From Metabacillus sp. FJAT-52054 (GTDB taxonomy: Bacteria > Bacillota > Bacilli > Bacillales > Bacillaceae): 64,000 nt of DNA. Made by a program: the position numbers and the translations under genes. Positions within the stretch are counted from its first letter, which is position 1. Every line of letters begins with the position of its first letter. This document shows, one piece after another, positions 1 through 64,000 of this stretch. A model generated the notes under the pieces. It was not told where the DNA came from and ran no database searches. It saw nothing but the letters and a program-made list of their open reading frames with translations. The stretch is taken from positions 1,302,001 through 1,366,000 of the forward strand of contig NZ_CP147407.1 in assembly GCF_037201815.1 (NCBI RefSeq), read 5' to 3'.

Positions 1-1
1 T

Positions 2-667
2 TTTACATACGCAGGAGAGCGTTTTGAAAAACCAGTTAAAGACCTTGCCGAAACACTGGAACGCGACGATTCTCTTTTTTATCCTTGCGACATAACCAAT
101 GATGATGAAATTAAAAAATGCTTCGCTGACATCAAAGCGGAAGTAAACGTTCTGCACGGTGTAGCGCACTGTATCGCATTCGCCAACAAAGAAGACCTGG
201 CAGGCGACTACATGGATACGACCCGTGAAGGCTTCCTTCTTGCACATAACATAAGCTCTTATTCTCTTACTGCTGTAGCAAAAGAAGCGAAGGGCTTGAT
301 GACAGAGGGCGGAAGCATCGTTACCTTGACCTATCTTGGAGGAGAGCGAGTTGTTTCCAACTACAATGTTATGGGTGTAGCCAAAGCCTCCCTTGATGCA
401 AGCGTCCGCTATCTGGCAGAAGATCTGGGCAAAGAGAAAATCCGCGTGAATTCGATTTCTGCAGGCCCAATCCGTACACTATCTGCAAAAGGAATCAGTG
501 ATTTCAACTCCATCCTTAAGGAAATTGAAGAAAAAGCGCCGCTTCGCCGTACGACAACTCCAGAGGAAGTAGGGGACACGGCTCTATTTCTATTCAGCGA
601 TCTTTCCCGCGGCATGACAGGCGAAAACCTGCATGTAGATTCAGGGTATCATATTATTGGCGGCTAA
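2..667 (+). CDS. fabI: Enoyl-[acyl-carrier-protein] reductase FabI (3' part)
   Basis: This is the C-terminal part of the NADH-dependent enoyl-ACP reductase that completes each cycle of fatty acid elongation. The gene begins before the window; the frame is open from base 2. Visible hallmarks are HCIAFANKE, the SSYSLTAV helix, the catalytic Tyr-(x6)-Lys set in NYNVMGVAKAS, and SISAGPIRTLSAKGISDFN, all typical of Bacillus FabI. The C-terminus ends HVDSGYHIIGG. In B. subtilis fabI lies next to cotO, and the same neighbourhood follows here after an insertion. No defects are seen in the visible part. Confidence 0.95.
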   Translation, partial: FTYAGERFEKPVKDLAETLERDDSLFYPCDITNDDEIKKCFADIKAEVNVLHGVAHCIAFANKEDLAGDYMDTTREGFLLAHNISSYSLTAVAKEAKGLMTEGGSIVTLTYLGGERVVSNYNVMGVAKASLDASVRYLAEDLGKEKIRVNSISAGPIRTLSAKGISDFNSILKEIEEKAPLRRTTTPEEVGDTALFLFSDLSRGMTGENLHVDSGYHIIGG

Positions 668-677
668 TGAGCCGCAC

Positions 678-715
678 AAAAGAGCTTGAAGGGACATCCC
701 CAAGCTCTTTTATTT
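678..715 (+). terminator. Rho-independent terminator after fabI
   Basis: An 11-bp stem (AAAAGAGCTTG at 678-688 with CAAGCTCTTTT at 701-711) closes a short loop and is followed by ATTTTG. It sits directly after the fabI stop codon. It also abuts the end of the convergent gene at 710 and could serve both. Confidence 0.75.
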
Positions 716-907
716 TGCATTTCTTTGTTTTCTGATTTCCTGAAAGGTGAACAAAAGTCCTGTAAATCCGGCAAAAAAGGAGGGGAAGAGGGAGAAAAGA
801 AAGTATTCCCACACGCCAGAAGCGAGCGAAACAGCAAGAAAAAGAAGGGGAAGTCCAATCATAGCGAACAGCGATGCCATCAGTCCGGCCTTTAGTTGAC
901 TTGTCAT
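710..907 (-). CDS. Small two-helix membrane protein, last gene of HTH operon
   Basis: This is a 65-residue hydrophobic protein with two likely membrane segments (about residues 9-29 and 33-52) and a basic tail ending EIRKQRNAK. I chose the ATG at 907, which overlaps the TGA of the upstream gene as ATGA, a usual sign of translational coupling. GGAGG lies immediately before the ATG, which is close for a ribosome site. A longer TTG start at 955 is therefore possible. It is the third gene of an operon with an HTH regulator and another membrane protein. Function is unknown. Confidence 0.6.
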   Translation of the reverse strand: MTSQLKAGLMASLFAMIGLPLLFLAVSLASGVWEYFLFSLFPSFFAGFTGLLFTFQEIRKQRNAK

Positions 908-1230
908 CCTCCGTGCCTCGAAAAATAAGCTGCTGACAAAATAAGCGACAAGCAATGAAAAATATAAATCCCAGTCATAATAAAGAATGAAACCGAAATT
1001 CCCTCGAATAAAATAACTAGAGCCCAGGCAATTAAGATGACAACAAAGGTAATATTCCAGGAAACCGCCTTCGCGTTTGACATCAAATAATGATAGCGTT
1101 CATCTAAACCGCGCTTATTCTTGCTGAACCGTCTGCCGAGGAACATTGCAGTCCCTGCAAGGATGATGCCTGCAATCAGTCCGGAAAGACCGATCCAATT
1201 GTTCAGTAGTGCTTCATTCAATATTCTCAT
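904..1230 (-). CDS. Membrane protein paired with HTH regulator (DUF2178-like)
   Basis: A protein of about 108 residues with four hydrophobic stretches. It has a charged loop KNKRGLDERYHYLMSNAKA between the second and third. A DER...A signature in the loop of a short membrane protein next to an XRE-type regulator recalls the DUF2178 group; this is a weak family guess. The ATG at 1230 follows a GAGGGGG stretch and lies inside the end of the HTH gene. The three genes (1423 to 710) therefore overlap one another and form one operon. Such pairs often act in stress sensing, but nothing here shows the signal. Confidence 0.6.
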   Translation of the reverse strand: MRILNEALLNNWIGLSGLIAGIILAGTAMFLGRRFSKNKRGLDERYHYLMSNAKAVSWNITFVVILIAWALVILFEGISVSFFIMTGIYIFHCLSLILSAAYFSRHGG

Positions 1231-1423
1231 CCCCCTCAAAAATAAATAAATCCTCAATGCTGCATTTGAAAACCTGGGCAAGCTTATGTGCTAAAACAAG
1301 GGATGGTTTATACTTGCCCTTTTCCAACGAAATAACCGTTTGCCTGGACACATTTAATACTTGGGACAGCTCTTCCTGCGTAATATGGCTCTCTGTCCTT
1401 TTTTCACGAATGAGTGATTTCAA
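1214..1423 (-). CDS. XRE-type HTH transcriptional regulator, 69 aa
   Basis: A stand-alone HTH_3 domain: TQEELSQVLNVSRQTVISLEKGKYKPSL contains the recognition helix (SRQTVISLEKG), followed by LAHKLAQVFKCSIEDLF. It has the size and form of the YgzD/YozG-type mini-repressors found before small membrane proteins in bacilli. It is the first gene of a three-gene overlapping operon. Its promoter carries paired AAGT-N2-ACTT palindromes over the -35 and -10, which suggests autorepression (inference). Confidence 0.8.
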   Translation of the reverse strand: MKSLIREKRTESHITQEELSQVLNVSRQTVISLEKGKYKPSLVLAHKLAQVFKCSIEDLFIFEGDENIE

Positions 1424-1460
1424 TATCGGCCTCCTCGATATAAATGTAAAGCTTACTGTA

Positions 1461-1506
1461 CGTTAAGTTTACTTTACTATTATTTTGTAGTCAAGTTCAC
1501 TTTACT
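1461..1506 (-). promoter_or_regulatory. Paired palindromic operators over the HTH-operon promoter
   Basis: Two copies of AGTAAAGTnAACTTnAC lie 28 bp apart (minus strand 1506-1490 and 1478-1462). Each holds a perfect AAGT-N2-ACTT inverted repeat, at 1493-1502 and 1465-1474. The first overlaps the -35 and the second the -10. A related dyad around AAGCTT (1449-1454) follows. The arrangement suggests binding by the HTH protein encoded just downstream; that is inference. Confidence 0.5.
1466..1494 (-). promoter_or_regulatory. Sigma-A-type promoter of HTH operon
   Basis: Read on the minus strand, -35 TTGACT (1494-1489), a 17-base spacer and -10 TAAACT (1471-1466) lie 43 bases upstream of the HTH gene start. 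The match to the sigma-A consensus is good. Confidence 0.65.
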
Positions 1507-1575
1507 TTTTTCTTGTGAGGAATTTCCTTATAATAAGGGACAATTCATAGTACATAGAGAGGCGGGGAATTTAAG

Positions 1576-2478
1576 ATGCAGCCAATTAACAAAACTCATT
1601 TGAAAAGATTTCAGGGGAAATACGAAAATAGGGGCAGGATCCTGCTAAAATGCGCAGATCGGCCAGGAATCGTGGCAGCCGTATCGAAATTTTTATTCGG
1701 GCACAATGCGAATATCATTGAATCCAGCCAATATTCATCAGATCCCGAAGGAGGCACCTTTTTCTTGAGGATTGAATTTGAATGCCCGGATCTTGCGGGA
1801 AAGCTTTCTTCCATGAACACTGCCTTCAAACCGATTGGGTCCGATTTTCAAATGGAATGGAAAATTGTCCAAGTGACAGATCTGAAAAAAACAGCTATTT
1901 TTGTATCAAAGGAACCTCACTGTCTGCTCGAGCTTTTATGGGCTTGGCAAAGCGGAGACATCATGGCGGATTTATCCCTTGTTCTAAGCAATCATGAAGA
2001 TTGCAGGGAGATTGTAGAATCGCTCGGTATCCCGTTCCATTATATTCCTGCCGCAAAGGAGATCAGGAAGGAAGCGGAAGCCAGACAATTGGATCTTCTG
2101 AAAGAATACGGAATTGAACTCATCATTCTTGCCCGCTATATGCAAATATTGACCGAGGAATTTGTTGCGGCGAATCCGAACCGGATCATTAACATTCATC
2201 ACTCGTTCCTCCCTGCCTTCATCGGGGCAAGGCCATATGAACGCGCGTATCAGCGAGGGGTAAAGCTGATTGGGGCAACCTCCCATTATGTAACGAACGA
2301 GCTCGACGAAGGACCGATTATCGAGCAGGATATTGAACGGGTTTCCCATCATGATCATGTAGATGAATTGAAGAGGATCGGACGTTCCATCGAACGAAGT
2401 GTTTTGGCACGTGCGGTAAAATGGCATTTAGAGGACCGGATTTTAGTGGATGGTAACAAAACCGTCGTTTTCTCCTAA
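1576..2478 (+). CDS. purU: Formyltetrahydrofolate deformylase PurU
   Basis: Hydrolyses 10-formyl-THF to THF and formate, balancing one-carbon pools. The 300-residue length is usual. Residues about 18-95 form an ACT domain (RILLKCADRPGIVAAVSKFL). The rest is a formyltransferase fold with the catalytic Asn-His pair in NIHHSFLPAF (about 206-215) and the Asp in NELDEGPII (about 244). A ribosome site (GAGGCGGGG) precedes the ATG. It is monocistronic and divergent from the HTH operon. In B. subtilis the homologue (ykkE) is not between fabI and cotO, so this is a local rearrangement. Confidence 0.93.
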   Translation: MQPINKTHLKRFQGKYENRGRILLKCADRPGIVAAVSKFLFGHNANIIESSQYSSDPEGGTFFLRIEFECPDLAGKLSSMNTAFKPIGSDFQMEWKIVQVTDLKKTAIFVSKEPHCLLELLWAWQSGDIMADLSLVLSNHEDCREIVESLGIPFHYIPAAKEIRKEAEARQLDLLKEYGIELIILARYMQILTEEFVAANPNRIINIHHSFLPAFIGARPYERAYQRGVKLIGATSHYVTNELDEGPIIEQDIERVSHHDHVDELKRIGRSIERSVLARAVKWHLEDRILVDGNKTVVFS

Positions 2479-2551
2479 TCTTTAAAGGTCATGAAATGGT
2501 ACGAAGGTGAATAAACTGTCTTGAATAGTTTATGATCCGGAGGTGGAAAAA

Positions 2552-3124
2552 TTGAACGAGAAAAATGCCAGGCGGCAGCAGCCGCTCATGTATATTGTTC
2601 AGCCCGAAAACATGCAGCCGCAGGCCCAAATGCAGCAGGTTGCTGTTAAGAAAAACCCTGTAAAAGCTAGGCTTGACAAAAAAGTTCAAGAAGCCAAAGA
2701 AATCGATTCTATTGAGGAAACATCTGCCGAAGCTGTGCTCGACGCTCCGAAAACAATCCCTGAAGAGCAAGGAGCAGCCGAAGCCAGGCAGAATCAGCCA
2801 GCAGATGAAGCCGTTTTAGCAGAGATAGTGAAGACTGAAGGAGATGAGGAGACAGCAATTACTGAACCTCCTAAGCCTGTGTACGAACGCAAAACAAGGA
2901 AAGTACTCAATCAAATGAGCGTTGTTGAAAAAATTGCATTCTTCGCCAATCTGCCTGGCAATATCCCAAGGACGCTCTGCCAGGTTGAGCTTGCAGACCA
3001 AACCTACAGAGGCATCATAATCGGTGAAACAGACGGCGTTGTTCATCTCAGAACAACCGCAAGCTCCCAGCCGGTAAACATTAGATCTGAAGAGATCCAG
3101 GCTATCCAGCCACTGGGCTTCTAA
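2552..3124 (+). CDS. cotO: Spore coat protein CotO
   Basis: A 190-residue morphogenetic spore coat protein; in B. subtilis CotO takes part in assembly of the outer coat/crust. The N-terminal two thirds is low-complexity and charged, rich in Gln, Glu and Ala (PLMYIVQPENMQPQAQMQ, then acidic repeats). The conserved C-terminal domain begins near KVLNQMSVVEKI and ends VNIRSEEIQAIQPLGF. I prefer the TTG at 2552, eight bases after GGAGG; the in-frame GTG at 2543 overlaps that site. Position next to cotZ matches B. subtilis. No clear sigma-K -35/-10 was found upstream. Confidence 0.88.
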   Translation: MNEKNARRQQPLMYIVQPENMQPQAQMQQVAVKKNPVKARLDKKVQEAKEIDSIEETSAEAVLDAPKTIPEEQGAAEARQNQPADEAVLAEIVKTEGDEETAITEPPKPVYERKTRKVLNQMSVVEKIAFFANLPGNIPRTLCQVELADQTYRGIIIGETDGVVHLRTTASSQPVNIRSEEIQAIQPLGF

Positions 3125-3125
3125 C

Positions 3126-3170
3126 AAAAAGAGCTGAATCGGGATCCTCCGAATTCAGCTCTTTTTTATT
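3126..3170. terminator. Bidirectional terminator between cotO and cotZ
   Basis: AAAAAGAGCTGAAT (3126-3139) pairs with ATTCAGCTCTTTTT (3153-3166), followed by T residues on both strands. It separates convergent cotO and cotZ. Confidence 0.8.
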
Positions 3171-3615
3171 AATCCTGATGAGTCCGATTAATTAAACGCG
3201 GATTCAAGCACTGAATGGAGCAGAAGCAATTCAAATCCACTTCAATACAAGAATCTGTCTTTTCCAAACGGAAAACATCGCATGCGCTGTCTTTATGGAA
3301 ATCCAGCACATCTTTCTTTTCGCTGAATGCTATCAGCAGGCGAAGAGTAGCGCAGCAGCCATTAATCTGTTCTACACGAAAGAAGATCGTATTAAAGCAA
3401 TCTCCCGCGGAAAGGCCTCCAACATTCCCAAACGCTTTGAAAGGAGTCCCTTTTTTCGTATATAGAATGAACGGAATTGTATCTCCTAAAGTATTAACTG
3501 GGGAAAGAAGATTGCTGTAACAGCTTGTAGAGCACTGCTCCTCAACCGCATTCTGGAGATCGTTGATGTTTTCAACCGCATCGCATACACAGCTAAGGTC
3601 TTTTTGACGGATCAT
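3169..3615 (-). CDS. cotZ: Spore coat (crust) protein CotZ
   Basis: A cysteine-rich structural protein of the spore crust, 148 residues, the same length as B. subtilis CotZ. The order of landmarks matches that family: CVCDAVENINDLQNAVEEQC, FGNVGGL, CFNTIFFRVEQINGCCATL, then SCIEVDLNCFCSIQCLNPRLINR. Twelve or more Cys residues allow disulfide cross-links. A GGGAGGG site precedes the ATG. It is a paralogue of the neighbouring cotY, from which it differs in ending at LINRTHQD without a His tail. A sigma-K-like promoter lies 36 bases upstream. Confidence 0.93.
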   Translation of the reverse strand: MIRQKDLSCVCDAVENINDLQNAVEEQCSTSCYSNLLSPVNTLGDTIPFILYTKKGTPFKAFGNVGGLSAGDCFNTIFFRVEQINGCCATLRLLIAFSEKKDVLDFHKDSACDVFRLEKTDSCIEVDLNCFCSIQCLNPRLINRTHQD

Positions 3616-3650
3616 ATTATTCCCTCCCGATTAAGGATTTTTATCTATAC

Positions 3651-3678
3651 TAGGATAGGCAGGTACAAGGCTAAATGT
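3651..3678 (-). promoter_or_regulatory. Sigma-K-like promoter of cotZ
   Basis: Minus strand: AC (3678-3677), 17-base spacer, then CCTATCCTA (3659-3651) against the sigma-K -10 pattern CATANNNTA; one key base differs. It lies 36 bases before the ATG. Confidence 0.4.
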
Positions 3679-3860
3679 GCTAGTGAAAACGCCTATTATG
3701 AAAAATAATTTAGATGATCGTCATAAAGACCTGGGGAATGGCTGCAGAGCCTGAGGGGCGGATTGTTGGCGCTGGTGGATAATTGCTGGTGCATGGATGG
3801 GGATGGAGGGTGATGTTGAGTGGGGAGATAAGGGGAATGGTGTAGCACAAGGTTTAGGTT

Positions 3861-3967
3861 TGTCAGATAAAGTAGTCAGACAAACTTTGAAATTATGTAT
3901 TTGTCAGACAAAATAGTCAGACAAACGCGGAATCCAAGTATTTGTAAGACAAAATAGTCAGACAAAC
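3861..3967. repeat. Three paired GTCAGACAAA boxes at 41-bp period
   Basis: In the cotZ-cotY gap, GTCAGA-type boxes start at 3862, 3875, 3903, 3916, 3944 and 3957. Each pair is 13 bp apart and pairs recur exactly every 41 bp. The typical unit is TTTGTCAGACAAAATAGTC followed by AGACAAAC. The third pair has GTAAGA for its first box. The DNA between 3616 and 3860 otherwise holds only the cotZ promoter and G-rich sequence without a convincing gene. Confidence 0.8.
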
Positions 3968-3993
3968 CACGACCCCAAACCTCCAAACACCAA

Positions 3994-4023
3994 AAAAAAT
4001 AGACTACCGGTTAGGCAGTCTAT
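3994..4023 (-). terminator. Terminator after cotY
   Basis: On the minus strand AATAGACTGCC pairs with GGTAGTCTATT (one mismatch) followed by eight T. It lies just after the cotY stop. Confidence 0.75.
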
Positions 4024-4029
4024 TCAATG

Positions 4030-4524
4030 TTATCCATGGTGATGCTTCTTTTTGCTCATCGGGGATACGCGGTTCACTAGTTCAGGGGATAGACATTGGA
4101 TTGCACAGAAGCATTCAAGATCTACTTCGATGCAGAAGTCGGATTTTTCTAGTCCGAAGAAGTCTTCTGCACAAGGATCGCATACACTAAGTGTGTCGCC
4201 TTCTACGTCTACTGGCTTCAAAAGTTTAAGAGTTGCGCAGCAGCCTCTCAAGCCTTCTACACGGAAGAAGATTGTTTCGAAGCAAGTCATATCATCCAGG
4301 AATCCGCCTACGTTTCCGAATGCTGAGAATAGTTTTCCTTTTTTATCGAACAACAAGAACGGAATCGTATCTTTTCCAGGCAAAGCGGATGGACTAAGCA
4401 AGTTGCTGAAGCAACTGGTCGGGCAATTTTCCTCAACTGCTTCTTGTTCTGCGAGGATGTTTTCAACTGCTTCGCATACGCAGCCTTCGATGTCGCGTTT
4501 TCCATTGTTTTTTCCGCAGCTCAT
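4030..4524 (-). CDS. cotY: Spore coat (crust) protein CotY
   Basis: The main crust structural protein in B. subtilis, where it forms ordered two-dimensional arrays. This 164-residue protein begins [20 protein letters not shown] and contains [46 protein letters not shown] and [20 protein letters not shown]. It ends in the KKHHHHG-type tail that separates CotY from CotZ. It is rich in Cys. The ATG has a GGAG site upstream. cotY has its own sigma-K-like promoter and is separated from cotZ by a terminator and a repeat array, so the two are probably not one transcript here. Confidence 0.94.
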
Positions 4525-4569
4525 GTTTTCATCTCCTTAGTTAATTGGTTGATTGACATTAGTCTTTAA

Positions 4570-4597
4570 CAACATATGTGGGGACGTCTTTATTGGT
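4570..4597 (-). promoter_or_regulatory. Sigma-K-like promoter of cotY
   Basis: Minus strand: AC (4597-4596), 17-base spacer, CATATGTTG (4578-4570), 46 bases before the cotY ATG. The same -10 sequence with the same spacing occurs before the yjcZ-like gene at 7021. Confidence 0.5.
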
Positions 4598-4631
4598 GTG
4601 GGTGAACATCACGAATATCTGGATGTGTGCG

Positions 4632-4668
4632 GAAAAAGAAAAAGCAGGCGGGGAGCCTGCTTTTTCCT
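4632..4668 (-). terminator. Terminator after cotX
   Basis: AAAAAGCAGGC (4639-4649) pairs with GCCTGCTTTTT (4655-4665); a T-rich run follows on the minus strand. It lies 20-50 bases beyond the cotX stop. Confidence 0.75.
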
Positions 4669-4689
4669 TTCATGCTATTTTGAGGGAGA

Positions 4690-5151
4690 TTACAGAATGT
4701 CGATGGAAACAACAAGCGCAAGAAGAATTTGGATAAGCAATTGAAGAGATACAGCTACGTCTGTGTCTGTAGTTTTTACATTTACGTTGCGGGAGTTTTC
4801 GATAACCAATTTTTGAGCGTTTGCTTGAGTGATTGTAGCTTTTTGAAGAAGATCTTGAGTGACCATTTCAGCACGTGCACTATCAGCGATTGTAAGGTTG
4901 ATTACAAGAGCGATGGCTACTTGAAGAGCTGCTTGAAGGGATACAGCGATTTGCGTTTCAGTAGTTGTTACTTCAATGTCACAAGAATCCTTAATGATGA
5001 TGGTCTCAGAAGAAAGCTGAGCAGTGTTGCTTACTTGATCAAAGTTTTGATCTACCTCACCATCTTTGCTGCACATATTGCCTAGTCTGTTACTGTTTTC
5101 AGTCGGATGAGAGCAGCTTCTGTCGTTCGCTACCCATGTGTAATTTGACAT
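4690..5151 (-). CDS. cotX: Spore coat protein CotX
   Basis: A crust protein of 153 residues with two copies of the CotX/V domain. These are residues about 45-95 (SSETIIIKDSCDIEVTTTET, then ALQVAIALVINLTIADSARA) and about 105-153 (KLVIENSRNVNVKTTDTDV, then LLIQILLALVVSIDIL). Each repeat is a short beta stretch followed by a very hydrophobic helix. The N-terminus (MSNYTWVANDRSCSHPTENS) is Cys/Asn-rich as in CotX. AGGAGG lies upstream of the ATG. It has its own sigma-K-like promoter. Neighbour cotV has the same domain pair. Confidence 0.92.
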   Translation of the reverse strand: MSNYTWVANDRSCSHPTENSNRLGNMCSKDGEVDQNFDQVSNTAQLSSETIIIKDSCDIEVTTTETQIAVSLQAALQVAIALVINLTIADSARAEMVTQDLLQKATITQANAQKLVIENSRNVNVKTTDTDVAVSLQLLIQILLALVVSIDIL

Positions 5152-5179
5152 GTTCTTTTTCCTCCTTTCATTGTAATAC

Positions 5180-5206
5180 TATTAAATGTTGGATTTACGT
5201 TTTGGT
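5180..5206 (-). promoter_or_regulatory. Sigma-K-like promoter of cotX
   Basis: Minus strand: AC (5206-5205), 16-base spacer, CATTTAATA (5188-5180), 29 bases before the ATG. One base differs from CATANNNTA. Confidence 0.5.
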
Positions 5207-5243
5207 TTAGACAAACATCATGATTCAAGCACCTATTTTTTAG

Positions 5244-5522
5244 TTATTCGTTGTTTTTTTTGTTTTTTAGCATGTCTCTTAATGTGGTGTTTTTAGGTGC
5301 TTCAACAGGGGCTTTTTCTGCTTCTTCTGTTTTTTTGTTCTGAACTGCAAGAAATTCATCCACTTTTGCTTGAAGATCTAGGACGACTGCTTTGATTTTC
5401 GCTTTTTGATCTTCGCTTAGTTCTTTTTTCGTTTCGCTGGTGATGTTATTTTTATTAAAAACATCAGATACGAAAAGCTGCATAAGGGTAGCGGAGATTT
5501 CATTGAGGTTTTCTTTTGACAT
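5244..5522 (-). CDS. cotW: Spore coat protein CotW
   Basis: A charged, helical 92-residue coat protein: MSKENLNEISATLMQLFVSD, DQKAKIKAVVLDLQAKVDEF, then a Lys/Glu-rich tail with TLRDMLKNKKNNE. Its size, composition and place between cotX and cotV match CotW, though sequence similarity in this family is low. The ATG at 5522 has AAGGAGTG upstream; longer readings run into cotV. It starts 34 bases after the cotV stop with no promoter visible between them, so it is probably co-transcribed with cotV. Confidence 0.8.
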   Translation of the reverse strand: MSKENLNEISATLMQLFVSDVFNKNNITSETKKELSEDQKAKIKAVVLDLQAKVDEFLAVQNKKTEEAEKAPVEAPKNTTLRDMLKNKKNNE

Positions 5523-5556
5523 GGTTGTCACTCCTTTTAAAAAATTTAAGAAAGGG

Positions 5557-5955
5557 TTACAGGATATCGATTTGCAACAACAGAGCCAGCAAAATTTGGA
5601 TGAGCAGCTGAAGGGAAATGGCAAGGTCTGTGTTTGTGGATCTTACGGTAACGTTTTTTGAATTGAGTACGATAATGCGCTGCTTTTTTGTTTGCTGAAT
5701 GACAGTGTTGTTTAAAAGCTGCTGGGTCACTTGTTCCGCGCGAGCGCTATCTGCAATCGTTAAATTGATTGCAAGGGCGATGGCCACCTGGATGGCAGCT
5801 TGAATGGATAGAGCAAGCTGAGTGTCAGTAGTTTCGATTGTGACGTAATCGGAATTTTTGACATAGATTCCTTCGTCGGAAAGCTGAAATAAAGTTGTGT
5901 TTTGCTCGGTGTCCTGGCTCACTGCTTCATCCATGACTGACCATTCATTAGACAA
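5557..5955 (-). CDS. cotV: Spore coat protein CotV (CotX/V domain)
   Basis: A 132-residue crust protein with two CotX/V domains: GIYVKNSDYVTIETTDTQL then AAIQVAIALAINLTIADSAR, and IIVLNSKNVTVRSTNTDL then LLIQILLALLLQIDIL. I chose the TTG at 5955 because AAAGGAG lies eight bases upstream; the in-frame ATG at about 5934 lacks a ribosome site. A sigma-K-like promoter lies 28 bases before this TTG, supporting it. It is shorter at the N-terminus than CotX and lacks the Cys-rich leader. Confidence 0.87.
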   Translation of the reverse strand: MSNEWSVMDEAVSQDTEQNTTLFQLSDEGIYVKNSDYVTIETTDTQLALSIQAAIQVAIALAINLTIADSARAEQVTQQLLNNTVIQQTKKQRIIVLNSKNVTVRSTNTDLAISLQLLIQILLALLLQIDIL

Positions 5956-5982
5956 ATGATTCACTCCTTTCCCATATATAGC

Positions 5983-6010
5983 TAGTAAATGCAGGTTCGT
6001 TCCATTTGGT
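5983..6010 (-). promoter_or_regulatory. Sigma-K-like promoter of cotV-cotW
   Basis: Minus strand: AC (6010-6009), 17-base spacer, CATTTACTA (5991-5983), 28 bases before the TTG start. Confidence 0.5.
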
Positions 6011-6097
6011 CTGATGAAAACATACAGATTTCTCCCGATTTTTTTCATATCTGTTCTGGCCGTTCATATCGTAATAGAAGAATGGCAGGTGAGTGAT

Positions 6098-6451
6098 ATG
6101 CTTGAGAGCTGGTTAACGGTTACTTTGTTTGCATTGGCGATTTTTCGCCTGACTCGTTTGATTGTGTTCGATAAAATTACAGATTGGCTGCGCAGACCGT
6201 TTCATGAGGAGTATGTAGTAAAGGATGAATCAGGTGCAGAAGAGATTTATATCAAAATGAAGGGAAAAGGCATCAGGAAGTGGATTGGAGAGCTTCTAAG
6301 CTGCTATTGGTGTACAGGAGTATGGTGCACAGCTTTTCTTTATACGAGCTGGCGAGTGTGGCCGGCCGGTGCTGAACCGCTTATCTGCGTACTTGCATTG
6401 GCAGGCTTCGCTGGAATCATTGAAACCGCGGTATCTAGGCTTTTAGATTAG
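6098..6451 (+). CDS. yjcA: YjcA-like sporulation membrane protein (DUF1360)
   Basis: A 117-residue membrane protein expressed during sporulation in B. subtilis, function unknown. It shows the family core FALAIFRLTRLIVFDKITDW, RRPFHEE, GKGIRKWIGELLSCYWCTGV and a C-terminal hydrophobic segment. The CYWC pair is conserved in DUF1360. The ATG at 6098 follows AGGTGAG; a longer in-frame reading to 6014 runs into the cotV control region. A CATATCGTA sequence at 6070-6078 resembles a sigma-K -10 but no AC lies at the right distance. Confidence 0.87.
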   Translation: MLESWLTVTLFALAIFRLTRLIVFDKITDWLRRPFHEEYVVKDESGAEEIYIKMKGKGIRKWIGELLSCYWCTGVWCTAFLYTSWRVWPAGAEPLICVLALAGFAGIIETAVSRLLD

Positions 6452-6465
6452 GTTTTTGACTCAGT

Positions 6466-6493
6466 ACGCATTCTGTCCAACCTTCATAACATA
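6466..6493 (+). promoter_or_regulatory. Sigma-K promoter of the 35-aa spore peptide gene
   Basis: AC (6466-6467), 17-base spacer and CATAACATA (6485-6493) fit the CATANNNTA pattern exactly, 33 bases before the ATG at 6526. Confidence 0.6.
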
Positions 6494-6525
6494 ATTTATC
6501 CCCGAATAAGAAAGGTGGAGCGGTA

Positions 6526-6633
6526 ATGAATAAGCCATATTTGCATGCTTATCCAGCAAATGCTGCGAAAACCCAGCAGGTTTCAAAACCAGTGAAGAAA
6601 AAAGGCTGCGGCTGCGGCAGTAAAAAACGTTAA
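6526..6633 (+). CDS. 35-aa Lys/Cys-tailed peptide, probably spore-associated
   Basis: A short gene with a strong ribosome site (AAAGGTGGAG) eight bases before the ATG. The peptide starts MNKPYLHAYPANAAKTQQ and ends in a basic, cysteine-bearing KKKGCGCGSKKR tail. It lies among spore coat genes and has a perfect sigma-K-type promoter and a hairpin after its stop. Gly-Cys tails occur in small coat peptides, so a coat role with cross-linking is plausible but inferred. I do not recognise a named family. Confidence 0.65.
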   Translation: MNKPYLHAYPANAAKTQQVSKPVKKKGCGCGSKKR

Positions 6634-6642
6634 TGAAAGGTG

Positions 6643-6672
6643 AAAAGCGGGAGCATTTACCCTGCTTTTTTT
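6643..6672 (+). terminator. Terminator after 35-aa peptide gene
   Basis: AAAAGCGGG pairs with CCCTGCTTTT (one bulged base), followed by a run of T. Confidence 0.6.
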
Positions 6673-6720
6673 TGTGTCCGCAAAAGGATCATTCCGTATT
6701 CTATAGAAGGGAGTGATGAT

Positions 6721-6933
6721 GTGGGGAAGAAACTCAGCAAGGAATTTGAAACATTTATAGGGGATCGTATGAAGAGCCATGACGGGGTTATGAAAAAGAG
6801 CGATGGCTGGCTTAAGGGAAAGGAAAAGGATTTAAATAAAATGGAGAGAGCTGCTGATGGGTTTGATGCAAAAATGGAGAAATTAGCTGGAGATATCGAA
6901 AAATGGATCAGCAGCAGAAATCAAAAAAAATAA
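6721..6933 (+). CDS. Small charged helical protein in spore coat region
   Basis: A 70-residue, Lys/Asp/Glu-rich, probably helical protein (FETFIGDRMKSHDGVMKKSD, DGFDAKMEKLAGDIEKWISS). I take the GTG at 6721, seven bases after GGGAGTG; the two nearby ATGs are out of frame. No family recognised. It lies between two genes with sigma-K-like promoters, so expression in the mother cell is likely but not shown. Confidence 0.65.
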   Translation: MGKKLSKEFETFIGDRMKSHDGVMKKSDGWLKGKEKDLNKMERAADGFDAKMEKLAGDIEKWISSRNQKK

Positions 6934-6961
6934 TTCTGCTTATTTTTGAGCGAATGTCCAT

Positions 6962-6989
6962 ACCCTTTCTGGCCGATCTTCATATGTTG
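6962..6989 (+). promoter_or_regulatory. Sigma-K-like promoter of yjcZ-type gene
   Basis: AC (6962-6963), 17-base spacer, CATATGTTG (6981-6989), 32 bases before the ATG. Identical -10 to that of cotY. Confidence 0.5.
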
Positions 6990-7020
6990 TAGAGAAGAAC
7001 GAAAGGGAGGTGCTTGGCTA

Positions 7021-7143
7021 ATGTCTTATGGTTATGGATGCGGTGGCGGCTACGGCGGTGGCGGATACTACGGTTCTACTTTCGTACTTATCGTAGTATT
7101 GTTCATTCTTTTGATCATCGTTGGTGCTTCTTTCTACAACTAA
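7021..7143 (+). CDS. yjcZ: YjcZ-family sporulation peptide
   Basis: A 40-residue peptide with a Gly/Tyr-rich head ([18 protein letters not shown]) and one hydrophobic helix ([20 protein letters not shown]). This is the exact form of the YjcZ/YtzC-like sporulation peptides found in multiple copies in bacilli. The ribosome site is GGGAGG. Its promoter resembles sigma-K. Function is unknown; a membrane or coat location is likely. Confidence 0.85.
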
Positions 7144-7181
7144 TTTAAAACTTGCAGTCTCCTTCAAAGATATGCAAACAG

Positions 7182-7217
7182 GAAAGTACGGGCTCATGGT
7201 CCGTACTTTCTCCGTTT
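7182..7217 (+). terminator. Hairpin after yjcZ-type gene
   Basis: GAAAGTACGG (7182-7191) pairs with CCGTACTTTC (7201-7210); the T-tract (TCCGTTTT) is weak. Confidence 0.55.
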
Positions 7218-7226
7218 TGGAAACGC

Positions 7227-7254
7227 ACCATTTTTTGGGCACCTTCATAGGATA
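7227..7254 (+). promoter_or_regulatory. Sigma-K promoter of spoVIF
   Basis: AC (7227-7228), 17-base spacer, CATAGGATA (7246-7254) matches CATANNNTA exactly, 26 bases before the spoVIF ATG. Confidence 0.6.
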
Positions 7255-7279
7255 AATCAACAGTAAGGAGGCAGAAAAA

Positions 7280-7534
7280 ATGGATAATAAATTCTTTAAA
7301 AATATTGAAAAGAAAACAGGCGTAAACATGAATGAAATTCTCGCTCTCGCCAATTCCCTTCAAAATGCAAACTTCCGTGATGAAACAACAGTCCGAAACG
7401 TGATCCGCAAGGTTGCCCAAATTGCGAACAAAAAAGTACCGAAAGAAACAGAAGACAAAATCGTCAACTCGATTGTGAATGGAAAAGAAAAGCTCGACTT
7501 TAATACAATCTCCAAAATGATTAATAAGAAATAA
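7280..7534 (+). CDS. spoVIF: Stage VI sporulation protein F (SpoVIF)
   Basis: An 84-residue cytoplasmic protein needed in B. subtilis (YjcC) for normal assembly of GerE-dependent coat layers. It begins MDNKFFKNIEKKTGVNMNEI and contains LANSLQNANFRDETTVRNVI, KKVPKETEDKIVNSIVNG and ISKMINKK, the typical SpoVIF pattern. TAAGGAGG precedes the ATG. A terminator follows. The gene closes the coat cluster, and its sigma-K-like promoter fits its late role. Confidence 0.92.
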   Translation: MDNKFFKNIEKKTGVNMNEILALANSLQNANFRDETTVRNVIRKVAQIANKKVPKETEDKIVNSIVNGKEKLDFNTISKMINKK

Positions 7535-7578
7535 ACAAAAGCCTTTCGTCCGAATGGATGAGAGGCTTTTGTTTTGAT
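7535..7578 (+). terminator. Terminator after spoVIF
   Basis: ACAAAAGCCT pairs with AGGCTTTTGT and is followed by TTTTG. Confidence 0.8.
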
Positions 7579-7620
7579 GACAGGATTGTGTTTGTTGGAA
7601 TGATGGATATCGGGTGTCAC

Positions 7621-8522
7621 GAGTGTCCGATATAAGAGAAAGAAAGTCCGATATCGAGCGTGGAGTGTCCGATAAAAGGTGCTGGGAGTCCGATATGAAA
7701 GGGAATGTCCGATAAATGCAGCGGAGTGTCTGATATAAGGGAATGAAAGTCCGATATCGAGCGTGGAGAGTCCGATAAAAGGTGCTGGGAGTCCGATAAG
7801 AAAAGGAATGTCCGATAAATGCAGTGGAGTGTCCGATATAAGGGAATGAAAGTCCGATATCGAGCGTGGAGAGTCCGATAAAAGGTGGTGGGAGTCCGAT
7901 ATGAAAAGGAATGTCCTACAAATGCAGCGGAGTGTCCGATATAAGAGAATGAAAGTCCGATATCGAGCGTGGAGAGTCCGATAAAAGGTTCTGGGAGTCC
8001 GATATGAAAAGGAATGTCCGATAAATGCAGCGGAGTGTCCGATATAAGAGAAAGAAAGTCCGATATCGAGCGTGGAGAGTCCGATAAAAGGTTCTGGGAG
8101 TCCGATATGAAAAGGAATGTCCGATAAATGCAGCGGAGTGTCCGATATAAGGGAATGAAAGTCCGATATCGAGCGTGGAGAGTCCGATAAAAGGTGGTGG
8201 GAGTCCGATATGAAAAGGAATGTCCTATAAATGCAGCGGAGTGTCCGATATAAGGGAATGAAAGTCCGATATCGAGCGTGGAGAGTCCGATAAAAGGTTC
8301 TGGGAGTCCGATAAGAAAGGGAATGTCCGATAAATGCAGCGGAGTGTCCGATATAAGAGAATGAAAGTCCGATATCGAGCGTGGAGAGTCCGATAAAAGG
8401 TTCTGGGAGTCCGATAAGAAAGGGAATGTCCGATAAATGCAGCGGAGTGTCCGATATAAGGGAATGAAAGTCCGATATAAGAGAAAGAAAGTCCGATATC
8501 GAGCGTGGAGAGTCCGATACAT
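7621..8522. repeat. Tandem array of 103-bp units made of GTCCGATA boxes
   Basis: Eight units recur at exactly 103 bp: the landmark ATATCGAGCG starts at 7651, 7754, 7857, 7960, 8063, 8166, 8269 and 8372. A ninth copy at 8496 is 124 bp on, owing to one extra box. Each unit has five GTCCGATA-type boxes spaced 21, 21, 21, 19 and 21 bp, each followed by its own linker (such as TCGAGCGTGGA or AAATGCAGCGG). Boxes vary slightly (GTCTGATA, GTCCTACA, GTCCTATA). About 44 boxes lie between convergent transcription units. Long open frames across it are repeat artefacts. From 8523 to 8600 nothing else is seen. Confidence 0.95.
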
Positions 8523-8601
8523 AGATCCGAAAGGCTAGTTGAATAAGGAAACGAGGTTTGTACTGAATCTCCACATTAAGTGAAAGTCTGAGTACTGTAA
8601 A

Positions 8602-8638
8602 CAAAAAAGAAGCAGAGCAACCGTACCACTCTGCTTCT
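8602..8638 (-). terminator. Terminator after small membrane protein gene
   Basis: AGAAGCAGAG (8608-8617) pairs with CTCTGCTTCT (8629-8638), followed on the minus strand by TTTTTTG. Confidence 0.8.
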
Positions 8639-8642
8639 CTAG

Positions 8643-8828
8643 CTATATACTGACCGCAAACGCGTAAAGCAGGTAAACGACCAGAGCAACCGCAAGGACA
8701 ATTTTGGATACATCCAGTACTCTTTTGCTTGGAAACGTGAGATTTAAAAGATAAAAGAAGCCAACAGCCCAAATCCCGTTTTGGAAAAAAGTGAAGAAGA
8801 TGTTCCGCAGCACTGTGAGTGATTCCAA
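8643..8828 (-). CDS. Small two-helix membrane protein
   Basis: A 61-residue protein with two hydrophobic segments (NIFFTFFQNGIWAVGFFYLL and VSKIVLAVALVVYLLYAF). I chose the TTG at 8828, eight bases after AAAGGAG; an ATG at 8885 in the same frame lacks a good site. It lies between the repeat array and the yjcD helicase gene, with its own terminator. I do not recognise the family. Confidence 0.6.
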   Translation of the reverse strand: MESLTVLRNIFFTFFQNGIWAVGFFYLLNLTFPSKRVLDVSKIVLAVALVVYLLYAFAVSI

Positions 8829-8932
8829 TTTCCACAACTCCTTTCCGCAATGTACTATATATGTATGGCTGTTTCTTTTATTCATGCGTACTATTTAATG
8901 GGGACATGGTTATTTGATTTGTTGACATCTCC

Positions 8933-8968
8933 TTAAAAAAAAGACGTGCAGGCAAAAGCACGTCTTTT
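8933..8968 (-). terminator. Terminator after yjcD
   Basis: AAGACGTGC (8941-8949) pairs with GCACGTCTT (8958-8966), followed on the minus strand by a run of T. Confidence 0.8.
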
Positions 8969-8970
8969 TC

Positions 8971-11244
8971 CTATTCAATCGCCTGAAAAAACCTGGAAGG
9001 CGCGCTTTTCTTTCCTCGTCTTGTTTGCGGGGCGGACAAATAGAGTTCGTATTGAGCCCGTGTCATGGCGACATACAGGAGCCGCCGCTCTTCCTCAAAT
9101 GAAGTGAAATCTCCGTTCCTTGCTGATTCGAGCGAAAAGTCATGAGGGATGCTCCCATCAACGGCCCCGAGTACATAAACGTATGGAAATTCAAGTCCTT
9201 TGGATCGGTGGATGGTCATGAGCCGAACACCATTTGACTGGTTGCGGCCGCTTCTTTTAATGTCTGCTGAAAGGGCGGTCATGTGGTCAGCATGTTCAAT
9301 AAGTTCGGCGATTGTACCAAACTTTTTGGCTGCGACTTTTAGGTCTTGCAAATCGTCTGAGCCTTTCTCCATTTTGTTTCCTTCATTGCCTCGCTTCTTG
9401 ATGGCGTCGGCCAGTCCCATCTTCTTCTCGATTAAACTTAGGGCATCCAGGGGAGCCATTTTGCTGATTTGTTTAAAATACGGGAGAATGTCCCGTATTT
9501 TTTTCTGCTGGAAGGGCTTAATGTCCTGAACGTGGAGCAAAGCCTCCAAGAGAGTGCAGTCATTTATGATGGATAGGGCTTTTACATCTTGAAGAACCTG
9601 GGATTTCAAAAATAAGGCAAAAATCAGGTCTTTCATCGCTTGCCCATCATCTGGATTTACCGCTAATCTTAAATAAGCGAGTGGGGTGCGCACCATTTTC
9701 CGCTCGTAAAAGGATCCGGTTTCCTGGTCGACAGCAAAGGGAATGCTTGATTCGCTTAGACGCTCAAAGATTGCTCTTCCGCCGGTATGGGTGCGGTACA
9801 AGATTGCGAACTCTTCAGGCTTCCGTCCGTTTAACATCTTTTCCTTCAGATCATTGACAATCAGCGTTGCTTCTTCCTCTTCATCGTATGGATAGAAAAA
9901 CAGCGGTTTGATTCCGTTTGTGAAGGTGGCGTCCATTTTCTTCTTGTGCCGCTCACGGTTTTTTGCAATCATTTTGTTCGCGGTTGCGACAATTTCGTGG
10001 CTGGATCGGTAGTTGGAAGCAAGATGAATCACCTTTGCATCCGGAAAATCCTTCGTAAATTGAAGCAGGAAAGCGGGATTGCTTCCGCGAAAAGCATAGA
10101 TTGACTGATCATCATCACCGACCGCAAATACGGACTGGTGCTTAGCAGACAAGAGTTGAATAATTTCATACTGAACTTGGTTAATATCCTGGAACTCGTC
10201 AATCAAAATGGATTGAAACCGGTTCTGATAGGATTCGCGAATTTGGTCGTTGTTTTCAAGTAAAAGCAGACATTGCAGCAGCATGTCATCAAAATCAAAC
10301 TGGCCGTTTGCTTCCTTAAATTCCTCATACTTTCGGTAAAGGAAAGCAGCCTTTTCCTCCCACTTATCCTCGGGCTTCACTTCTGCAGGAGAAAGACGGG
10401 AGTTTTTCCAAAGGCCGATTTGCTGAAGAGCCTGGTCGAAAGGGAATTCGGTTTCATCAAGCTTCAATTCCCTGCCCGCTTGTTTCACATACTGCTCGCG
10501 CTGCCACTCTTTCAGCAAATGCGTTGAATCCCATTTGCTCCGGTCATGGTGCGTTAGAATTCTGTAAAAAATACCATGGAACGTGCCGGTTACCATTTGG
10601 TTTACCTGCTGCATGGAAAGTCCGTAAAGCGCGGCCATACGTTCCTTCATTTCCTTCGCAGCTTTTACCGTAAAGGTGATGAGCATGATGGAGGCTGGAT
10701 TTGCACCTTTTTCCTGGATTAGGTAAGCTGCCCTTGAAGTGAGCACTCTCGTCTTTCCGCTGCCCGCTCCAGCCAGGACAAGGGTGGATGAGGCATTCGT
10801 CGTGACGGCTGCTGCTTGAGCCTGATTTAACGTAATATCGTCAAAAAGCGTTATCAGCGGGTCCTTTTTTTCAGCAAACGGGGTAATGATTCCCGGGAAG
10901 TTCGGATTTTTCCAAACGGTAGAAGGTTTGGGTTGCTCCGAATCAGTAATAGACCGGTTTTTGGGAATTCGAAAGGCTCCGGACGTTTCGTACTCCGGCT
11001 GATCCTTTTTCTTGATGAAGGGTTTTTCCGCCGGCATGTAAGCATTCACGCATGCTTCTGAATCTGATTGATCTTTATGCACAAACTCAGGCGGCGAGGA
11101 AATCCGGAACTTAAGCACGACAGGACGGCCGCAGACAGGGCATGTCAGAAAACCAGCTTTGCCTAAGTCATATACCTTTTGAAAATCTTCTCTTGGGTAA
11201 GTTGGAAGTTCTATTAATCTATCTGAATATTTTGCAAAAAACAT
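8971..11244 (-). CDS. yjcD: UvrD/PcrA-type ATP-dependent DNA helicase YjcD
   Basis: A 757-residue superfamily 1A helicase. Motifs in order are the Q motif LNQAQAAAV, Walker A AGAGSGKT (about 158-165), DEFQDIN (motif II), GDDDQSIYAFRGS (III), ASNYRSS (IV), TIHRSKGLEFPYVYV (V) and LYVAMTRAQ (VI). An extra N-terminal 150 residues carry CPVCGRP and a later His and Cys, a possible zinc site. Length and place match B. subtilis YjcD. The ATG at 11244 has GGGAGG upstream; an earlier in-frame start lacks one. It probably acts in DNA repair or recombination. Confidence 0.9.
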   Translation of the reverse strand: MFFAKYSDRLIELPTYPREDFQKVYDLGKAGFLTCPVCGRPVVLKFRISSPPEFVHKDQSDSEACVNAYMPAEKPFIKKKDQPEYETSGAFRIPKNRSITDSEQPKPSTVWKNPNFPGIITPFAEKKDPLITLFDDITLNQAQAAAVTTNASSTLVLAGAGSGKTRVLTSRAAYLIQEKGANPASIMLITFTVKAAKEMKERMAALYGLSMQQVNQMVTGTFHGIFYRILTHHDRSKWDSTHLLKEWQREQYVKQAGRELKLDETEFPFDQALQQIGLWKNSRLSPAEVKPEDKWEEKAAFLYRKYEEFKEANGQFDFDDMLLQCLLLLENNDQIRESYQNRFQSILIDEFQDINQVQYEIIQLLSAKHQSVFAVGDDDQSIYAFRGSNPAFLLQFTKDFPDAKVIHLASNYRSSHEIVATANKMIAKNRERHKKKMDATFTNGIKPLFFYPYDEEEEATLIVNDLKEKMLNGRKPEEFAILYRTHTGGRAIFERLSESSIPFAVDQETGSFYERKMVRTPLAYLRLAVNPDDGQAMKDLIFALFLKSQVLQDVKALSIINDCTLLEALLHVQDIKPFQQKKIRDILPYFKQISKMAPLDALSLIEKKMGLADAIKKRGNEGNKMEKGSDDLQDLKVAAKKFGTIAELIEHADHMTALSADIKRSGRNQSNGVRLMTIHRSKGLEFPYVYVLGAVDGSIPHDFSLESARNGDFTSFEEERRLLYVAMTRAQYELYLSAPQTRRGKKSAPSRFFQAIE

Positions 11245-11398
11245 CGGGTTTCCTCCCATAAAATCTCTATTGGGCACGTAAACTATATGTAAAATAGACA
11301 AGAACCATCTTAACAGACTCATAGAGAAAGAAAAAGGTGATTATGGCGTTTTCTATTTAAAATTTGGGGTATATTTTAAAACAAAAGGGAGTGGGAAT

Positions 11399-11647
11399 AT
11401 GAGCTGGATAGCACCTATTCAAAACGATCAGTACATACAGTATGCTAATCGATCCGTGCAGGTAAAGGACGACTACGCTTCACTTGACCGTGTCTCAAAA
11501 ATCCATCTTCAGCGCGATAAAATGGAAGAGGAACGCAAGCACGAAGAAAGCCGTTTTTCCAGAATATTGGACCGGGTAAAACAATCTTCCACTCATGCTT
11601 TGCCTTCGGAGCCGGGAAAAGGTTTGTCCTTTGACGCGAGAATATAA
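11399..11647 (+). CDS. Conserved small hydrophilic protein, unknown function
   Basis: An 82-residue charged protein (MSWIAPIQNDQYIQYANRSV, then HLQRDKMEEERKHEESRFSR). The middle is likely a long helix. The ribosome site GGGAGTGG precedes the ATG. Its TAA at 11645-11647 is immediately followed by the csaA ATG at 11648, so the two are translationally linked. I do not recognise a family. Confidence 0.7.
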   Translation: MSWIAPIQNDQYIQYANRSVQVKDDYASLDRVSKIHLQRDKMEEERKHEESRFSRILDRVKQSSTHALPSEPGKGLSFDARI

Positions 11648-12010
11648 ATGAAAAAGTCAGAATGTTCGATCAAAGAACCGGCATCAATTGAGGATTTTTT
11701 AAAGCTGGACATCCGGATTGGCACGATTACTGCTGCTGAGGATTTTCCAGAAGCCAGAGTTCCGGCCATCAAGATGAAAATTGACTTTGGAGCGGAAATC
11801 GGAGTAAAGCAGTCCAGTGCTCAAATTACAAAACGGTACACTCCAGACCTTCTTCTCGGAAGGCAAATAGCAGCTGTTGTGAATTTTCCGCCGCGCAAAA
11901 TTGCCGGATATCGTTCTGAAGTGCTTGTACTGGGCGGTGTTTCAGGTGATGGGGAAGTTGTCCTGCTTAACACTGATGTTCCCGTTGAAAATGGTACCCC
12001 AATTGCTTAA
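11648..12010 (+). CDS. csaA: CsaA tRNA-binding-domain chaperone-like protein
   Basis: A 120-residue OB-fold protein. B. subtilis CsaA is a homodimer with the EMAP/tRNA-binding fold and was described as a chaperone linked to protein export. Here [60 protein letters not shown] and SEVLVLGG are the family signatures. It starts directly after the upstream stop codon. A shared terminator follows. Confidence 0.88.
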
Positions 12011-12060
12011 TCACCGTATAAAAGGGGGAGGCCGTTCTGTACGCCCATGAGCGGCCCGTA

Positions 12061-12091
12061 AAAAGACCATAAAGCTGGTCTTATTTTTTTT
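12061..12091. terminator. Terminator between csaA and DUF421 gene
   Basis: AAGACCA (12063-12069) pairs with TGGTCTT (12076-12082), then ATTTTTTTT. It overlaps the stop codon of the convergent gene. Confidence 0.75.
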
Positions 12092-12755
12092 GGATATATA
12101 GGTCGTCTCCCTTGCGCCATTCCGCATAAAGCACATGCTGATAGGAGTGGATGCCCTGATTTGAAAGCTCATTAACAAGCCATTCTTCCTTGAGACCTGC
12201 TTCTTTTAAATTGTCCCTCTGCACTGCTCCGTCCAGCACCAGACTGTAGGGGAGAACAGGCATGGAGCCCATCATGGAAAAATCAGTTCGGACCGGCATG
12301 TCAAATTGAGGCTTTTTCAAGATACTCACACTGCCATCAGTTTCTAAAATGGCAAACTCAATTTCCCGCATGGAAAACGTACCTTTGGATCGGATCAGAT
12401 GCTGAAGCTGGTTTAAATCAAGCTTTTCTTTTTTTAGCTGCTCCCTCAGAATTCTTCCATTGCGGATGATGATGGTTGGGCTTCCCTCCATCATAACCCT
12501 CGCTTTATTCGATTTTTGAGTCAGCCACTCAATTACAAATATAAGAATCCCCCAAATAGAAATGGCAAAAAGAATATCCAATAGTCCAATTTCATCGTCA
12601 TATACGGCATTTCCTACGAGTTCTCCAAGTACAAGAGCCGATATGAAGTCAAAGGTCGTAATTTGCGTAATTTGAGTTTTGCCAAGCAGTCTTGACATGA
12701 CAAACAATCCGAAGAATCCAACGACCAATTCTGTTGATATTCTGTACATATCCAT
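12081..12755 (-). CDS. DUF421 membrane protein (YetF family)
   Basis: A 224-residue protein with three N-terminal membrane helices (ISTELVVGFFGLFVMSRLLG, FISALVLGELVGNAVYD, ILFAISIWGILIFVIEWL) and a cytosolic domain with MMEGSPTIIIRNGRILREQL. The domain continues with the DUF421 stretch REIEFAILETDGSVSILKKP and KEEWLVNELSNQGIHSYQHV. B. subtilis has several paralogues (YetF, YdfS, YrbG); some are spore membrane proteins. I chose the ATG at 12755, eight bases after AGGG; the GTG at 12764 overlaps that site. Confidence 0.85.
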   Translation of the reverse strand: MDMYRISTELVVGFFGLFVMSRLLGKTQITQITTFDFISALVLGELVGNAVYDDEIGLLDILFAISIWGILIFVIEWLTQKSNKARVMMEGSPTIIIRNGRILREQLKKEKLDLNQLQHLIRSKGTFSMREIEFAILETDGSVSILKKPQFDMPVRTDFSMMGSMPVLPYSLVLDGAVQRDNLKEAGLKEEWLVNELSNQGIHSYQHVLYAEWRKGDDLYIQKK

Positions 12756-12800
12756 CGAAATCACCCTTTATAGATTGCACACTAACAATGGTTTTCACTC

Positions 12801-12831
12801 AAAAAAAACAGACAGCTTAATCGCTGTCTGT
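12801..12831 (-). terminator. Terminator after yjcF
   Basis: ACAGACAGC (12808-12816) pairs with GCTGTCTGT (12823-12831), followed by eight T on the minus strand. Confidence 0.85.
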
Positions 12832-13253
12832 CATAAACGGCTTTTGATCATCGTTACGTGAGGGATGCCGGCATCCATGAATACACCGGAACGCACTTCA
12901 TAGCCAAGCTTTTCATAAAAGGGAATCGCTTGAGTCTGTGCATTCAGCTTGAATTTCTCAATGTTTGGAGCGGCGACAATTTCAAGTTCCTTCATAATCA
13001 GGCTGCCTGCGCCTTTTCCGCGGTAAGAGGGGAGAATGCAGATGCGCTCGAGCTTTCCGTAGCCGTCTGCTTCACGAATCCGGCCGGTGCCAACTGGCAT
13101 GCTTTCATCGTATAGGACGACATGCACGGACATTTCCTCGTTTTCATCTACCTCTTCCTCTGCCGGTACTTTTTGTTCTTCAACGAATACCTTCATTCTG
13201 ATTGAAAAGGCATCCTGCATTTCTTTTTCCGTCTGTACAACTTTTGCGAGCAT
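12831..13253 (-). CDS. yjcF: GNAT acetyltransferase YjcF
   Basis: A 140-residue GNAT-fold protein. IRMKVFVEEQKVPAEEEVDE is the typical YjcF/ElaA-like N-terminus, and ERICILPSYRGKGAGSLIMK holds the acetyl-CoA binding R/Q-x-x-G-x-G/A loop. QAIPFYEKLGYEV is the C-terminal motif. The acceptor is unknown. Its ATG overlaps the yjcG stop by one base (TAATG), with AAGGAG upstream, so the two are coupled. Gene order yjcH-yjcG-yjcF is as in B. subtilis. Confidence 0.87.
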   Translation of the reverse strand: MLAKVVQTEKEMQDAFSIRMKVFVEEQKVPAEEEVDENEEMSVHVVLYDESMPVGTGRIREADGYGKLERICILPSYRGKGAGSLIMKELEIVAAPNIEKFKLNAQTQAIPFYEKLGYEVRSGVFMDAGIPHVTMIKSRL

Positions 13254-13771
13254 TAGAGTTCTCCTTTTTCCAGGATGAACGTTTCATAAACAGTCCAAGC
13301 TCCGTTATCAAGCTGATAGAGCAGGTGGAAACGGTCAATCAGTTCAATATGATGATTATCCTGCATTTTCAGCTGTCCCAAAACATCTGCCATTTCTGCA
13401 TCAGATAGCTTTTGGCCAATTGTGATGTGTGGAACAAAAGAATATTCAGGCTCGGAAGTAAGAGATCCTGAATGAAGCTCGGTATGAAGCTCCATTAATT
13501 CATCATTAGGCTCCACCTTAAGGTAGATCACGTTGTTTACAGGTGAGAATGAACTGATTTTCTGCACCTCAAGCTTAATCGGGCTCAGCTTGTTTGCAAC
13601 AGATCGAAGTTCTTTGGAAATCGCCTTTATTTCTTCATCTGACGCTTCAAATGGCGTCTTCAGAGTCAAGTGCGGCGGAATAAGCGCGTAATGAGGGTCA
13701 TAGCGTTTTCGGTAGGAATTCGCCAGATCTTGAAGTTTTTTTGCCGGAAATAGGACAATTCCATATTTCAT
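13253..13771 (-). CDS. yjcG: YjcG, 2H phosphoesterase / 2'-5' RNA ligase family
   Basis: A 172-residue protein with the two HxT motifs of the 2H phosphoesterase fold: [10 protein letters not shown] (about residues 33-42) and [10 protein letters not shown] (about 129-138). The B. subtilis homologue has this fold and an unknown substrate. It is coupled to yjcF downstream by one-base overlap. Confidence 0.87.
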
Positions 13772-13803
13772 ACAGGTTCCCTCCAGTAGTAAGTAGTAGT
13801 TAA

Positions 13804-14526
13804 TTAAAACATGGCTTTAAGCGCCTTAGGCAGTAAGGGCTGCCAATGTGTCCATGTGTGGTCCCCATCAAATTCTTCATATGTGTAAGGAAATCCTTTT
13901 TTTTCGATCGCTTTTTGCAATTTGCGATTCGGTTCGATGAAATTCTGCACTTCTCCAGCCGTTGTCTTAACATCAGTTTCCTTTTCGCCAATCTGATGAT
14001 AGATAGTCAAATTCGGCTCTGCATCGTATTGCATGACAGCATTTAGGACCTTTTCGTCAACATAAGGGGACTGCATAATGATTTTACCAAAAATACTCGG
14101 ATAGTCGAGTGCTGTCATGAATCCGACTGTTGCGGCGAGCGAATCACCAATGAGTGCGCGTCCCTGTCCAACCTGATATGTTGGGAACTCCCTGTCCAGA
14201 AACGGGACAAGCTCATGGGCAAGAAACCGTTTATAAGCAGGGAATTTCTCACCGTCGGGATGGTATTTTGTCCGGCGGTCCTGTACATTCTTGTATGGAA
14301 TGCCGACAATGATTACATTCTCCAGTCCGCCGTTCTCAAGCAGGGATTCATACTGGCGGGCAATCCTCCCAAGCCTGAAATAATCCTGCCCATCCTGCGC
14401 AATCAGCAGACTGTACTTATACAGAGGGGAATAGCTTTTTGGCAAATATGTAAGGACAGTCAGATCTTCGTTCAATGCGCCTGAAAAAAAGGAAGCTTCT
14501 TTGACAACTCCAGTTTGCTTCTCCAC
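13804..14526 (-). CDS. yjcH: YjcH, putative esterase (esterase D / Fes family)
   Basis: A 240-residue alpha/beta hydrolase. The nucleophile elbow is [13 protein letters not shown] (Ser near residue 126) and DGDHTWTHW supplies the His near 224. [16 protein letters not shown] is the oxyanion-side strand common in this esterase group, which includes enterobactin esterases. Substrate unknown. The start is GTG at 14526, eight bases after GGAGG. It leads the yjcHGF gene set, which has a 32-base gap to yjcG. Confidence 0.82.
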
Positions 14527-14574
14527 AGATAAGTCCTCCAGATGAATTAAGTAAGGTTTGTACTTAGTTTTTGT

Positions 14575-14776
14575 ATCTAGCTCCGGCGCCTAGCCCCTCG
14601 AGGTCATATGCCACTCAACCTCCGGGCCCGCAGGATGCGGGTCAGTTCCCACGTCTTTCCCACGGCTGATTGTCTTATGCTTGTCGGGGGCCGGCAGGAG
14701 GCCGGTCAGTTCTGCGTTGCGGCAGGACGCCGCGCATTTAGCAGAACATCCTTCCTTGAGGAGCCTCCGCTTTTGG
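14575..14776. repeat. REP-like palindromic element, long form
   Basis: Begins TCTAGCTCCGGCGCCTAGCC and ends GAGCCTCCGCTTTTGG. The flanks CTCGAGGTCATA, GCCACTCAACC, CGGCTGATTGTCTTATGC and TTGTCGGGG are shared with the second copy at 14812. This copy carries extra GC-rich hairpins. It is a fold-back, non-coding element; related sequences are, from memory, common in bacilli. The 60-residue open frame inside is an artefact. Confidence 0.8.
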
Positions 14777-14811
14777 AATGTGATGGATAAGTTGTTTCTA
14801 CTTTGTTTTTG

Positions 14812-14935
14812 CGTCTAGCTCCGGCGCCTAGCCCCTCGAGGTCATAAGCCACTCAACCTACGAAAGGAAAAAACGCCTTTCTCCGGCTGATTGTCTTATG
14901 CTTGTCGGGGCTGAGCAAGGCGCCTCCGCTTTTGG
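14812..14935. repeat. REP-like palindromic element, short form
   Basis: Begins TCTAGCTCCGGCGCCTAGCC and ends GGCGCCTCCGCTTTTGG; the ends can pair. It matches the outer parts of the copy at 14575 with a shorter centre (AAAGGAAAAAACGCCTTT hairpin). It lies between yjcH and the metI riboswitch. Confidence 0.8.
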
Positions 14936-15036
14936 TTTTTGTATTCGCTTCCACTTATTTTATCATGATTTTTAAAAAAATGCTTTTCCGGAAAATCAGG
15001 GAAAGTTTACATGAATCACTTGTAAAATTTATAAAA

Positions 15037-15065
15037 TTGCGTTAAAGTTATAAAAAATTCATAAT
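15037..15065 (+). promoter_or_regulatory. Promoter of metI-metC
   Basis: -35 TTGCGT (15037-15042), 17-base spacer, -10 CATAAT (15060-15065), about 16 bases before the SAM aptamer. Confidence 0.6.
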
Positions 15066-15080
15066 ATTCCTTACGATTTA

Positions 15081-15243
15081 TTCTTATCCAGAGAGGTGGA
15101 GGGACTGGCCCTGCGAAACCTCAGCAACCGGCAGAACGCTCTAGGCGTGCCAAGGTGCTAAATCCAGCAAGCGAGCTTGGGAGATGAGAAGAAGAACTGT
15201 TAAGCGACAAGCCTTCTTCTTATTTTAGGGGAAGGCTTTTTTG
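15081..15243 (+). ncRNA. SAM-I (S-box) riboswitch with terminator, metI-metC
   Basis: P1 is formed by TTCTTATC (15081-15088) and GATGAGAA (15183-15190). Conserved blocks are AGAGGTGGAGGGACTGGCCC, TGCGAAACCTCAGCAACC and AAGGTGCTAAATCC. The terminator is AAGCCTTC (15209-15216) with GAAGGCTT (15231-15238) and a T run. The 3' side of P1 plus GAAGAAG can instead pair with CTTCTTCTTAT in the terminator, the expected antiterminator. SAM should therefore shut off metI-metC. Confidence 0.95.
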
Positions 15244-15274
15244 TATTCTTAATCTGCATAAGCGAGGGTGTAAA

Positions 15275-16399
15275 ATGACAAAACATACAGAAACGATCTT
15301 AGCCCAAATCGGCAACCGAAGTGAACAGACGACAGGCGCCGTTAATCCTCCCATTTATTTAACGACAGCTTACCGTCATTCAGGAATCGGGGAATCGACC
15401 GGTTTTGATTACATACGAACCGGCAATCCGACACGTGCCATCGCTGAAAAGGCTTTGGCGGACTTAGAAGGCGGAGATCAGGGGTTTGCCTTCAGCTCAG
15501 GGATGGGAGCCATTCAGACCATTATGGCGCTATTTAAAACCGGAGATGACATTATTGCCTCATCCGATATTTACGGAGGAACCTACAGGCTGTTTGAACA
15601 GGAATGGCGTAAGTATGGACTGACATTCCAATATGATTCATTTGCAGATCCTGTGAGTACAGAGGCTAGGATCCTTCCGAATACGAAGGCGATCTTTCTG
15701 GAAACTCCAACGAATCCGCTTATGCAGGAGGTGGATATTGCAGCAGTTGCAGAAGTAGCGAAGCGCCACGGCCTGCTGCTGATTGTGGATAATACATTCT
15801 ATACTCCTGTCATCCAGCAGCCATTAAAGAGCGGAGCTGATATCGTCATTCACAGTGCAACTAAATATCTCGGAGGACATAATGATCTCCTTGCTGGAAT
15901 CGTTGTGGCAAAAGGTAAGGAACTTTGTGCGGAGCTTGCTTCCCATCACAATGCAATCGGCGCCGTTCTCGCTCCGTTTGATTCATGGCTTTTAATCCGG
16001 GGATTAAAAACACTGGCACTTCGGATGAGGCAGCATGAACAGAATGCAGCTGATATAGCCGAATTTTTAGAAGAAGTCCCGGAAGTAAGTGATGTACTGT
16101 ATCCGGGAAGAGGGGGCATGCTGTCGTTCCGGGTCGCGAAAGAGGAATGGGTGAATCCATTCCTGAAAAATTTGAAGACGATTACGTTCGCAGAAAGTCT
16201 TGGCGGGGTTGAGAGTTTGATGACGTATCCAGCCACTCAGACGCATATGGATATACCAGAAGAAATACGTACGGCAAACGGTGTCTGTAATCGGCTTCTG
16301 CGTTTCTCGGTAGGAATCGAGCACGCAGAAGATCTCAAAGCTGATTTGCATCAGGCATTCCAGGCTGTGAAGGAGGAGGAAAAAATTGAGCAATACTGA
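15275..16399 (+). CDS. metI: Cystathionine gamma-synthase / O-acetylhomoserine thiolyase MetI
   Basis: A 374-residue PLP enzyme of the Cys/Met metabolism family. It joins an activated homoserine with cysteine (or sulfide) on the way to methionine. Signatures are YIRTGNPTRAIAEKALADLE, FSSGMGAIQTIM, ETPTNPLMQEVDI, and the PLP lysine in HSATKYLGGHND. The SAM riboswitch ahead of it and metC downstream fix the assignment. Its 3' end overlaps metC by 14 bases. Confidence 0.93.
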   Translation: MTKHTETILAQIGNRSEQTTGAVNPPIYLTTAYRHSGIGESTGFDYIRTGNPTRAIAEKALADLEGGDQGFAFSSGMGAIQTIMALFKTGDDIIASSDIYGGTYRLFEQEWRKYGLTFQYDSFADPVSTEARILPNTKAIFLETPTNPLMQEVDIAAVAEVAKRHGLLLIVDNTFYTPVIQQPLKSGADIVIHSATKYLGGHNDLLAGIVVAKGKELCAELASHHNAIGAVLAPFDSWLLIRGLKTLALRMRQHEQNAADIAEFLEEVPEVSDVLYPGRGGMLSFRVAKEEWVNPFLKNLKTITFAESLGGVESLMTYPATQTHMDIPEEIRTANGVCNRLLRFSVGIEHAEDLKADLHQAFQAVKEEEKIEQY

Positions 16400-17591
16400 T
16401 TGGTCCATCCAGACGAAGCTGCTGCACAATAGCCATAAGACGGATAAAGAAACAGGAGGGGTAAGCGTTCCGGTCCACTTATCGTCCACCTTCCATCAGT
16501 CTGATTTTGATCAGTTCGGAAAATATGATTACGCCCGTTCAGGCAACCCGACTAGGGAAGTACTTGAAAAAGCAATTGCCGATCTTGAAGGGGGAACGAG
16601 AGGATTTGCATTTTCATCGGGTATGAGCGCAATCTCTACAGCCTTTCTTTTATTATCAAAAGGAGATCATGTCCTCGTGACGGAGGATGTCTACGGCGGT
16701 ACGTACCGGATGGTGACAGAGGTTTTGAGCCGGTTTGGAATTGAATATACATTTGTGGATATGACCGATCTGCACAATGTAGCGTCTAAAATTCGTCCGA
16801 ATACAAAAGTGATTTATTTAGAAACACCCTCTAATCCGCTGCTTAAAATTACCGATATCCAAGGGATTGTTAAACTTGCGAAAGCTAATAACTGTTTAAC
16901 GTTTCTGGATAATACTTTTCTGACACCGGCACTTCAGCGTCCGCTCAATTTAGGAGTAGACGTTGTGCTTCACAGTGCAACGAAATTTTTGGCAGGCCAC
17001 AGTGATGTCGTGGCGGGGCTCGCGGCTGTGAATGACGAAGAACTGGGAAACCAGCTTTACAAACTGCAAAATTCATTTGGAGCTATACTTGGAGCACAGG
17101 ATTCCTGGCTCGTATTAAGGGGGTTGAAAACCCTTCACGTCCGTTTAAAGCAATCGACCGAATCTGCCCTTAAGCTGGCCGCCTTCCTATCAAGGCATCC
17201 GGCCGTAGAGGAAGTTTATTATCCGGGTCTTTCCTTCCACCCCGGCTGTTCCGTACAGCGCTATCAGGCAGACGGACCGGGTGCCGTGCTCTCATTCAGA
17301 CTGTCAGATGAAGATGCCGTTCGAAAGCTCGTCCAAAACGTTCAGCTTCCGGTTTTTGCCGTCAGCCTTGGCGCCGTAGAAACGATTCTTTCATATCCGG
17401 CTAAAATGTCACATGCAGCAATGCCGAGGGAAGAGCGGTACGCAAGAGGAATTACAGACGGACTGCTCCGTGTCAGTGTGGGTCTTGAGAAAGCAGAGGA
17501 CCTGATTCAGGACTTTGGGTCAGCTCTGGATTTGCTGCCAAAAACAAAGCCGCTGCAGTACGCGCGTGTTCAGGGAAGCGGGCGGAGATAA
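16386..17591 (+). CDS. metC: Cystathionine beta-lyase MetC
   Basis: A 401-residue PLP enzyme that cleaves cystathionine to homocysteine, pyruvate and ammonia. It has YARSGNPTREVLEKAIADLE, FSSGMSAIST, LETPSNPLLKITD and the PLP lysine in HSATKFLAGHSDVVAGL. The start is TTG at 16386 with AAGGAGGAGG upstream, inside the end of metI. Transcription is from the S-box-controlled metI promoter. No clear terminator follows; a repeat dimer lies downstream. Confidence 0.92.
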   Translation: MSNTDWSIQTKLLHNSHKTDKETGGVSVPVHLSSTFHQSDFDQFGKYDYARSGNPTREVLEKAIADLEGGTRGFAFSSGMSAISTAFLLLSKGDHVLVTEDVYGGTYRMVTEVLSRFGIEYTFVDMTDLHNVASKIRPNTKVIYLETPSNPLLKITDIQGIVKLAKANNCLTFLDNTFLTPALQRPLNLGVDVVLHSATKFLAGHSDVVAGLAAVNDEELGNQLYKLQNSFGAILGAQDSWLVLRGLKTLHVRLKQSTESALKLAAFLSRHPAVEEVYYPGLSFHPGCSVQRYQADGPGAVLSFRLSDEDAVRKLVQNVQLPVFAVSLGAVETILSYPAKMSHAAMPREERYARGITDGLLRVSVGLEKAEDLIQDFGSALDLLPKTKPLQYARVQGSGRR

Positions 17592-17686
17592 AGGGGCGGG
17601 TGTTGTTGTTGCCGCTCTGATAAAGGTGGAACCGGTTTTGGCGGTGTTAGATTCATAATCTTAAAAGGGTGAAATCGGGTATGGAA

Positions 17687-17813
17687 GTGTCTGACCCCTA
17701 CTCTGCTAAAGAAGTAAAGCTTCGGCACCATATGGCTTCAACCATACTGCGGCAAGGGCTGGCAGAGAACAGTCTTTGTCCCCTGCTGCGGTGAAGAATG
17801 TGGGGACTGGCAC
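17687..17813. repeat. Mobile-element-like repeat with terminal inverted ends, copy 1
   Basis: Begins GTGTCTGACCCC and ends GGGGACTGGCAC, imperfect inverted ends. Next to the right end lies CCCTGCTGCGGTGAAGAATG, shared with the other copies. It is fused to copy 2 with a single A between them. The preceding 17592-17686 shows no gene. Confidence 0.7.
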
Positions 17814-17814
17814 A

Positions 17815-17940
17815 GTGCCAGTCCCCTTAAATTTTACCGGACTAAAGCTCCGGCACCAAACTTGCGAAGTCTTGCGGCGGATAGGATCGAGAACCTATCC
17901 CTCTGACCCCTGCTGCGGTAAAGCATTAAGGGTCAGGCAC
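17815..17940. repeat. Mobile-element-like repeat with terminal inverted ends, copy 2
   Basis: Begins GTGCCAGTCCCC and ends AAGGGTCAGGCAC. Internal GCGAAGTCTT and CCCCTGCTGCGGTAAAGC are shared with copies elsewhere (17687, 29927, 30056). Together with copy 1 it forms a direct tandem dimer whose junction is a near-perfect palindrome. It is non-coding. Confidence 0.7.
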
Positions 17941-17992
17941 TAAATTTTTGATCATTGTAATAAATCCCAAAAAGATCGACAGGTGAACAGAG

Positions 17993-18466
17993 ATGCATCA
18001 ACGAATTCTATTAAATTCCATCTTTAGCCAGCTTGAAGTTGCAAATCGTTCTATTATAGAAATGGCCATTTTAGCAGAAGAGAGTGATTTAAATTGGAGC
18101 TATCTAGAAAATAAGAGATCCCTTGGTGAACTGCTGAATCATCTATCCCTTCTCTACCGCGCGGATTATTTAATTATGGAAGAAGCCTCGAAGGATGAGA
18201 TGGCGGACTATTATCTCTCTCATCCATTTAGAAGAGCAGAAAATGCGGGAACCGAGCTCTATAAGAATTTTAATGCGCTGAAAGAAGCTTTTTATTCCTT
18301 CAGTGAAGCAGAGCTGATGGAGGAAAAAATCTCTTATTGGGGGACAGGCTACTCCAGATATGAATGGCTTCTTGAAATCCTGGGTCACATATACCATCAC
18401 AGAGCCCAGCTGCATATGTATTTGGAATTGCTTGGAATAAGGCCGCGGGTGCTATTATTCGAGTGA
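17993..18466 (+). CDS. DinB-family putative metal-dependent protein
   Basis: A 157-residue four-helix DinB/YfiT-fold protein. The three metal-ligand positions are visible: GELLNHLSLLYRADYL in the first half, and HIYHHRAQLHMYLELLG near the C-terminus. Some family members are thiol S-transferases (bacillithiol-linked), but most are uncharacterised. ACAGGTGAACAG lies before the ATG. It is one of three DinB-type genes in this window (others at 41069, broken, and 60885). Confidence 0.8.
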   Translation: MHQRILLNSIFSQLEVANRSIIEMAILAEESDLNWSYLENKRSLGELLNHLSLLYRADYLIMEEASKDEMADYYLSHPFRRAENAGTELYKNFNALKEAFYSFSEAELMEEKISYWGTGYSRYEWLLEILGHIYHHRAQLHMYLELLGIRPRVLLFE

Positions 18467-18673
18467 GGATCAAGAACATCTGGCTGCCAGATCTGAAATA
18501 AAGATATATCTTAATAATGTATCATTCGTCGCCCTCTCTATTATTTTTGTATGGGTAATTATACCATTTGCTTGCCGGAATAGTTTATTCAGCAGGTTCG
18601 ACGTAAGAACCCTTTTATTCAATGGAAAATAAAATAGCAGCAGATAGAAAAACGCTGAAGGGGGAGAGAAGGG

Positions 18674-18994
18674 TTGAATCCGCCGCTGACCATGATTCCT
18701 AAGATTGCTTCCGGCTTCATTCGCAAAAGGCTGCCAAGAAAGACGGAGGTTCTTGCTTACTATGCACTCTCCAATGGGAAGAGCCTGCATTACACAAATG
18801 CAGATGCGCTGCTCCCATACAGCAATACAGAGATTCTCGACCCAAAAGATGTTTCCTATCTGAATGTCTTTATTAATGCTGTTCTGCAGCCGGAGCATAA
18901 TTATGAAGTTCAAAAAGGCCTCTTAACGCTCAAAACACGAGATGTTCCTCTAGATGGGACAGCCATTATTATTCAGTTTGTCAAACTTCATTAA
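18674..18994 (+). CDS. DUF4183-type protein, first of a pair
   Basis: A 106-residue protein with YYALSNGKSLHYTNADAL, then YLNVFINAVLQPEHNYEVQK and a beta-rich end (GTAIIIQFVKLH). The NVFINAVLQ block is equivalent to the NVYVNGVLQ motif of the next gene and is typical of DUF4183. Such proteins are often encoded with spore surface proteins in bacilli, so a spore location is plausible. Start is TTG at 18674, seven bases after GGAG. It is in an operon with the next gene, 15 bases away. The 207 bases before it hold no gene I can support. Confidence 0.7.
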   Translation: MNPPLTMIPKIASGFIRKRLPRKTEVLAYYALSNGKSLHYTNADALLPYSNTEILDPKDVSYLNVFINAVLQPEHNYEVQKGLLTLKTRDVPLDGTAIIIQFVKLH

Positions 18995-19009
18995 GAAAGA
19001 AGGATTTAG

Positions 19010-19429
19010 ATGCCAGCTGAATTGATTAAACTCGTCCTTTCTGCTTCCAATACGGTAAGCGGGGATGTAAATGTGAGCACGGTTACAGATGTTGCTCCGA
19101 TCGCTTCCCGGTATGCAGCCAACGTGACGGCCCTTATGATTTTAGGCGGCAATACTACCATCCCTGCGACATCGTTTCGGGATGACAATGGGAATAGCTT
19201 GGCCGCAGGCGGACTGCCGGTTCCAAATACAGAAACGGTGGTAAATGTCTACGTAAATGGGGTTCTGCAGCAGGGGGGCCTCTCTACATTATCAGCGAAC
19301 AATCTACTCATCCGTGCATCCATTCTGCTCGGAGCACCAGTCGTGCTGGAGTACCTGAATTTCAGCAATGTTACGTCTGCCTCTACTGCAACAAATACGC
19401 TTGCGGTGGATACAGTAATTGATACGTAA
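19010..19429 (+). CDS. DUF4183-type protein, second of a pair
   Basis: A 139-residue, Thr/Ser/Ala-rich, very lysine-poor protein. It contains TVVNVYVNGVLQQGGLSTLS, ILLGAPVVLEYLNFSN and ends LAVDTVIDT. The VNVYVNGVLQ block identifies the DUF4183 fold. Low charge and high Thr/Val/Ala content fit an extracellular or spore-surface beta protein (inference). It is followed by a strong terminator. Confidence 0.7.
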   Translation: MPAELIKLVLSASNTVSGDVNVSTVTDVAPIASRYAANVTALMILGGNTTIPATSFRDDNGNSLAAGGLPVPNTETVVNVYVNGVLQQGGLSTLSANNLLIRASILLGAPVVLEYLNFSNVTSASTATNTLAVDTVIDT

Positions 19430-19441
19430 TGATGAAAAGGG

Positions 19442-19480
19442 AAAACCGCGGTTACGATCACCGCGGTTTTTACATTTTTT
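19442..19480 (+). terminator. Terminator after DUF4183 pair
   Basis: AAAACCGCGG (19442-19451) pairs with CCGCGGTTTT (19461-19470), followed by a T-rich stretch. On the other strand it overlaps the end of the small gene at 19470. Confidence 0.85.
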
Positions 19481-19610
19481 CCTTCTTGTTTATTTCCTCC
19501 AGCACGGAGATGATTTTGTCATTTTGTTCAATGATTTCTTTGTTTTGCTGTCTTAATTTGGTGAAATCATATAAGAATACAATCAGAATAATCGTGATTA
19601 AAAATGTCAT
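19470..19610 (-). CDS. 46-aa single-pass membrane peptide with coiled-coil tail
   Basis: A short gene starting five bases after the upstream MFS stop, with GAGGTGAG before its ATG. The peptide is MTFLITIILIVFLYDFTKLR followed by a heptad-like, Gln/Asn/Glu/Lys-rich helix (QQNKEIIEQNDKIISVLEEI). It is an N-terminal membrane anchor with a short coiled coil. Its stop lies at the edge of the convergent terminator. Co-transcription with the MFS gene is likely; it may be an accessory subunit, but no function is shown. Confidence 0.6.
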   Translation of the reverse strand: MTFLITIILIVFLYDFTKLRQQNKEIIEQNDKIISVLEEINKKEKM

Positions 19611-19614
19611 GTTC

Positions 19615-20838
19615 TCACCTCACATCACTTTTATTAAGCTGCTTTCCCAGTTGGGGCATGTGTGAAAAAGGCTTCATTGCCGCTGTGAACAGGAGCAGGG
19701 AGAGGAGCACCATAACACCTGCCCCCGAAATAATCACGATTCTCAAAGGAAACCAATCCCCAGCAAGTCCAATTCCAGATACAAAAATCACTTGAATGAG
19801 CGAGATCACCATGCCTAGCGCACTTCCGACCCGTCCCATGATGTCTGCCGGAACGTGATCCTGATAAAACGTCCAGATCCCGGTGTTCGCAAACGCCATA
19901 AAGAAGGCGAGAATAAAAAAGCCGATGGCCGCCATTAAAAACGTGGAAGAGAGGGAATATACGAGATATCCTCCAGCAATCATCAAGCCTCCGCAGCCGA
20001 TTAGAAAGGATGGGGACAGTTTTTTTACAGCTAACCGGTTAAAAAAGGATCCGATTAGTAATCCTATCCCGGAAATACTGACAAGCAGACCATAGGCACT
20101 GTCAGAAAGCTTCAGGATTTCCCGGGAAAACACGACTTCCTGTGAATCGAGAGCGGCCGCCATCATCATAAGTCCGTTAAAGAGGAGATACACACTCATG
20201 ACGTACCGTGCTGATTTCATATAACCTATGACCATCCGCCAGTCATCTGCGTAAACGGAAAAAGAAATTCTCTTTTCAGGAGGATGTCCGGCCGTTCCGA
20301 GATGAGGCAATAGGAAAAGAAGAAGCGCAGAAATGATAAAAGTAAAAGAGTTAGCGAAAAAGGCAAATTCCGGCTGTCCGGTTATGAACAGCAGTCCGGC
20401 AAGAGCCGGGCCGAGTATAAATGAACCGGACCATGCGAGGCTTTTATATGAATTAAAAACTTGCCGATATTTAGAAGGAATCAGTCTGGAAGAGTAAGCT
20501 GCTGCAGCAGGATCATAAACCGCATCTACCATGCAAATGAGAAAGACTAGCACATAAATGATGGGAAGGGTAGGAGCGGCTAAAATAAGCAGTACAAGCA
20601 ACGCTCTCATGAAATCCAGCCCAATCATTAGATTTCTCTGAGAATACCTGTCTATTAAGCTGCCTGCCCAAAATGAAGTCAGGATACCTGCAAGAGGACG
20701 TATTATGTATACTCCGGCGACAGCGGCAGCAGAACCCGTCATGCTGTAAACCATCATGTTCAGGGGGATGAAATAGATCCAGTCTCCGAGATTGGAGATG
20801 CCGGTTGAGGTTAAGAAAAGTGCTGCTTTTCTATTCAT
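19615..20838 (-). CDS. MFS transporter (putative exporter)
   Basis: A 407-residue protein of about 12 membrane helices. It starts MNRKAALFLTSTGISNLGDW and has the MFS loop motif AGSLIDRYSQRNLMIG between helices 2 and 3. DFMRALLVLLILAAP and the GRVGSALGMVISLIQVIF region of the second half are typical of the DHA3/MFS_3 exporters related to macrolide efflux proteins. Substrate unknown. AAGGGG lies upstream of the ATG. A small membrane peptide gene follows at once. Confidence 0.8.
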   Translation of the reverse strand: MNRKAALFLTSTGISNLGDWIYFIPLNMMVYSMTGSAAAVAGVYIIRPLAGILTSFWAGSLIDRYSQRNLMIGLDFMRALLVLLILAAPTLPIIYVLVFLICMVDAVYDPAAAAYSSRLIPSKYRQVFNSYKSLAWSGSFILGPALAGLLFITGQPEFAFFANSFTFIISALLLFLLPHLGTAGHPPEKRISFSVYADDWRMVIGYMKSARYVMSVYLLFNGLMMMAAALDSQEVVFSREILKLSDSAYGLLVSISGIGLLIGSFFNRLAVKKLSPSFLIGCGGLMIAGGYLVYSLSSTFLMAAIGFFILAFFMAFANTGIWTFYQDHVPADIMGRVGSALGMVISLIQVIFVSGIGLAGDWFPLRIVIISGAGVMVLLSLLLFTAAMKPFSHMPQLGKQLNKSDVR

Positions 20839-20904
20839 TCCAACGCCCCTTAAAAGGATATTTTATCCACCTTATACCATAGAAAGATAGTAAGCAAGGG
20901 TAAA

Positions 20905-21048
20905 ATGAAAAAAACTGACAGTCCATCTTTTGCAGCAGGCTATGAATCAGTACAAGAGCCGGAAATCAATGGGGATGCACCCGATAAGCGGGCAGGAATA
21001 TTGGATCCCTGCGGCAATACATGGTGGATTGCCATACAGGTGAAATAA
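20905..21048 (+). pseudogene. Remnant of a VOC/PhnB-like (glyoxalase-fold) gene
   Basis: A 47-codon open frame whose last part, RAGILDPCGNTWWIAIQVK, is the C-terminal signature of PhnB-type VOC proteins (usually about 130-150 residues). The first two thirds of such a gene are missing and there is no ribosome site before the ATG. It is best read as a truncated relic. Confidence 0.6.
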
Positions 21049-21050
21049 AA

Positions 21051-21083
21051 ACGGACTTCCATATCAAGAAGTCCGTCTTTTTT
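21051..21083. terminator. Bidirectional terminator
   Basis: ACGGACTTC (21051-21059) pairs with GAAGTCCGT (21068-21076), followed by CTTTTTT; preceding A residues give a T-tract on the minus strand. Confidence 0.8.
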
Positions 21084-21623
21084 CTAATTCAATTCCATAA
21101 AGTCATACACATCTCCGCCGTCAAATCCGGCTCCAAGAATTACACCATCCGGAAAAAGCTCCGCATGCTTCGATACGAACTCCTTAACAAAAATGATCAT
21201 CGTCGCCGCACCCAAAAATAAACCAGCAGGGAGATGGTCCTCTAATAGCTGATAAATTGGCTTATATACCGGAAAATAAGGTTCGACTGACAGCGGTGCA
21301 TAATCCTTTGCCAACGCCCAGTCGCCCTCCTCATCCCATTCTTCCGCACCTGCCACATACAAACTGATCGTGTCAGCTGTCTCAAAGAGCGAAAAGGTTA
21401 TCGCTTCTAAAGAAGCAGGAGGTTTTTTTTCTGTGAGAAGATCTGTCAGCCATCCTTCAAATTCCTGAAAACTCACATCAAACTCGTTCTCGATTTCCGT
21501 GAGATGGCTTTTAATCCCAAGCTTCCCTGAACGAGTCACAATCCATTGCTTGCCGTCCTGTATACCAGCCACCTCATCAATGGCATCATATATAGCGTCC
21601 GTAAAAGCCTCTGTTTTAGCCAT
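21084..21623 (-). CDS. Acidic protein of unknown function, 179 aa
   Basis: A soluble acidic protein: MAKTEAFTDAIYDAIDEVAG at the start, EEWDEEGDWALAKDYAPLSV in the middle and a Gly/Asp-rich end (GVILGAGFDGGDVYDFMELN). GGGAGTGA precedes the ATG. The acidic, Trp/Tyr-containing make-up resembles SUKH-type immunity proteins, but I cannot name a motif, so no function is assigned. It lies 25 bases downstream of a DsbA-like gene and is probably co-transcribed. Confidence 0.65.
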   Translation of the reverse strand: MAKTEAFTDAIYDAIDEVAGIQDGKQWIVTRSGKLGIKSHLTEIENEFDVSFQEFEGWLTDLLTEKKPPASLEAITFSLFETADTISLYVAGAEEWDEEGDWALAKDYAPLSVEPYFPVYKPIYQLLEDHLPAGLFLGAATMIIFVKEFVSKHAELFPDGVILGAGFDGGDVYDFMELN

Positions 21624-21648
21624 TTTAAATCACTCCCTATTAAAAAGT

Positions 21649-22284
21649 TCAGCAGCCTTCAGGTCCGCAAGAGGCTCCCTCGATCATACCGCCGTTCGCC
21701 TCATCCTCAATTACCTGTTCAATTGATTCCTTTGAATGAAGACCCTGAAGCTTTTGGTTCCCAATTATAAAGGTCGGAACCGCTTGAACTTCAGCTTTTC
21801 TTGCCAGATTCAATGCCTCTTTGTGATCCTGTACATACGTGCCGCCAGTGATCGCATCCTGAAAAGCGGCTCCATTTAAGCCAAGCTCCCGGACAATCCC
21901 TGTCAGAACGGTTACATCTCCAATGTTTTGCCCCTCCTGCCAATAAGCCTTAAACACCGCATCCACATAAGCCTGACCCACACCATGCTCCTTTGCAAAC
22001 TGATAGCCCTGATGCGCAAGATGCGTATGCGGCACAGGATCCAAATCCATCGGAAGCTCCATCTCAACCCCAAACCGCTGTGCCAGCGGCTGAACCGACT
22101 GCTTATACGCCTGCTGAATATAATCGCTATTCGGAGACATCCCCTCCATCGGATAAGGACGAAGCTCAAACGGCATAAACTCTACCTCGACATCCTTTCC
22201 TTCCACCGCCTGCCGAAGCGGCTCCTCTCCAATAAAACAGAAAGGGCATACAAAATCTGAAAACACCTGAATCTTAACCGTCAT
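21649..22284 (-). CDS. DsbA-family (FrnE-like) thiol oxidoreductase
   Basis: A 211-residue thioredoxin-fold protein with the active-site motif CPFC in FSDFVCPFCFIGEEPLRQA (about residues 13-16) and the cis-Pro loop VQAVPTFIIGN. It belongs to the DsbA/FrnE/2-hydroxychromene-2-carboxylate isomerase group. There is no signal peptide, so it acts in the cytosol. A second Cys pair (ASCGPEGC) ends the protein. GAGGAGG lies before the ATG. Confidence 0.87.
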   Translation of the reverse strand: MTVKIQVFSDFVCPFCFIGEEPLRQAVEGKDVEVEFMPFELRPYPMEGMSPNSDYIQQAYKQSVQPLAQRFGVEMELPMDLDPVPHTHLAHQGYQFAKEHGVGQAYVDAVFKAYWQEGQNIGDVTVLTGIVRELGLNGAAFQDAITGGTYVQDHKEALNLARKAEVQAVPTFIIGNQKLQGLHSKESIEQVIEDEANGGMIEGASCGPEGC

Positions 22285-22429
22285 CTAAAGTTCCTCCTCG
22301 TTATTGATAGACTCATTGTAGCAAAAGGGCTCAGAGAAGACGATTTATTTGGATAAGTTATTGACAGGGCAGGGGCGGAGAAATATAATAGAGAAAGTCA
22401 GCTGAAGGGCGGGCACAATTACATATCGC

Positions 22430-22501
22430 GATCTGGTAGTTCAGTGGGAGAACATCACGTTGACAGCGTGGGGGTCGGGGGTTCGAATCCCTCCCAGATC
22501 A
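22430..22501 (+). tRNA. tRNA-Val (GAC)
   Basis: The cloverleaf folds: acceptor GATCTGG/CCAGATC (7 bp), D stem GTTC/GAAC, anticodon stem TCACG/CGTGG with loop TTGACAG (anticodon GAC at 22462-22464), and T arm GGGGG-TTCGAAT-CCCTC. The discriminator A is at 22501. CCA is not encoded. It stands alone, not in an rRNA-tRNA cluster. Confidence 0.9.
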
Positions 22502-22511
22502 TATGGAAATG

Positions 22512-22541
22512 GAGTTGCTTTTTTGAAGCAGCTCTATTTTT
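22512..22541 (+). terminator. Terminator after tRNA-Val
   Basis: GAGTTGCTT pairs with AAGCAGCTC (one GU), followed by TATTTTTATTTT. Confidence 0.75.
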
Positions 22542-22586
22542 ATTTTAAACTCTAAAAAACAATGCCCTTAAAAAGTTGGTGCGGAT

Positions 22587-23138
22587 ATGATTGATAAGAA
22601 ATATGAATTATTTAAAGCATTTCCAGCTGAACTAGAAGAAGATGTCAGCAAAGTGTTAAGTGTGCTTGAAGCAACTAATAAGTTACGCTTTTCTCACTGC
22701 TTCAAGGTTAATTTTAGGGGATCTAAGTTATTTATTCCTGAACGAATTTACTATAATGAGCCATATCTATCGTCTTACAGTTTATTAACTGACAGACAGC
22801 AAGCAATATTAAATTGCCTGTTTACAAGGCATGAAAATGGTTTTATTAGAGAGAATCATGTTAGAAAAATGATGGATCAAACAAGTACCTATAATTGGAA
22901 TGTTCCTTATTTAATCCGGCTTACAGGAGAATATGTATTAGAAATCCTAGAAGTGATAAAAGATAATATAAATCATCTTGATAAGCGGGAGATAAAGTCT
23001 TTCATTTCAGAAAATAAAAGATTCTACAATACAATAGAAAGTCAAGTCGTGAGTTACTGGGATTGTTATTATCGAAGTAAATATCCAGAGAAAAGAGATT
23101 ATGTGGGCTTTAAAATCATTCATTATTTCAATTCCTGA
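22587..23138 (+). CDS. Hypothetical protein next to tRNA-Val, AT-rich
   Basis: A 183-residue soluble protein: MIDKKYELFKAFPAELEEDV, FSHCFKVNFRGSKLFIPERI, SLLTDRQQAILNCLFTRHEN, and a C-terminal half rich in Tyr, Asn and Lys (VVSYWDCYYRSKYPEKRDYV). The gene is visibly more AT-rich than its neighbours and sits right after a tRNA gene, which suggests acquisition by transfer. I do not recognise the family. GGTGCGG lies before the ATG. Confidence 0.65.
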   Translation: MIDKKYELFKAFPAELEEDVSKVLSVLEATNKLRFSHCFKVNFRGSKLFIPERIYYNEPYLSSYSLLTDRQQAILNCLFTRHENGFIRENHVRKMMDQTSTYNWNVPYLIRLTGEYVLEILEVIKDNINHLDKREIKSFISENKRFYNTIESQVVSYWDCYYRSKYPEKRDYVGFKIIHYFNS

Positions 23139-23276
23139 TAAAACCACCTGCCATGTACCATGCCATTTAAGGTTGATCAATTAGTGTTACCCTTTATACT
23201 TGAAAATATAGAAAAATTTGGATTTATACGTCAGCATCACCAGGAGAGAAGGGTTTAATCAGAATCAAAATAGGAA

Positions 23277-23315
23277 AGACCACCCTAATCGCCGCCACAG
23301 CTCAAAGGGTGGTCT
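23277..23315. terminator. Hairpin between convergent genes
   Basis: AGACCACCCT (23277-23286) pairs with AGGGTGGTCT (23306-23315). T-tracts are poor on both sides. The rest of 23139-23276 shows no gene. Confidence 0.55.
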
Positions 23316-23351
23316 AACTTGTTGTCTATAACGTGTTGTTTAAATCAACAC

Positions 23352-24851
23352 TTACTTCAATATAAAATTCCGTACCTCCTGATCCCGACCTTTTCCAAAA
23401 GCAAACCCCACATGTCCATCCGGCCTTACCCAATAAACCGCATCCTTTTCAAATCCAGCCTTCGCCATCTCAAAATTCCACTCAAACTCTATCAGCTCAA
23501 TATCTTTTTCAACGGCAAATTCCCGCAGATTTCGGCTTGCCTCCCCGTACACATGTATCTGCCATTCCATCGACTTCAGGGGTTCATAGTTATCCCCGCT
23601 TTCTGTCTTGATCCATGGCAGCCTGTCCCCGCCATGGATGTTTCCTGCTTTACCATCGCTTATCTTACTGCCTCTGTAATGAATACGGGTTTGTGAGAGC
23701 AGGTTAAACGCTCTTTTACGTGCATTCGATACCTTAAGCAGAGATGGTATAACAATAGGGAAGAGCACCTTTCGGATCAGCTTGCTTTGAATGCCTCTGC
23801 CGACGAGTGGCCGGAAGGCCCGGTCGGTAGTGGAAACGAGCAGCCGTGCGAAAGCGATCCGTTCGGTTTCGTACGTGTCTAAAATATCCGGATCTGCTTT
23901 TCCTTGCAGGACGGCGGCGAGCTTCCAGGAGAGATTGACGGCGTCGCCAATTCCGGTGTTCATTCCCTGACCGCCAGCGGGACTGTGTATATGGCCGGCA
24001 TCTCCTGCGATAAATGCTCTGCCTTTACGGAAGTGCTCACTGACGCGATGATGAACCCGATAGGTAGAGAACCAATTCACATCGAGAATAGATAAACCAA
24101 CTTGTTTTTCGGCGATAGGCCGTAGGTTTTCAAAGGAAAGATCCTGTGAATTTCTCATTTCTTTCGGTACAATTCCAACGACTCTCCTCATCCCGGTTGT
24201 CCGGACAGGGATAAACGCACAAAATCCGCCTTGATCAATAAACATGTAAAATCCGTCTTTTTCAATCCCGTCATCGGCTGCTTTTACATCCGCTACATAA
24301 AACAGCTCTTCATATGTCCCGCCGGGGAAGTTGAAGTTCAGGGTTTTCCGGACCGTGCTGTGGGCTCCGTCGCAGCCGCATATGTAGTCAAAACGAGCAC
24401 ATTCTGTCTGCCCGTTTTTGCGGATGACGGCCTCCACCTCATCTCCATGGTCCGTAAAGGAGAGGAGCTCTGTTTCCCATTCCACTTCAATGCCTTGCTC
24501 TTGCAGTTTCTTAACTAAAAATTGTTCGTGAACATCCTGAGCGAGACTAAGGATAAACGGATAAGGGCTTAAACCTTCTCCTAAATCAGCCAGCTCCAAC
24601 TCAGCCTTTTCCTGTCCGTTTTCAAGAAGGTGGACGGATTTCATTTTGATTCCTAGTTGAATGACCTCATTAGCAAAGCCCAGCTGATGGTAAAATTCCA
24701 GTGTCCTCGCATGAACGACAAGAGCGCGGGAGGATTCACCAGGTCCTTTGTTTTGATCAATAATCCGGAACGAAATCCCGTGCTTGGCCAGACGAAGGGC
24801 GAGCACCAGACCGGTTGGGCCAGCGCCTGTAATTAATACTTGAGCAGACAT
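23352..24851 (-). CDS. FAD-dependent aromatic monooxygenase (PheA/TfdB family)
   Basis: A 499-residue flavoprotein hydroxylase. The FAD dinucleotide fold is VLITGAGPTGLVLALRLAKH (residues 5-24), DYICGCDGAHSTVRKTL is the central DG motif, and FIAGDAGHIHSPAGGQGMNT is the second FAD motif. A C-terminal thioredoxin-like domain ends the chain. The size equals B. subtilis YhjG. It likely hydroxylates a phenolic or polyketide ring; substrate unknown. No pathway genes adjoin it, so it may be a detoxification enzyme. Confidence 0.85.
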   Translation of the reverse strand: MSAQVLITGAGPTGLVLALRLAKHGISFRIIDQNKGPGESSRALVVHARTLEFYHQLGFANEVIQLGIKMKSVHLLENGQEKAELELADLGEGLSPYPFILSLAQDVHEQFLVKKLQEQGIEVEWETELLSFTDHGDEVEAVIRKNGQTECARFDYICGCDGAHSTVRKTLNFNFPGGTYEELFYVADVKAADDGIEKDGFYMFIDQGGFCAFIPVRTTGMRRVVGIVPKEMRNSQDLSFENLRPIAEKQVGLSILDVNWFSTYRVHHRVSEHFRKGRAFIAGDAGHIHSPAGGQGMNTGIGDAVNLSWKLAAVLQGKADPDILDTYETERIAFARLLVSTTDRAFRPLVGRGIQSKLIRKVLFPIVIPSLLKVSNARKRAFNLLSQTRIHYRGSKISDGKAGNIHGGDRLPWIKTESGDNYEPLKSMEWQIHVYGEASRNLREFAVEKDIELIEFEWNFEMAKAGFEKDAVYWVRPDGHVGFAFGKGRDQEVRNFILK

Positions 24852-24907
24852 AACGTTTCCCCCTTAATGAACTAAATAAAAACATGATCCTCCTGCAACG
24901 ATTAGAG

Positions 24908-25273
24908 CTAAAAGATTAAAAAGAAATAAAGGGAAAAAATCAAAATAATGACGACAAGCAAAGCGGAAACCCACGTGACAATATGGCGTGATGGACGGAA
25001 GGTCTGCTCATCAATTTGCTTTGTTTTTTTCCGATAATCGAATGTAGAAAACAGGATGAGTGAAAACCCGCAAATGATGGAGAAAACACCGATGACAATG
25101 GTCAATGTGTTCGCTTCCGGGGAGGCTTTGTCCATAAAGCTGAAGTGAAGGTTGGTGATTAAAAACCCAATCCCTATGATGGCGATGGCCGTTCTCACCC
25201 AGGCGAGATACGTCCGTTCATTTGCCAGATGCTGCTGGATGTATTTTGAACTGATGGTTTTTTCTTTTTCCAT
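24908..25273 (-). CDS. DUF202 (YidH-type) membrane protein
   Basis: A 121-residue protein with three membrane helices and the family motif YIQQHLANERTYLAWVRTAI near the N-terminus. Helices are about residues 28-46, 57-78 and 98-119. Function unknown. AGGAGATTC lies before the ATG. It lies upstream of the monooxygenase on the same strand with 56 bases between, so co-transcription is possible. Confidence 0.85.
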   Translation of the reverse strand: MEKEKTISSKYIQQHLANERTYLAWVRTAIAIIGIGFLITNLHFSFMDKASPEANTLTIVIGVFSIICGFSLILFSTFDYRKKTKQIDEQTFRPSRHIVTWVSALLVVIILIFSLYFFLIF

Positions 25274-25325
25274 TGAATCTCCTCTATGTTTGCCGTTTTA
25301 CCCGTATTCTATCATATTATTCCAT

Positions 25326-25353
25326 TAAAAAGAGCACCGGCATCCGATGCTCT
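25326..25353 (-). terminator. Terminator after carboxypeptidase gene
   Basis: AGAGCA (25331-25336) and TGCTCT (25348-25353), with further CGG/CCG pairing in the stem; a short T run follows on the minus strand. Confidence 0.7.
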
Positions 25354-25360
25354 CTCCTGT

Positions 25361-27715
25361 CTATTCTTTCTCAAATACGGCATTTGAAATCAGCCTGAAT
25401 AAATAATCCGTATGGTTTCTAAAGCCTGCTTCAATGCCGAATAATGTAACCGGCTTGTCTTTTTCCTGCACGATGACTGGCTGGCCTTTAGCCGGTGAGC
25501 GGTCTTTCCAGTGGCCGGCGGTAAAGAAGGAGTCATTGTTCACAAAAGTGGCGGCAATGTTTGTGCCCTCTGTGCTGGAATACCACACGGGTCCGTATAC
25601 GAAACCGGCATCGTTCCTGCTGTATCCGGCTGTAAGAGGGGATGGGAGATAATCGACTTTTACAATTCCGTTGCTGCTGGAAAAGCCTTTATTGATATCC
25701 ACTTCCGTTAATCCTGCAGCTTTTGCTGCCTGGGAACCTCCTGCTCCGATTGCGATAAAATGGCCATCCTGTTCAACAAACTGCTTGATTTGTCCGTTAA
25801 ACTTTTTCAATTCCTCGTCATCCGTTAAACCAAATTCTTTATTTGCTTCGCTGAGCTTATAAGAAGTCAGGCTGGCGCTTCCGCTGTAAATAAAGGTATC
25901 AAAGCCGTTTAATCCATTATTGGCTACATCTCTCGGATGAACTTCCGACACTTGAAATCCAAGTCGTTCGAGGGCGAGCTTTGTACCTGAATGAGACTGA
26001 ACTTTGCCCATGCCGCCATCCTTTAAAATGGCAACCCGATGGTTTTTTAGCGGGATTGCTTCTTTAGGGACTGCTTTTGTCCGTAAAGTTAATCCGGAAA
26101 CCTGAACCGCTCTCTGAATCGCTTTCCCTTTTTCCTCAGCGTAAAAATTTCCTTCGTTATCTTTTTTGACGGAAACTCCCTGATCAATGAGAGAGTTAAC
26201 AAGGCGGACTGCATTTACAGATGTATTTGGAATCGAGTAGGGTCCTTTGCCAATCAGCTTTCCGCGGACACTTTCCGCCCGAACTTCTTTTGTTTGGACG
26301 GTCAAATCTTCTTTACTTTGGATGGCATCAAAGCCCCAAAGTTCAGAGAGATTCCAGGCGGAAATATCATACATGGCATCAATTTCGTTTGTAATATCCT
26401 CTCCGTCCCATAGAAGAGCGTTAGCCAGACCTGCCTTTGGCTGGTTAAGATCGATAATATAGGTCCCTTTTTCATAGCGCTTTCCATCTGCGCGAAATGG
26501 TTTAGCCGCTCGCTCCACTTTTACATCATTTTTAAGTAAATGATGGACCACCTTTTGCACAGCGCTGTTATCTTTTTTATTTTCCGGGATGATGTAGCTG
26601 TCAGGATAGAAGCCATCTTTATTGTTTGGATGCTCACCCTTTACTCCGCGGTCAAACACTTCAAGCTGGTCTTGAAGCATGGCCTGCTTATTCTGTAAAG
26701 CAAATTTAAGGGCACCATTCACAGCATCAACCTGCCATTTCACACCATCCCAATCATTCGTTGGTGCTTCCAATGTATAGCCAAGGCCCCCATGAAGCAT
26801 GGCATAAGCCGGAGTGTAAATGGGAGGATAGACATCCCAGCCGGATTTTGAATCTCGTAATGGGATGTGAGTGCCTTCCAGTTTTTTGTACAATTCGTTC
26901 TCGTAGTTGTCTTTTTCGCTGACAATATTCGATTCCATCGCTTCTGCCTGCTGATTCATCCACTTATAAAGCAAATCGTATTCATAATTCGGGTTATGAG
27001 GGGGTGTACCCGGAAGAATCAATCCAGGATGATTTGCTTCTCCTCGCTGTCTGACATATCCGTGAAGGTCAAGAAGAACGAGTGGGTTAAGCTGGGCGAT
27101 TTGCTTAACTGCCGCCTGCGTTTCAGGCTGGGACTGGGTCACGAAATCACGGTTCAGATCAATCCCGTTTCCATTAAAGTGGGTAGCATCGACACGTCCG
27201 TCAGGATTCGCGTCTACATTGATAATCAGGGTGAAGTTCTTCAAAATCTCCCTTGTTTCCTGATCGTTCTTAAATCCATACCGTTCAATTAACCGGAGTG
27301 CTGCATCTGTACCGACAAATTCGGTTCCATGAATAGATGCGTGAATTAAAATCGGGGGCTTAATATCCGGATTTGCTTTCAGGTAGCGCTGCGCTTTTTC
27401 CGGATTTTCTCTCATGAGCTTCCGTAATCCCTTGTACTTAAGTTCACTTTCCTTAGACTTGCTGTCAGAAATAGTGACCGTGTATAAATTTTTGCCGGTG
27501 GAAGATTTTCCTGTAATGTCCAATTGAACACGGCTGCTTTGCTTTTCAAAGGACTCTAATTTCCCTTTAAGAGCATCATACGTTATGTAGTCATATTGTT
27601 CTGAATTGAAAAGACTCTGCTTTCTTTCGGTCTCCCCGGCCAGTGCTTGGGCGGGAAGTAGGCTTCCCAATAAACTTGCGCTCAGTAAAACGGATAAAAT
27701 CGGCTTTTTCTTCAT
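25361..27715 (-). CDS. Secreted M14-family zinc carboxypeptidase
   Basis: A 784-residue exported metallopeptidase. Residues 1-26 are a signal peptide (MKKKPILSVLLSASLLGSLL, cut after AQALA). The M14 domain runs from about 35 to 345. Zinc ligands are H129 and E132 in ASIHGTEFVG and H218 in LLDLHGY; NR at 188-189 binds the substrate carboxylate, and E316 in GYTLEAP is the catalytic Glu. The C-terminal 430 residues resemble a glutamine-amidotransferase-like/DUF4350-type fold seen in other large M14 proteins. AGGAGG precedes the ATG. A full SAM-I riboswitch lies in its leader, so it is probably a methionine-responsive peptide-scavenging enzyme (inference). Confidence 0.88.
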   Translation of the reverse strand: MKKKPILSVLLSASLLGSLLPAQALAGETERKQSLFNSEQYDYITYDALKGKLESFEKQSSRVQLDITGKSSTGKNLYTVTISDSKSKESELKYKGLRKLMRENPEKAQRYLKANPDIKPPILIHASIHGTEFVGTDAALRLIERYGFKNDQETREILKNFTLIINVDANPDGRVDATHFNGNGIDLNRDFVTQSQPETQAAVKQIAQLNPLVLLDLHGYVRQRGEANHPGLILPGTPPHNPNYEYDLLYKWMNQQAEAMESNIVSEKDNYENELYKKLEGTHIPLRDSKSGWDVYPPIYTPAYAMLHGGLGYTLEAPTNDWDGVKWQVDAVNGALKFALQNKQAMLQDQLEVFDRGVKGEHPNNKDGFYPDSYIIPENKKDNSAVQKVVHHLLKNDVKVERAAKPFRADGKRYEKGTYIIDLNQPKAGLANALLWDGEDITNEIDAMYDISAWNLSELWGFDAIQSKEDLTVQTKEVRAESVRGKLIGKGPYSIPNTSVNAVRLVNSLIDQGVSVKKDNEGNFYAEEKGKAIQRAVQVSGLTLRTKAVPKEAIPLKNHRVAILKDGGMGKVQSHSGTKLALERLGFQVSEVHPRDVANNGLNGFDTFIYSGSASLTSYKLSEANKEFGLTDDEELKKFNGQIKQFVEQDGHFIAIGAGGSQAAKAAGLTEVDINKGFSSSNGIVKVDYLPSPLTAGYSRNDAGFVYGPVWYSSTEGTNIAATFVNNDSFFTAGHWKDRSPAKGQPVIVQEKDKPVTLFGIEAGFRNHTDYLFRLISNAVFEKE

Positions 27716-27746
27716 TTCTTTCCTCCTAAAGGTTTTTCAACACAGA

Positions 27747-27906
27747 AAAGCCTCTTTCCGGATAAGAAAGAGGCTTTGCACACAAAGGGATCCCTCTCTC
27801 TTATCTGTCAGCGTAAACGCTGCAAGAATTAGCACCGTATTGACCATGGTCAACCGGTTGCCGGGCTTCATAGGGCTTGTCCCTCCGCCTGCTCTTGATA
27901 AAAGAG
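27747..27906 (-). ncRNA. SAM-I (S-box) riboswitch with terminator, upstream of M14 gene
   Basis: On the minus strand the aptamer runs 27906-27796: P1 CTCTTTTATC pairs with GATAAGAGAG over 10 bp (one GU). Conserved blocks are GGCGGAGGGACAAGCCC, GAAGCCCGGCAACCGG and ACGGTGCTAATTC. The terminator is AAAGCCTCTTTC with GAAAGAGGCTTT (27758-27747 and 27777-27766) and a short T run. CTCTTTCTTATC of the terminator can alternatively pair with the 3' P1 strand GATAAGAGAGAG, a textbook S-box switch. The gene start is 32 bases beyond. Confidence 0.93.
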
Positions 27907-27928
27907 TTTTCGTATTGAATTAGTTTGT

Positions 27929-27956
27929 ATTATAGAGGATTTTAACAGCGCGTCAA
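27929..27956 (-). promoter_or_regulatory. Promoter of the SAM riboswitch-carboxypeptidase unit
   Basis: Minus strand: -35 TTGACG (27956-27951), 16-base spacer, -10 TATAAT (27934-27929), about 22 bases before the aptamer. Confidence 0.7.
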
Positions 27957-28035
27957 TATGAAAATAGGAAAATGATTCTTTGTGTTTAGAAGGAAATGGT
28001 AAAATAGGAATGAGGTATGGAGATAGGAAGATTAA

Positions 28036-28293
28036 ATGAACACAATCTTTAGTTTTATTTTACCTATCTTCTTAATTATGATTTTTATCTAGGTAACATT
28101 GGAAATTTCAGTGAAATATCGTTTTCTTCCGGCTTTGATCCTTCTTGGAGCAGGAATTCTTGTCTTTCTGCTGCCGTTTTTTCTGGATGCATAAGGATAA
28201 GTGCTGGTCATATCCAGCATGTACTTTTCTTATGCTTTTTTATTTGGAGTAATCGTAAATGGAATGACGGCTTTAATCATTAGAAAAAGCTGA
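28036..28293 (+). pseudogene. Decayed small membrane protein gene
   Basis: Three hydrophobic pieces follow one another in different frames: MNTIFSFILPIFLIMIFI then stop; VKYRFLPALILLGAGILVFL then stop; YFSYAFLFGVIVNGMTALII then stop at 28293. Together they resemble a three-helix protein of about 85 residues broken by stops and frameshifts. No family can be fixed. From 28294 to 28390 nothing else is seen. Confidence 0.45.
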
Positions 28294-28397
28294 AATAGTA
28301 TAGAGTTGCCCCTTACCAAAGAAAATATTGCCCGATTAATCGTAACTCCCTTAATATGGATAGAGAAGATGTGAACAAATCAAGATAGGAGAATCCC

Positions 28398-28946
28398 GTG
28401 AAGAATAAGAATCGAACATTTAAAGTGAAGGACCTTGAATATTCAATCAGGTCTGCCGTAAATAGTGACGCAAGGATGCTGTCCAAAGTAAGAGCCCGCA
28501 TTGATGGAGAAACAGAAAATTTAGACAGGGAGGAGGGAGAGGGATTTATTGATGAAACAGGCTTTGAACGGCTGATTAAGACTGATACGGAAATGCCGAG
28601 CCATTTGTTTTTAGTTGCCGAAGTGGATGGAGAAATTGTGGGATTTTCGAGGTGTGAAGGAAATCAATTGAAAAGATCCTCGCATAAAGCAGAATTTGGA
28701 GTGGGCGTACTGAAGGATTTCTGGGGGTATGGGATTGGCGTGAATCTATTAAAAGAATCGATTACCTGGGCAGACTCCATTGGAATAAAGAAAATGAATT
28801 TAAAGGTACTGGAAACGAATGACCGGGCGATAAAGATTTATAGCAGACTGGGATTTGAAACAGAAGGTATTTTAAAAAAGGATAAGCTTTTATCAGACGG
28901 CAAATTCTACAGCACTATTCTCATGGGCAGATGGAATGAATCATAA
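28398..28946 (+). CDS. GNAT-family N-acetyltransferase
   Basis: A 182-residue Rim-type acetyltransferase. YSIRSAVNSDARMLSKVRAR is the N-terminal strand-helix, EFGVGVLKDFWGYGIGVNLL is the acetyl-CoA loop (with W-G-x-G-I-G), and NDRAIKIYSRLGFETEGILK is the C-terminal motif. Substrate unknown. Start GTG at 28398, six bases after AGGAG. A second acetyltransferase gene follows after 26 bases. Confidence 0.83.
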   Translation: MKNKNRTFKVKDLEYSIRSAVNSDARMLSKVRARIDGETENLDREEGEGFIDETGFERLIKTDTEMPSHLFLVAEVDGEIVGFSRCEGNQLKRSSHKAEFGVGVLKDFWGYGIGVNLLKESITWADSIGIKKMNLKVLETNDRAIKIYSRLGFETEGILKKDKLLSDGKFYSTILMGRWNES

Positions 28947-28972
28947 TACATAATAGGGAGATTAAGAGAAAT

Positions 28973-29902
28973 ATGTTCAACATAACGATAAAAAGAGCTT
29001 CCTTATCGGACGCTGAAACCCTGACAAGCATCATGAAGGAAACCTTTAATGAAGAAGCAAAGAAATGGCTTTGTGAAGAGGATGAAATCATAGATTACAA
29101 TATCCAGCCGCCAGGATATCAGTCCATTCATATGACGGAGTACAGTATTCGGGAGTTAGTCTATTACAAAATCCTCGAAGATGAAAAGATAGCAGGCGGA
29201 TTGATTATGACACTCGCAGGCAATTTGCACGCGAGAATCGACCGTATTTTTGTAAGCCCTTCCTTACAGGTGAGAGGGATTGGATCGATTGCGCTTAAAT
29301 TGGCAGAAGAGGCGTACCCGAAGGTCACTTCCTGGGAGCTGGAAACGTCCAGCAGGCAGCTGAATAATCATTATTTTTATGAAAAAGCAGGTTTTAATAG
29401 AGTGTATGAATCCGAAGATGAGTTTTGCTATGAGAAGCGGACAAATACGAATGATGAAACCGAAAAAGTACAAAATCGTGATCTCTCAGGCACTCAATAT
29501 GAAAGCTGCGGGATGGACGAAAGCGACTTCTTTAAAGTGAATATAGCCGGCAGCTCCATCAGCAACAGCAATGTGATGAACAGCCATTTCAGCAATTGCA
29601 ATCTGAGCCAGTCCAAGTTTCAAAATATTAATTTCAGAAACAGTCTGCTGGCTGATTTGAATTTATCCGGCAGTCGGATCGACCATGTAACGATGGGCGG
29701 GGTTCAGTTTAAGGATACGTGCCTTGATGAGAATCAGCCGTCTGTCACATTTGAACGGTGCGACCTTACAGGCAGCCGATTTGTGGAGTGCAATCTGCAA
29801 GAGGTGGAGATTCAGCAAAGTGATTTGTCAGGGATGCGGATTAACGGGGTTTCAGTGAAGGAATTGTTTGATGTGTATGAGAGGAATGTAAAACACACCT
29901 GA
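28973..29902 (+). CDS. GNAT acetyltransferase fused to pentapeptide-like repeats
   Basis: A 309-residue protein in two parts. Residues 1-150 are a GNAT domain (ITIKRASLSDAETLTSIMKE; acetyl-CoA loop RIFVSPSLQVRGIGSIALKL; HYFYEKAGFNRVYE). Residues about 165-295 are a quadrilateral beta-helix of pentapeptide-type repeats with Leu/Phe at the centre: SSISNSNVMNSHFSNCNLSQ, SKFQNINFRNSLLADLNLSG, SRFVECNLQEVEIQQSDLSG. The joint (NDETEKVQNRDLSG) is short. The fusion may place the acetyltransferase near a target. It is probably in an operon with the gene before it. A terminator covers its stop codon. Confidence 0.8.
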   Translation: MFNITIKRASLSDAETLTSIMKETFNEEAKKWLCEEDEIIDYNIQPPGYQSIHMTEYSIRELVYYKILEDEKIAGGLIMTLAGNLHARIDRIFVSPSLQVRGIGSIALKLAEEAYPKVTSWELETSSRQLNNHYFYEKAGFNRVYESEDEFCYEKRTNTNDETEKVQNRDLSGTQYESCGMDESDFFKVNIAGSSISNSNVMNSHFSNCNLSQSKFQNINFRNSLLADLNLSGSRIDHVTMGGVQFKDTCLDENQPSVTFERCDLTGSRFVECNLQEVEIQQSDLSGMRINGVSVKELFDVYERNVKHT

Positions 29903-29920
29903 TTTTGGGTGTGTTTTTTT
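29892..29920 (+). terminator. Terminator at the end of the GNAT operon
   Basis: AACACACC (29892-29899) pairs with GGTGTGTT (29908-29915), followed by TTTTT. The stop codon TGA lies in the loop. Confidence 0.8.
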
Positions 29921-29926
29921 ATTATT

Positions 29927-30054
29927 GTGCACTGACCCCCGCTTCTCTAACGCACTAAATCTCCGTCCCCGATCACTGCAAGCTCTTGTTCTCCGTATCT
30001 TTAGCGAAGTCTTCCTTTGTCCCCCGATGCGGTGCTGTGTTGGGGGTCAGTGCA
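29927..30054. repeat. Mobile-element-like repeat with terminal inverted ends, copy 3
   Basis: Begins GTGCACTGACCCCC and ends GGGGGTCAGTGCA, perfect inverted ends. It contains AACGCACTAAATCTCCGTCC, TTTAGCGAAGTCTTCC and CCCCCGATGCGGTGCTGTG. It is over 90% identical to copy 4 by eye and of the same family as the dimer at 17687-17940. Confidence 0.8.
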
Positions 30055-30055
30055 A

Positions 30056-30182
30056 TGCACTGACCCCCATTTCTCTACCGCACTAAATCTCCGTCCCCGA
30101 TCACTGCCAGCTCTTGCCCTCCGTATCTTTAGCGAAGTCTTCCTCTGTCCCCCGATACGGTGCTGTGTTGGGGGTCAGTGCA
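30056..30182. repeat. Mobile-element-like repeat with terminal inverted ends, copy 4
   Basis: Begins TGCACTGACCCCC and ends GGGGGTCAGTGCA. It is a direct repeat of copy 3 at 128-bp period, with one A (30055) between the copies. Short open frames on both strands here are artefacts. From 30183 to 30228 nothing else is seen. Confidence 0.8.
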
Positions 30183-30228
30183 AACCAAGAGTTTTCAGAC
30201 AGGGATATTAGACCAGGCGCCACCCCGC

Positions 30229-31128
30229 TCAGTTCCCCCCCTCCCCCAAAAACGTCTCCCGAAACCGCACCGCTTTCTTCGATAAATACCGGTCCTTCAG
30301 CCAAATCAGCGCACAGTCTGATAGAAGTTCACTGTTTCTTATAGGAACAGCCTTCAGTCCGCTATTTGGAAAGGATCGGAGTGTGGACTCGGGCAGAATG
30401 GCAACGCCGACGCCTTCTCTGACGAGTGCCATCAGCATCGCTGCATCAGGGCATTGGCAAACGATGGCCGGTTTTAAACCGTGCTTTTGAAACGCGTTCA
30501 CTACTAACTCAAACAGCCCGATTCCGCTGACCCGGTGAAGCAGCATAAGCGGCAGCTCGGAAAGATCCGCCATATCAATGGTGCTGTTCATTTCCAAGTG
30601 CTCAGGTACGATTGCAGCGAAAGGATCTTTGGAGAGTGGGAGGCAGTCAAAATCGTTCAGGTCAAGAGGGAGGCGGACTAGAGCCAGTTCAATGCTTCGG
30701 TTTCGCACATCCTCTGCCAGCCGGTAGGAATCTCCTTCATGCAGTCTGAACGAGACGTTCGGATACTGTTCCCGAAAAAAGCGAATCCGCTCGGGGATAT
30801 AGGAGAAGCCAGTTTTTACACAGCCGATGGAAAGCAGGCCGGATAAGCCTTCACCTGCCTCTTTCACCTCGGATACAGCGGCTTCCATTTGGAGCAGAAG
30901 TGAGTTGGCCCGTTCGTAAAGAATGGTTCCGGCTTCGGTCAGTTCCATTTTTTTGCCGTTCCTTTCCATCAGTAAAACACCGAGTTCTTCCTCGAGCGAC
31001 TTTAGCTGGTAGCTTAGCGGAGGCTGGGCCATGTGCAGTTTTTTTGCAGCACGTGTCACTTGGCCTTCCTCTGCGATGGTACAGAAATACCGGAGCTGCT
31101 TTAGATCCAAACCACTCACCCTATCCAT
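30229..31128 (-). CDS. LysR-family transcriptional regulator of the hpa operon
   Basis: About 299 residues. The N-terminal winged HTH is LKQLRYFCTIAEEGQVTRAA and KKLHMAQPPLSYQLKSLEEE; the rest is the two-lobed effector domain (LLSIGCVKTGFSYIPERIRF, ALVRLPLDLNDFDCLPLS, MALVREGVGVAILPESTLRS). It is transcribed away from the 4-hydroxyphenylacetate operon, so it most likely controls it, with an aromatic pathway compound as effector (inference). The start may be ATG 31128 or, by ribosome-site spacing (AGGGTGA), TTG 31110. Confidence 0.85.
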   Translation of the reverse strand: MDRVSGLDLKQLRYFCTIAEEGQVTRAAKKLHMAQPPLSYQLKSLEEELGVLLMERNGKKMELTEAGTILYERANSLLLQMEAAVSEVKEAGEGLSGLLSIGCVKTGFSYIPERIRFFREQYPNVSFRLHEGDSYRLAEDVRNRSIELALVRLPLDLNDFDCLPLSKDPFAAIVPEHLEMNSTIDMADLSELPLMLLHRVSGIGLFELVVNAFQKHGLKPAIVCQCPDAAMLMALVREGVGVAILPESTLRSFPNSGLKAVPIRNSELLSDCALIWLKDRYLSKKAVRFRETFLGEGGN

Positions 31129-31176
31129 ACTTTTTTTGTATCGATTCGCTATTTTTTATGTATTTTCCATATATGT

Positions 31177-31188
31177 TACCACATGGTA
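31177..31188. promoter_or_regulatory. Putative LysR-type operator
   Basis: TACCA-CA-TGGTA is a perfect inverted repeat in the LysR-hpa intergenic region, fitting a T-N-A LysR box placed upstream of the operon promoter. Confidence 0.4.
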
Positions 31189-31197
31189 GATTGATTT

Positions 31198-31226
31198 TGT
31201 AAGCGTTTTCAGATAAATCTGAAAAC
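31198..31226 (+). promoter_or_regulatory. cre-like site overlapping a 22-bp palindrome
   Basis: TGTAAGCGTTTTCA (31198-31211) fits the CcpA cre consensus at every position. GTTTTCAGAT-AA-ATCTGAAAAC (31205-31226) is a perfect inverted repeat overlapping it. A possible -35 TTGATT (31191-31196) with a poor -10 near 31214 would put both over the promoter. Carbon catabolite repression of the hpa operon is thus likely; the palindrome may be a second operator. Confidence 0.6.
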
Positions 31227-31270
31227 AAATTGGTCCGGATGAAAGATTCCATACAAAGGAGAGAATGCAT

Positions 31271-32197
31271 GTGACTGGATATGAGGATGTAAAAAAGAGA
31301 TTAAGAGGATCCATCGCCCCGATTATTACACCGTTCCACGAGGATGGATCGATTGATTTTCAAACTCTTGAAAAACTGATTCATTGGCATATCGAGAGCG
31401 GCAGCCATGGAATTTCTGTGACGGGGACGACGGGTGAACCGAGTTCTTTGACTGTAGAGGAACGCGTTCAGGTGATGGGAATCGCAGCAAAGGCGGTCAA
31501 CAAACAGGTTCCTTTCGTACCGGGAACGGGATCGGCAAATTATGAAGAAACGCTTTATTTAACGAAAAAGGCTCAGGAGCTTGGTGCGGATGCAGCGATG
31601 GTCATCGTGCCTTATTATAATAAGCCTTCCCAGCACGCTCTTTACAAATATTTTAAAGCGGTGGCTGAATCTGTAGAAATACCAGTCATCATCTACAATA
31701 TTCCGGGCCGGACAGCGGTGAACCTGGAAGTGAAAACAATGGCCCGGCTGGCAAAAGAGGTGCCGAACATTATAGGAGCAAAGGAATCCAATAAGGATTT
31801 CGAACATGTGAACCGTGTGCTTTTAGAGTGCGGAAGAGATTTTCTCCTTTACTCAGGCATTGAATTGCTTTGCTATCCGATGCTTGCCATTGGTGGAGCC
31901 GGCTATATCAGTGCTACGGCAAACGTTGAGCCGAAAAAGGTGGCGGATGTATACAACGCCTGGAATGAAGGAGATATTACCCGCGCCATTAATCTGCATT
32001 ATGAGCTGATGCCGCTGAATGATGTTTTGTTCAAAGACACAAATCCGGCACCACTCAAGGCTGCCCTTGGAATGATGCACAAAATTAAGCCGGTGCTCCG
32101 CATGCCGATGGATCTTCCGACAAAACAGCTACAGGATGAGATCCGGCAAGTACTGAAAATGTACGTAGAACTTCCCGAAGAGGCAGGAACGCTTTAA
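31271..32197 (+). CDS. DapA-family aldolase/lyase of the hpa operon
   Basis: A 308-residue class I aldolase of the dihydrodipicolinate synthase/N-acetylneuraminate lyase family. Seen: HGISVTGTTGEPSSLTVEER, IVPYYNKPSQHALYKYFKAV, IYNIPGRTAVN, and the Schiff-base lysine in IIGAKESNKDF. It leads the operon, ahead of hpaE. The operon has no HpaI-type class II aldolase, so this protein may cleave the last C7 intermediate to pyruvate and succinic semialdehyde (inference). True DapA in lysine synthesis would not be expected here. I prefer GTG 31271 (eight bases after GGAG) to ATG 31265, which is too close to the site. Confidence 0.82.
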   Translation: MTGYEDVKKRLRGSIAPIITPFHEDGSIDFQTLEKLIHWHIESGSHGISVTGTTGEPSSLTVEERVQVMGIAAKAVNKQVPFVPGTGSANYEETLYLTKKAQELGADAAMVIVPYYNKPSQHALYKYFKAVAESVEIPVIIYNIPGRTAVNLEVKTMARLAKEVPNIIGAKESNKDFEHVNRVLLECGRDFLLYSGIELLCYPMLAIGGAGYISATANVEPKKVADVYNAWNEGDITRAINLHYELMPLNDVLFKDTNPAPLKAALGMMHKIKPVLRMPMDLPTKQLQDEIRQVLKMYVELPEEAGTL

Positions 32198-32215
32198 GAA
32201 AACAGGAGGGTAATT

Positions 32216-33727
32216 ATGCAGACACAATCCAATAAGACGGCTGCAGAGCATAAATTTCTTCAGCCTGTTATGCAATATATAAACGGGGCATTTCTGAATT
32301 CGGATCAGACTTTTGAAAATATCAATCCGTATAAGAATGGCAGAATGAATGAAGTAGCAGAGGGACGGAAGGAGGAAATCGATCAAGCCGTCGCTTCTGC
32401 TAAACGTGCCTTTGTTCAGTGGGGCTCCATGAAAATAGAGAAACGGATGAAATTCATTGAGCGGATTGCCGCACTGATTGATGAGGAAATTGAGGAGATT
32501 GCCTACTTGGAATCGCTTGATACCGGCCTGCCCATCAGCCAGACAAGAAAAATGACGGCAAGGGCGGCGGAGAACTTCCGGTTTTATTCACGGATGGTTC
32601 AGACGAAGCTGCATGGAGAGTCGTATGCGGCAGACGATGAGTTTATAAATTACACCGTGTATAAGCCCCTTGGTCCTATCGGTCTAATTACACCGTGGAA
32701 TGCACCGTTCATGCTGGAAACATGGAAGGTCGCACCGGCGCTTGCTACAGGAAATACCGTCATTTTGAAACCAGCAGAGCTTTCTCCGCTTACCGCCAAT
32801 AAGCTTGCAGAGATTATTCATAAAGCAGAGCTTCCTCCAGGCGTTTTTAACGTCGTACATGGATTTGGAGAAACAACCGGGGCCGCGCTTGTCGCTCATC
32901 CTGATGTGAAGGCCATCTCGTTCACAGGGGAGACAAAGACCGGATCAATCATCATAAAAAATGCAGCCGACAGCCTGAAAAAAACGTCGATGGAGCTTGG
33001 CGGAAAGTCTCCTCTTATCGTTTTTGACGATGCGGACCAGGAAAGGGCGCTGGACGCGGCGGTTTGGGGAATTTTTTCTTTTAATGGAGAACGATGCACA
33101 GCGAACTCCCGCTTATTTTTGCAAAAGAACATTAAAGATTCTTTTATTGCAAAGCTGAAAGAGCGTGTTCAAAATCTTGTAGTCGGTGACCCGCTGGACA
33201 CGGGGACTCAGCTTGGACCGCTTATTGATAAAGCGCATTGCCGCAAGGTACGCGATTACATTGATTTAGCAAAAGAAGAGGGCTGCACAATTTTCCAGGG
33301 GGAAATGCCGGAGGAGCTCAAAGCAGGAAATTTCGTGCCGCCAACCTTGCTTCTGAATGCACGAAATGATATGAGAGTGTGCCAGGAAGAGATCTTCGGG
33401 CCGGTCATGTCTGTGATTGAATTTGAGACAGAGGATGAGGCGGTTGAGCTTGCAAATGATGTTCCGTATGGCTTGGCAGGTTACGTATGGACAAATGATT
33501 TGAAGCGGGGACACCGGGTTGCACAAGCGGTAGAGGCAGGAATGCTCTGGGTAAATTCGCAAAATGTACGCGATCTGCGCATTCCTTTCGGAGGGATGAA
33601 ATCAAGCGGGATTGGAAGAGAAGGAGGTCATTACGCGATGCTGGAGTTTTACTGCGAGCCAAAAGTTATTCACGTCGCACTCGGCGATCATCACATTCCG
33701 CAATTCGGAAAAAGAAAGGGGAGTTAA
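32216..33727 (+). CDS. hpaE: 5-carboxymethyl-2-hydroxymuconate semialdehyde dehydrogenase HpaE
   Basis: A 503-residue NAD-dependent aldehyde dehydrogenase. Catalytic Glu is in MELGGKSPLIVFDD and catalytic Cys in FNGERCTANSR; PLGPIGLITPWNAPFMLETW and FTGETKTGSIIIKNA are cofactor-binding regions. It oxidises the ring-cleavage semialdehyde of homoprotocatechuate to the acid. The substrate is assigned from its place between hpaB/hpaD and the aldolase gene. AGGAGGG precedes the ATG. Two bases separate it from hpaB. Confidence 0.9.
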   Translation: MQTQSNKTAAEHKFLQPVMQYINGAFLNSDQTFENINPYKNGRMNEVAEGRKEEIDQAVASAKRAFVQWGSMKIEKRMKFIERIAALIDEEIEEIAYLESLDTGLPISQTRKMTARAAENFRFYSRMVQTKLHGESYAADDEFINYTVYKPLGPIGLITPWNAPFMLETWKVAPALATGNTVILKPAELSPLTANKLAEIIHKAELPPGVFNVVHGFGETTGAALVAHPDVKAISFTGETKTGSIIIKNAADSLKKTSMELGGKSPLIVFDDADQERALDAAVWGIFSFNGERCTANSRLFLQKNIKDSFIAKLKERVQNLVVGDPLDTGTQLGPLIDKAHCRKVRDYIDLAKEEGCTIFQGEMPEELKAGNFVPPTLLLNARNDMRVCQEEIFGPVMSVIEFETEDEAVELANDVPYGLAGYVWTNDLKRGHRVAQAVEAGMLWVNSQNVRDLRIPFGGMKSSGIGREGGHYAMLEFYCEPKVIHVALGDHHIPQFGKRKGS

Positions 33728-33729
33728 GC

Positions 33730-35205
33730 ATGCCGGCAAAAACGGGAAAACAGTATATTGAACGCGTGGACAAAGCGCAGGCGGAAATCTGGATTGATGG
33801 GGAGCAGGTTAAAGGCAGCATCTCTGAGCATCCGGCTTTTAAAGGGGTGATGAAATCACAGGCTGAGCTATATGATATGCAGCATGATTCCGAAAAGAAG
33901 GATTATATGACATATGTGTCGCCATCAAGCGGAGAACGGGTTGGCACATCCTTTATGAAGCCTTCCACAAAGGAAGAGCTTGTGATGCGACGCCGAATGA
34001 TGCAGGAGTGGGCCCGGTATAACGGGGGAATGATGGGGCGTTCGCCTGATTACATTAACGCTGGCCTTATGGCATATGGAGCGGCATCCGAAATGTTCGG
34101 CAGCCAGGATCCGATGTATGCAAAAAATATGCAGAATTACTATGAATACGCCCGCGAGAACGATCTATCTCTCACCCATACGCTCATCCAGCCGCAGGTC
34201 AACCGGGGAGTCAATGCGTCCCAGCTTCATGATCCGTTTATTGCAGCAAGAATAAAAGAGAAAACTCCGGATGGTGTTGTCATTAAAGGAGCAAGACTGC
34301 TTGCAACCCAAGGCGGGATTACCGATGAAATCATGGTTTTTCCTTCTACGCTGCTTAAGCAGACGGAGGAAGAAAATCCATATGCCTACGCATTTTGTAT
34401 TCCAAACAACACGCCTGGACTGAAATTCATTTGCCGCGAATCATTTGACTATGGAAAAACAAGCTTCGACCATCCGCTTGGCTCACGTTTTGAGGAGATG
34501 GATACAATCGTCGTTTTTGATGATGTCGTCGTTCCATGGGACAGAGTCTTTTCCCTCGGCGATGTGTCGGTGTGCAATCAGGCATATAACGAAAGCAGCG
34601 CCGTCGTTCATATGACGCATCAGGTTGTAGCAAAAAATATTGCGAAAACGGAGTTCGTTCTCGGCATTTTGCAGCTCATGGCTGAGACGATCAACATTGG
34701 ACAGTATCAGCATATTCAGGAAAAAATATCGGAGGTCATCATTGCTCTTGAGACGATGAAAGCATATGTTACGGCATCAGAGGCCAATGCGAAGCCCGAC
34801 CGCTGGGGAACGATGACGCCGGATTTCGCTCCCCTGAACGCAGCGCGCAATTATTTTCCGAAAATTTATCCGCGGTTCACAGAAATTATGCAGCTTATGG
34901 GAGCAAGCGGGCTGATGGCTCTTCCTTCTCAAGCAGATTTCCAATCGGCAATCCGTCCTGACCTGGATAAATACCTGCAGTCTGCAACCGGTGATGCAGA
35001 AAGCCGCGTCAAGCTGTACCGCCTTGCATGGGACGTTTGCATGAGCTCATTCGGCTCAAGGCAAACGCTGTACGAGCGCTTTTTCTTCGGCGATCCGGTC
35101 CGGATGGCAAGCGCGCTCTACACCGGATATGACAAGCAGGAGCATGTCGACCGGGTAAAAGCATTCCTGGACCGATCAGATGAACTGATCAAAAATAATG
35201 GATGA
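33730..35205 (+). CDS. hpaB: 4-hydroxyphenylacetate 3-monooxygenase, oxygenase subunit HpaB
   Basis: A 491-residue FADH2-using monooxygenase that adds the second hydroxyl to 4-hydroxyphenylacetate. Family marks: GKQYIERVDKAQAEIWIDGE, THTLIQPQVNRG, VIKGARLLATQGGITDEIMV, FVLGILQLMAETINI, and LMGASGLMALPSQADFQS. It needs reduced FAD from a flavin reductase (HpaC); no hpaC is in the operon, so another reductase must serve. GGGGAG lies before the ATG. Confidence 0.93.
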   Translation: MPAKTGKQYIERVDKAQAEIWIDGEQVKGSISEHPAFKGVMKSQAELYDMQHDSEKKDYMTYVSPSSGERVGTSFMKPSTKEELVMRRRMMQEWARYNGGMMGRSPDYINAGLMAYGAASEMFGSQDPMYAKNMQNYYEYARENDLSLTHTLIQPQVNRGVNASQLHDPFIAARIKEKTPDGVVIKGARLLATQGGITDEIMVFPSTLLKQTEEENPYAYAFCIPNNTPGLKFICRESFDYGKTSFDHPLGSRFEEMDTIVVFDDVVVPWDRVFSLGDVSVCNQAYNESSAVVHMTHQVVAKNIAKTEFVLGILQLMAETINIGQYQHIQEKISEVIIALETMKAYVTASEANAKPDRWGTMTPDFAPLNAARNYFPKIYPRFTEIMQLMGASGLMALPSQADFQSAIRPDLDKYLQSATGDAESRVKLYRLAWDVCMSSFGSRQTLYERFFFGDPVRMASALYTGYDKQEHVDRVKAFLDRSDELIKNNG

Positions 35206-35220
35206 AAAGAGGGATCGTCA

Positions 35221-36207
35221 TTGACGGACTTTAACATTATTCGAGTTGCCAGAACGGTTTTGAATGTAAAGGACCTCGACCGTTCCCGGAAGTTTTATGT
35301 GGACGCACTTGGATTCATTGAGACAGAGCGGACTGATGAGGCCATTTACTTAAGAGGCTTGGAAGAGCATACCCACCATAGCCTTGTCCTGAAAAAATCT
35401 GAACAGTACAGTGTTCATGCTCTTGGATACAAGGTGGCGTCGAATGAAGACCTGGATCGCCTTCAGGCATTGTTCCAATCGAAAGGGCTGAAAACAAAAT
35501 GGATGGAGGAAGGCACCCAGCATGCACTTGGAAGAGCCCTTCTTGTTCATGATATTTCCGGCATGCCGCTCGAATTTTTCTGCAAAATGGATGCGGCTGA
35601 GAGAATGCTGCAGCGGTACGATCTTTATAAAGGAGCGAGAATACAGCGCATCGACCACGTTAACTGCAGTGTTCCGGATGTGGAAAAAGCGTATAGCTTC
35701 TTTGTAAATGAACTCGGGTTTGCGTGCTCGGAATATACCGCGACCGATCAGGACCGGATTTGGGCAGCATGGCTGCACCGCAAGCAAACGGTTCATGACC
35801 AGGCTTTTATGAATGGGGAGGGACCTTGTCTCCATCACATTGGCTTTTGGCTGCCGGATCCGATGGCGATTATTCATTGCTGTGATGTCCTGGCTTCTCT
35901 TGGGTATGCTGCAAGCATCGAACGCGGTCCGGGGCGCCACGGATTATCGAACGCCTTCTTCCTATACTTAAGGGATCCTGATGGATACCGCATTGAGCTG
36001 TACAGTGGAGACTATTTAACAAGCGATCCGGATTTCAAGCCGATCCGCTGGGATTTAAACGACCCGAGACGCCAAACGTTCTGGGGAACGAAAGCACCGG
36101 ACAGCTGGTTTAATGAGACGGCTCCGTTTTTGGATATCGAGACGGGGGATCCGGTTGGAACTGCTCCTCCGACGCTTGAGCAGAAAAAGCCTGAGTTTAT
36201 CATTTAA
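35221..36207 (+). CDS. hpaD: 3,4-dihydroxyphenylacetate 2,3-dioxygenase HpaD
   Basis: A 328-residue type I (VOC-fold) extradiol dioxygenase that opens the homoprotocatechuate ring. It has two glyoxalase-like modules: residues about 6-130 (VARTVLNVKDLDRSRKFYVD) and about 140-290. The metal ligands lie in the second: His in IDHVNCSVPDVEKA, His in CLHHIGFWLPDP and Glu in GYRIELYSGDY. A C-terminal lid follows (DLNDPRRQTFWGTKAPDSWF), typical of Brevibacterium/Bacillus-type HPCD. Start TTG 35221 with GAGGG upstream. Confidence 0.92.
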   Translation: MTDFNIIRVARTVLNVKDLDRSRKFYVDALGFIETERTDEAIYLRGLEEHTHHSLVLKKSEQYSVHALGYKVASNEDLDRLQALFQSKGLKTKWMEEGTQHALGRALLVHDISGMPLEFFCKMDAAERMLQRYDLYKGARIQRIDHVNCSVPDVEKAYSFFVNELGFACSEYTATDQDRIWAAWLHRKQTVHDQAFMNGEGPCLHHIGFWLPDPMAIIHCCDVLASLGYAASIERGPGRHGLSNAFFLYLRDPDGYRIELYSGDYLTSDPDFKPIRWDLNDPRRQTFWGTKAPDSWFNETAPFLDIETGDPVGTAPPTLEQKKPEFII

Positions 36208-36223
36208 TCTGGGAGGAAACCCA

Positions 36224-37003
36224 ATGAAAACAGCGATAGTAAAAATCCCAGGAACCTCCCGAATCGAAAAGGTGGAGGTTCAGGGAGAGGAGTTTATTTA
36301 CAACGGAAGCTCCTATTTTACCAATCAGCTAATCCTGGAAGCCCCTATTTCCGGTACCGTTTATGGAACCGAGCTGAACTTTCGGGGAGAATTGGAGCAG
36401 CTTGGTGATTCCTTATACAAGCCTCCCTACAAAAAACCTCCGGCCGCACCCGTCCTATACATTAAGCCGGCGAACACCATCTCTGGCCACGGCATGCTGA
36501 TTCCGCTTCCGGAAGGGGCAGAGGAATTACAGGCTGGTGCTGCTCTGGGAATTGTCATTGGCAAAAAAGCGGTCCGGTTAAAGGAAGAGGAAGCCCTCGA
36601 ATATGTCGCAGGATATACAGTGGTGAATGATGTAAGTATTCCATATTCGAGTGTATACCGGCCTGCCATTATGCAAAAATGCAGGGATGGTTTTTGCCCG
36701 GCAGGTCCTTGGATTACGATTCGTGAAGATGTGAAAAATCCGGATGCACTTTCGATTCGAGTTTTTGTCAATGGAGTTCTGCAGCAGGAAACGACGACGG
36801 CGAACCTGATCCGTCCCGTTTCAAAGCTGATTGCTGATGTGACGGAATTCATGACGCTGGACGAAGGAGACATCCTGCTTGCAGGGGTTCCTGAAAACCC
36901 TCCTCGGATGAAAGAAGGAGACATTGTCAAAATTTCCATAGAAAGTGTAGGTTCGCTGCAGAACCGAGTGGCAAAAGAAGAGGAATGGATGGTGCAGCTA
37001 TGA
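36224..37003 (+). CDS. hpaG1: FAH-family protein, HpaG N-half type (HpaG1)
   Basis: A 259-residue fumarylacetoacetate-hydrolase-fold protein. GAALGIVIGKKAVRLKEEEA replaces the usual E-x-E metal site, so both metal-binding Glu positions are Ala/Gly-type here, although GYTVVNDVS remains. In enterobacteria HpaG is one chain of two such halves; here they are two genes. This part likely gives the isomerase or a structural half of the OPET decarboxylase (inference). ATG 36224 follows GGGAGG. Its stop overlaps the next start as ATGA, which favours equimolar synthesis. Confidence 0.83.
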   Translation: MKTAIVKIPGTSRIEKVEVQGEEFIYNGSSYFTNQLILEAPISGTVYGTELNFRGELEQLGDSLYKPPYKKPPAAPVLYIKPANTISGHGMLIPLPEGAEELQAGAALGIVIGKKAVRLKEEEALEYVAGYTVVNDVSIPYSSVYRPAIMQKCRDGFCPAGPWITIREDVKNPDALSIRVFVNGVLQQETTTANLIRPVSKLIADVTEFMTLDEGDILLAGVPENPPRMKEGDIVKISIESVGSLQNRVAKEEEWMVQL

Positions 37004-37815
37004 AAAGAGCGAGGGTAGCCTATGCAGGAGCCGTTCATGAAGCCGTGGAAACAAATGGTCAGGTAAAATTGGATGACGGACGTTTGGTCCAAGAAAATGA
37101 AGTTGTATGGCTTCCTCCAGTCAACCCCCGTACCGTATTTGCCCTCGGACTGAATTATGCCGATCATGCGAAGGAGCTTGACTTTCAAGCGCCTGCCGAG
37201 CCGCTTGTCTTTTTAAAGGGGCCTAATGCATTCGTCGGCCACCGCGGGCAGTCGAGACGGCCGGCAGGAGTTGAATACATGCATTATGAATGTGAGCTGG
37301 CTGTTGTAATCGGGAAAAAGGCGCGGCACGTAAAGCGTGAGGAAGCGTATCAGTATGTGAAGGGATATACGATTGCCAATGACTACGCCATTCGTGATTA
37401 TCTCGAAAACTACTTCCGGCCGAATTTGCGTGTGAAAAACCGGGATGGCTGCACACCAATCGGGCCATGGCTGACGGATGCGGCAGATATTGCGGATCCT
37501 ATGAATCTGGCACTCCGCACATTTGTAAACGGGAAGCTGACGCAGGAAGGAAATACAAGGGATATGGTGTTTGGTATACGGGACTTGATCGAATACCTCA
37601 GCCGGTTTATGACCTTGGAAGAAAACGATATCATTCTCACTGGAACCCCGGAAGGACTTTCGGATACTGCTGCAGAGGACATCGTTGTAACTGAAATTGA
37701 AGGAATAGGAAGACTGGAAAACACGGTTGTCAGCGATGAAGTATTTGGCATCCAAGAGGTAAAAAAGGAGGAGTCCCATGCCTCACATCGTGGTCGAATA
37801 CACGAAGAACATTAA
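37000..37815 (+). CDS. hpaG2: FAH-family decarboxylase/isomerase, HpaG C-half type (HpaG2)
   Basis: A 271-residue FAH-fold enzyme with an intact metal site: EYMHYECELAVVIGKKAR (two Glu) and GYTIANDYAIRDY (Asp). FALGLNYADHAKEL and DIILTGTPEGLSDT are standard. It should decarboxylate/isomerise the product of HpaF. ATG 37000 overlaps the hpaG1 stop. Its last 38 bases overlap hpaF, and the tail (EESHASHRGRIHEEH) is probably a by-product of that overlap. Confidence 0.87.
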   Translation: MKRARVAYAGAVHEAVETNGQVKLDDGRLVQENEVVWLPPVNPRTVFALGLNYADHAKELDFQAPAEPLVFLKGPNAFVGHRGQSRRPAGVEYMHYECELAVVIGKKARHVKREEAYQYVKGYTIANDYAIRDYLENYFRPNLRVKNRDGCTPIGPWLTDAADIADPMNLALRTFVNGKLTQEGNTRDMVFGIRDLIEYLSRFMTLEENDIILTGTPEGLSDTAAEDIVVTEIEGIGRLENTVVSDEVFGIQEVKKEESHASHRGRIHEEH

Positions 37816-38173
37816 GGATCAGGCGGACATTCCAGCGCTTTTGAAAAAAATAAACGGCATCCTCCTATTAAGAAGCGACCTCTTTCCAAAAGGAGGGATC
37901 CGTTCCAGAGCAATTGAGCTTCAGGACTACTTGATTGCAGATGGTCAAGAAGATGATGCTTTTGTTCATATTTCATTGAAAATAGGTGCTGGGCGGTCGG
38001 ATGAAGACAAAAAGGAAGTCTGTGAAAAGCTATTCGAAATGGTGAAACATCATTTTCAGCTGCTGTTTTCATCACGATATCTGGCCCTGTCGATGGAACT
38101 CGCAGAATTCAGTGAAGCGGGGACCTATAAGCATAATAATATCCATGAGCGCTTTAAAAAAGCACCCCGGTAG
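37778..38173 (+). CDS. hpaF: 5-carboxymethyl-2-hydroxymuconate delta-isomerase HpaF
   Basis: A 131-residue tautomerase-fold enzyme. After removal of Met the catalytic Pro becomes the N-terminus (MPHIVVEYTKNI). GGIRSRAIELQDYLIADGQE, DDAFVHISLKIGAGRSDEDK and LSMELAEF are CHMI signatures. AAAAGGAGG lies before the ATG, inside the end of hpaG2. It is the last gene of the operon; no hydratase (hpaH), class II aldolase (hpaI), reductase (hpaC) or transporter follows. Confidence 0.9.
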   Translation: MPHIVVEYTKNIKDQADIPALLKKINGILLLRSDLFPKGGIRSRAIELQDYLIADGQEDDAFVHISLKIGAGRSDEDKKEVCEKLFEMVKHHFQLLFSSRYLALSMELAEFSEAGTYKHNNIHERFKKAPR

Positions 38174-38188
38174 ATTTCAGGGGTGCTT
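38154..38188 (-). terminator. Terminator shared by hpaF and DUF3243 gene
   Basis: AAGCACCCC (38160-38168) pairs with GGGGTGCTT (38180-38188). The minus strand has a clear T run; the plus strand less so. It overlaps the hpaF stop. Confidence 0.75.
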
Positions 38189-38193
38189 GACTG

Positions 38194-38493
38194 TTATTTT
38201 ACGAGTTTCACTAGCATGTGAGCCAGTGCGTGCTGCTGTTCCTTGTCTCCCACTTTCCATAACTCATTCAATAAGTATTCTTCTGAATTACGAGGCTCTT
38301 CATGCTTCGCTAAGTAATCAGCCACTTTCTCCGCTGCTTTTGCAAGCTGTTCTTCACCTAAACCAAGCTTTTCACCTTTGCTTACCTTATCAGACAGATA
38401 ACTCTTGAACGTTTCAAAGTCTTGTAAAATACGATCTTTTTTCTCGGAGTCCATTTGATCCACTTTTTCATCAACATTATTAATGTTTGGCAT
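38194..38493 (-). CDS. DUF3243 protein (YmfJ-like)
   Basis: A 99-residue helical protein. FETFKSYLSDKVSKGEKLGL, VADYLAKHEEPRNSEEYLLN and LWKVGDKEQQHALAHMLVKL are the DUF3243 pattern of B. subtilis YmfJ, whose role is unknown. AAGGAGG lies before the ATG. It is a single gene converging on hpaF. The 180 bases upstream hold AT-rich promoter-like sequence for it and the divergent amidase gene. Confidence 0.83.
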   Translation of the reverse strand: MPNINNVDEKVDQMDSEKKDRILQDFETFKSYLSDKVSKGEKLGLGEEQLAKAAEKVADYLAKHEEPRNSEEYLLNELWKVGDKEQQHALAHMLVKLVK

Positions 38494-38690
38494 ATAAAAA
38501 ACCTCCTTGAATTTGGTATATGTTACAATACCCGGTGTTCAAGTATGTAAACATATTAACTTTAAATATTTTCTTACAATGATTGTACAAAAATTATACG
38601 TAGAGCAATTTTGTTAAATATTTCAGAAAAGTTGAAATTTTCAGCTGTGATAAGTAGTCTGTAATTGTAGGAATGGAAGGGGTGAAGCAG

Positions 38691-39617
38691 ATGAATAAAG
38701 TAGGGAAACAGCATTTAATATATGCTATGGGTCCAAACCGGGAACCTGTTCTTAGGGTGAAGACAGGAGAAAAAGTAGTTTTTGAGACGTGTGACTGTTT
38801 TGAAGATCAAATCACCTCCATGGATACTGCGTTTGATTCATTGAATTGGGACCGGATTAATCCGGCTACCGGACCGGTATTTGTAGAAGGAGCGGAGCCG
38901 GGGGATATTCTATCAGTCAAGATTGAGAAAATAACGATCGCAGACCATGGAGTAATGGTCACAGGACCGGAATTAGGTGTGCTGGGAGGGGAGCTTAATA
39001 CCAATTCAATCCGAATTCTCCCTATCCGGAATAATTACGCTTATTTAAATGATTCTCTCAAGGTCCCAGTCAATAAAATGATTGGAGTTATTGGAACGGC
39101 TCCTGCCAGTGAAGAAATTTCCTGCGGAACACCTGATCTTCACGGCGGAAATATGGATTGCAAGGAAATCAAAGAAGGAGCCACTCTTTTGCTTCCTGTA
39201 AATGTGGAAGGCGGCTTGCTTGCACTCGGTGATCTTCATGGAGCGATGGCAGATGGGGAAGTGGCGGTGTGCGGCGTGGAAACAGCGGGAGAAGTAACCG
39301 TAACAATCCACGTTATTAAAGGTAAGAGACTGCCGCTGCCCATGCTGATAAATGATTCCGCCATTATGACCATTGCTTCTAAAAAAGAATTGGACGAAGC
39401 AGCTAATCAGGCAGTGAAAAATATGGCAGAGTTTTTAGTAGGCGAACTGAATTTCAAAAAGGATGAAGCCATATTCCTTTTATCACTCGCAGGAGATCTA
39501 AAGATCTGCCAGGTTGTTGATCCGAATAAAACCGCCAGAATGGAACTGCCATTGAGGTATGTTGAAGATAAATATGACTTACAGATTCTTTTAAATGGGC
39601 AGAAAATACTTAGCTAA
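38691..39617 (+). CDS. Acetamidase/formamidase family protein
   Basis: A 308-residue FmdA/AmdA-type amidase. Family marks: NPATGPVFVEGAEPGDILSV, NKMIGVIGTAPASEEISCGT, PDLHGGNMDCKEIKEGATLL, LALGDLHGAMADGEVAVCGV. It hydrolyses short amides to ammonia and acid in the cytosol. I prefer ATG 38691 (GGGGTGA upstream) to the longer frame from 38673. A divergent start and its own leader suggest independent control. Confidence 0.88.
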   Translation: MNKVGKQHLIYAMGPNREPVLRVKTGEKVVFETCDCFEDQITSMDTAFDSLNWDRINPATGPVFVEGAEPGDILSVKIEKITIADHGVMVTGPELGVLGGELNTNSIRILPIRNNYAYLNDSLKVPVNKMIGVIGTAPASEEISCGTPDLHGGNMDCKEIKEGATLLLPVNVEGGLLALGDLHGAMADGEVAVCGVETAGEVTVTIHVIKGKRLPLPMLINDSAIMTIASKKELDEAANQAVKNMAEFLVGELNFKKDEAIFLLSLAGDLKICQVVDPNKTARMELPLRYVEDKYDLQILLNGQKILS

Positions 39618-39645
39618 AGCCAAGTAGAAGAAGGAGAAGTGTCAA

Positions 39646-40527
39646 ATGAGAAAAATCCTTGTTCTCGGGGGAACAAACTATTTCGGAAAAAAATTGGTTC
39701 AGCGGTTACTAAAAAACGATGATCGTGTGACCCTTGCAACCAGGGAGTCACACGATGACGGATTTGGAATGCAAGTGGATCGATTGAAAATTGACAGGGA
39801 AGATAAACAATCCATGATGACCGCGTTCGAGGGCAAAAACTGGGATCTTGTTTATGATCAATCTTGTTTAGCTTCACAAGAAGCATGGGATGCAGCAAAA
39901 GCTCTTAAGGAAAAATGCAGCCGGTATATTTTCACGTCCACTCAAGCAGTTTATGAATTTGGAACCAATCATAGGGAAGAGAACTTTGACCCAATGTCTT
40001 TCACCTATCGGCTTAAGAAAAGGGCTGAATATCAAGGGTACGAAGGTTATCAGGAGGCCAAACGCGCAGCTGAAGCTGTTTTATTCCAGCAGGGGTACTT
40101 TAAAATAGCTGCTGTAAGAATGCCAATCGTTGTATCCCAAGATGATTATACGGAAAGGCTTAAATTTTATGTGGATAAAATCAAGCAGTCAAACCCTATT
40201 GTGATAGAGGATCCTAAGTTTCGATACAGTTTTATCCATGCTGAAGAGGCAGCTGAATTTCTATTCCAATTAGGAAACAGCGATTTCACAGGTTCAATTA
40301 ACCCAGGATGCAGTGAAGATATTAGTTTAGATGAACTTGTCCAGAAAATTGGAAGGATTGTTGAGAGGAAACCACTTATTCAATCCAATCAAACGGGTGA
40401 TAAAGGATCCCCTTACGCACTTCCAGGCTCCTGGTCTGTCCATACAGGGAAGGCAAAAAGCCTGGGCTTGAGCTTTTCAAAGCTTGATGAAGTATTGGAT
40501 CCATTAATTCGTTCATTCCAAAAATAG
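39646..40527 (+). CDS. NAD-dependent epimerase/dehydratase-like protein
   Basis: A 293-residue extended/atypical SDR. The dinucleotide motif is ILVLGGTNYFGKKLVQRLLK; YIFTSTQAVYEFG holds the Ser/Thr strand and GYEGYQEAKRAAE the YxxxK catalytic pair. RYSFIHAEEAAEFLFQL is the typical late strand. Substrate unknown. AGAAGGAG lies before the ATG. It follows the amidase by 28 bases. Confidence 0.8.
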   Translation: MRKILVLGGTNYFGKKLVQRLLKNDDRVTLATRESHDDGFGMQVDRLKIDREDKQSMMTAFEGKNWDLVYDQSCLASQEAWDAAKALKEKCSRYIFTSTQAVYEFGTNHREENFDPMSFTYRLKKRAEYQGYEGYQEAKRAAEAVLFQQGYFKIAAVRMPIVVSQDDYTERLKFYVDKIKQSNPIVIEDPKFRYSFIHAEEAAEFLFQLGNSDFTGSINPGCSEDISLDELVQKIGRIVERKPLIQSNQTGDKGSPYALPGSWSVHTGKAKSLGLSFSKLDEVLDPLIRSFQK

Positions 40528-40541
40528 GGATATAACATCTC

Positions 40542-40979
40542 TTATTTAACAATGTAAACCGGGCAAGATGATTTCTGAACGACATAATGACTGACGCTTC
40601 CTAAAAACAATTCCTTCAGTCCTGTAACGCCGCGGCTCCCCATAATAATGAGTTCGGCATCTTTCTGAATAGCATACTCAACAATTGATAAAGAAGGCGT
40701 TCCTATAAGAACAGCGGTTTTAATCGTGTTCGGCAGCTGGCTCAGGTTCCTTTTTGCTTCATCCAAATGCTCCCGGGCTTCGGCTAATAGATCGTCTCTA
40801 ATTCCTTTTACAGAAAGGTGTTCAGAATATAATGGATGAGTTTCCACAACGGTGATAATGTTCAGTTCAATTCTCTCATCTGCCTGTGCTAGGGCTGCAG
40901 CTTTTGCCAGTGCTTTTTTGCTTGATTCAGAATGATCATACGGAACGACTATTATAGAAACAGCTGTAATCATCTGCAT
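40542..40979 (-). CDS. Universal stress protein (UspA family)
   Basis: A 145-residue alpha/beta nucleotide-binding protein. It starts SIIVVPYDHSESSKKALAKA and has the ATP-binding signature IIMGSRGVTGLKELFLGSVS followed by HYVVQKSSCPVYIVK. Probably dimeric. It converges on the epimerase gene with only 14 bases between stops and no clear terminator. Confidence 0.88.
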   Translation of the reverse strand: MQMITAVSIIVVPYDHSESSKKALAKAAALAQADERIELNIITVVETHPLYSEHLSVKGIRDDLLAEAREHLDEAKRNLSQLPNTIKTAVLIGTPSLSIVEYAIQKDAELIIMGSRGVTGLKELFLGSVSHYVVQKSSCPVYIVK

Positions 40980-41068
40980 ACCCCCAAGCCGTTTTTAAAA
41001 GGTCTTTTCCCTATGGAAAGTTTTGCAAAACGGATTCGGAAATTTTACTTATTAAGGAGCGGAAAAAT

Positions 41069-41507
41069 ATGAGTATGTTAAGAGATCAGTATGAGCTAGT
41101 AAAGCAGACAAGAGAGCGGCTGTTTGAGTTTTGTGAAGGATTGGATTCGAGTCACTATACACAGGAGCTAGAAGCATTCGGCTGGGGATCTATCAGGAAC
41201 CTGCATGTTCATGTTGCGATGTGCTATCAAGCGTGGCTGAAAAGATTCGGGTTGAAACAGGAGCATGTAAATATTGAAGATGGACAAATAAAGAATGTTG
41301 AAGAGCCCTAATTGCTTGCTAAAAGGCAAGGTCTCCTGGCAGGAAGAAGAGGAAGAGCTGTCCGTTCTCTGGCTGCTGACTCATACGATGACGCATGAAT
41401 TCCACCACAAAGGACAAATTGTGTCCATTGCACGTCATTTGGGCTACACTCCACCGGATACCGATCTTATTATTCCGGCAGATACCGAACCGTTAACTGC
41501 ACAATAA
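41069..41507 (+). pseudogene. Broken DinB-family gene (deletion and frameshift)
   Basis: The first part (41069-41311) reads MSMLRDQYELVKQTRERLFE to VEEP and stops. In another frame 41295-41507 gives VSWQEEEEELSVLWLLTHTM, THEFHHKGQIVSIARHLGYT. Compared with the intact paralogue at 60885, both ends align but about 50 central residues are missing and the frame shifts near 41300. AAGGAG precedes the first ATG. The metal-binding THEFHHKGQ is kept in the out-of-frame half. Confidence 0.75.
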
Positions 41508-41670
41508 CTATGAGGCTTTGCCGGTTTAAAAATTTGATTTGCCCCAGAGAATAAGGTAATATAAAGTCTACAAATAATGGAAGGGTGACCCAATCGCCAT
41601 GATCAGCTAATCCTATCTTAAATCATTCGTATAGGAGACGAATTCTTTTCTGGATAGGATCGGTGTGTCT

Positions 41671-41770
41671 ATAATACATAAGCGAAAATTTCCATTTCTT
41701 CCGAAAGGGAGGACTGTTCGATTTTGCTTTGTGAGACCTGCTATCCGGATTGTGATAGCATTTTTTTTAT
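41671..41770 (+). promoter_or_regulatory. Leader with terminator ahead of MFS gene (likely attenuator)
   Basis: TATAAT (41671-41676) is a likely -10 (poor -35). A terminator hairpin follows: TGCTATC (41739-41745) with GATAGCA (41754-41760) and seven T. The MFS start is at 41821. A leader frame opens at TTG 41724, after GGGAGG, and reads LCETCYPDCDS across the hairpin. Conditional read-through, by ribosome stalling or otherwise, is likely. Confidence 0.6.
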
Positions 41771-41820
41771 TTTTGGGAGGAAGTTCATCAAGTTCATAAC
41801 AGAAAGAAGGGATCAGCACC

Positions 41821-43020
41821 ATGTCAGGAAATCAGCGAAAGCAGCTATTTATTTTGATGATCAACATGTTTATTGCCATCGGCAGCTTTGGTATCATCAT
41901 CCCGATTTTGCCAGCTTATTTAAAATCAATTAATCAGGGAGGCATGGCTGCCGGTCTTATGATTGCCATTTTTGCCGGAGCACAGCTTGTTTTTTCTCCG
42001 ATTGCAGGAAGATGGGCTGATCAGCACGGACGGAGAAAAATGATCGTATATGGCCTCGCGGGTCTTACTTTGTCCATGTTCATCTTTTACGCTACGGATT
42101 CGATTCTTTGGCTTTATGCCTCACGGGTGATCGGGGGAATCGGCGCAGCTCTGTTAATTCCGGCTATTTTTGCTTATATTGCTGATATTACCACTATTGA
42201 GCAGCGGGCAAAGGGAAACAGTTATATCTCAGCCGCCATGTCGCTGGGAATTGTAATTGGACCAGGAATTGGCGGATTTTTGGCAGACTATGGCCTTAAG
42301 GTGCCATTTCTCGTTTCAGCGATTGTCTCTCTGGCCGCTGTTATTTTTTCCGTTGTGGTTTTGAAAGAGAGCGAGTCCATTCAAGCCCCAGATCAGCAAA
42401 TGGTCCATGCCGATACAGAGTCCATGCTGAAAAAGCTTGCTTTGTCTGTAAGAAAGCCATATTTCATTCCGCTGGTTATTACGTTAATAATGAGTTTTGG
42501 TCTAATGGCCTATGAATCGGTGCTCGGTCTTTTCGTTGATAATCAATTCGGAGCATCCCCGCAGGAGATTGCATTAATGATTACCTCGACAGGAATTATC
42601 AGTGTTATTGTTCAACTCTTTATCGTGGATCGAATCGTTCAGAAGTTCGGCGAACAAGTGGTTCTCAACATTTTCATAGGGGTAGCCGCTGCAGGATTCC
42701 TTTTTAGCCTTTTTGCAAAGGATTACGTACTTTTCTTCGGCATCACATTGCTCATTTTCCTGGCTACCTCCATTTTAAGACCTGTCCTTAACACGCTTAT
42801 TTCAAAAATGGCTGGAAATGAACAAGGTTTTGCCATGGGCTTGAACAATTCTTATATGAGCATAGGGAATATTTTAGGACCAACGTTCGCGGGAGTCCTC
42901 TATGACGTCCAAATTCTCTATCCTTTTATGCTGGGGTTTGTCCTGCTGGTTATTACTCTTTTTATAACAATCGGCTGGCAAAAGCAGACGCAAAAAAAGT
43001 CGGTACCGGTTAAATCATAA
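41821..43020 (+). CDS. MFS multidrug-type efflux transporter (Bmr/NorA group)
   Basis: A 399-residue, 12-helix proton-driven exporter. Seen: SFGIIIPILPAYLKSI (helix 1), FSPIAGRWADQHGRRKMIVY (loop motif A), RVIGGIGAALLIPAIFAYIA, and motif C SLGIVIGPGIGGFLADYG, which marks drug:H+ antiporters. AGAAGGGAT precedes the ATG. The leader terminator suggests drug-induced expression, as known for other Bacillus resistance genes. Confidence 0.85.
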   Translation: MSGNQRKQLFILMINMFIAIGSFGIIIPILPAYLKSINQGGMAAGLMIAIFAGAQLVFSPIAGRWADQHGRRKMIVYGLAGLTLSMFIFYATDSILWLYASRVIGGIGAALLIPAIFAYIADITTIEQRAKGNSYISAAMSLGIVIGPGIGGFLADYGLKVPFLVSAIVSLAAVIFSVVVLKESESIQAPDQQMVHADTESMLKKLALSVRKPYFIPLVITLIMSFGLMAYESVLGLFVDNQFGASPQEIALMITSTGIISVIVQLFIVDRIVQKFGEQVVLNIFIGVAAAGFLFSLFAKDYVLFFGITLLIFLATSILRPVLNTLISKMAGNEQGFAMGLNNSYMSIGNILGPTFAGVLYDVQILYPFMLGFVLLVITLFITIGWQKQTQKKSVPVKS

Positions 43021-43143
43021 TTGGGAATAATGTGCAGGCGGCTCTGGAAGCCTGGACCCTTGTTTTGTGTCAATTCAGCATAACATTTAATAAATCATCA
43101 TAAATCCACGAAAAGTCATTACAAAACGAAAAGAGTCAGCAAA

Positions 43144-43177
43144 GGGGCACAGCAGGTTTTCTGCAGTGCCCCTTTTG
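43144..43177. terminator. Terminator between convergent genes
   Basis: GGGGCAC (43144-43150) pairs with GTGCCCC (43166-43172), with inner GCAG/CTGC pairing, followed by TTTTG. Confidence 0.75.
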
Positions 43178-43213
43178 TTAGTCATATTTACGTTCTCCTT
43201 TTCGATAACGCCA

Positions 43214-43702
43214 TTACCACCATCCGCTGATGAAAAGGAGAACTCCAAAAAGGATCAGAAAAATAGAGGGAGAGAAAATTTTTACAAACGAAAGCCCAAT
43301 CATGATGATTCCCACCAGTAAATAGTGATGGACAGCATGTACCCGGTAGGAAGGCTTTTGAATATGCCATGCCCGGAAATACCCTTGCAGAAAGCCCAAA
43401 CCGATTTGCATTAGAAGTGCTGCATATGGAAGCATTTCGACCGGGAAAACCATCCATCCTGCTGCTATATAGACCAGACCCATCCCACTATAAATGGCAG
43501 ATATATAGGCAGATGAGTCCGGCTTTTTTACAGAATAAGTCCGGAATCCCCACGCGGCGGAAAAGGAAAACACCGCAAAAAGCCAGGCAAAAAGGGTAAA
43601 GCTCATCGAAACTTCTTTTAGCCAGATAATATAATAGGGGAAGATGACAACCTGCCCAACTGTTACGATAAGCGGAATCAGCCGCTGACTATTCTTTTCC
43701 AT
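43214..43702 (-). CDS. Five-helix membrane protein, partner of FAD oxidase
   Basis: A 162-residue protein with about five hydrophobic helices (LIPLIVTVGQVVIFPYYIIW, FTLFAWLFAVFSFSAAWGF, and so on) and no recognised motif. It starts nine bases after the stop of the FAD oxidase gene and is probably co-transcribed. It could anchor the oxidase or carry its electrons or product; this is inference only. Confidence 0.65.
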   Translation of the reverse strand: MEKNSQRLIPLIVTVGQVVIFPYYIIWLKEVSMSFTLFAWLFAVFSFSAAWGFRTYSVKKPDSSAYISAIYSGMGLVYIAAGWMVFPVEMLPYAALLMQIGLGFLQGYFRAWHIQKPSYRVHAVHHYLLVGIIMIGLSFVKIFSPSIFLILFGVLLFISGWW

Positions 43703-43711
43703 GGCAGCCCC

Positions 43712-45178
43712 TTAATCTTTCAGATAATGATTATAAAACAAATTGACAAAAACTTCGTTTGGATCAACCCTTTTTTTCTGCTCTTTAAATGCTTCCCATT
43801 CCGGATAGGCTCTCCTAAATTGATCTTTTGTTTGATAAGGGTAATAAGGAAGATAATATGTACCTCCAAATTTTAAGGTTGCTTCGGTCCATTTTTGAAT
43901 CATATTCTCTGCGTGCTGCATTTGCTTGTCATTTACTCCATGCTGGATCAGGACGACCAATCCAAGCATGTCTTTTTTAGCATAGCGAAGATGTGTAAAC
44001 GAATCTCTTTCTGTGAAACGGACGGTTATATTATGAACTTTAAAATCCTCGTGTTTGTCATTGGAGGGGAGGGTATTTTTCAGCTCATTTATATATTCCT
44101 CAAACGAATCAACTGGAACAAAAAACTCCTGCAGGACTTCAACCCTCCCTGGAACAGTGAATTCCATAAAATCAGATTCAGAACGCATGGCATTATTCCG
44201 AGTAACAGTATCCCCGTTAAAAGACCTGCTGAATTGTTTTTGGCTCTCCCAGAAAAAATCTTCAAGCCTCCCCCCGCTTCTTCCGAGATCGAGTGCAAAC
44301 TTACTGAGTCTGACAGCACTTTCCCCTTTAAGCGGAGTGGAGTTATCCTTTTCTCCGGTCACATTGTAATCAATTGCATACATTTCATTTAAGAATGAAC
44401 CAGGCGCCACACTAACTCTTGCATAGTGAAACCCGACTTTCTCGTTTTCTACTGCTTTATGAAAATATTCTTCGTATTCTTTTGTCTGGAGCTCTTTCGT
44501 ATGCATGGAATAAACATCGTTATCAGTAAGCTCAAGCGTCACATCGGCAATCACTCCGAATAATCCATATCCTCCGAGCACTTCCTGCATCAATTGATCT
44601 CCACGCTTTAATTTCTTCACTTCTCCTGCTGGAGTAATCAGCGTCATCTCTTTCACAGTACCCGCCATAGAGCCATTTCTGATATCTCTGCCATGTGCGT
44701 TGACGGATAGGGATCCCCCAACGGTGAATATCGATTGTGATTGAGTTACTTTTAAGGCAAGTCCATATGGATTGATGGACTCTTGAATATCTCCCCATGA
44801 AGCCCCGGCCTCAACACGAACGGTTTTCTCCTGTTCATTGATTTCGAGAATCTTATTCATATTTTTCATGTCAAGTACTGTTCCGTTTTTATAATAGGTA
44901 TGACCGCCCTGGGAGTGCTGGAGGCCGGCTATGGATATGTGCTTCCCGTGCTTATTTGAATCTTTTATTATTTTTTGCAGCTGCTCAATATTTTCGGATG
45001 GAATAACTTGTTCGATTTTCCCAGGAAGAAGGCCAGTGTAATCTGTAGCAAGCCCGCTTTGAGACAAACCGTATTTCCTTTTTTCAATCGGGATATTCCA
45101 AGCAGACATACTTGCAAAAATTATGACGAGGAGGGCTAGAAACCATGGTTTCTTTGTGATGCTTATCATTGTTTTCAT
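43712..45178 (-). CDS. Membrane-anchored FAD-linked oxidase (VAO/PCMH family)
   Basis: A 488-residue flavoprotein. Residues about 8-27 form a membrane anchor or signal (PWFLALLVIIFASMSAWNI). The FAD-binding PCMH domain follows: HISIAGLQHSQGGHTYYKNG, TVRVEAGASWGDIQESINPY, TVGGSLSVNAHGRDIRNGSM, LGGYGLFGVIADVTLEL. The C-terminus resembles sugar/aldonolactone oxidases. The substrate is unknown; action outside the membrane is likely. I chose ATG 45178, with AGGAGATACT upstream, over a longer frame. Confidence 0.8.
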   Translation of the reverse strand: MKTMISITKKPWFLALLVIIFASMSAWNIPIEKRKYGLSQSGLATDYTGLLPGKIEQVIPSENIEQLQKIIKDSNKHGKHISIAGLQHSQGGHTYYKNGTVLDMKNMNKILEINEQEKTVRVEAGASWGDIQESINPYGLALKVTQSQSIFTVGGSLSVNAHGRDIRNGSMAGTVKEMTLITPAGEVKKLKRGDQLMQEVLGGYGLFGVIADVTLELTDNDVYSMHTKELQTKEYEEYFHKAVENEKVGFHYARVSVAPGSFLNEMYAIDYNVTGEKDNSTPLKGESAVRLSKFALDLGRSGGRLEDFFWESQKQFSRSFNGDTVTRNNAMRSESDFMEFTVPGRVEVLQEFFVPVDSFEEYINELKNTLPSNDKHEDFKVHNITVRFTERDSFTHLRYAKKDMLGLVVLIQHGVNDKQMQHAENMIQKWTEATLKFGGTYYLPYYPYQTKDQFRRAYPEWEAFKEQKKRVDPNEVFVNLFYNHYLKD

Positions 45179-45498
45179 AGTATCTCCTGATTTCTTTTTT
45201 AGGTAGGGACCACATTGATTATACCGAAAAAATGGAAGTAGGAGAGGTATTGAATTTCGGGAGAAAGATTTCATTCATCATTAACGGAGAATTGCTTTTT
45301 GAAAAAATTGGCTGCTTGAGAAGAAAGGATTTTTGCTCTGCATGTCTTAGGGATTGGTGCCGGGTCATGAAATGAAGAGTGAAAAAAGGGGTACCTCTGC
45401 TGTGGTATTTAGAATACGGGCATCTTTTTATTTAATGACAAATAACAGAAAACTGCTCCGCAGATACCGGAATTTCACCGGTGTCTACTGCTAAGAAT
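45179..45498. other. Intergenic, no gene supported
   Basis: No frame with a ribosome site is visible. A hairpin GATACCGG/CCGGTGTC at about 45461-45483 could be a weak terminator for the XRE gene on the minus strand; it lacks a T run. The region probably also holds the promoter of the FAD oxidase gene. Confidence 0.5.
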
Positions 45499-45867
45499 TC
45501 ATTTTTTTTCCTTCTTGTTTATGATGTTCCTAAGGTTGCGTGTAAGCTCCAGCATAAACTCCAATTCTTCCCTAGTTATAATTTTTCCATCTATATAAAA
45601 ATCAAAGTTCTCCAGGACGTTGCTTGAGGCTAAATCCAATTCATGCATAAGGGTTCTTTCACTATCGGAGTACCATTTTTTTTCATCCTCCACAAAATAG
45701 TTCAGATCTTTTGAATAAACCTCCGCAATCCTTGTTAATAGCGTCAAAGATGGCTGATTAATGCCCCGTTCAATTTTGGAAAGGTTGCTTGGGTCATAAT
45801 TCACTTTTTCGGCTAGGTCTTTTAGGGTGTGACCGTGACTTTTTCTCAATTCTTTAATCTTTTTCAT
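45499..45867 (-). CDS. XRE-family transcriptional regulator
   Basis: A 122-residue protein with an HTH_3 domain at residues 5-60 (GHTLKDLAEKVNYDPSNLSK, IERGINQPSLTLLTRIAEVY). The C-terminal helical region (SERTLMHELDLASSNVLENF, EELEFMLELTRNLRNIINKK) is probably for dimerisation. It is divergent from the PAS-like gene at 46063. Direct repeats CATTATTGGT, 20 bp apart, lie between them. Confidence 0.82.
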   Translation of the reverse strand: MKKIKELRKSHGHTLKDLAEKVNYDPSNLSKIERGINQPSLTLLTRIAEVYSKDLNYFVEDEKKWYSDSERTLMHELDLASSNVLENFDFYIDGKIITREELEFMLELTRNLRNIINKKEKK

Positions 45868-45961
45868 AATGCTGATCCCTGCCTTGAGAGGTTTTATATT
45901 GTCATATTTGACCTAAACAGTGGGTTTTTTATCATTTTATTTAGGAATTTAATAAGGTATA

Positions 45962-45991
45962 CATTATTGGTCAAGAAATTTCATTATTGGT
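45962..45991. promoter_or_regulatory. Direct repeat in XRE/PAS-like intergenic region
   Basis: CATTATTGGT occurs at 45962-45971 and 45982-45991, exactly 20 bp apart, so the copies face the same side of the helix. It is a candidate binding site for the XRE regulator. Confidence 0.35.
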
Positions 45992-46062
45992 GTAATCAGC
46001 CAAAAGATGTATTCATAAACTATCTTTAGTGTTTAAATTTTTGATGGAGGGAGGACATTTTC

Positions 46063-46458
46063 ATGAATATAGATATGGCATCTTTTTTAGGGGAAATTAT
46101 TTTGGAATATGAGGAAAATTTCGGACCGCTCCATTTCTCGGTTGAAAAGATGAATGGTGAATTTGCCTTTACAGAAATGGATGAAAGATTACTGGACCTG
46201 TCGAAATTGTCTTTACTCCACATTGGAAAGCCATTGGCTGAATTCGACTATCTGAATGAAAAATCGCTTCAATTTTATATAAATGTCTTTAATAGAGCAT
46301 GGGGCGGAAAGACGGTTGTATATTATATGATTCCCAGACTGAATCTGGATATTTACCTCATTGTATTAATTAAACCTGTAGTGGATGACCAGGGGGAAAT
46401 CTTATTTATTAAAGGCAGAAGCGCATGTAATTTCACCAGCAGATTATCAATCCTTTAG
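46063..46458 (+). CDS. Small PAS-like single-domain protein
   Basis: A 131-residue protein. LSLLHIGKPLAEFDYLNEKS, INVFNRAWGGKTVVYYMIPR, DIYLIVLIKPVVDDQGEILF and IKGRSACNFTS follow the strand order of a PAS fold (G-K-P-L-x-E-F after the first helix; a late V-D-D-x-G-E-I-L-F-I). No output domain is attached, so it would act by protein contact. GGAGGGAGG precedes the ATG. Family assignment is tentative. Confidence 0.6.
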   Translation: MNIDMASFLGEIILEYEENFGPLHFSVEKMNGEFAFTEMDERLLDLSKLSLLHIGKPLAEFDYLNEKSLQFYINVFNRAWGGKTVVYYMIPRLNLDIYLIVLIKPVVDDQGEILFIKGRSACNFTSRLSIL

Positions 46459-46510
46459 TTAATGAGGATCTGTATTTGACTTCCCGCTTAAAACCATTAA
46501 AATAAAATCC

Positions 46511-46825
46511 ATGGACCTATTAACCATTTTCAAAGCACTTTCAAATGATACACGTTTGAGTATATTAGAGTGGCTTCGTGAACCTGAGAAGCATTTTCAG
46601 AATAAGCAAGCTCATCTGCCGAAGGAGGTTTATAATCAGGGCGGAGTTTGTGTTGGAGATATTCAGGAAAAAGCAAACCTTTCTCAGTCTACCGTTTCAA
46701 ATTATTTATCCATGCTGCAAAAAGCCGGTCTTCTTCATTCAGTCCGTCATGGCCAGTGGACCTATTATCGCAGAAATGAAGAGCTGATTCAGGAGCTCTC
46801 GAACTATATATCCAAAGATCTTTGA
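46511..46825 (+). CDS. ArsR/SmtB-family repressor
   Basis: A 104-residue winged-HTH protein: LLTIFKALSNDTRLSILEWL, VGDIQEKANLSQSTVSNYLS, MLQKAGLLHSVRHGQWTYYR. There is no obvious metal-binding Cys pair (one Cys, in GGVCVGD), so it may sense something else. No ribosome site is visible before the ATG. It precedes two DUF606 membrane genes and likely controls them through the palindrome at 46909. Confidence 0.85.
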   Translation: MDLLTIFKALSNDTRLSILEWLREPEKHFQNKQAHLPKEVYNQGGVCVGDIQEKANLSQSTVSNYLSMLQKAGLLHSVRHGQWTYYRRNEELIQELSNYISKDL

Positions 46826-46876
46826 TTTGAGCACTTAATTATAGACACTTCCTGATCATCATGTTAATCTTGCTGG

Positions 46877-46904
46877 GAGCTATTGCAAATAGCTCTATAA
46901 TTTT
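46877..46904 (+). terminator. Hairpin after arsR-type gene
   Basis: GAGCTATT (46877-46884) pairs with AATAGCTC (46888-46895), followed by TATAATTTTT. Confidence 0.55.
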
Positions 46905-46908
46905 TATC

Positions 46909-46936
46909 TTATATATCTAAATTTCTAGATATATAA
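46909..46936. promoter_or_regulatory. Palindromic ArsR-type operator
   Basis: TTATATATCTA-N6-TAGATATATAA is a perfect 11-bp inverted repeat. It sits 24 bases before the first DUF606 start, where an ArsR-family repressor would be expected to bind. Confidence 0.6.
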
Positions 46937-46959
46937 ATATAAAGGTGGGAAACTGTGTA

Positions 46960-47388
46960 ATGAAAATTATATTTTACGCTGCTGCAGTGCTTGCAGGGGG
47001 CTCCCTTGCATTCGAAGGGGCGATTGCCGGCCAGCTCGGAACGGTCATTGGTGAACTGGAGAGCAGCTATTATATTTTTATGATGGGAACGATTCTTCTT
47101 GGGCTGATCACGGTATTTTTCGGGAAAGGAAATCTGTCGAATATTTTTAAAGCACCCAAGTGGAACCTGACAGGCGGATTGCTCGGGACCGTTTACTTAA
47201 CGATCCTCGTCATAAGCATTCCTTTTGTAGGAATTGGTGTATCCATGGTTTCGGTCATTGTTGGCCAAATGATCACTTCGATGGTCATCGAACATTTTGG
47301 ATGGCTTGGAAGCGAAAAAATAACCATCAGCAAGGAACGAATTGCAGCGATTGTCTGTATGGGCGCTGCGCTGTTCTTTATATTCTAG
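46960..47388 (+). CDS. DUF606 (YdcZ/EamA-like) membrane transporter subunit A
   Basis: A 142-residue protein with five membrane helices. AGGSLAFEGAIAGQLGTVIG and TGGLLGTVYLTILVISIPFV, then SMVSVIVGQMITSMVIEHFG, are DUF606 hallmarks. Such half-size DMT-like proteins often work as pairs. I take the ATG at 46960; AAAGGTGG lies rather far upstream (about 11 bases). It is the first gene of a two-gene set, ten bases before the next. Confidence 0.8.
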   Translation: MKIIFYAAAVLAGGSLAFEGAIAGQLGTVIGELESSYYIFMMGTILLGLITVFFGKGNLSNIFKAPKWNLTGGLLGTVYLTILVISIPFVGIGVSMVSVIVGQMITSMVIEHFGWLGSEKITISKERIAAIVCMGAALFFIF

Positions 47389-47398
47389 GAGGGAAATC

Positions 47399-47851
47399 AT
47401 GAGTATCATTATGGCGGTTTTGGCTCTTTTTGGAGGAGTAACGTTAAGTGCGCAATCCTCCATAAATGGGGCATTCAGCAAGAAGACCGGAACATTCGAA
47501 ACATCATTTTTTACATTTTTAACAGGATTCATGTTTCTAACGGTTATTGTTATTTTCTTTGGTGAAGGGAACATTTTGAATTTAGTTGAAGTTCCGAAGT
47601 GGCAGCTTATTTGCGCGATTCTCGGAACGGCGTATATGTTATTAACCGTTCTTTCTGTTCCATTTATCGGCGTTACCGCTGCAAGCATAGCGACAGTTAT
47701 CGGGCAGCTGGGAGGGAGTATGCTAGTCGATCACTTTGGCTGGTTTGGAAGCACGCAAATCCCGTTTGAATGGGACCGTGCATCTGGTGTCCTGCTCATG
47801 ATTCTAGCCTTATTTTTTATTTTTCAGGGTAATAAAAAAGCATCAAAATAA
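47399..47851 (+). CDS. DUF606 (YdcZ/EamA-like) membrane transporter subunit B
   Basis: A 150-residue paralogue of the preceding protein, also with five helices: LALFGGVTLSAQSSINGAFS, LICAILGTAYMLLTVLSVPF, ASIATVIGQLGGSMLVDHFG. The two likely form a heterodimer with opposite insertion, as in small paired drug transporters (inference). AGGAGGG lies before the ATG. A terminator follows. Confidence 0.8.
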   Translation: MSIIMAVLALFGGVTLSAQSSINGAFSKKTGTFETSFFTFLTGFMFLTVIVIFFGEGNILNLVEVPKWQLICAILGTAYMLLTVLSVPFIGVTAASIATVIGQLGGSMLVDHFGWFGSTQIPFEWDRASGVLLMILALFFIFQGNKKASK

Positions 47852-47853
47852 CC

Positions 47854-47884
47854 GGAAACCTCAAAATAGAGGTTTCTTTTTTTT
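47854..47884 (+). terminator. Terminator after DUF606 pair
   Basis: GAAACCTC (47855-47862) pairs with GAGGTTTC (47869-47876), then eight T. Confidence 0.85.
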
Positions 47885-47974
47885 GACCACAAAAGCATGT
47901 ATAGGCATAACGTATAAGGGCAGTGAAGTATTTGTTTCCTTCTTTAGCCTTGTTTAAAGAAAGGAGAAATGACG

Positions 47975-48424
47975 TTGTTTACTAAGTTCAAGGAACGATT
48001 AGCCGGTGTCTCTGAACATGGACTGGGAATACCTATAACGAGTCAGATGCTTGAAAAAGCCATTCAAATGAAAGCGAAAGATGTTCAGGATGTGAAGGTG
48101 GAAATAGTCGGTCATCTCATCATTCTTCATGGGAAAATCACCGTAACGAAAATGATGATGAAGAAGGATATTGTGTTCCGTGCTACCCTGAAGCCTATTA
48201 GTTTAGAAGGAAGAACCATACTGATGGAGCTTGAGGATGTTAAGCCTTTAAACATCAGCTTAATTAACCGCATAATCTTGAATAAACCTCCATTTGCAGA
48301 ATATAGACAGAAAATGATCAAACTTGATTTAAATGCCTGGGAAAAAATAAAAAATGTGCCTTTTGGAAAGCTGAAGTCCTTTGAGATGAAGAAGGATGCC
48401 ATTTTAGTAAAGGTTTGGATTTAG
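47975..48424 (+). CDS. Hypothetical protein, beta-rich, 149 aa
   Basis: A basic protein with a hydrophobic-alternating core (VKVEIVGHLIILHGKITVTK, IVFRATLKPISLEGRTILME, FGKLKSFEMKKDAILVKVWI). The pattern suggests a beta-sandwich lipid-binding fold such as LmeA/DUF2993, but I cannot confirm it. I prefer TTG 47975 (eight bases after AGGAG) to ATG 47969, which lies too close to the site. Confidence 0.6.
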   Translation: MFTKFKERLAGVSEHGLGIPITSQMLEKAIQMKAKDVQDVKVEIVGHLIILHGKITVTKMMMKKDIVFRATLKPISLEGRTILMELEDVKPLNISLINRIILNKPPFAEYRQKMIKLDLNAWEKIKNVPFGKLKSFEMKKDAILVKVWI

Positions 48425-48478
48425 AAGATTGTTGTATTTTCTATAAGACCATAAAACTGCAGAGATTCGCTATGAAAG

Positions 48479-48511
48479 AACAAGCTTGAGAATATGTTTC
48501 TCAAGCTTGTT
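48479..48511. terminator. Bidirectional terminator
   Basis: AACAAGCTTGAGAA (48479-48492) pairs with TTCTCAAGCTTGTT (48498-48511). It separates the hypothetical gene from the convergent reductase gene. Confidence 0.7.
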
Positions 48512-48516
48512 AGCTG

Positions 48517-49062
48517 CTAAAATACCTCGTTCAAATGCGCCCTTAATTCCCTCTGCACCTTTTCAACCTGAGGATTTTTCACCACATCATAACATGCGAA
48601 TGTTGGCAGGGGTTTCATTCCGATAAATTCCTGCATTTTGTGAAGATGATACAATGCCTCATCTACGCTTTTCCCTTCAAAAAAATCATTTTCGTTATTA
48701 AATGCATTTTCATATGCATTCCATGTAACGGAAAACATATAATGCTTCTCCTTAAACTGTCCGCCTTTTCCATAGAATTCAGAGCCTTTAAAGAAAATAT
48801 TATCCATGTACACTTGATCAATATAATGTTTAAACAGTCCGGGGATACTGAACCAATAGATGGGTGTCTGTAAGATTACAGCGTCTGCCCGCTGCCATTT
48901 ACCAATCTCTTCCTCAGAATCATAGCCCATTTGGACAATGGTCTCCTGAAGATCAAAACGATCATGGAGTGACTCTCGGATGGTTTGGAATAAAGCTGAA
49001 TTCAAATTGCCTTTGGATTTTCTGTAATATTCGTGTCCATTGACTATGAGTATATTTTTCAA
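48517..49062 (-). CDS. Flavodoxin-fold NAD(P)H oxidoreductase (MdaB-like)
   Basis: A 181-residue FMN/FAD-binding protein of the NAD(P)H:quinone oxidoreductase group. ILIVNGHEYYRKSKGNLNSA is the phosphate loop, ADAVILQTPIYWFSIPGLFK the flavin-ring loop and GKGGQFKEKHYMFSVTWNA the third. This matches modulator-of-drug-activity B proteins, which reduce quinones by two electrons. Start is TTG 49062, seven bases after GGAGG. Confidence 0.83.
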   Translation of the reverse strand: MKNILIVNGHEYYRKSKGNLNSALFQTIRESLHDRFDLQETIVQMGYDSEEEIGKWQRADAVILQTPIYWFSIPGLFKHYIDQVYMDNIFFKGSEFYGKGGQFKEKHYMFSVTWNAYENAFNNENDFFEGKSVDEALYHLHKMQEFIGMKPLPTFACYDVVKNPQVEKVQRELRAHLNEVF

Positions 49063-49412
49063 ATGGCATCCTCCTTTGTTTACTCACTTGAAGTATGGGG
49101 AAGCTGCCTTCCTATTAACAGTACGCACTTCAAAGTCTGATAGGTACTGAAAAGTAACAATTGAGAGGGGGGACAGGCGAATATAGAAGCGCCTTGCAGC
49201 CTGCAAGATGATTGAATGGGTATCCGCCAAAAGTCGCGATTACAGCATTTTCAAAATTGAGCACATTAATCCGTTAGGTTAAGAGGCTGAACTGGGTATA
49301 TATAGTAAATGATAATTATTTTTTCAAGAGAATGATCTAAATACATAAAATATACGTTATACAAAGATAAGAGTCTGTTAGCGTAATATAGGCAGCAAGG
49401 GAGTGGCAGAAT
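49063..49412. other. Intergenic, no gene supported
   Basis: No frame with a start signal is seen on either strand. It contains an AT-rich stretch (49290-49400) that likely carries the promoter of the GGDEF gene. The 49150-49260 part looks like unrelated degraded sequence. Confidence 0.5.
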
Positions 49413-50366
49413 ATGAGGATTTTGCATATTGGAATTGAAGAAACACAAGCACCGATTACAGGGTTGGATTGGCTGGGTGAGATCATTACTGCCTCTTCAA
49501 TGCCGGAAGCTTTTCATTTAAAGGAAAGTGGCTGCAGTTTATTCGACCTCATATTGATTTCCGAGGAAATATGGCTGGATAGCCCGGCGGAGGTCATTCT
49601 TAAACTCAAGAGGGGAATCCTGAAAGAGGATGGCTGCATTATTGCCATTCTTGAAAACGAGACGTCAGAAAAGGTAGAGCAGCTATATCGTGCTGGAGCT
49701 AATGATTACCTTGTAAAACCTTTAACAGAAAGCAAGCTGCTATTCCGGTTGAATCGCATCTCCTCCGGAAAAACAGAGCTCGACCGCGAAGAAGAACTGC
49801 TGAAAGCTATACGGCAGCTTGAAAAGACAAATGAGCGGCTGAAAAGCTTGACTGACTTGGACTCCTTGACTGGGATTTTTAACCGGAGATACTTCCACAC
49901 TTATCTATCAAAAAAATGGGACAATCCAAAGACGGATCATAACCGTATCTTTATTATGATGGCAGATATTGACGCTTTTAAAGCGTTCAATGATACATAC
50001 GGTCATGTAAAAGGGGATCAATGCTTAAAGCAAGTAGCTGAATGCATGAAAGAATTATCCCAAAAACTTAATGGCATAACGGCCCGTTATGGCGGAGAAG
50101 AATTTATCGTCGTTATTGAAAATCATGATGAGAAGAAAGTTGTACAACTGGCAGATGAAATCAGAAGAGAAGTAGAAAAATTGAAAATCCCTAGCGAATC
50201 GGGGGAAAAACCAAAGGTAACCATTAGTATAGGGGTTGCCGGCGGAAGTATGGATGGAATAACGGCCTATAAAGAATTGATTGATGAGGCTGACCAAGCT
50301 TTATACCTCGCCAAGGATTTAGGCGGCAATCAGGTAATAAATGAAAAAACAAAAACGAATGCTTAA
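49413..50366 (+). CDS. Diguanylate cyclase with pseudo-receiver domain
   Basis: A 317-residue signalling protein. Residues 1-125 have a response-regulator fold, but the phospho-acceptor Asp is replaced (FDLILISEEIW) while the C-terminal YLVKPL is kept. A helical linker (DREEELLKAIRQLEKTNERL) leads to a GGDEF domain: DSLTGIFNRRYFHTYL, MADIDAFKAFNDTYGH, and an intact active site YGGEEF (about 226-231). The upstream RxxD inhibitory site is missing. It should make c-di-GMP, with control other than phosphorylation at the usual Asp. GGGAGTGG precedes the ATG. Confidence 0.87.
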   Translation: MRILHIGIEETQAPITGLDWLGEIITASSMPEAFHLKESGCSLFDLILISEEIWLDSPAEVILKLKRGILKEDGCIIAILENETSEKVEQLYRAGANDYLVKPLTESKLLFRLNRISSGKTELDREEELLKAIRQLEKTNERLKSLTDLDSLTGIFNRRYFHTYLSKKWDNPKTDHNRIFIMMADIDAFKAFNDTYGHVKGDQCLKQVAECMKELSQKLNGITARYGGEEFIVVIENHDEKKVVQLADEIRREVEKLKIPSESGEKPKVTISIGVAGGSMDGITAYKELIDEADQALYLAKDLGGNQVINEKTKTNA

Positions 50367-50375
50367 AATGTCAAT

Positions 50376-50415
50376 GCCGGGCTCGGAAAAAATGGCTTTT
50401 CCTGTCCGGCTTTTT
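50376..50415 (+). terminator. Terminator after GGDEF gene
   Basis: GCCGG...GGAAAA pairs with TTTTCC...CCGGC, followed by five T. Confidence 0.75.
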
Positions 50416-50506
50416 ATATGAGTTTTAAATATCATTCCGGCTATGTTAAGTTTCGAGAAATCGGCAGGGATTTCACATAAGCAATTTTTTTGCAGGTAAA
50501 AAATAG

Positions 50507-50535
50507 TTGCAATCGCTTGCAAACGAGAGTATGAT
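50507..50535 (+). promoter_or_regulatory. Promoter of lacI-type gene, with cre-like dyad
   Basis: -35 TTGCAA (50507-50512), 17-base spacer, -10 TATGAT (50530-50535). The palindrome TGCAATCGCTTGCA (50508-50521) over the -35 resembles a cre site with two mismatches. Confidence 0.6.
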
Positions 50536-50552
50536 GGACCCATAAACGGTAT

Positions 50553-50566
50553 CCGAAACGTTTTGG
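50553..50566 (+). promoter_or_regulatory. LacI-type operator before the regulator gene
   Basis: CCGAAACGTTTTGG is a near-perfect palindrome of the same form as the two sites at 51626 and 51646. It overlaps the ribosome site of the regulator gene, suggesting autorepression. Confidence 0.65.
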
Positions 50567-50577
50567 AGGTTTTTGGA

Positions 50578-51588
50578 TTGACGACGATCAAAGATATTGC
50601 AAAAGCTGCAGGGGTGTCTGTTACAACGGTTTCTAGAGCCTTGAACGGATATTCCGATGTAAATGAAAAAACAAGGAAGAAAATTATTGAGATTTCTAAA
50701 GAGCTGAATTACAGCCCGAACATTCTCGCTAGAGGTCTCGTAATGAACAAATCCAAAACAATCGGATTGCTCGTTTCTGGATTTAATAAAGAAAGCATTA
50801 AAGACAACTTCACCTTTGAAGTTCTATCTGGTATTAACCAGTATGCGGCAGAGACAGATTACGACCTGGTGCTGTTTAATACTACTTCCACGAAACAGCG
50901 GGAAAAAACATATGCACAGCTGTGCCGCGAAAGACGGGTGGACGGTGTTATCCTGCAGGGGATAAAGACAGATGATCCATACTTGCAGGAAGTTGTTGAA
51001 AGCAACATCCCATGTGTACTAATCGATATTCCTATTCAGACAGAGAATGTTGGGTTTGTTACGACAGATAACATTGCCGGTGCGAAAAGCGCGGTGCGTT
51101 ATTTGATTGAGCTTGGACATAAGAACATTGCCATGGTTAACGGTCACGATTTAGCATTTGTAAGCCAGGAGCGCTTGGAAGGGTATAAGCGTGCACTTTC
51201 CGAGGCGGGATTATCCTTCAGGAAAGAACTAGTAATAAATGGAGCCTTTGAAGAGGGAAAATCAGAAGAGGTCACTCACAAACTTTTGAATGATTACCCC
51301 GAGGTAACCGCTGTTTTTTGCGCAAGTGACTTGATGGCGTTAGGTTCAATAAAAGCTGCAGGAAAATCAGGCAGGAAAGTACCTGAAAGTTTATCCGTTA
51401 TCGGCTATGATGATATTTTGCTTTCTTCTTACGTTTCACCGAGTTTGACCACTATTGCACAAAATAAACAACAACTTGGGTTCCATGCCGCTCAACAGCT
51501 GATTGAAATGCTTGAAAAAGAATCAGCTCCTGCACATATAATATTGGAAACGGAGCTTAAAATTAGGCAATCTACTGCAGGAATTTAA
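50578..51588 (+). CDS. LacI-family regulator of the sugar operon
   Basis: A 336-residue repressor. The N-terminal HTH is TTIKDIAKAAGVSVTTVSRALNG (split here as TIKDIAKAAGVSVTTVSRA), followed by the hinge ELNYSPNILARGLVMNKSKT and a periplasmic-binding-protein-like effector domain (FEVLSGINQYAAETDYDLVL, VTAVFCASDLMALGSIKAAG, LSVIGYDDILLSSYVSPSLT). Start TTG 50578, eight bases after GGAGG. Three matching operators flank the gene, so it likely represses itself and the downstream glycosidase-transport operon until a sugar binds. Confidence 0.9.
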   Translation: MTTIKDIAKAAGVSVTTVSRALNGYSDVNEKTRKKIIEISKELNYSPNILARGLVMNKSKTIGLLVSGFNKESIKDNFTFEVLSGINQYAAETDYDLVLFNTTSTKQREKTYAQLCRERRVDGVILQGIKTDDPYLQEVVESNIPCVLIDIPIQTENVGFVTTDNIAGAKSAVRYLIELGHKNIAMVNGHDLAFVSQERLEGYKRALSEAGLSFRKELVINGAFEEGKSEEVTHKLLNDYPEVTAVFCASDLMALGSIKAAGKSGRKVPESLSVIGYDDILLSSYVSPSLTTIAQNKQQLGFHAAQQLIEMLEKESAPAHIILETELKIRQSTAGI

Positions 51589-51625
51589 TAACTCTTCATT
51601 CACTGCATGAATTGCTATCTAAAAA

Positions 51626-51659
51626 CCGAAACGTTTCGGATTTTTCCAAAACGTTTCGA
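51626..51659 (+). promoter_or_regulatory. Paired LacI-type operators before the glycosidase gene
   Basis: CCGAAACGTTTCGG (51626-51639) and CCAAAACGTTTCGA (51646-51659) lie 20 bp centre to centre, about two helical turns, which suits cooperative binding. They sit 20 bases before the ribosome site of the next gene. Confidence 0.7.
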
Positions 51660-51678
51660 TTCAGCCAGGAGGAGACAG

Positions 51679-53802
51679 ATGGACTACCTTGTAATCAAAG
51701 AAAACGATCTATTTTTATTATCTGAACCGAACGGAGATATTACAGGAAACCATTCTTACGGATTAGGACTTTACTCGAAAGACACCAGATTTTTAAGCAA
51801 GCTGGAGCTGACAATTAACGGGGAAAAGCCAATCCTTCTCTCATCAGATGGTTCAGACAACCGGATCTCCAAAGTTCTTCTCACAAATCCTCATATGGAG
51901 AAAAATGGTGAATTAATTCTTTGGAGAGAATCCATTCAGTTAGAAAGAGAGCGTTTTATATCTGAAGATACTTTATATGAAACCATTCGTCTTAAAAACT
52001 ATTTTCCAAAGCCAGTTTCATTCTCGATCGAGGTTTCTTTTGACGCAGATTTCAGCGATATGTTCATAGTTAGAGGATTTCAAACAGGTAAAGTTGGAGA
52101 GAGAACGGGCCAGGAATTCAATGAAAACGCCTTCAAAATAATGTATGAAGGTTCTGATAAAATCAAGCGGGCTACAAGAGTTTCCTGGGACCGGCAGCCT
52201 GGCGGAATTCAGGAGCATGGGCTGATTACATATGTTTTCGATTTGGAACACGGCCAGGAGGATTCTTTTACCATCATGGTTGAGCCTTTAGCCGGTGACG
52301 AGGATAAAACAAATGCTGTTCAGCCGCAAAAAGCCTTGCAGAAACTAACCTCTTCTTATGAAGAGTGGAAGAACGCTTCCGCCTCCATTTCTACAGATCT
52401 CTTACCTTTGCAAAAACTGGTAGACCGAGGAATGGCGGATTTACGAGTATTGATGACTGACATAGGGCATGGGATGTTTCCGGTCGCAGGTCTTCCGTGG
52501 TTTGGGGTTCCATTTGGCCGTGATAGTTTAATAGCTGCGCTGCAAATGCTTGCCTTCAACCCGGAAGTAGCAAAGGGCACATTGAAGACAATGGCAAGCA
52601 CTCAAGGCACAAAGGTGGATCCATGGCGCGATGAGCAGCCGGGAAAAATCATGCATGAAATGAGATTCGGCGAACTTGCCAATACGGACCAAATTCCGTT
52701 TACTCCTTACTATGGAACCATTGATGCAACCCCGTTATACCTGATTCTGCTGACAGAATACGTAAAATGGACTGGTGATTTGAAGGTTGCAGAAGAATTG
52801 ATGGATAGTGTCGAGAAGGCTCTAAAATGGATTGATGAATACGGGGACCGGGATGGCGACCTATTCGTTGAATACCATCAGGAGTCGAGCAAGGGAATAG
52901 CGAACCAGGGCTGGAAGGACTCAGGTGACTCGATTGTTCACCGAAACGGGGATTACGCAGAAACTCCGATTGCTCTTGCTGAAGTTCAAGGATATGTTTA
53001 TCAGGCTAAAACCGGCATCGCTGAGATTTTGGAAGCGCTCGGACAGCCAGAAAAAGCATCAGATTTGAGACACCAGGCCCAAGAGCTTAAACAGAAATTC
53101 GAGGAAGAATTCTGGATGGAAGATAAACAATTTTACGCCATTGCGCTGGATCAAAATAAGGAACAGGTTGGAACGGTAACCTCCAACCCGGGCCACGTTC
53201 TTTTCTCAGGAATGCTTGAGCAAAATCGGGCGGACGCTGTGGCGGAAATGCTTACTTCAGAAAAAATGTTTTCCGGATTTGGAATCAGGACGATGGGCGA
53301 AGGAGAAGCAGGATATAATCCGATGAGCTATCACGATGGAAGCGTATGGCCGCATGACAATAGCATGACCTTGATCGGCATGAGCAAGCTAAAACAGCAA
53401 AGCCATGCAAAAACGGTGATGTCAGGACTGATTAAGGCAGCAGATCATTTTGAATACGAACGCCTTCCTGAATTATTCTGCGGATACCCTGCATCGATAG
53501 GCAAAGCCGTGAAATACCCTGTAGCATGTTCTCCTCAAGCATGGGCAGCGGGAACACCTCTTGTTTTTATCCAATCCATTCTCGGACTGTTCCCGGACAG
53601 TCTGAATAAAAAAATTGATTTGTCTCCAAATCTATTAGATGAAATGAATGAACTGCTAGTCAGCAATATTTCAATTGGCAATGGAATTTTATCGCTTTCT
53701 CTCAGACGGTCAGGGGAGACAACAGAGTGCGAAATAATAGAGAATACGACTGGTTTTGAAGTCATTACAGCGGGAATCGCTTCACCCGTTAAAAACAAAT
53801 AA
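51679..53802 (+). CDS. Glycogen-debranching-type glycosidase (amylo-alpha-1,6-glucosidase family)
   Basis: A 707-residue cytosolic glycosidase. The N-terminal domain (residues 1-200: VIKENDLFLLSEPNGDITGN, HSYGLGLYSKDTRFLSKLEL) is the bacterial/archaeal GDE N-terminal fold. The (alpha/alpha)6 catalytic domain follows with LPWFGVPFGRDSLIAALQML, YYGTIDATPLYLILLTEYVK, GWKDSGDSIVHRNGDYAETP and YHDGSVWPHDNSM. It probably hydrolyses an imported oligosaccharide. ATG 51679 has AGGAGG upstream. It leads an operon with a sugar ABC transporter under a LacI repressor. Confidence 0.85.
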   Translation: MDYLVIKENDLFLLSEPNGDITGNHSYGLGLYSKDTRFLSKLELTINGEKPILLSSDGSDNRISKVLLTNPHMEKNGELILWRESIQLERERFISEDTLYETIRLKNYFPKPVSFSIEVSFDADFSDMFIVRGFQTGKVGERTGQEFNENAFKIMYEGSDKIKRATRVSWDRQPGGIQEHGLITYVFDLEHGQEDSFTIMVEPLAGDEDKTNAVQPQKALQKLTSSYEEWKNASASISTDLLPLQKLVDRGMADLRVLMTDIGHGMFPVAGLPWFGVPFGRDSLIAALQMLAFNPEVAKGTLKTMASTQGTKVDPWRDEQPGKIMHEMRFGELANTDQIPFTPYYGTIDATPLYLILLTEYVKWTGDLKVAEELMDSVEKALKWIDEYGDRDGDLFVEYHQESSKGIANQGWKDSGDSIVHRNGDYAETPIALAEVQGYVYQAKTGIAEILEALGQPEKASDLRHQAQELKQKFEEEFWMEDKQFYAIALDQNKEQVGTVTSNPGHVLFSGMLEQNRADAVAEMLTSEKMFSGFGIRTMGEGEAGYNPMSYHDGSVWPHDNSMTLIGMSKLKQQSHAKTVMSGLIKAADHFEYERLPELFCGYPASIGKAVKYPVACSPQAWAAGTPLVFIQSILGLFPDSLNKKIDLSPNLLDEMNELLVSNISIGNGILSLSLRRSGETTECEIIENTTGFEVITAGIASPVKNK

Positions 53803-53817
53803 GAAGGGGATATGTAA

Positions 53818-55068
53818 ATGAAAATCAAAAAAATGCTTGCAGGAATGAGTATGACAGCCTTGATGCTTGGTACGGCACTTACGGGATGCAGCGGAGACAA
53901 AGAAAAGACGGCATCAAATGGGGAAAAGACAGAAATCACACTTGCAGGCTGGGGATCGTCTCCTGAAGAGACAAAACTCCTGGATGAAATTCTAAAAGAT
54001 TTCGAATCATCTCATCCAAATATAAAAGTGAAGAGAGAAACCATTGCCGATCAGTATATGGATGTGATTAAGACCCGGCTGATTGGCGGAGAGGGCCCAG
54101 ATGTATTTTATCTGGACGCTTTTGAAGCACCTGGCCTCATTTCCACCGGCACTGTGCAGCCACTTGATGAATACATCAAAGAAGATTTCGATTTGAAGGA
54201 TTTTGAGGAACCTTTAATCAAAGCTTTCCAAAACGAAGGCAAAACGTACGGTGTACCTAAAGGCTATTCCACACTTGCGATGTTCTACAATAAAAAAATG
54301 CTGGAAGAAGCAGGCGTTGAAGTTCCAAAAACATGGGAAGAGTTCCAGGCTGCATCAAAAAAACTTTCTAATGGAAAAGGTGTATACGGCTTCGGAGCAT
54401 CTCCAGAACTTGCCCGTCTTTACCATATTGCTCAGGCAAAAGGCGGAAAAGTAGCGACGGATAACAAAGCAACATTTGCAGATCAAAAAGTAGTAGACAG
54501 TCTGCAGCCAATTGTTGATATGCACAACGTTGAAAAATCTGCAGCTGAACCGAAAGAAACAGGGGCAACATGGACGGGAGAAATGTTCGGTCAGGGAAAA
54601 GCTGCATTTGTATTTGAAGGAAACTGGGCAATTCCTTACTTAAAGGCAACTTTCCCGGATTTGGAGTATGGTACCGCTGAGCTTCCTGAAATCAATGGGA
54701 AAAAAGGAACGATGGCATACACCGTTTCCTATGTAATGAACGCAGCATCCGAAAAGAAAGAGGCTTCATGGGAATTGATATCTTACCTGACTGGTAAAGA
54801 AGGAATGGAAAAATGGACATCAAAAGGTTTTGAACTTCCAAGCCGGAAATCTGTCGCAGAAAAATCCGGTTTTGCTGAGGATGAAATCCGCGGACCACTT
54901 GTAGCGGGAGCGCCTTATGCTACGGTTTGGGCAGATGACACCAACCTGCCAATCATTTTCAATAACTTTAATAATCAGTTCATCAGCTCCTTCCTTGGTG
55001 AACAGCCGCTTGATAAAGCACTGAAAGCTGCTGAGACGCAAGCCAATAAAGAAATTGAAAACCAATAA
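53818..55068 (+). CDS. Sugar ABC transporter substrate-binding lipoprotein
   Basis: A 416-residue family 1 extracellular solute-binding protein. Signal and lipobox: MKIKKMLAGMSMTALMLGTA then LTGC, so Cys is lipidated. DVFYLDAFEAPGLISTGTVQ and GYSTLAMFYNKKMLEEAGVE, VPKTWEEFQAASKKLSNGKG are typical of maltose/oligosaccharide binders. It captures the sugar outside the membrane for the two permeases that follow. The 15-base gap to the glycosidase gene indicates one operon. Confidence 0.9.
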   Translation: MKIKKMLAGMSMTALMLGTALTGCSGDKEKTASNGEKTEITLAGWGSSPEETKLLDEILKDFESSHPNIKVKRETIADQYMDVIKTRLIGGEGPDVFYLDAFEAPGLISTGTVQPLDEYIKEDFDLKDFEEPLIKAFQNEGKTYGVPKGYSTLAMFYNKKMLEEAGVEVPKTWEEFQAASKKLSNGKGVYGFGASPELARLYHIAQAKGGKVATDNKATFADQKVVDSLQPIVDMHNVEKSAAEPKETGATWTGEMFGQGKAAFVFEGNWAIPYLKATFPDLEYGTAELPEINGKKGTMAYTVSYVMNAASEKKEASWELISYLTGKEGMEKWTSKGFELPSRKSVAEKSGFAEDEIRGPLVAGAPYATVWADDTNLPIIFNNFNNQFISSFLGEQPLDKALKAAETQANKEIENQ

Positions 55069-55145
55069 GATGCAATAAAGAAGGAAAGAGGAGACCATCC
55101 TCTTTTCTTTGTTCCTGCACATTAAGGAAAAGGAGTGGTTAACAC

Positions 55146-56048
55146 ATGAGCAATCGAAACTTTTCAAAAGCTAAAGCAAGAGAAGCCGGTCAAGGTTATG
55201 TATTTATGAGTCCGACATTGCTTGTCCTGCTTTTGTTTATCATCGGACCTATTTTATATGCCATCTTCCTTGCCTTCCACAAAGTACAGCTGCTTGGCGC
55301 AGCTGACTTTCAATACGTCGGCTTTGATAATTTCACAAAAATCATGAATGATGAAAAAGCGAAAATTGCCCTTTGGAATACATTCAAATATGTCATCATC
55401 GTTGTGCCGGTCCAAACAATCTTAGCCTTAGTGCTGGCCGCTACACTAAATGCCGGAATAAAAGGACAGAAGTTCTTCAGAATTATCTACTTCCTTCCGA
55501 CATTAACGTCATCAGCTGTTTTAACGCTGATCTTCATGTGGATGTATAACCAAAACGGTTTGTTTAATAAATTTTTATCCATTTTCGGATTACCTGGCTA
55601 CAATTGGATTGGAGATCCATCCATTGCATTGAATGCCATCATGATGATGAATATCTGGTCGACTGCCCCATTCTACATGGTCATTTACCTGGCGGCACTT
55701 CAGGATATTCCTGAATCATTATATGAAGCAGCTGAACTGGACGGAGCAAATGTATTTCAGAAATTCTTATTTATTACCGTCCCGAATCTGCGTCCTGTCA
55801 CTTCTTTTGTCGTCATCATGGGACTGATTGGAACATTCCAGCTTTTTGATCAATCCTACATTTTCTCAGGAGGATCCGGAGGGCCGAACAATTCCACGTT
55901 AACGGTGGTTCTGCTTATTTATCAATATGCTTTTAAGAGCATGGGAACGATGGGATATGCAGCAGCCATCGCCTTTGCGCTCGCAATCGTCATTCTGATT
56001 GCTACACTCATCCAAAGAAAATTTTCAAAAGAAGAATCACTATACTAA
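55146..56048 (+). CDS. Sugar ABC transporter permease, MalF type
   Basis: A 300-residue permease with six main helices. The EAA loop that docks the ATPase is EAAELDGANVFQKFLFITVP, followed by N-L-R-P. LFLAFHKVQLLGAADFQYVG is the family's N-terminal outside loop. It pairs with the next gene. AAGGAGTGG lies before the ATG. Confidence 0.9.
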   Translation: MSNRNFSKAKAREAGQGYVFMSPTLLVLLLFIIGPILYAIFLAFHKVQLLGAADFQYVGFDNFTKIMNDEKAKIALWNTFKYVIIVVPVQTILALVLAATLNAGIKGQKFFRIIYFLPTLTSSAVLTLIFMWMYNQNGLFNKFLSIFGLPGYNWIGDPSIALNAIMMMNIWSTAPFYMVIYLAALQDIPESLYEAAELDGANVFQKFLFITVPNLRPVTSFVVIMGLIGTFQLFDQSYIFSGGSGGPNNSTLTVVLLIYQYAFKSMGTMGYAAAIAFALAIVILIATLIQRKFSKEESLY

Positions 56049-56063
56049 GAGGAGGGACAGTCA

Positions 56064-56888
56064 GTGAAAAAATTCAAGCCTGGAAAACTCTTGCTGTATG
56101 TAATCCTTATCCTATACGCAGTCGTCACGCTTATCCCATTCCTATGGGCACTTGGCTCTTCGTTTAAAACGCTTGGAGAAATTGTGAGCGGATCCATCAA
56201 TTTTTTTCCGAAAGAGTTTACGTTTGATAACTATAAGCAAATTTTCCTCGAGCAAAAGCTTTTCCCGCGATGGCTCTTTAACAGTTTATTCATCGGAGTA
56301 GCCGGTACCCTGCTGAATCTCCTTTTCAACAGTATGGCGGGCTATGCTCTGGCAAGGCTGAGCTTTCCTGGAAAGAAGCCGCTGTTTATTTTAATCCTTG
56401 CCATTTTGATGATTCCTGCTCAGGTCACGATGATTCCGAACTACTTAATTCTTAAGGAATTTGGCTGGCTTAATACGTATCAGGGAATGATTATCCCTGC
56501 GATGATCAACGTTACCTTTATCTTTATGATGCGCCAGTTCTTTATTAACTTCCCTAAAGAACTCGAAGAAGCTGCAGAGATTGATGGTTTGAACCGTTTC
56601 GGTGTTTTCTTCCGGATCGTACTTCCGCTTGCAAAACCTGCACTTGCTGCCCAGGCAATCTTTGTTTTCATGGGCTTCTGGAACGACTTTATGAGACCGC
56701 TGATTATCATGTCCGATCCAACAATGTTTACGCTGCCGCTTGGTCTTAATACATTTAAAGGCCAATATATTTCCTACTGGAACTATATTATGGCAGCATC
56801 AATGGTATTTACTCTTCCTGTATTGCTTCTGTACGGATTCTTTAACCGATACTTTATTAAAGGGATATCCTTTACAGGGGGAAAATAA
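56064..56888 (+). CDS. Sugar ABC transporter permease, MalG type
   Basis: A 274-residue permease with six helices. VTLIPFLWALGSSFKTLGEI starts the chain and EEAAEIDGLNRFGVFFRIVL, then PLAKP, is the EAA loop. It ends FNRYFIKGISFTGGK, typical of MalG/LacG. Start GTG 56064 with GGAGGG upstream. No ATPase gene follows; in bacilli a shared ATPase (MsmX) usually powers such systems. Confidence 0.9.
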   Translation: MKKFKPGKLLLYVILILYAVVTLIPFLWALGSSFKTLGEIVSGSINFFPKEFTFDNYKQIFLEQKLFPRWLFNSLFIGVAGTLLNLLFNSMAGYALARLSFPGKKPLFILILAILMIPAQVTMIPNYLILKEFGWLNTYQGMIIPAMINVTFIFMMRQFFINFPKELEEAAEIDGLNRFGVFFRIVLPLAKPALAAQAIFVFMGFWNDFMRPLIIMSDPTMFTLPLGLNTFKGQYISYWNYIMAASMVFTLPVLLLYGFFNRYFIKGISFTGGK

Positions 56889-56934
56889 GATTTAATGGCA
56901 GACAGGATTGCTCCACTATCCTTTCCATAACACC

Positions 56935-56985
56935 GAAAAAGAAGCTGACCTAAAAGGTTTAATACCTTATGGTTCAGCTTCTTTC
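56935..56985. terminator. Bidirectional terminator after sugar operon
   Basis: GAAGCTGACC (56941-56950) pairs with GGTTCAGCTTC (56971-56981, one GU), with A runs before and T after. Confidence 0.75.
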
Positions 56986-57465
56986 GCTGTGATCATGATC
57001 ATTTTTAAAGGCTTCAATTTTTTTTACTGCTGCATGAAGCGCCCTTATCGTTAATAGCGTAAAGCTGGTACAGCTGAACGTGTAAAAGATGTTCCATTTT
57101 TTCCACTTGAAAAGCTTCGTTTTTTTCTCCATATACCATTGAGCGATACTCATCGGCACACTCCACGTAAGGCTTTTTAATAAAATCCCGCCTATTCCGT
57201 CTCTATACGATTGCCGAACCCAAATAACACTCAGTAATGGGAAGAAAAACAAATCAAACAGGATGTTCGTTTGAAAAATTTTTGGAAAAGGACGAACCGG
57301 ATATTCAATTCTTTTATGGCGGATATAAATTAAATCCAAGATGGTTGATAGCGACCCTTTTGCAAAAAAGACAATGAGCAGCTCTTTGAAATATTTGCTT
57401 TTAAATACAAAAGGCAAAGCAACAGTACAAGCTGCGAACAGCCCTCTTATAAGCAATTTTTCCAT
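56974..57465 (-). CDS. CBO0543-type membrane protein
   Basis: A 163-residue protein with about four membrane helices. Features are DLIYIRHKRIEYPVRPFPKI, NILFDLFFFPLLSVIWVRQS and SVPMSIAQWYMEKKTKLFKW, as in the CBO0543 family of Bacillota, function unknown. I prefer ATG 57465 (AAAGGATG upstream). The tail is His/Asp-rich (NDHDHSERS). Confidence 0.7.
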   Translation of the reverse strand: MEKLLIRGLFAACTVALPFVFKSKYFKELLIVFFAKGSLSTILDLIYIRHKRIEYPVRPFPKIFQTNILFDLFFFPLLSVIWVRQSYRDGIGGILLKSLTWSVPMSIAQWYMEKKTKLFKWKKWNIFYTFSCTSFTLLTIRALHAAVKKIEAFKNDHDHSERS

Positions 57466-57583
57466 GAAAACATCCTTTGCGATCATTAGTATGGTATGAT
57501 GTCATTTTTTGCTGAGGGATGTAAGTTTATACATAAATGGCCAGTTGGGATATTAATTTAGAGTCCGGAACATGTAACCTTGA

Positions 57584-57946
57584 ATAAACTATCTATTTAT
57601 ATGGCCAGAACTTGAACAATGGGATGGAGAGTCGGCGCTGTCTGTTGGTTCCCCGGGAGGTCCGACCATCATTGCCTCTGTACTTCAAACCATTATAAAT
57701 AAACTGGAATATGGGATGGAGCTAAAGGCGGCAGTAGAGGAGTCGGGAATTTACACAAACAGCGTTACATCCTACAGTCAGGAGAATGGAGTACCTAAGG
57801 AAGTTCTTGAGAAGCTTAACGGAATGGGACGTAAATTCATTAAGCCTTCAGAAGAAATAATGTACAAAGCATTGAGATCAATGGCCCTGAAGGAAAATAT
57901 AAAGGAGTTGCCGATTCGAGCAGGAATGGGGCTGCGATTGGGGTAG
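57584..57946 (+). pseudogene. Remnant of a gamma-glutamyltransferase gene (3' part)
   Basis: A frame open from 57584 encodes ESALSVGSPGGPTIIASVLQ, TIINKLEYGMELKAAVEESG and VPKEVLEKLNGMGRKF. The SPGG...T...VLQ...I block is the glycine-rich oxyanion region near the C-terminus of GGT (usually about 550 residues). The first four fifths are absent, and the end (MGLRLG) has diverged. There is no start signal. Confidence 0.55.
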
Positions 57947-58049
57947 ATTGATGGAGGAAGATGGATTTTGCAAAGCTGCCTCGTAATTTAAAATTGGATT
58001 GGTTTTGCCAAAAGCTGAAGAGGTGTGTGTTTATAAAGAACGGGCAAAA

Positions 58050-58127
58050 TTTTGTCGATAGCGGGCAGATTTGTGTCGATTACGGGCAAATTCACGTCGA
58101 TAACGGGATATCACGTGTCGATTACAG
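58050..58127. repeat. Small phased array of GTCGAT boxes at 21-bp period
   Basis: GTCGAT occurs at 58054, 58075, 58096 and 58117, exactly 21 bp apart. Linkers are AGCGGGCAGATTTGT, TACGGGCAAATTCAC and AACGGGATATCACGT, so the unit is GTCGAT(A/T)nCGGGnAnAT. An open frame on the minus strand across it is an artefact (Arg/Tyr repeats). Confidence 0.8.
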
Positions 58128-58237
58128 CCAACTCGACTAAATGCGACAATATTATCCTGTAATAATCCTTTAATCTGCTGCTCAGCAGGACAATTAGCAA
58201 AGTCCATAATTTTGAAAGAAGTTATGGTAATAGCCAA

Positions 58238-58284
58238 AACCCTCGGAATGCTTAAATGGAGCATCCCGGGGGTTTCTTTTTTTT
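58238..58284 (+). terminator. Hairpin with T run
   Basis: AAACCC-TCGG-ATGCT pairs with AGCAT-CCGG-GGGTTT, followed by C and eight T. No intact gene precedes it; it may have served a lost gene. From 58285 to 58440 nothing is seen. Confidence 0.7.
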
Positions 58285-58455
58285 CAATCCACTCAGCAGG
58301 ACTTAGTTTAAGATGACCGATCCGTTTCCTTTAAGAAGATGCTGCCAAATTCTCATGATTCTCAGCTCTAAATATAAGTGCCAAATGCCCATGCGCAAGT
58401 AAATAATTGGATATAGAATGAAAAGAAAATCGTAATTCTGTCAGGAGGAAGCTGG

Positions 58456-59988
58456 TTGAAAAAGAAAATGGTAGCGCTTACTCTGGTGTTTTCTTTAGTC
58501 TTTACTGCTGGTCCTGTAATAAATGTGAATGCTGTTGCTCAAACAATGGAAGAACAAGCAATGGTAAAAGGTGCTGTGAATGTATCGGAAACCTATTTTG
58601 ACGGGAAAAACGGCAGCTGGCTGACTACAAAGAATCCAAAGCAGTATGAGCAGGCTGTTTTGTATGGAAATCTTGGACTGGCCCCGTACAATTGGGGAAG
58701 TGCAGCAGACGGTACCGGGTGGCATCAAATGAATAAGCCGGCAGAAGTGAAGGGTATTCAGGTAACGGGTATGTTTGATGACGCTAAATTTGTTATCCGT
58801 GTACCGGACAATTGGAATGGAAAACTGGTGACGGCAGGAATTCCAGCCACGCGGAATGAAACGTCCACTGATTTGCTGTTTAGTGATTATGTACTGGAAA
58901 AAGGGTACGCTTTTGCCGCCATTGATAAAGGGACGCAGGGAGAAATCGATTCGGCTGATCCTTTTGCAAAAGTCAAAAATGCGCTGGTCAATGAAGATGA
59001 CAGTGTGGCTGAATGGCATGTGCGTTTCAGGCAGGTAACGAAGGCGGCTCAAAAATATTTGGCAGACAACTATCCGGACAAGCTCATCAAAGCACGTGAT
59101 AAAAAGAATCCTGCGAGTGATTTGATTAAAAAAGATCATAAAGTGCCTACATATGCCATCGGGATTTCAAATGGAGGATATGTTGTCAGGTATGCACTTG
59201 AGAACGACGGGCCTGAAAAAACCGGAGAGGCCCGTCTTTTTGACGGCGGAGTCGATTGGGAAGGCGTTTTATGGACGGCAAAGGAACCGAATCTGATCAG
59301 TTCGCTGACAACGGTGGTAAACAATGCGGATGAGGCACTTTACGGGCTGGGTGAATTGAAGGAAAAAGCAATGAGGCAAATGTATAAAGCAGGTCTGCCT
59401 AAAGGCTCTGAAAAGCTTTGGAGTTACCATGACCAGGTTTATTGGTTTGTGTCGCTGAATATATACCGTGACCATTTTGACCCGAATGCACCCGGCAGAA
59501 TTAATTGGAGAAACTATTTGAACTTTACGGCAGATGAGAAACGGGACCGCAGCTATGATTATATTTTCGAAGACTATGATTACAGCAGCCGTAAGAGAGA
59601 GGTTAAGAAAAACATCAGCAAAATTGCCAACACAGGAGATATTGAAGTGCCTCTAATCAGTTTCACAGGATCGCTTGATTCCCTCATTTTCCCGGACATT
59701 CATGCAAAAGGCTATGAGAACATGGTGAGATGGCAGGACAAAGAAAAATTCCATCGCCTTTATACTATTGAAGGCGGCAATCACGTAGACAGCCTGGTTT
59801 GGAACAAGCAAACGGATCCAGAGCAAAGACTGCAGCCATTATTGCCGTATGCGCATCAATCCTTTGATTTGCTGATAGATTGGGTGGAAAATAAGAAAAA
59901 CGCCCCTTCAAGCAGAACCATTCCATTGCCAAAAGACCCGGTCAAGGTGATTGATTTGAAAACAGGGAAGGAAACTGATCCCCGATAA
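58456..59988 (+). CDS. Secreted alpha/beta hydrolase (3-hydroxybutyrate-oligomer-hydrolase/tannase-like)
   Basis: A 510-residue exported protein. Residues 1-27 are a signal peptide ([20 protein letters not shown]). The nucleophile elbow is [15 protein letters not shown] (Ser near residue 236), and a late GNHVDSL gives the His. [20 protein letters not shown] likely holds the acid. The layout matches large secreted esterases such as D-(-)-3-hydroxybutyrate oligomer hydrolase and tannase-type enzymes. Substrate is not fixed. Start TTG 58456, seven bases after GGAGG. Single gene with a terminator. Confidence 0.75.
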
Positions 59989-60000
59989 TAATAGATGACA

Positions 60001-60036
60001 ACAGCCTGGATGGAGAAAGAATCCAGGCTGTTATTT
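60001..60036 (+). terminator. Terminator after secreted hydrolase gene
   Basis: ACAGCCTGGAT (60001-60011) pairs with ATCCAGGCTGT (60021-60031), followed by TATTTG. Confidence 0.75.
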
Positions 60037-60139
60037 GTTGCTGGGATTAGGCGCTTAGTTTTGTTATGCGGAAATATTGTGTAGTATAGGGGTATCGCAG
60101 AAAAGAGAAGGTAAATTGGCTGCAGAAAGAAGGGGCTAC

Positions 60140-60751
60140 ATGGAAGAAGAGTACGAGCAGCTTATGAATATTCGGACAGGGATTCATTTAGAAGATATAA
60201 AGCAAAAAATGAATGTTCATTACAATCCCTATGAACCGACGCCCTACGCTGCTCTGGACATATTATTTCAGCAATATAAACTGGATAGCAGTGACCAAAT
60301 CGTAGACTTTGGGTGCGGGAAAGGACGGCTTGCTTTTTACATCCATTACTTTTTTCATGCAGCTGTAACGGGTGTTGAAATGAGTGAGGCGCTTTACAGT
60401 GAAGCCGTTGAAAATAAAGACTATTACGTGGAACAGGTTCCTGATGGGGAAGAGCAGATTCAATTCTGCTGCTGCCTCGCAGAAGAGTATGACATTCATC
60501 CGCTCGACAACCGCTTTTATTTTTTTAATCCATTTTCCATCCAGGTATTCTATAAAATCATTGGAAATATATTGCTCTCCATGGAGCAGTCAGGTAGAGA
60601 TGTAGAACTGGTATTATATTATCCTTCAGAAGAGTACATTATGTTTCTGGAAAACCAGACAATTTTTGAGTTGAAAGAAGAAATTCAGCTCCCTGGTTTG
60701 TATGAGAATAATCCCTCGGAGAAGTTTTTGGTTTACTGGGTTCCATATTAG
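60140..60751 (+). CDS. SAM-dependent methyltransferase-like protein
   Basis: A 203-residue class I methyltransferase. DQIVDFGCGKGRLAFYIHYF is motif I (SAM-binding Gly loop) and VTGVEMSEALYSEAVENKDY is the acidic motif II. RFYFFNPFSIQVFYKIIGNI holds the NPF sequence in the position of motif IV. The NPF points to an N- or small-molecule methyltransferase, target unknown. I prefer ATG 60140 (AAGGGG upstream) over the longer frame from 60077. Confidence 0.8.
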   Translation: MEEEYEQLMNIRTGIHLEDIKQKMNVHYNPYEPTPYAALDILFQQYKLDSSDQIVDFGCGKGRLAFYIHYFFHAAVTGVEMSEALYSEAVENKDYYVEQVPDGEEQIQFCCCLAEEYDIHPLDNRFYFFNPFSIQVFYKIIGNILLSMEQSGRDVELVLYYPSEEYIMFLENQTIFELKEEIQLPGLYENNPSEKFLVYWVPY

Positions 60752-60810
60752 ATTGTGGTGAAGCCAGGTTTCCACTCAAATCTGAGAAGGATTAAACAAC
60801 GTTAATAATC

Positions 60811-60849
60811 CTTCAGTAAATAGAGGTTTATTAATCCCTTTTACTGAAG
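60811..60849. repeat. Inverted repeat before DinB gene
   Basis: CTTCAGTAAA (60811-60820) and TTTACTGAAG (60840-60849) are perfect 10-bp arms, 19 bases apart. It may be a hairpin ending the methyltransferase transcript or an operator for the DinB gene. Confidence 0.4.
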
Positions 60850-60884
60850 CAGTCTTTATATCTTTGTTATAGGCGGGTGTTGTG

Positions 60885-61373
60885 ATGCTGCACCATGAAT
60901 ATGAGTGGGTCCGGCAAACCAGAAAAATTCTATTGGATTATTGCAAAGAAATAAACCCTGTTCATCTTAATCAATTAAATGGTTTCGGTTGGCAGAGTAT
61001 AAGAGACACATTTGTACATACAGCAGATTGCTACGTGGCATGGCTTGGATCATTTGTTTTATTGAAGACTAAAAAACCACTTACACCTAAGGAAGAATTA
61101 AATCATTATGGTTTAGAAGAAATCACGCTTCGATTTGAGCAAGTGGATAAAATTGTCATGGAGTTATTAGAGCATCATGGTCATAACTTGAATGTGCAAA
61201 TTGAGAGAGAGATCCCTTGGAGAGAAGCTTCTGAACGAATTTCGATTACTCCTGGCAAACTGCTGGCGCACGCCATTACTCACGAGTTTCATCACAAAGG
61301 TCAAATAGCAGCGATGCTCCGGGAGATGGGGTATGAACCTCCTAATACAGATATTTTAGGAACAGATGATTAA
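60885..61373 (+). CDS. DinB-family putative metal-dependent protein (intact paralogue)
   Basis: A 162-residue four-helix DinB protein. The metal ligands appear as H in DTFVHTADCYVAWLG, and HAITHEFHHKGQIAAMLREM (two His). WQSIRDTFVHTADCYVAWL is close to the broken gene at 41069 (WGSIRNLHVHVAMCYQAWL), so the two are paralogues. Function unknown. Start ATG 60885 or GTG 60882; the ribosome site is weak (GGCGGGTG). Confidence 0.82.
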   Translation: MLHHEYEWVRQTRKILLDYCKEINPVHLNQLNGFGWQSIRDTFVHTADCYVAWLGSFVLLKTKKPLTPKEELNHYGLEEITLRFEQVDKIVMELLEHHGHNLNVQIEREIPWREASERISITPGKLLAHAITHEFHHKGQIAAMLREMGYEPPNTDILGTDD

Positions 61374-61406
61374 ATTTTGTTTTTTGGTAATGGAAAGGAT
61401 AGCATA

Positions 61407-61436
61407 AGAAAGGCTTGGAATCATCCAAGCCTTTCT
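61407..61436. terminator. Hairpin between DinB and opuCD
   Basis: AGAAAGGCTTGG (61407-61418) pairs perfectly with CCAAGCCTTTCT (61425-61436). T runs are weak on both sides. Confidence 0.65.
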
Positions 61437-61455
61437 ACTGTGCTGTTTATGCCTA

Positions 61456-62157
61456 TTATGAAGTACGGACTTCTGAAGGGGCAGTGTTTTCTGAACCGCT
61501 GCTCCATATCTTTTTCTTTTTAGCCGGTGAAAGAACCTTTTCAAGCCAGCCTAAAAGCAAGTCAGCCAGAACAGCCATCAAAGCTGTCGGTATGGCTCCA
61601 GCCAATATAATCGCCGTCCCGTTTGTAGCATTTGTTCCGCGCACTATGATGTCACCCAGTCCGCCTGCCCCTACAAATGTTCCGATGGCGGTGATCCCGA
61701 TTGCGATAACCAGTGCAGTACGAAGTCCTGCCATGATGACCGATAGCGAGAGCGGCAATTCGACCATCGTCAGAATCTGAAGCTTTGTCATCCCCATTGC
61801 TTTACCGGATTCTAAATATGCATTTTCGATGCTCACAATCCCGGTATATGTGTTCCGGATGATCGGGAGAAGCGAATAGAAGAATAATGATAGAATGACT
61901 GTATTGACTCCAAGACCCATTACAAGCATTAGGACAGCAAGCATGGCAAGCGCCGGAATCGTTTGTATGACATTAGTTATGGAAAAAATCCACTTGCTGA
62001 GCTTTCGATATCGGGCAATGAAAATCCCGGTGGGAATCCCAACAATGGCTGCGAAAAATACCCCGTAGGCAGACATGAGGAAGTGACGGTAAAATTCATG
62101 GAGCACATAGGCTCCATTCTGGGAATAATACGTCCAAAGCTGCTCCAGCACATTCAT
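61456..62157 (-). CDS. opuCD: Osmoprotectant ABC transporter permease OpuCD
   Basis: A 233-residue permease of the glycine betaine/choline OpuC system, with five or six helices. GIPTGIFIARYRKLSKWIFS, NVIQTIPALAMLAVLMLVMG, PIIRNTYTGIVSIENAYLES and GKAMGMTKLQILTMVELPLS (ATPase-docking loop) are OpuC/ProW signatures. ATG 62157 has TTGGAGG upstream; a longer frame overlaps opuCC. It is the last gene of the opuCABCD operon. Confidence 0.92.
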   Translation of the reverse strand: MNVLEQLWTYYSQNGAYVLHEFYRHFLMSAYGVFFAAIVGIPTGIFIARYRKLSKWIFSITNVIQTIPALAMLAVLMLVMGLGVNTVILSLFFYSLLPIIRNTYTGIVSIENAYLESGKAMGMTKLQILTMVELPLSLSVIMAGLRTALVIAIGITAIGTFVGAGGLGDIIVRGTNATNGTAIILAGAIPTALMAVLADLLLGWLEKVLSPAKKKKIWSSGSENTAPSEVRTS

Positions 62158-62174
62158 GTAAAACACCTCCAATT

Positions 62175-63762
<1,588 letters not shown>

Positions 63763-63780
63763 GCGGAAGCCTCCTTTCTA

Positions 63781-63999
63781 TTAAGATGAAACAACATGAA
63801 TTTCCTCGTCACCCCAAATGGAATCATACACAATATCCACCAGGCTCGCTCTGGTCACAATGCCGACCAGGCGCTTATTTTCATCGACAACAGGGACATA
63901 TTTCATCCCTCTTTTTAGGATTTTCCTCACCGTGTCCCGAACCAGTGTATCTTTTTGAACAGTAAATACTTCAGTGTTAAGGACATCGCCAACGAAGGT
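63781..63999 (-). CDS. opuCA: Osmoprotectant ABC transporter ATPase OpuCA (C-terminal end)
   Basis: The last 72 residues of the ATPase; the rest lies beyond the window. It is a CBS domain: DVLNTEVFTVQKDTLVRDTV, RKILKRGMKYVPVVDENKRL, VGIVTRASLVDIVYDSIWGD. In OpuA/OpuC ATPases the CBS pair senses ionic strength or c-di-AMP. Order opuCA-CB-CC-CD is as in B. subtilis. Confidence 0.88.
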   Translation of the reverse strand, partial: TFVGDVLNTEVFTVQKDTLVRDTVRKILKRGMKYVPVVDENKRLVGIVTRASLVDIVYDSIWGDEEIHVVSS

Positions 64000-64000
64000 T

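Follow-up and report, generated by a model that had tools for sequence, protein, structure and literature searches.

Helically phased box arrays in Metabacillus sp. FJAT-52054 and other Bacillales as candidate sites for a predicted DNA-binding protein

Known repeat systems and the array in the window

In plasmid iterons, short direct repeats recur at intervals of about two helical turns, usually with a few of them per site. REP elements are palindromic, and REP/BIME elements are dispersed and extragenic. MIRU-VNTR loci are dispersed intergenic tandem units of variable copy number, and we know of no inner box at helical spacing within them. In ParMRC systems, a cognate protein recognizes the direct repeats that make up parC, such as the 20-bp repeats of pSK41, and both the repeats and the specificity of ParR are reported to vary between families (PMC9426499, PMC5016525). 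Another report describes TAACTGA repeats in Beggiatoaceae as short direct repeats that are dispersed through intergenic DNA in groups of two to six, with longer arrays of up to 43 in some taxa, a patchy distribution across taxa and no known reader; in the best-studied genome they lie mostly right upstream of start codons and are taken to act post-transcriptionally (PMC4679880). In the full text of open, non-subscription PMC papers, we noticed no description of an element of the kind reported here.

We analyzed a stretch of 64,000 nucleotides (the window) from Metabacillus sp. FJAT-52054 (NZ_CP147407.1, positions 1,302,001 to 1,366,000), in which a sequence-only reading had pointed out an array of about 44 boxes. 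A box search allowing up to two mismatches recovered 44 boxes on the forward strand at 7625-8519, of which 41 are exact copies of GTCCGATA and three read GTCTGATA, GTCCTACA and GTCCTATA. The boxes follow the step pattern originally described (21, 21, 21, 19 and 21 bp, repeating) and form eight tandem 103-bp units of five boxes each, which we mapped to 7621-8478 (+) by TRF and a unit consensus (period 103, 8.3 copies, 95% match in a TRF run over the window). The one extra box, adding 21 bp, was also confirmed, near the 3′ end of the array. Outside the array, exact GTCCGATA is absent from the forward strand of the window and occurs once on the reverse strand; base composition predicts about 0.9 occurrences per strand in 64 kb.

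The array lies between convergent genes near spore genes, as had been noted. On its left, spoVIF (7280-7534, +; Pfam PF14069, NCBIfam NF052662) is followed by an intrinsic terminator (7537-7576, +; sequence reading and terminator scan), whose T tract lies 55 bp ahead of the first box. On its right, ORF lists and family searches show an 80-aa ORF without a family match (8643-8885, −), and a terminator-like hairpin of this converging ORF, read by eye, faces inward (8603-8638, −). CotZ and two CotX genes lie close to the array, and family searches place a UvrD/PcrA-like helicase among its neighbors as well. We agree with the initial reading that the array makes no coding sense, because 103 is not divisible by 3 and the frame therefore changes with each unit. 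That reading also found no unique spacers, and we reject a CRISPR array because the same spacers return in every 103-bp unit. A search of the window at Rfam gathering thresholds gave four matches, none at the array; the window contains a Bacillaceae-1 RNA (14691-14757, −) and SAM riboswitches (15081-15190, +; 27798-27904, −). Two other repeats lie in the window: intergenic GTCAGACAAA boxes at 3859-3967, with steps alternating between 13 and 28 bp (a 41-bp period), and a 128-bp unit in two copies with a 93% match at 29928-30183.

Like iterons, this array and its relatives described below are direct repeats spaced 19-22 bp. Unlike iterons, they occupy several to dozens of chromosomal sites with boxes that vary between genomes, and family searches of the window saw no initiator gene beside its array. 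They share with parC direct repeats with a cognate reader, which for the arrays is a prediction. They differ in that parC lies upstream of parM, whereas the arrays lie at many sites, and family searches of the window saw neither parM nor parR beside the array there. The TAACTGA repeats are likewise dispersed, patchy and without a known reader, but the Bacillales arrays differ from them in keeping a helical spacing of 21 bp and in lying at gene ends. REP/BIME elements are also dispersed and extragenic, whereas the arrays are direct repeats in which folding and permutation tests revealed no conserved stem-loop structure.

Related arrays in the host chromosome and across Bacillales

Our two-box search of the host's own genome returned 51 forward and 53 reverse pairs against none in the reversed control, and 57 forward and 73 reverse pairs with a wider gap. 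Nine arrays were found in the host chromosome (L117-L124 and the window array), a count from which weaker arrays could have escaped in a two-box search. All nine share a plan of five boxes per 103 bp, with four 21-bp steps and one 19-bp step, and their spacer sequences differ. They contain 8, 11, 10, 8, 16, 11, 8, 5 and 1 units, partial units aside. Unit lengths other than 103 bp correspond to whole boxes (82, 122, 124 and 166 bp), except for two single-base cases (102 and 104 bp), and isolated odd steps (22, 25, 39 and 41 bp) occur in L117, L121 and L123. When we scanned periods of 14-45 bp in array loci, which were chosen for their arrays, only period 21 kept a 7-mer over four copies.

Box steps in the host species comprise 213 of 21 bp, 40 of 19 bp and two others. 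The mean spacing of 20.6 bp given in the sequence-only reading thus describes the host species but not the arrays elsewhere, where the step is exactly 21 bp in 342 of 353 cases counted over five other groups (146/150, 105/110, 31/31, 49/51 and 11/11). The 103-bp unit with its single 19-bp step most plausibly goes back to one ancestral module of five boxes, which spread and was then amplified. The sequence-only reading had counted ten helical turns per unit and took the spacing to be selected or fixed by the copying mechanism; on our view the sameness of the unit in nine arrays would reflect descent and not selection for ten exact turns.

As a dispersed intergenic tandem unit present in 1 to 16 copies at nine loci, the host arrays have the properties of a MIRU-type VNTR, and they resemble MIRU-VNTR loci in unit length, intergenic dispersal and variable copy number. 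A neutral minisatellite would explain such arrays by slippage or unequal exchange copying a unit within gaps that tolerate it, with box conservation reflecting descent. Copy number does move mostly by whole boxes, and the arrays are located where insertions harm little. Among 60 genomes of the host and its relatives, only the host and one relative (G001, one pair) gave a match. Inspected by eye, G001 has one decayed five-box unit at the window locus, one unit at L119 and about two at L117, as against 8-11 units in the host, also as a minisatellite would predict. The loci corresponding to L118, L120 and L124 have no array in G001, counterparts of L121 and L123 were not found within the stretches fetched, and the part of L122 that was read has no boxes. 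Wherever this sister genome could be compared, its arrays are either decayed or short, or missing altogether, and we conclude that the element is dispensable.

A three-box scan of species genomes identified at least 107 loci, at least 54 of them in Bacillales. Among the matches listed, Bacillales carriers are Sporosarcina koreensis, Fredinandcohnia onubensis, Bacillus sp. REN16, Bacillus sp. SJS, Ornithinibacillus caprae, Ureibacillus and Bacillus sp. FJAT-29790; we take Bacillus sp. SJS for a near relative of the host because its arrays match the host's. The commonest step is 21 bp in 53 of the 54 Bacillales loci among the matches listed, with a mean spacer identity of 0.46. The 53 non-Bacillales loci among these matches were left out of our counts: 40 have a different commonest step, and the 13 whose commonest step is 21 bp look like plain tandem repeats, since their spacers are 0.77-1.0 identical. 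Tables for the five other groups also omit L093 (Bacillus sp. FJAT-29790), L021 and five SJS loci, although these are Bacillales. Pair counts in eight Bacillales genomes range from 4 to 221, with none in the control. Across the whole order, a 21-bp pair occurs at least once in 10 of 397 genomes (the host included), and five genomes reach six pairs or more; the distribution of the box family is patchy.

The elements are short except in the host species and in Ornithinibacillus, where arrays reach 20-32 boxes. Among runs with at least three boxes, the number is exactly five in 25 of 37 cases in Sporosarcina and exactly six in 16 of 22 in Fredinandcohnia, and all seven runs in REN16 have five or six. 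In three loci from Fredinandcohnia and REN16 (L035, L096 and L034), terminator hairpins that are nearly identical to one another (CCTTCCGG...CCGGAAGG) alternate with the modules, and in L035 the box sets and hairpin recur at ~187 bp.

A set of five or six boxes repeated directly every 21 bp recalls iterons and parC, and the modules could be remnants or nonautonomous forms of mobile or iteron-like elements, derived from plasmid-type initiator or partition sites and either spread as passengers or serving as decoys for the proteins of such sites. Modules are indeed both dispersed and clustered, as in Sporosarcina koreensis, where 19 runs of at least four exact boxes lie on one strand within 44 kb (NZ_LN651337.1, ~1463-1507 kb), and a leader with a conserved dyad precedes 28 of 32 Sporosarcina modules. 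We consider this origin quite unlikely. Blastn with 520 bp of the array matched none of 72,556 plasmid records and none of 50,697 phage records, and L124, inspected by eye, shows no clean insertion or target duplication. The host's two small contigs lack such an array, their best 21-bp four-copy score being 7 of 21 columns (over the first 20,000 of 22,250 positions in the larger contig).

Box conservation, genomic position and a predicted reader

Within the nine host arrays, 75 of 3120 box cells (2.4%) and 450 of 4914 spacer cells (9.2%) depart from the consensus; array copies are not independent, and common descent of the units makes a nominal p-value for this difference too small. We also examined interior positions picked solely by exact boxes 21 bp to either side. 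In five other groups (97, 63, 23, 23 and 6 positions), these positions read GTCCGATA at a frequency of at least 0.90 per letter, apart from one letter at 0.87. Relaxation of the box at letters 2 and 3 is confined to the host species.

Four pairs of orthologous single modules differ in 3 of 192 box cells and 71 of 260 spacer cells, with module length unchanged. The pairs L048/L097 and L077/L115, with 0.91 and 0.92 identity in the better flank, differ at 1/48 and 2/48 box cells and at 7/65 and 10/65 spacer cells, respectively. For L058/L037 and L032/L057 (0.68 and 0.76), no box cell of 48 differs, as against 25/65 and 29/65 spacer cells. We restricted the evidence to these four pairs because a larger total (15/544 versus 237/721) mixes orthologues with look-alikes that share a terminator and reuses modules. 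In six comparisons with equal box counts, three of them at one locus, gaps relative to substitutions number 4/123 in modules and 50/282 in flanks. Most modules were detected through their boxes, which favors conserved ones; this bias is avoided at a locus found through its flank, at the G001 loci and, partly, in the register test.

The flank-found locus was compared across eight genomes, and was located through a neighboring gene instead of the boxes. It holds five boxes in G403, four in G422 and six in G264, one each in G286 and G327, and none in view in G166; the G366 contig stops before the site. In the eighth genome, G385, six boxes at exactly 21 bp read GTCCCAAA, GTCCCATA, GTCCCATA, GTCCTAAA, GTCCCGTA and GTCCTATA, with letter 5 changed in all six. 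Across six G385 loci, letter 5 is changed in 24 of 30 boxes and the other letters in 8 of 210 cells, a count biased in that five of the loci were located through box pairs (L130 through GTCCGATA). Pairs of GTCCYATA number seven in G385 and none in nine other genomes, and in a genome search neither G286 nor G327 showed a 21-bp pair of exact GTCCGATA boxes. The spacers of the G385 loci look unrelated, so the change is not explained by copying from one locus to another. The same-letter change suggests a trans-acting reader, with word and reader changing together.

These comparisons bear on the neutral minisatellite, which seems rather unlikely to us. Single, unamplified orthologous modules keep their boxes and lose their spacers, and several genera share the 21-bp plan while their spacers have diverged, in contrast to the plain repeats seen in other phyla. 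The G385 change, at one letter in loci with unrelated spacers, also speaks against it.

The arrays sit in intergenic gaps, and four of the nine host arrays (window, L117, L121 and L123) lie between convergent genes, by strand counts that are rough in that our ORF picker also takes antisense ORFs and missed spoVIF. No common theme emerged among neighboring genes in the ORF lists, where names were searched in the window and the other eight loci were represented by ORF starts. Using a simple home-made rule, we found inward terminator-like hairpins in 17 of 57 5′ flanks and 26 of 57 3′ flanks from six groups, outward ones in 8/57 and 13/57, and 4 in 285 shuffled 5′ flanks, where shuffling preserved base composition only.

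Since rough ORF picking often places the upstream gene on the same strand, read-through transcripts might present UCCGAUA boxes to an RNA-binding protein or fold into hairpins. Four modules from REN16, 22V3 and Sporosarcina fold better than shuffled sequences (z -3.1, -2.6, -2.1 and -1.7), which we put down in part to box-box pairing; the G385 letter change would weaken such pairing. Four host-species units, in contrast, show no clear excess folding (z -0.6, 0.1, 1.1 and 1.7). When spacers were permuted, folding was no weaker in five of the six groups; for REN16, with 7 modules, z was -3.6 in one test out of three. Hairpins between neighboring spacers, suggested by module L037, found no support from permutation in those five groups and were rejected. 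In flexible RNA, nothing obvious would call for a spacing fixed at 21, and several arrays lie past terminators. We therefore give an RNA-level function very little credence. A role as a topological sink, with gyrase or a general wrapping protein preferring a phased pattern at gene ends and no dedicated reader, would fit the two-turn phasing and the gene-end, partly convergent positions. It appears highly improbable, as neither the exactness of the 8-bp core nor the change of one letter across loci is expected of a general enzyme.

In the host chromosome, dnaA is located at the start of the contig, and the GC skew changes sign between 1995 and 2040 kb. Strand agrees with replication direction for eight of the nine arrays of the window's family, family A (p 0.04), and for four of the eight listed loci of the sister families B and C described below. 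In Sporosarcina, modules use either strand within one arm, in a stretch from 1277 to 1463 kb over which sampled skew has one sign. On the B/C and Sporosarcina results, a strictly polar segregation signal of the KOPS/SRS type finds no clear support.

The kept box, two-turn spacing, free spacers, preferred box number and same-letter change together point to a trans-acting protein that would read one face of the DNA. We think it fairly probable that the window array is an amplified member of a class of dispersed 8-bp-box arrays that bind such a predicted protein. The sequence-only reading had suggested a binding array for a nucleoid or segregation protein; conserved boxes and spacing, diverging spacers and the G385 change uphold the binding part, whereas a nucleoid or segregation protein is not established. 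The basic module has five or six boxes (about 92-113 bp), repeated directly every two helical turns. From the observed anatomy, distribution, constraint and same-letter change, we infer that a sequence-specific and probably oligomeric protein would assemble on it head to tail along one helix face. Such assembly would explain why box and spacing are kept while spacers are free. A shift in the protein's preference would shift boxes at many loci, and its loss would let the arrays collapse. Because modules sit in intergenic gaps, often with inward terminators beside them, the complex would probably act as a fixed nucleoprotein block, either an insulator or roadblock at the ends of transcription units or a nucleoid anchor.

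We found no candidate for the reader protein. The respelled genome G385 and the single-box genomes G286 and G327 turn the hunt for it into a direct comparison of gene sets. If our proposal is correct, a conspicuous non-coding share of several spore-formers marks places for a chromosome-binding protein still to be discovered, with a specificity that shifts fast enough to watch in present-day species, and a natural helically phased binding array becomes available to chromosome engineering. More tentatively, satellite-like Bacillales arrays and a fast-evolving cognate protein may parallel, in bacteria, the centromeric satellites of eukaryotes and the protein that reads them; the conserved object would then be a phased nucleoprotein unit of five to six sites, with the word turning over between species.

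Sister box families

Two further families with 21-bp boxes, B (TGTCGATWACGGGCA) and C (about ATACGGGCCAACT), occur in the host genus and were found in 3 of 60 genomes searched (the host, G001 and G002). In G002, a C box followed by B boxes keeps one common register. The window itself contains a family B array, identified by TRF and pattern search at 58040-58137 (+), with five 21-bp units of a box about GTCGATWACGGGCA, of which the last two are degenerate; it terminates in GTCGATTACAGCCAACTCGAC. A cap-like end unit with inverted halves (GTCGA-N-TCGAC) is present in 4 of 13 family B arrays (including window 58117-58137, L236 and L228), and a near version in a few others. At the L119 locus, an A array lies beside a C array in both the host and G001. 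By eye, G002 has a C array beside a ~41-bp repeat at this locus, G003 a related palindromic repeat and G004 none, and the counterpart in G006, from another genus (L205, following the orthologue of the gene next to L119), consists of tandem ~52-bp units with inverted GGAATCA/TGATTCC halves.

Among viral contigs, three have a box triplet, one of them coding in look and two with 21-bp repeats; a search with family B gave none. The 21-bp repeats of L195 and L197, IMG/VR contigs with no host assigned, read ATGTCCGATAGCCTGCGAGAT and are seemingly non-coding. The reversed control of the sister-family searches is not independent, as shifted CGGGC patterns match the same arrays. This control also returned ten 21-bp CGGGCA triplets in G080, a genome of the same order, and a B-like family may therefore be present in another family of that order.
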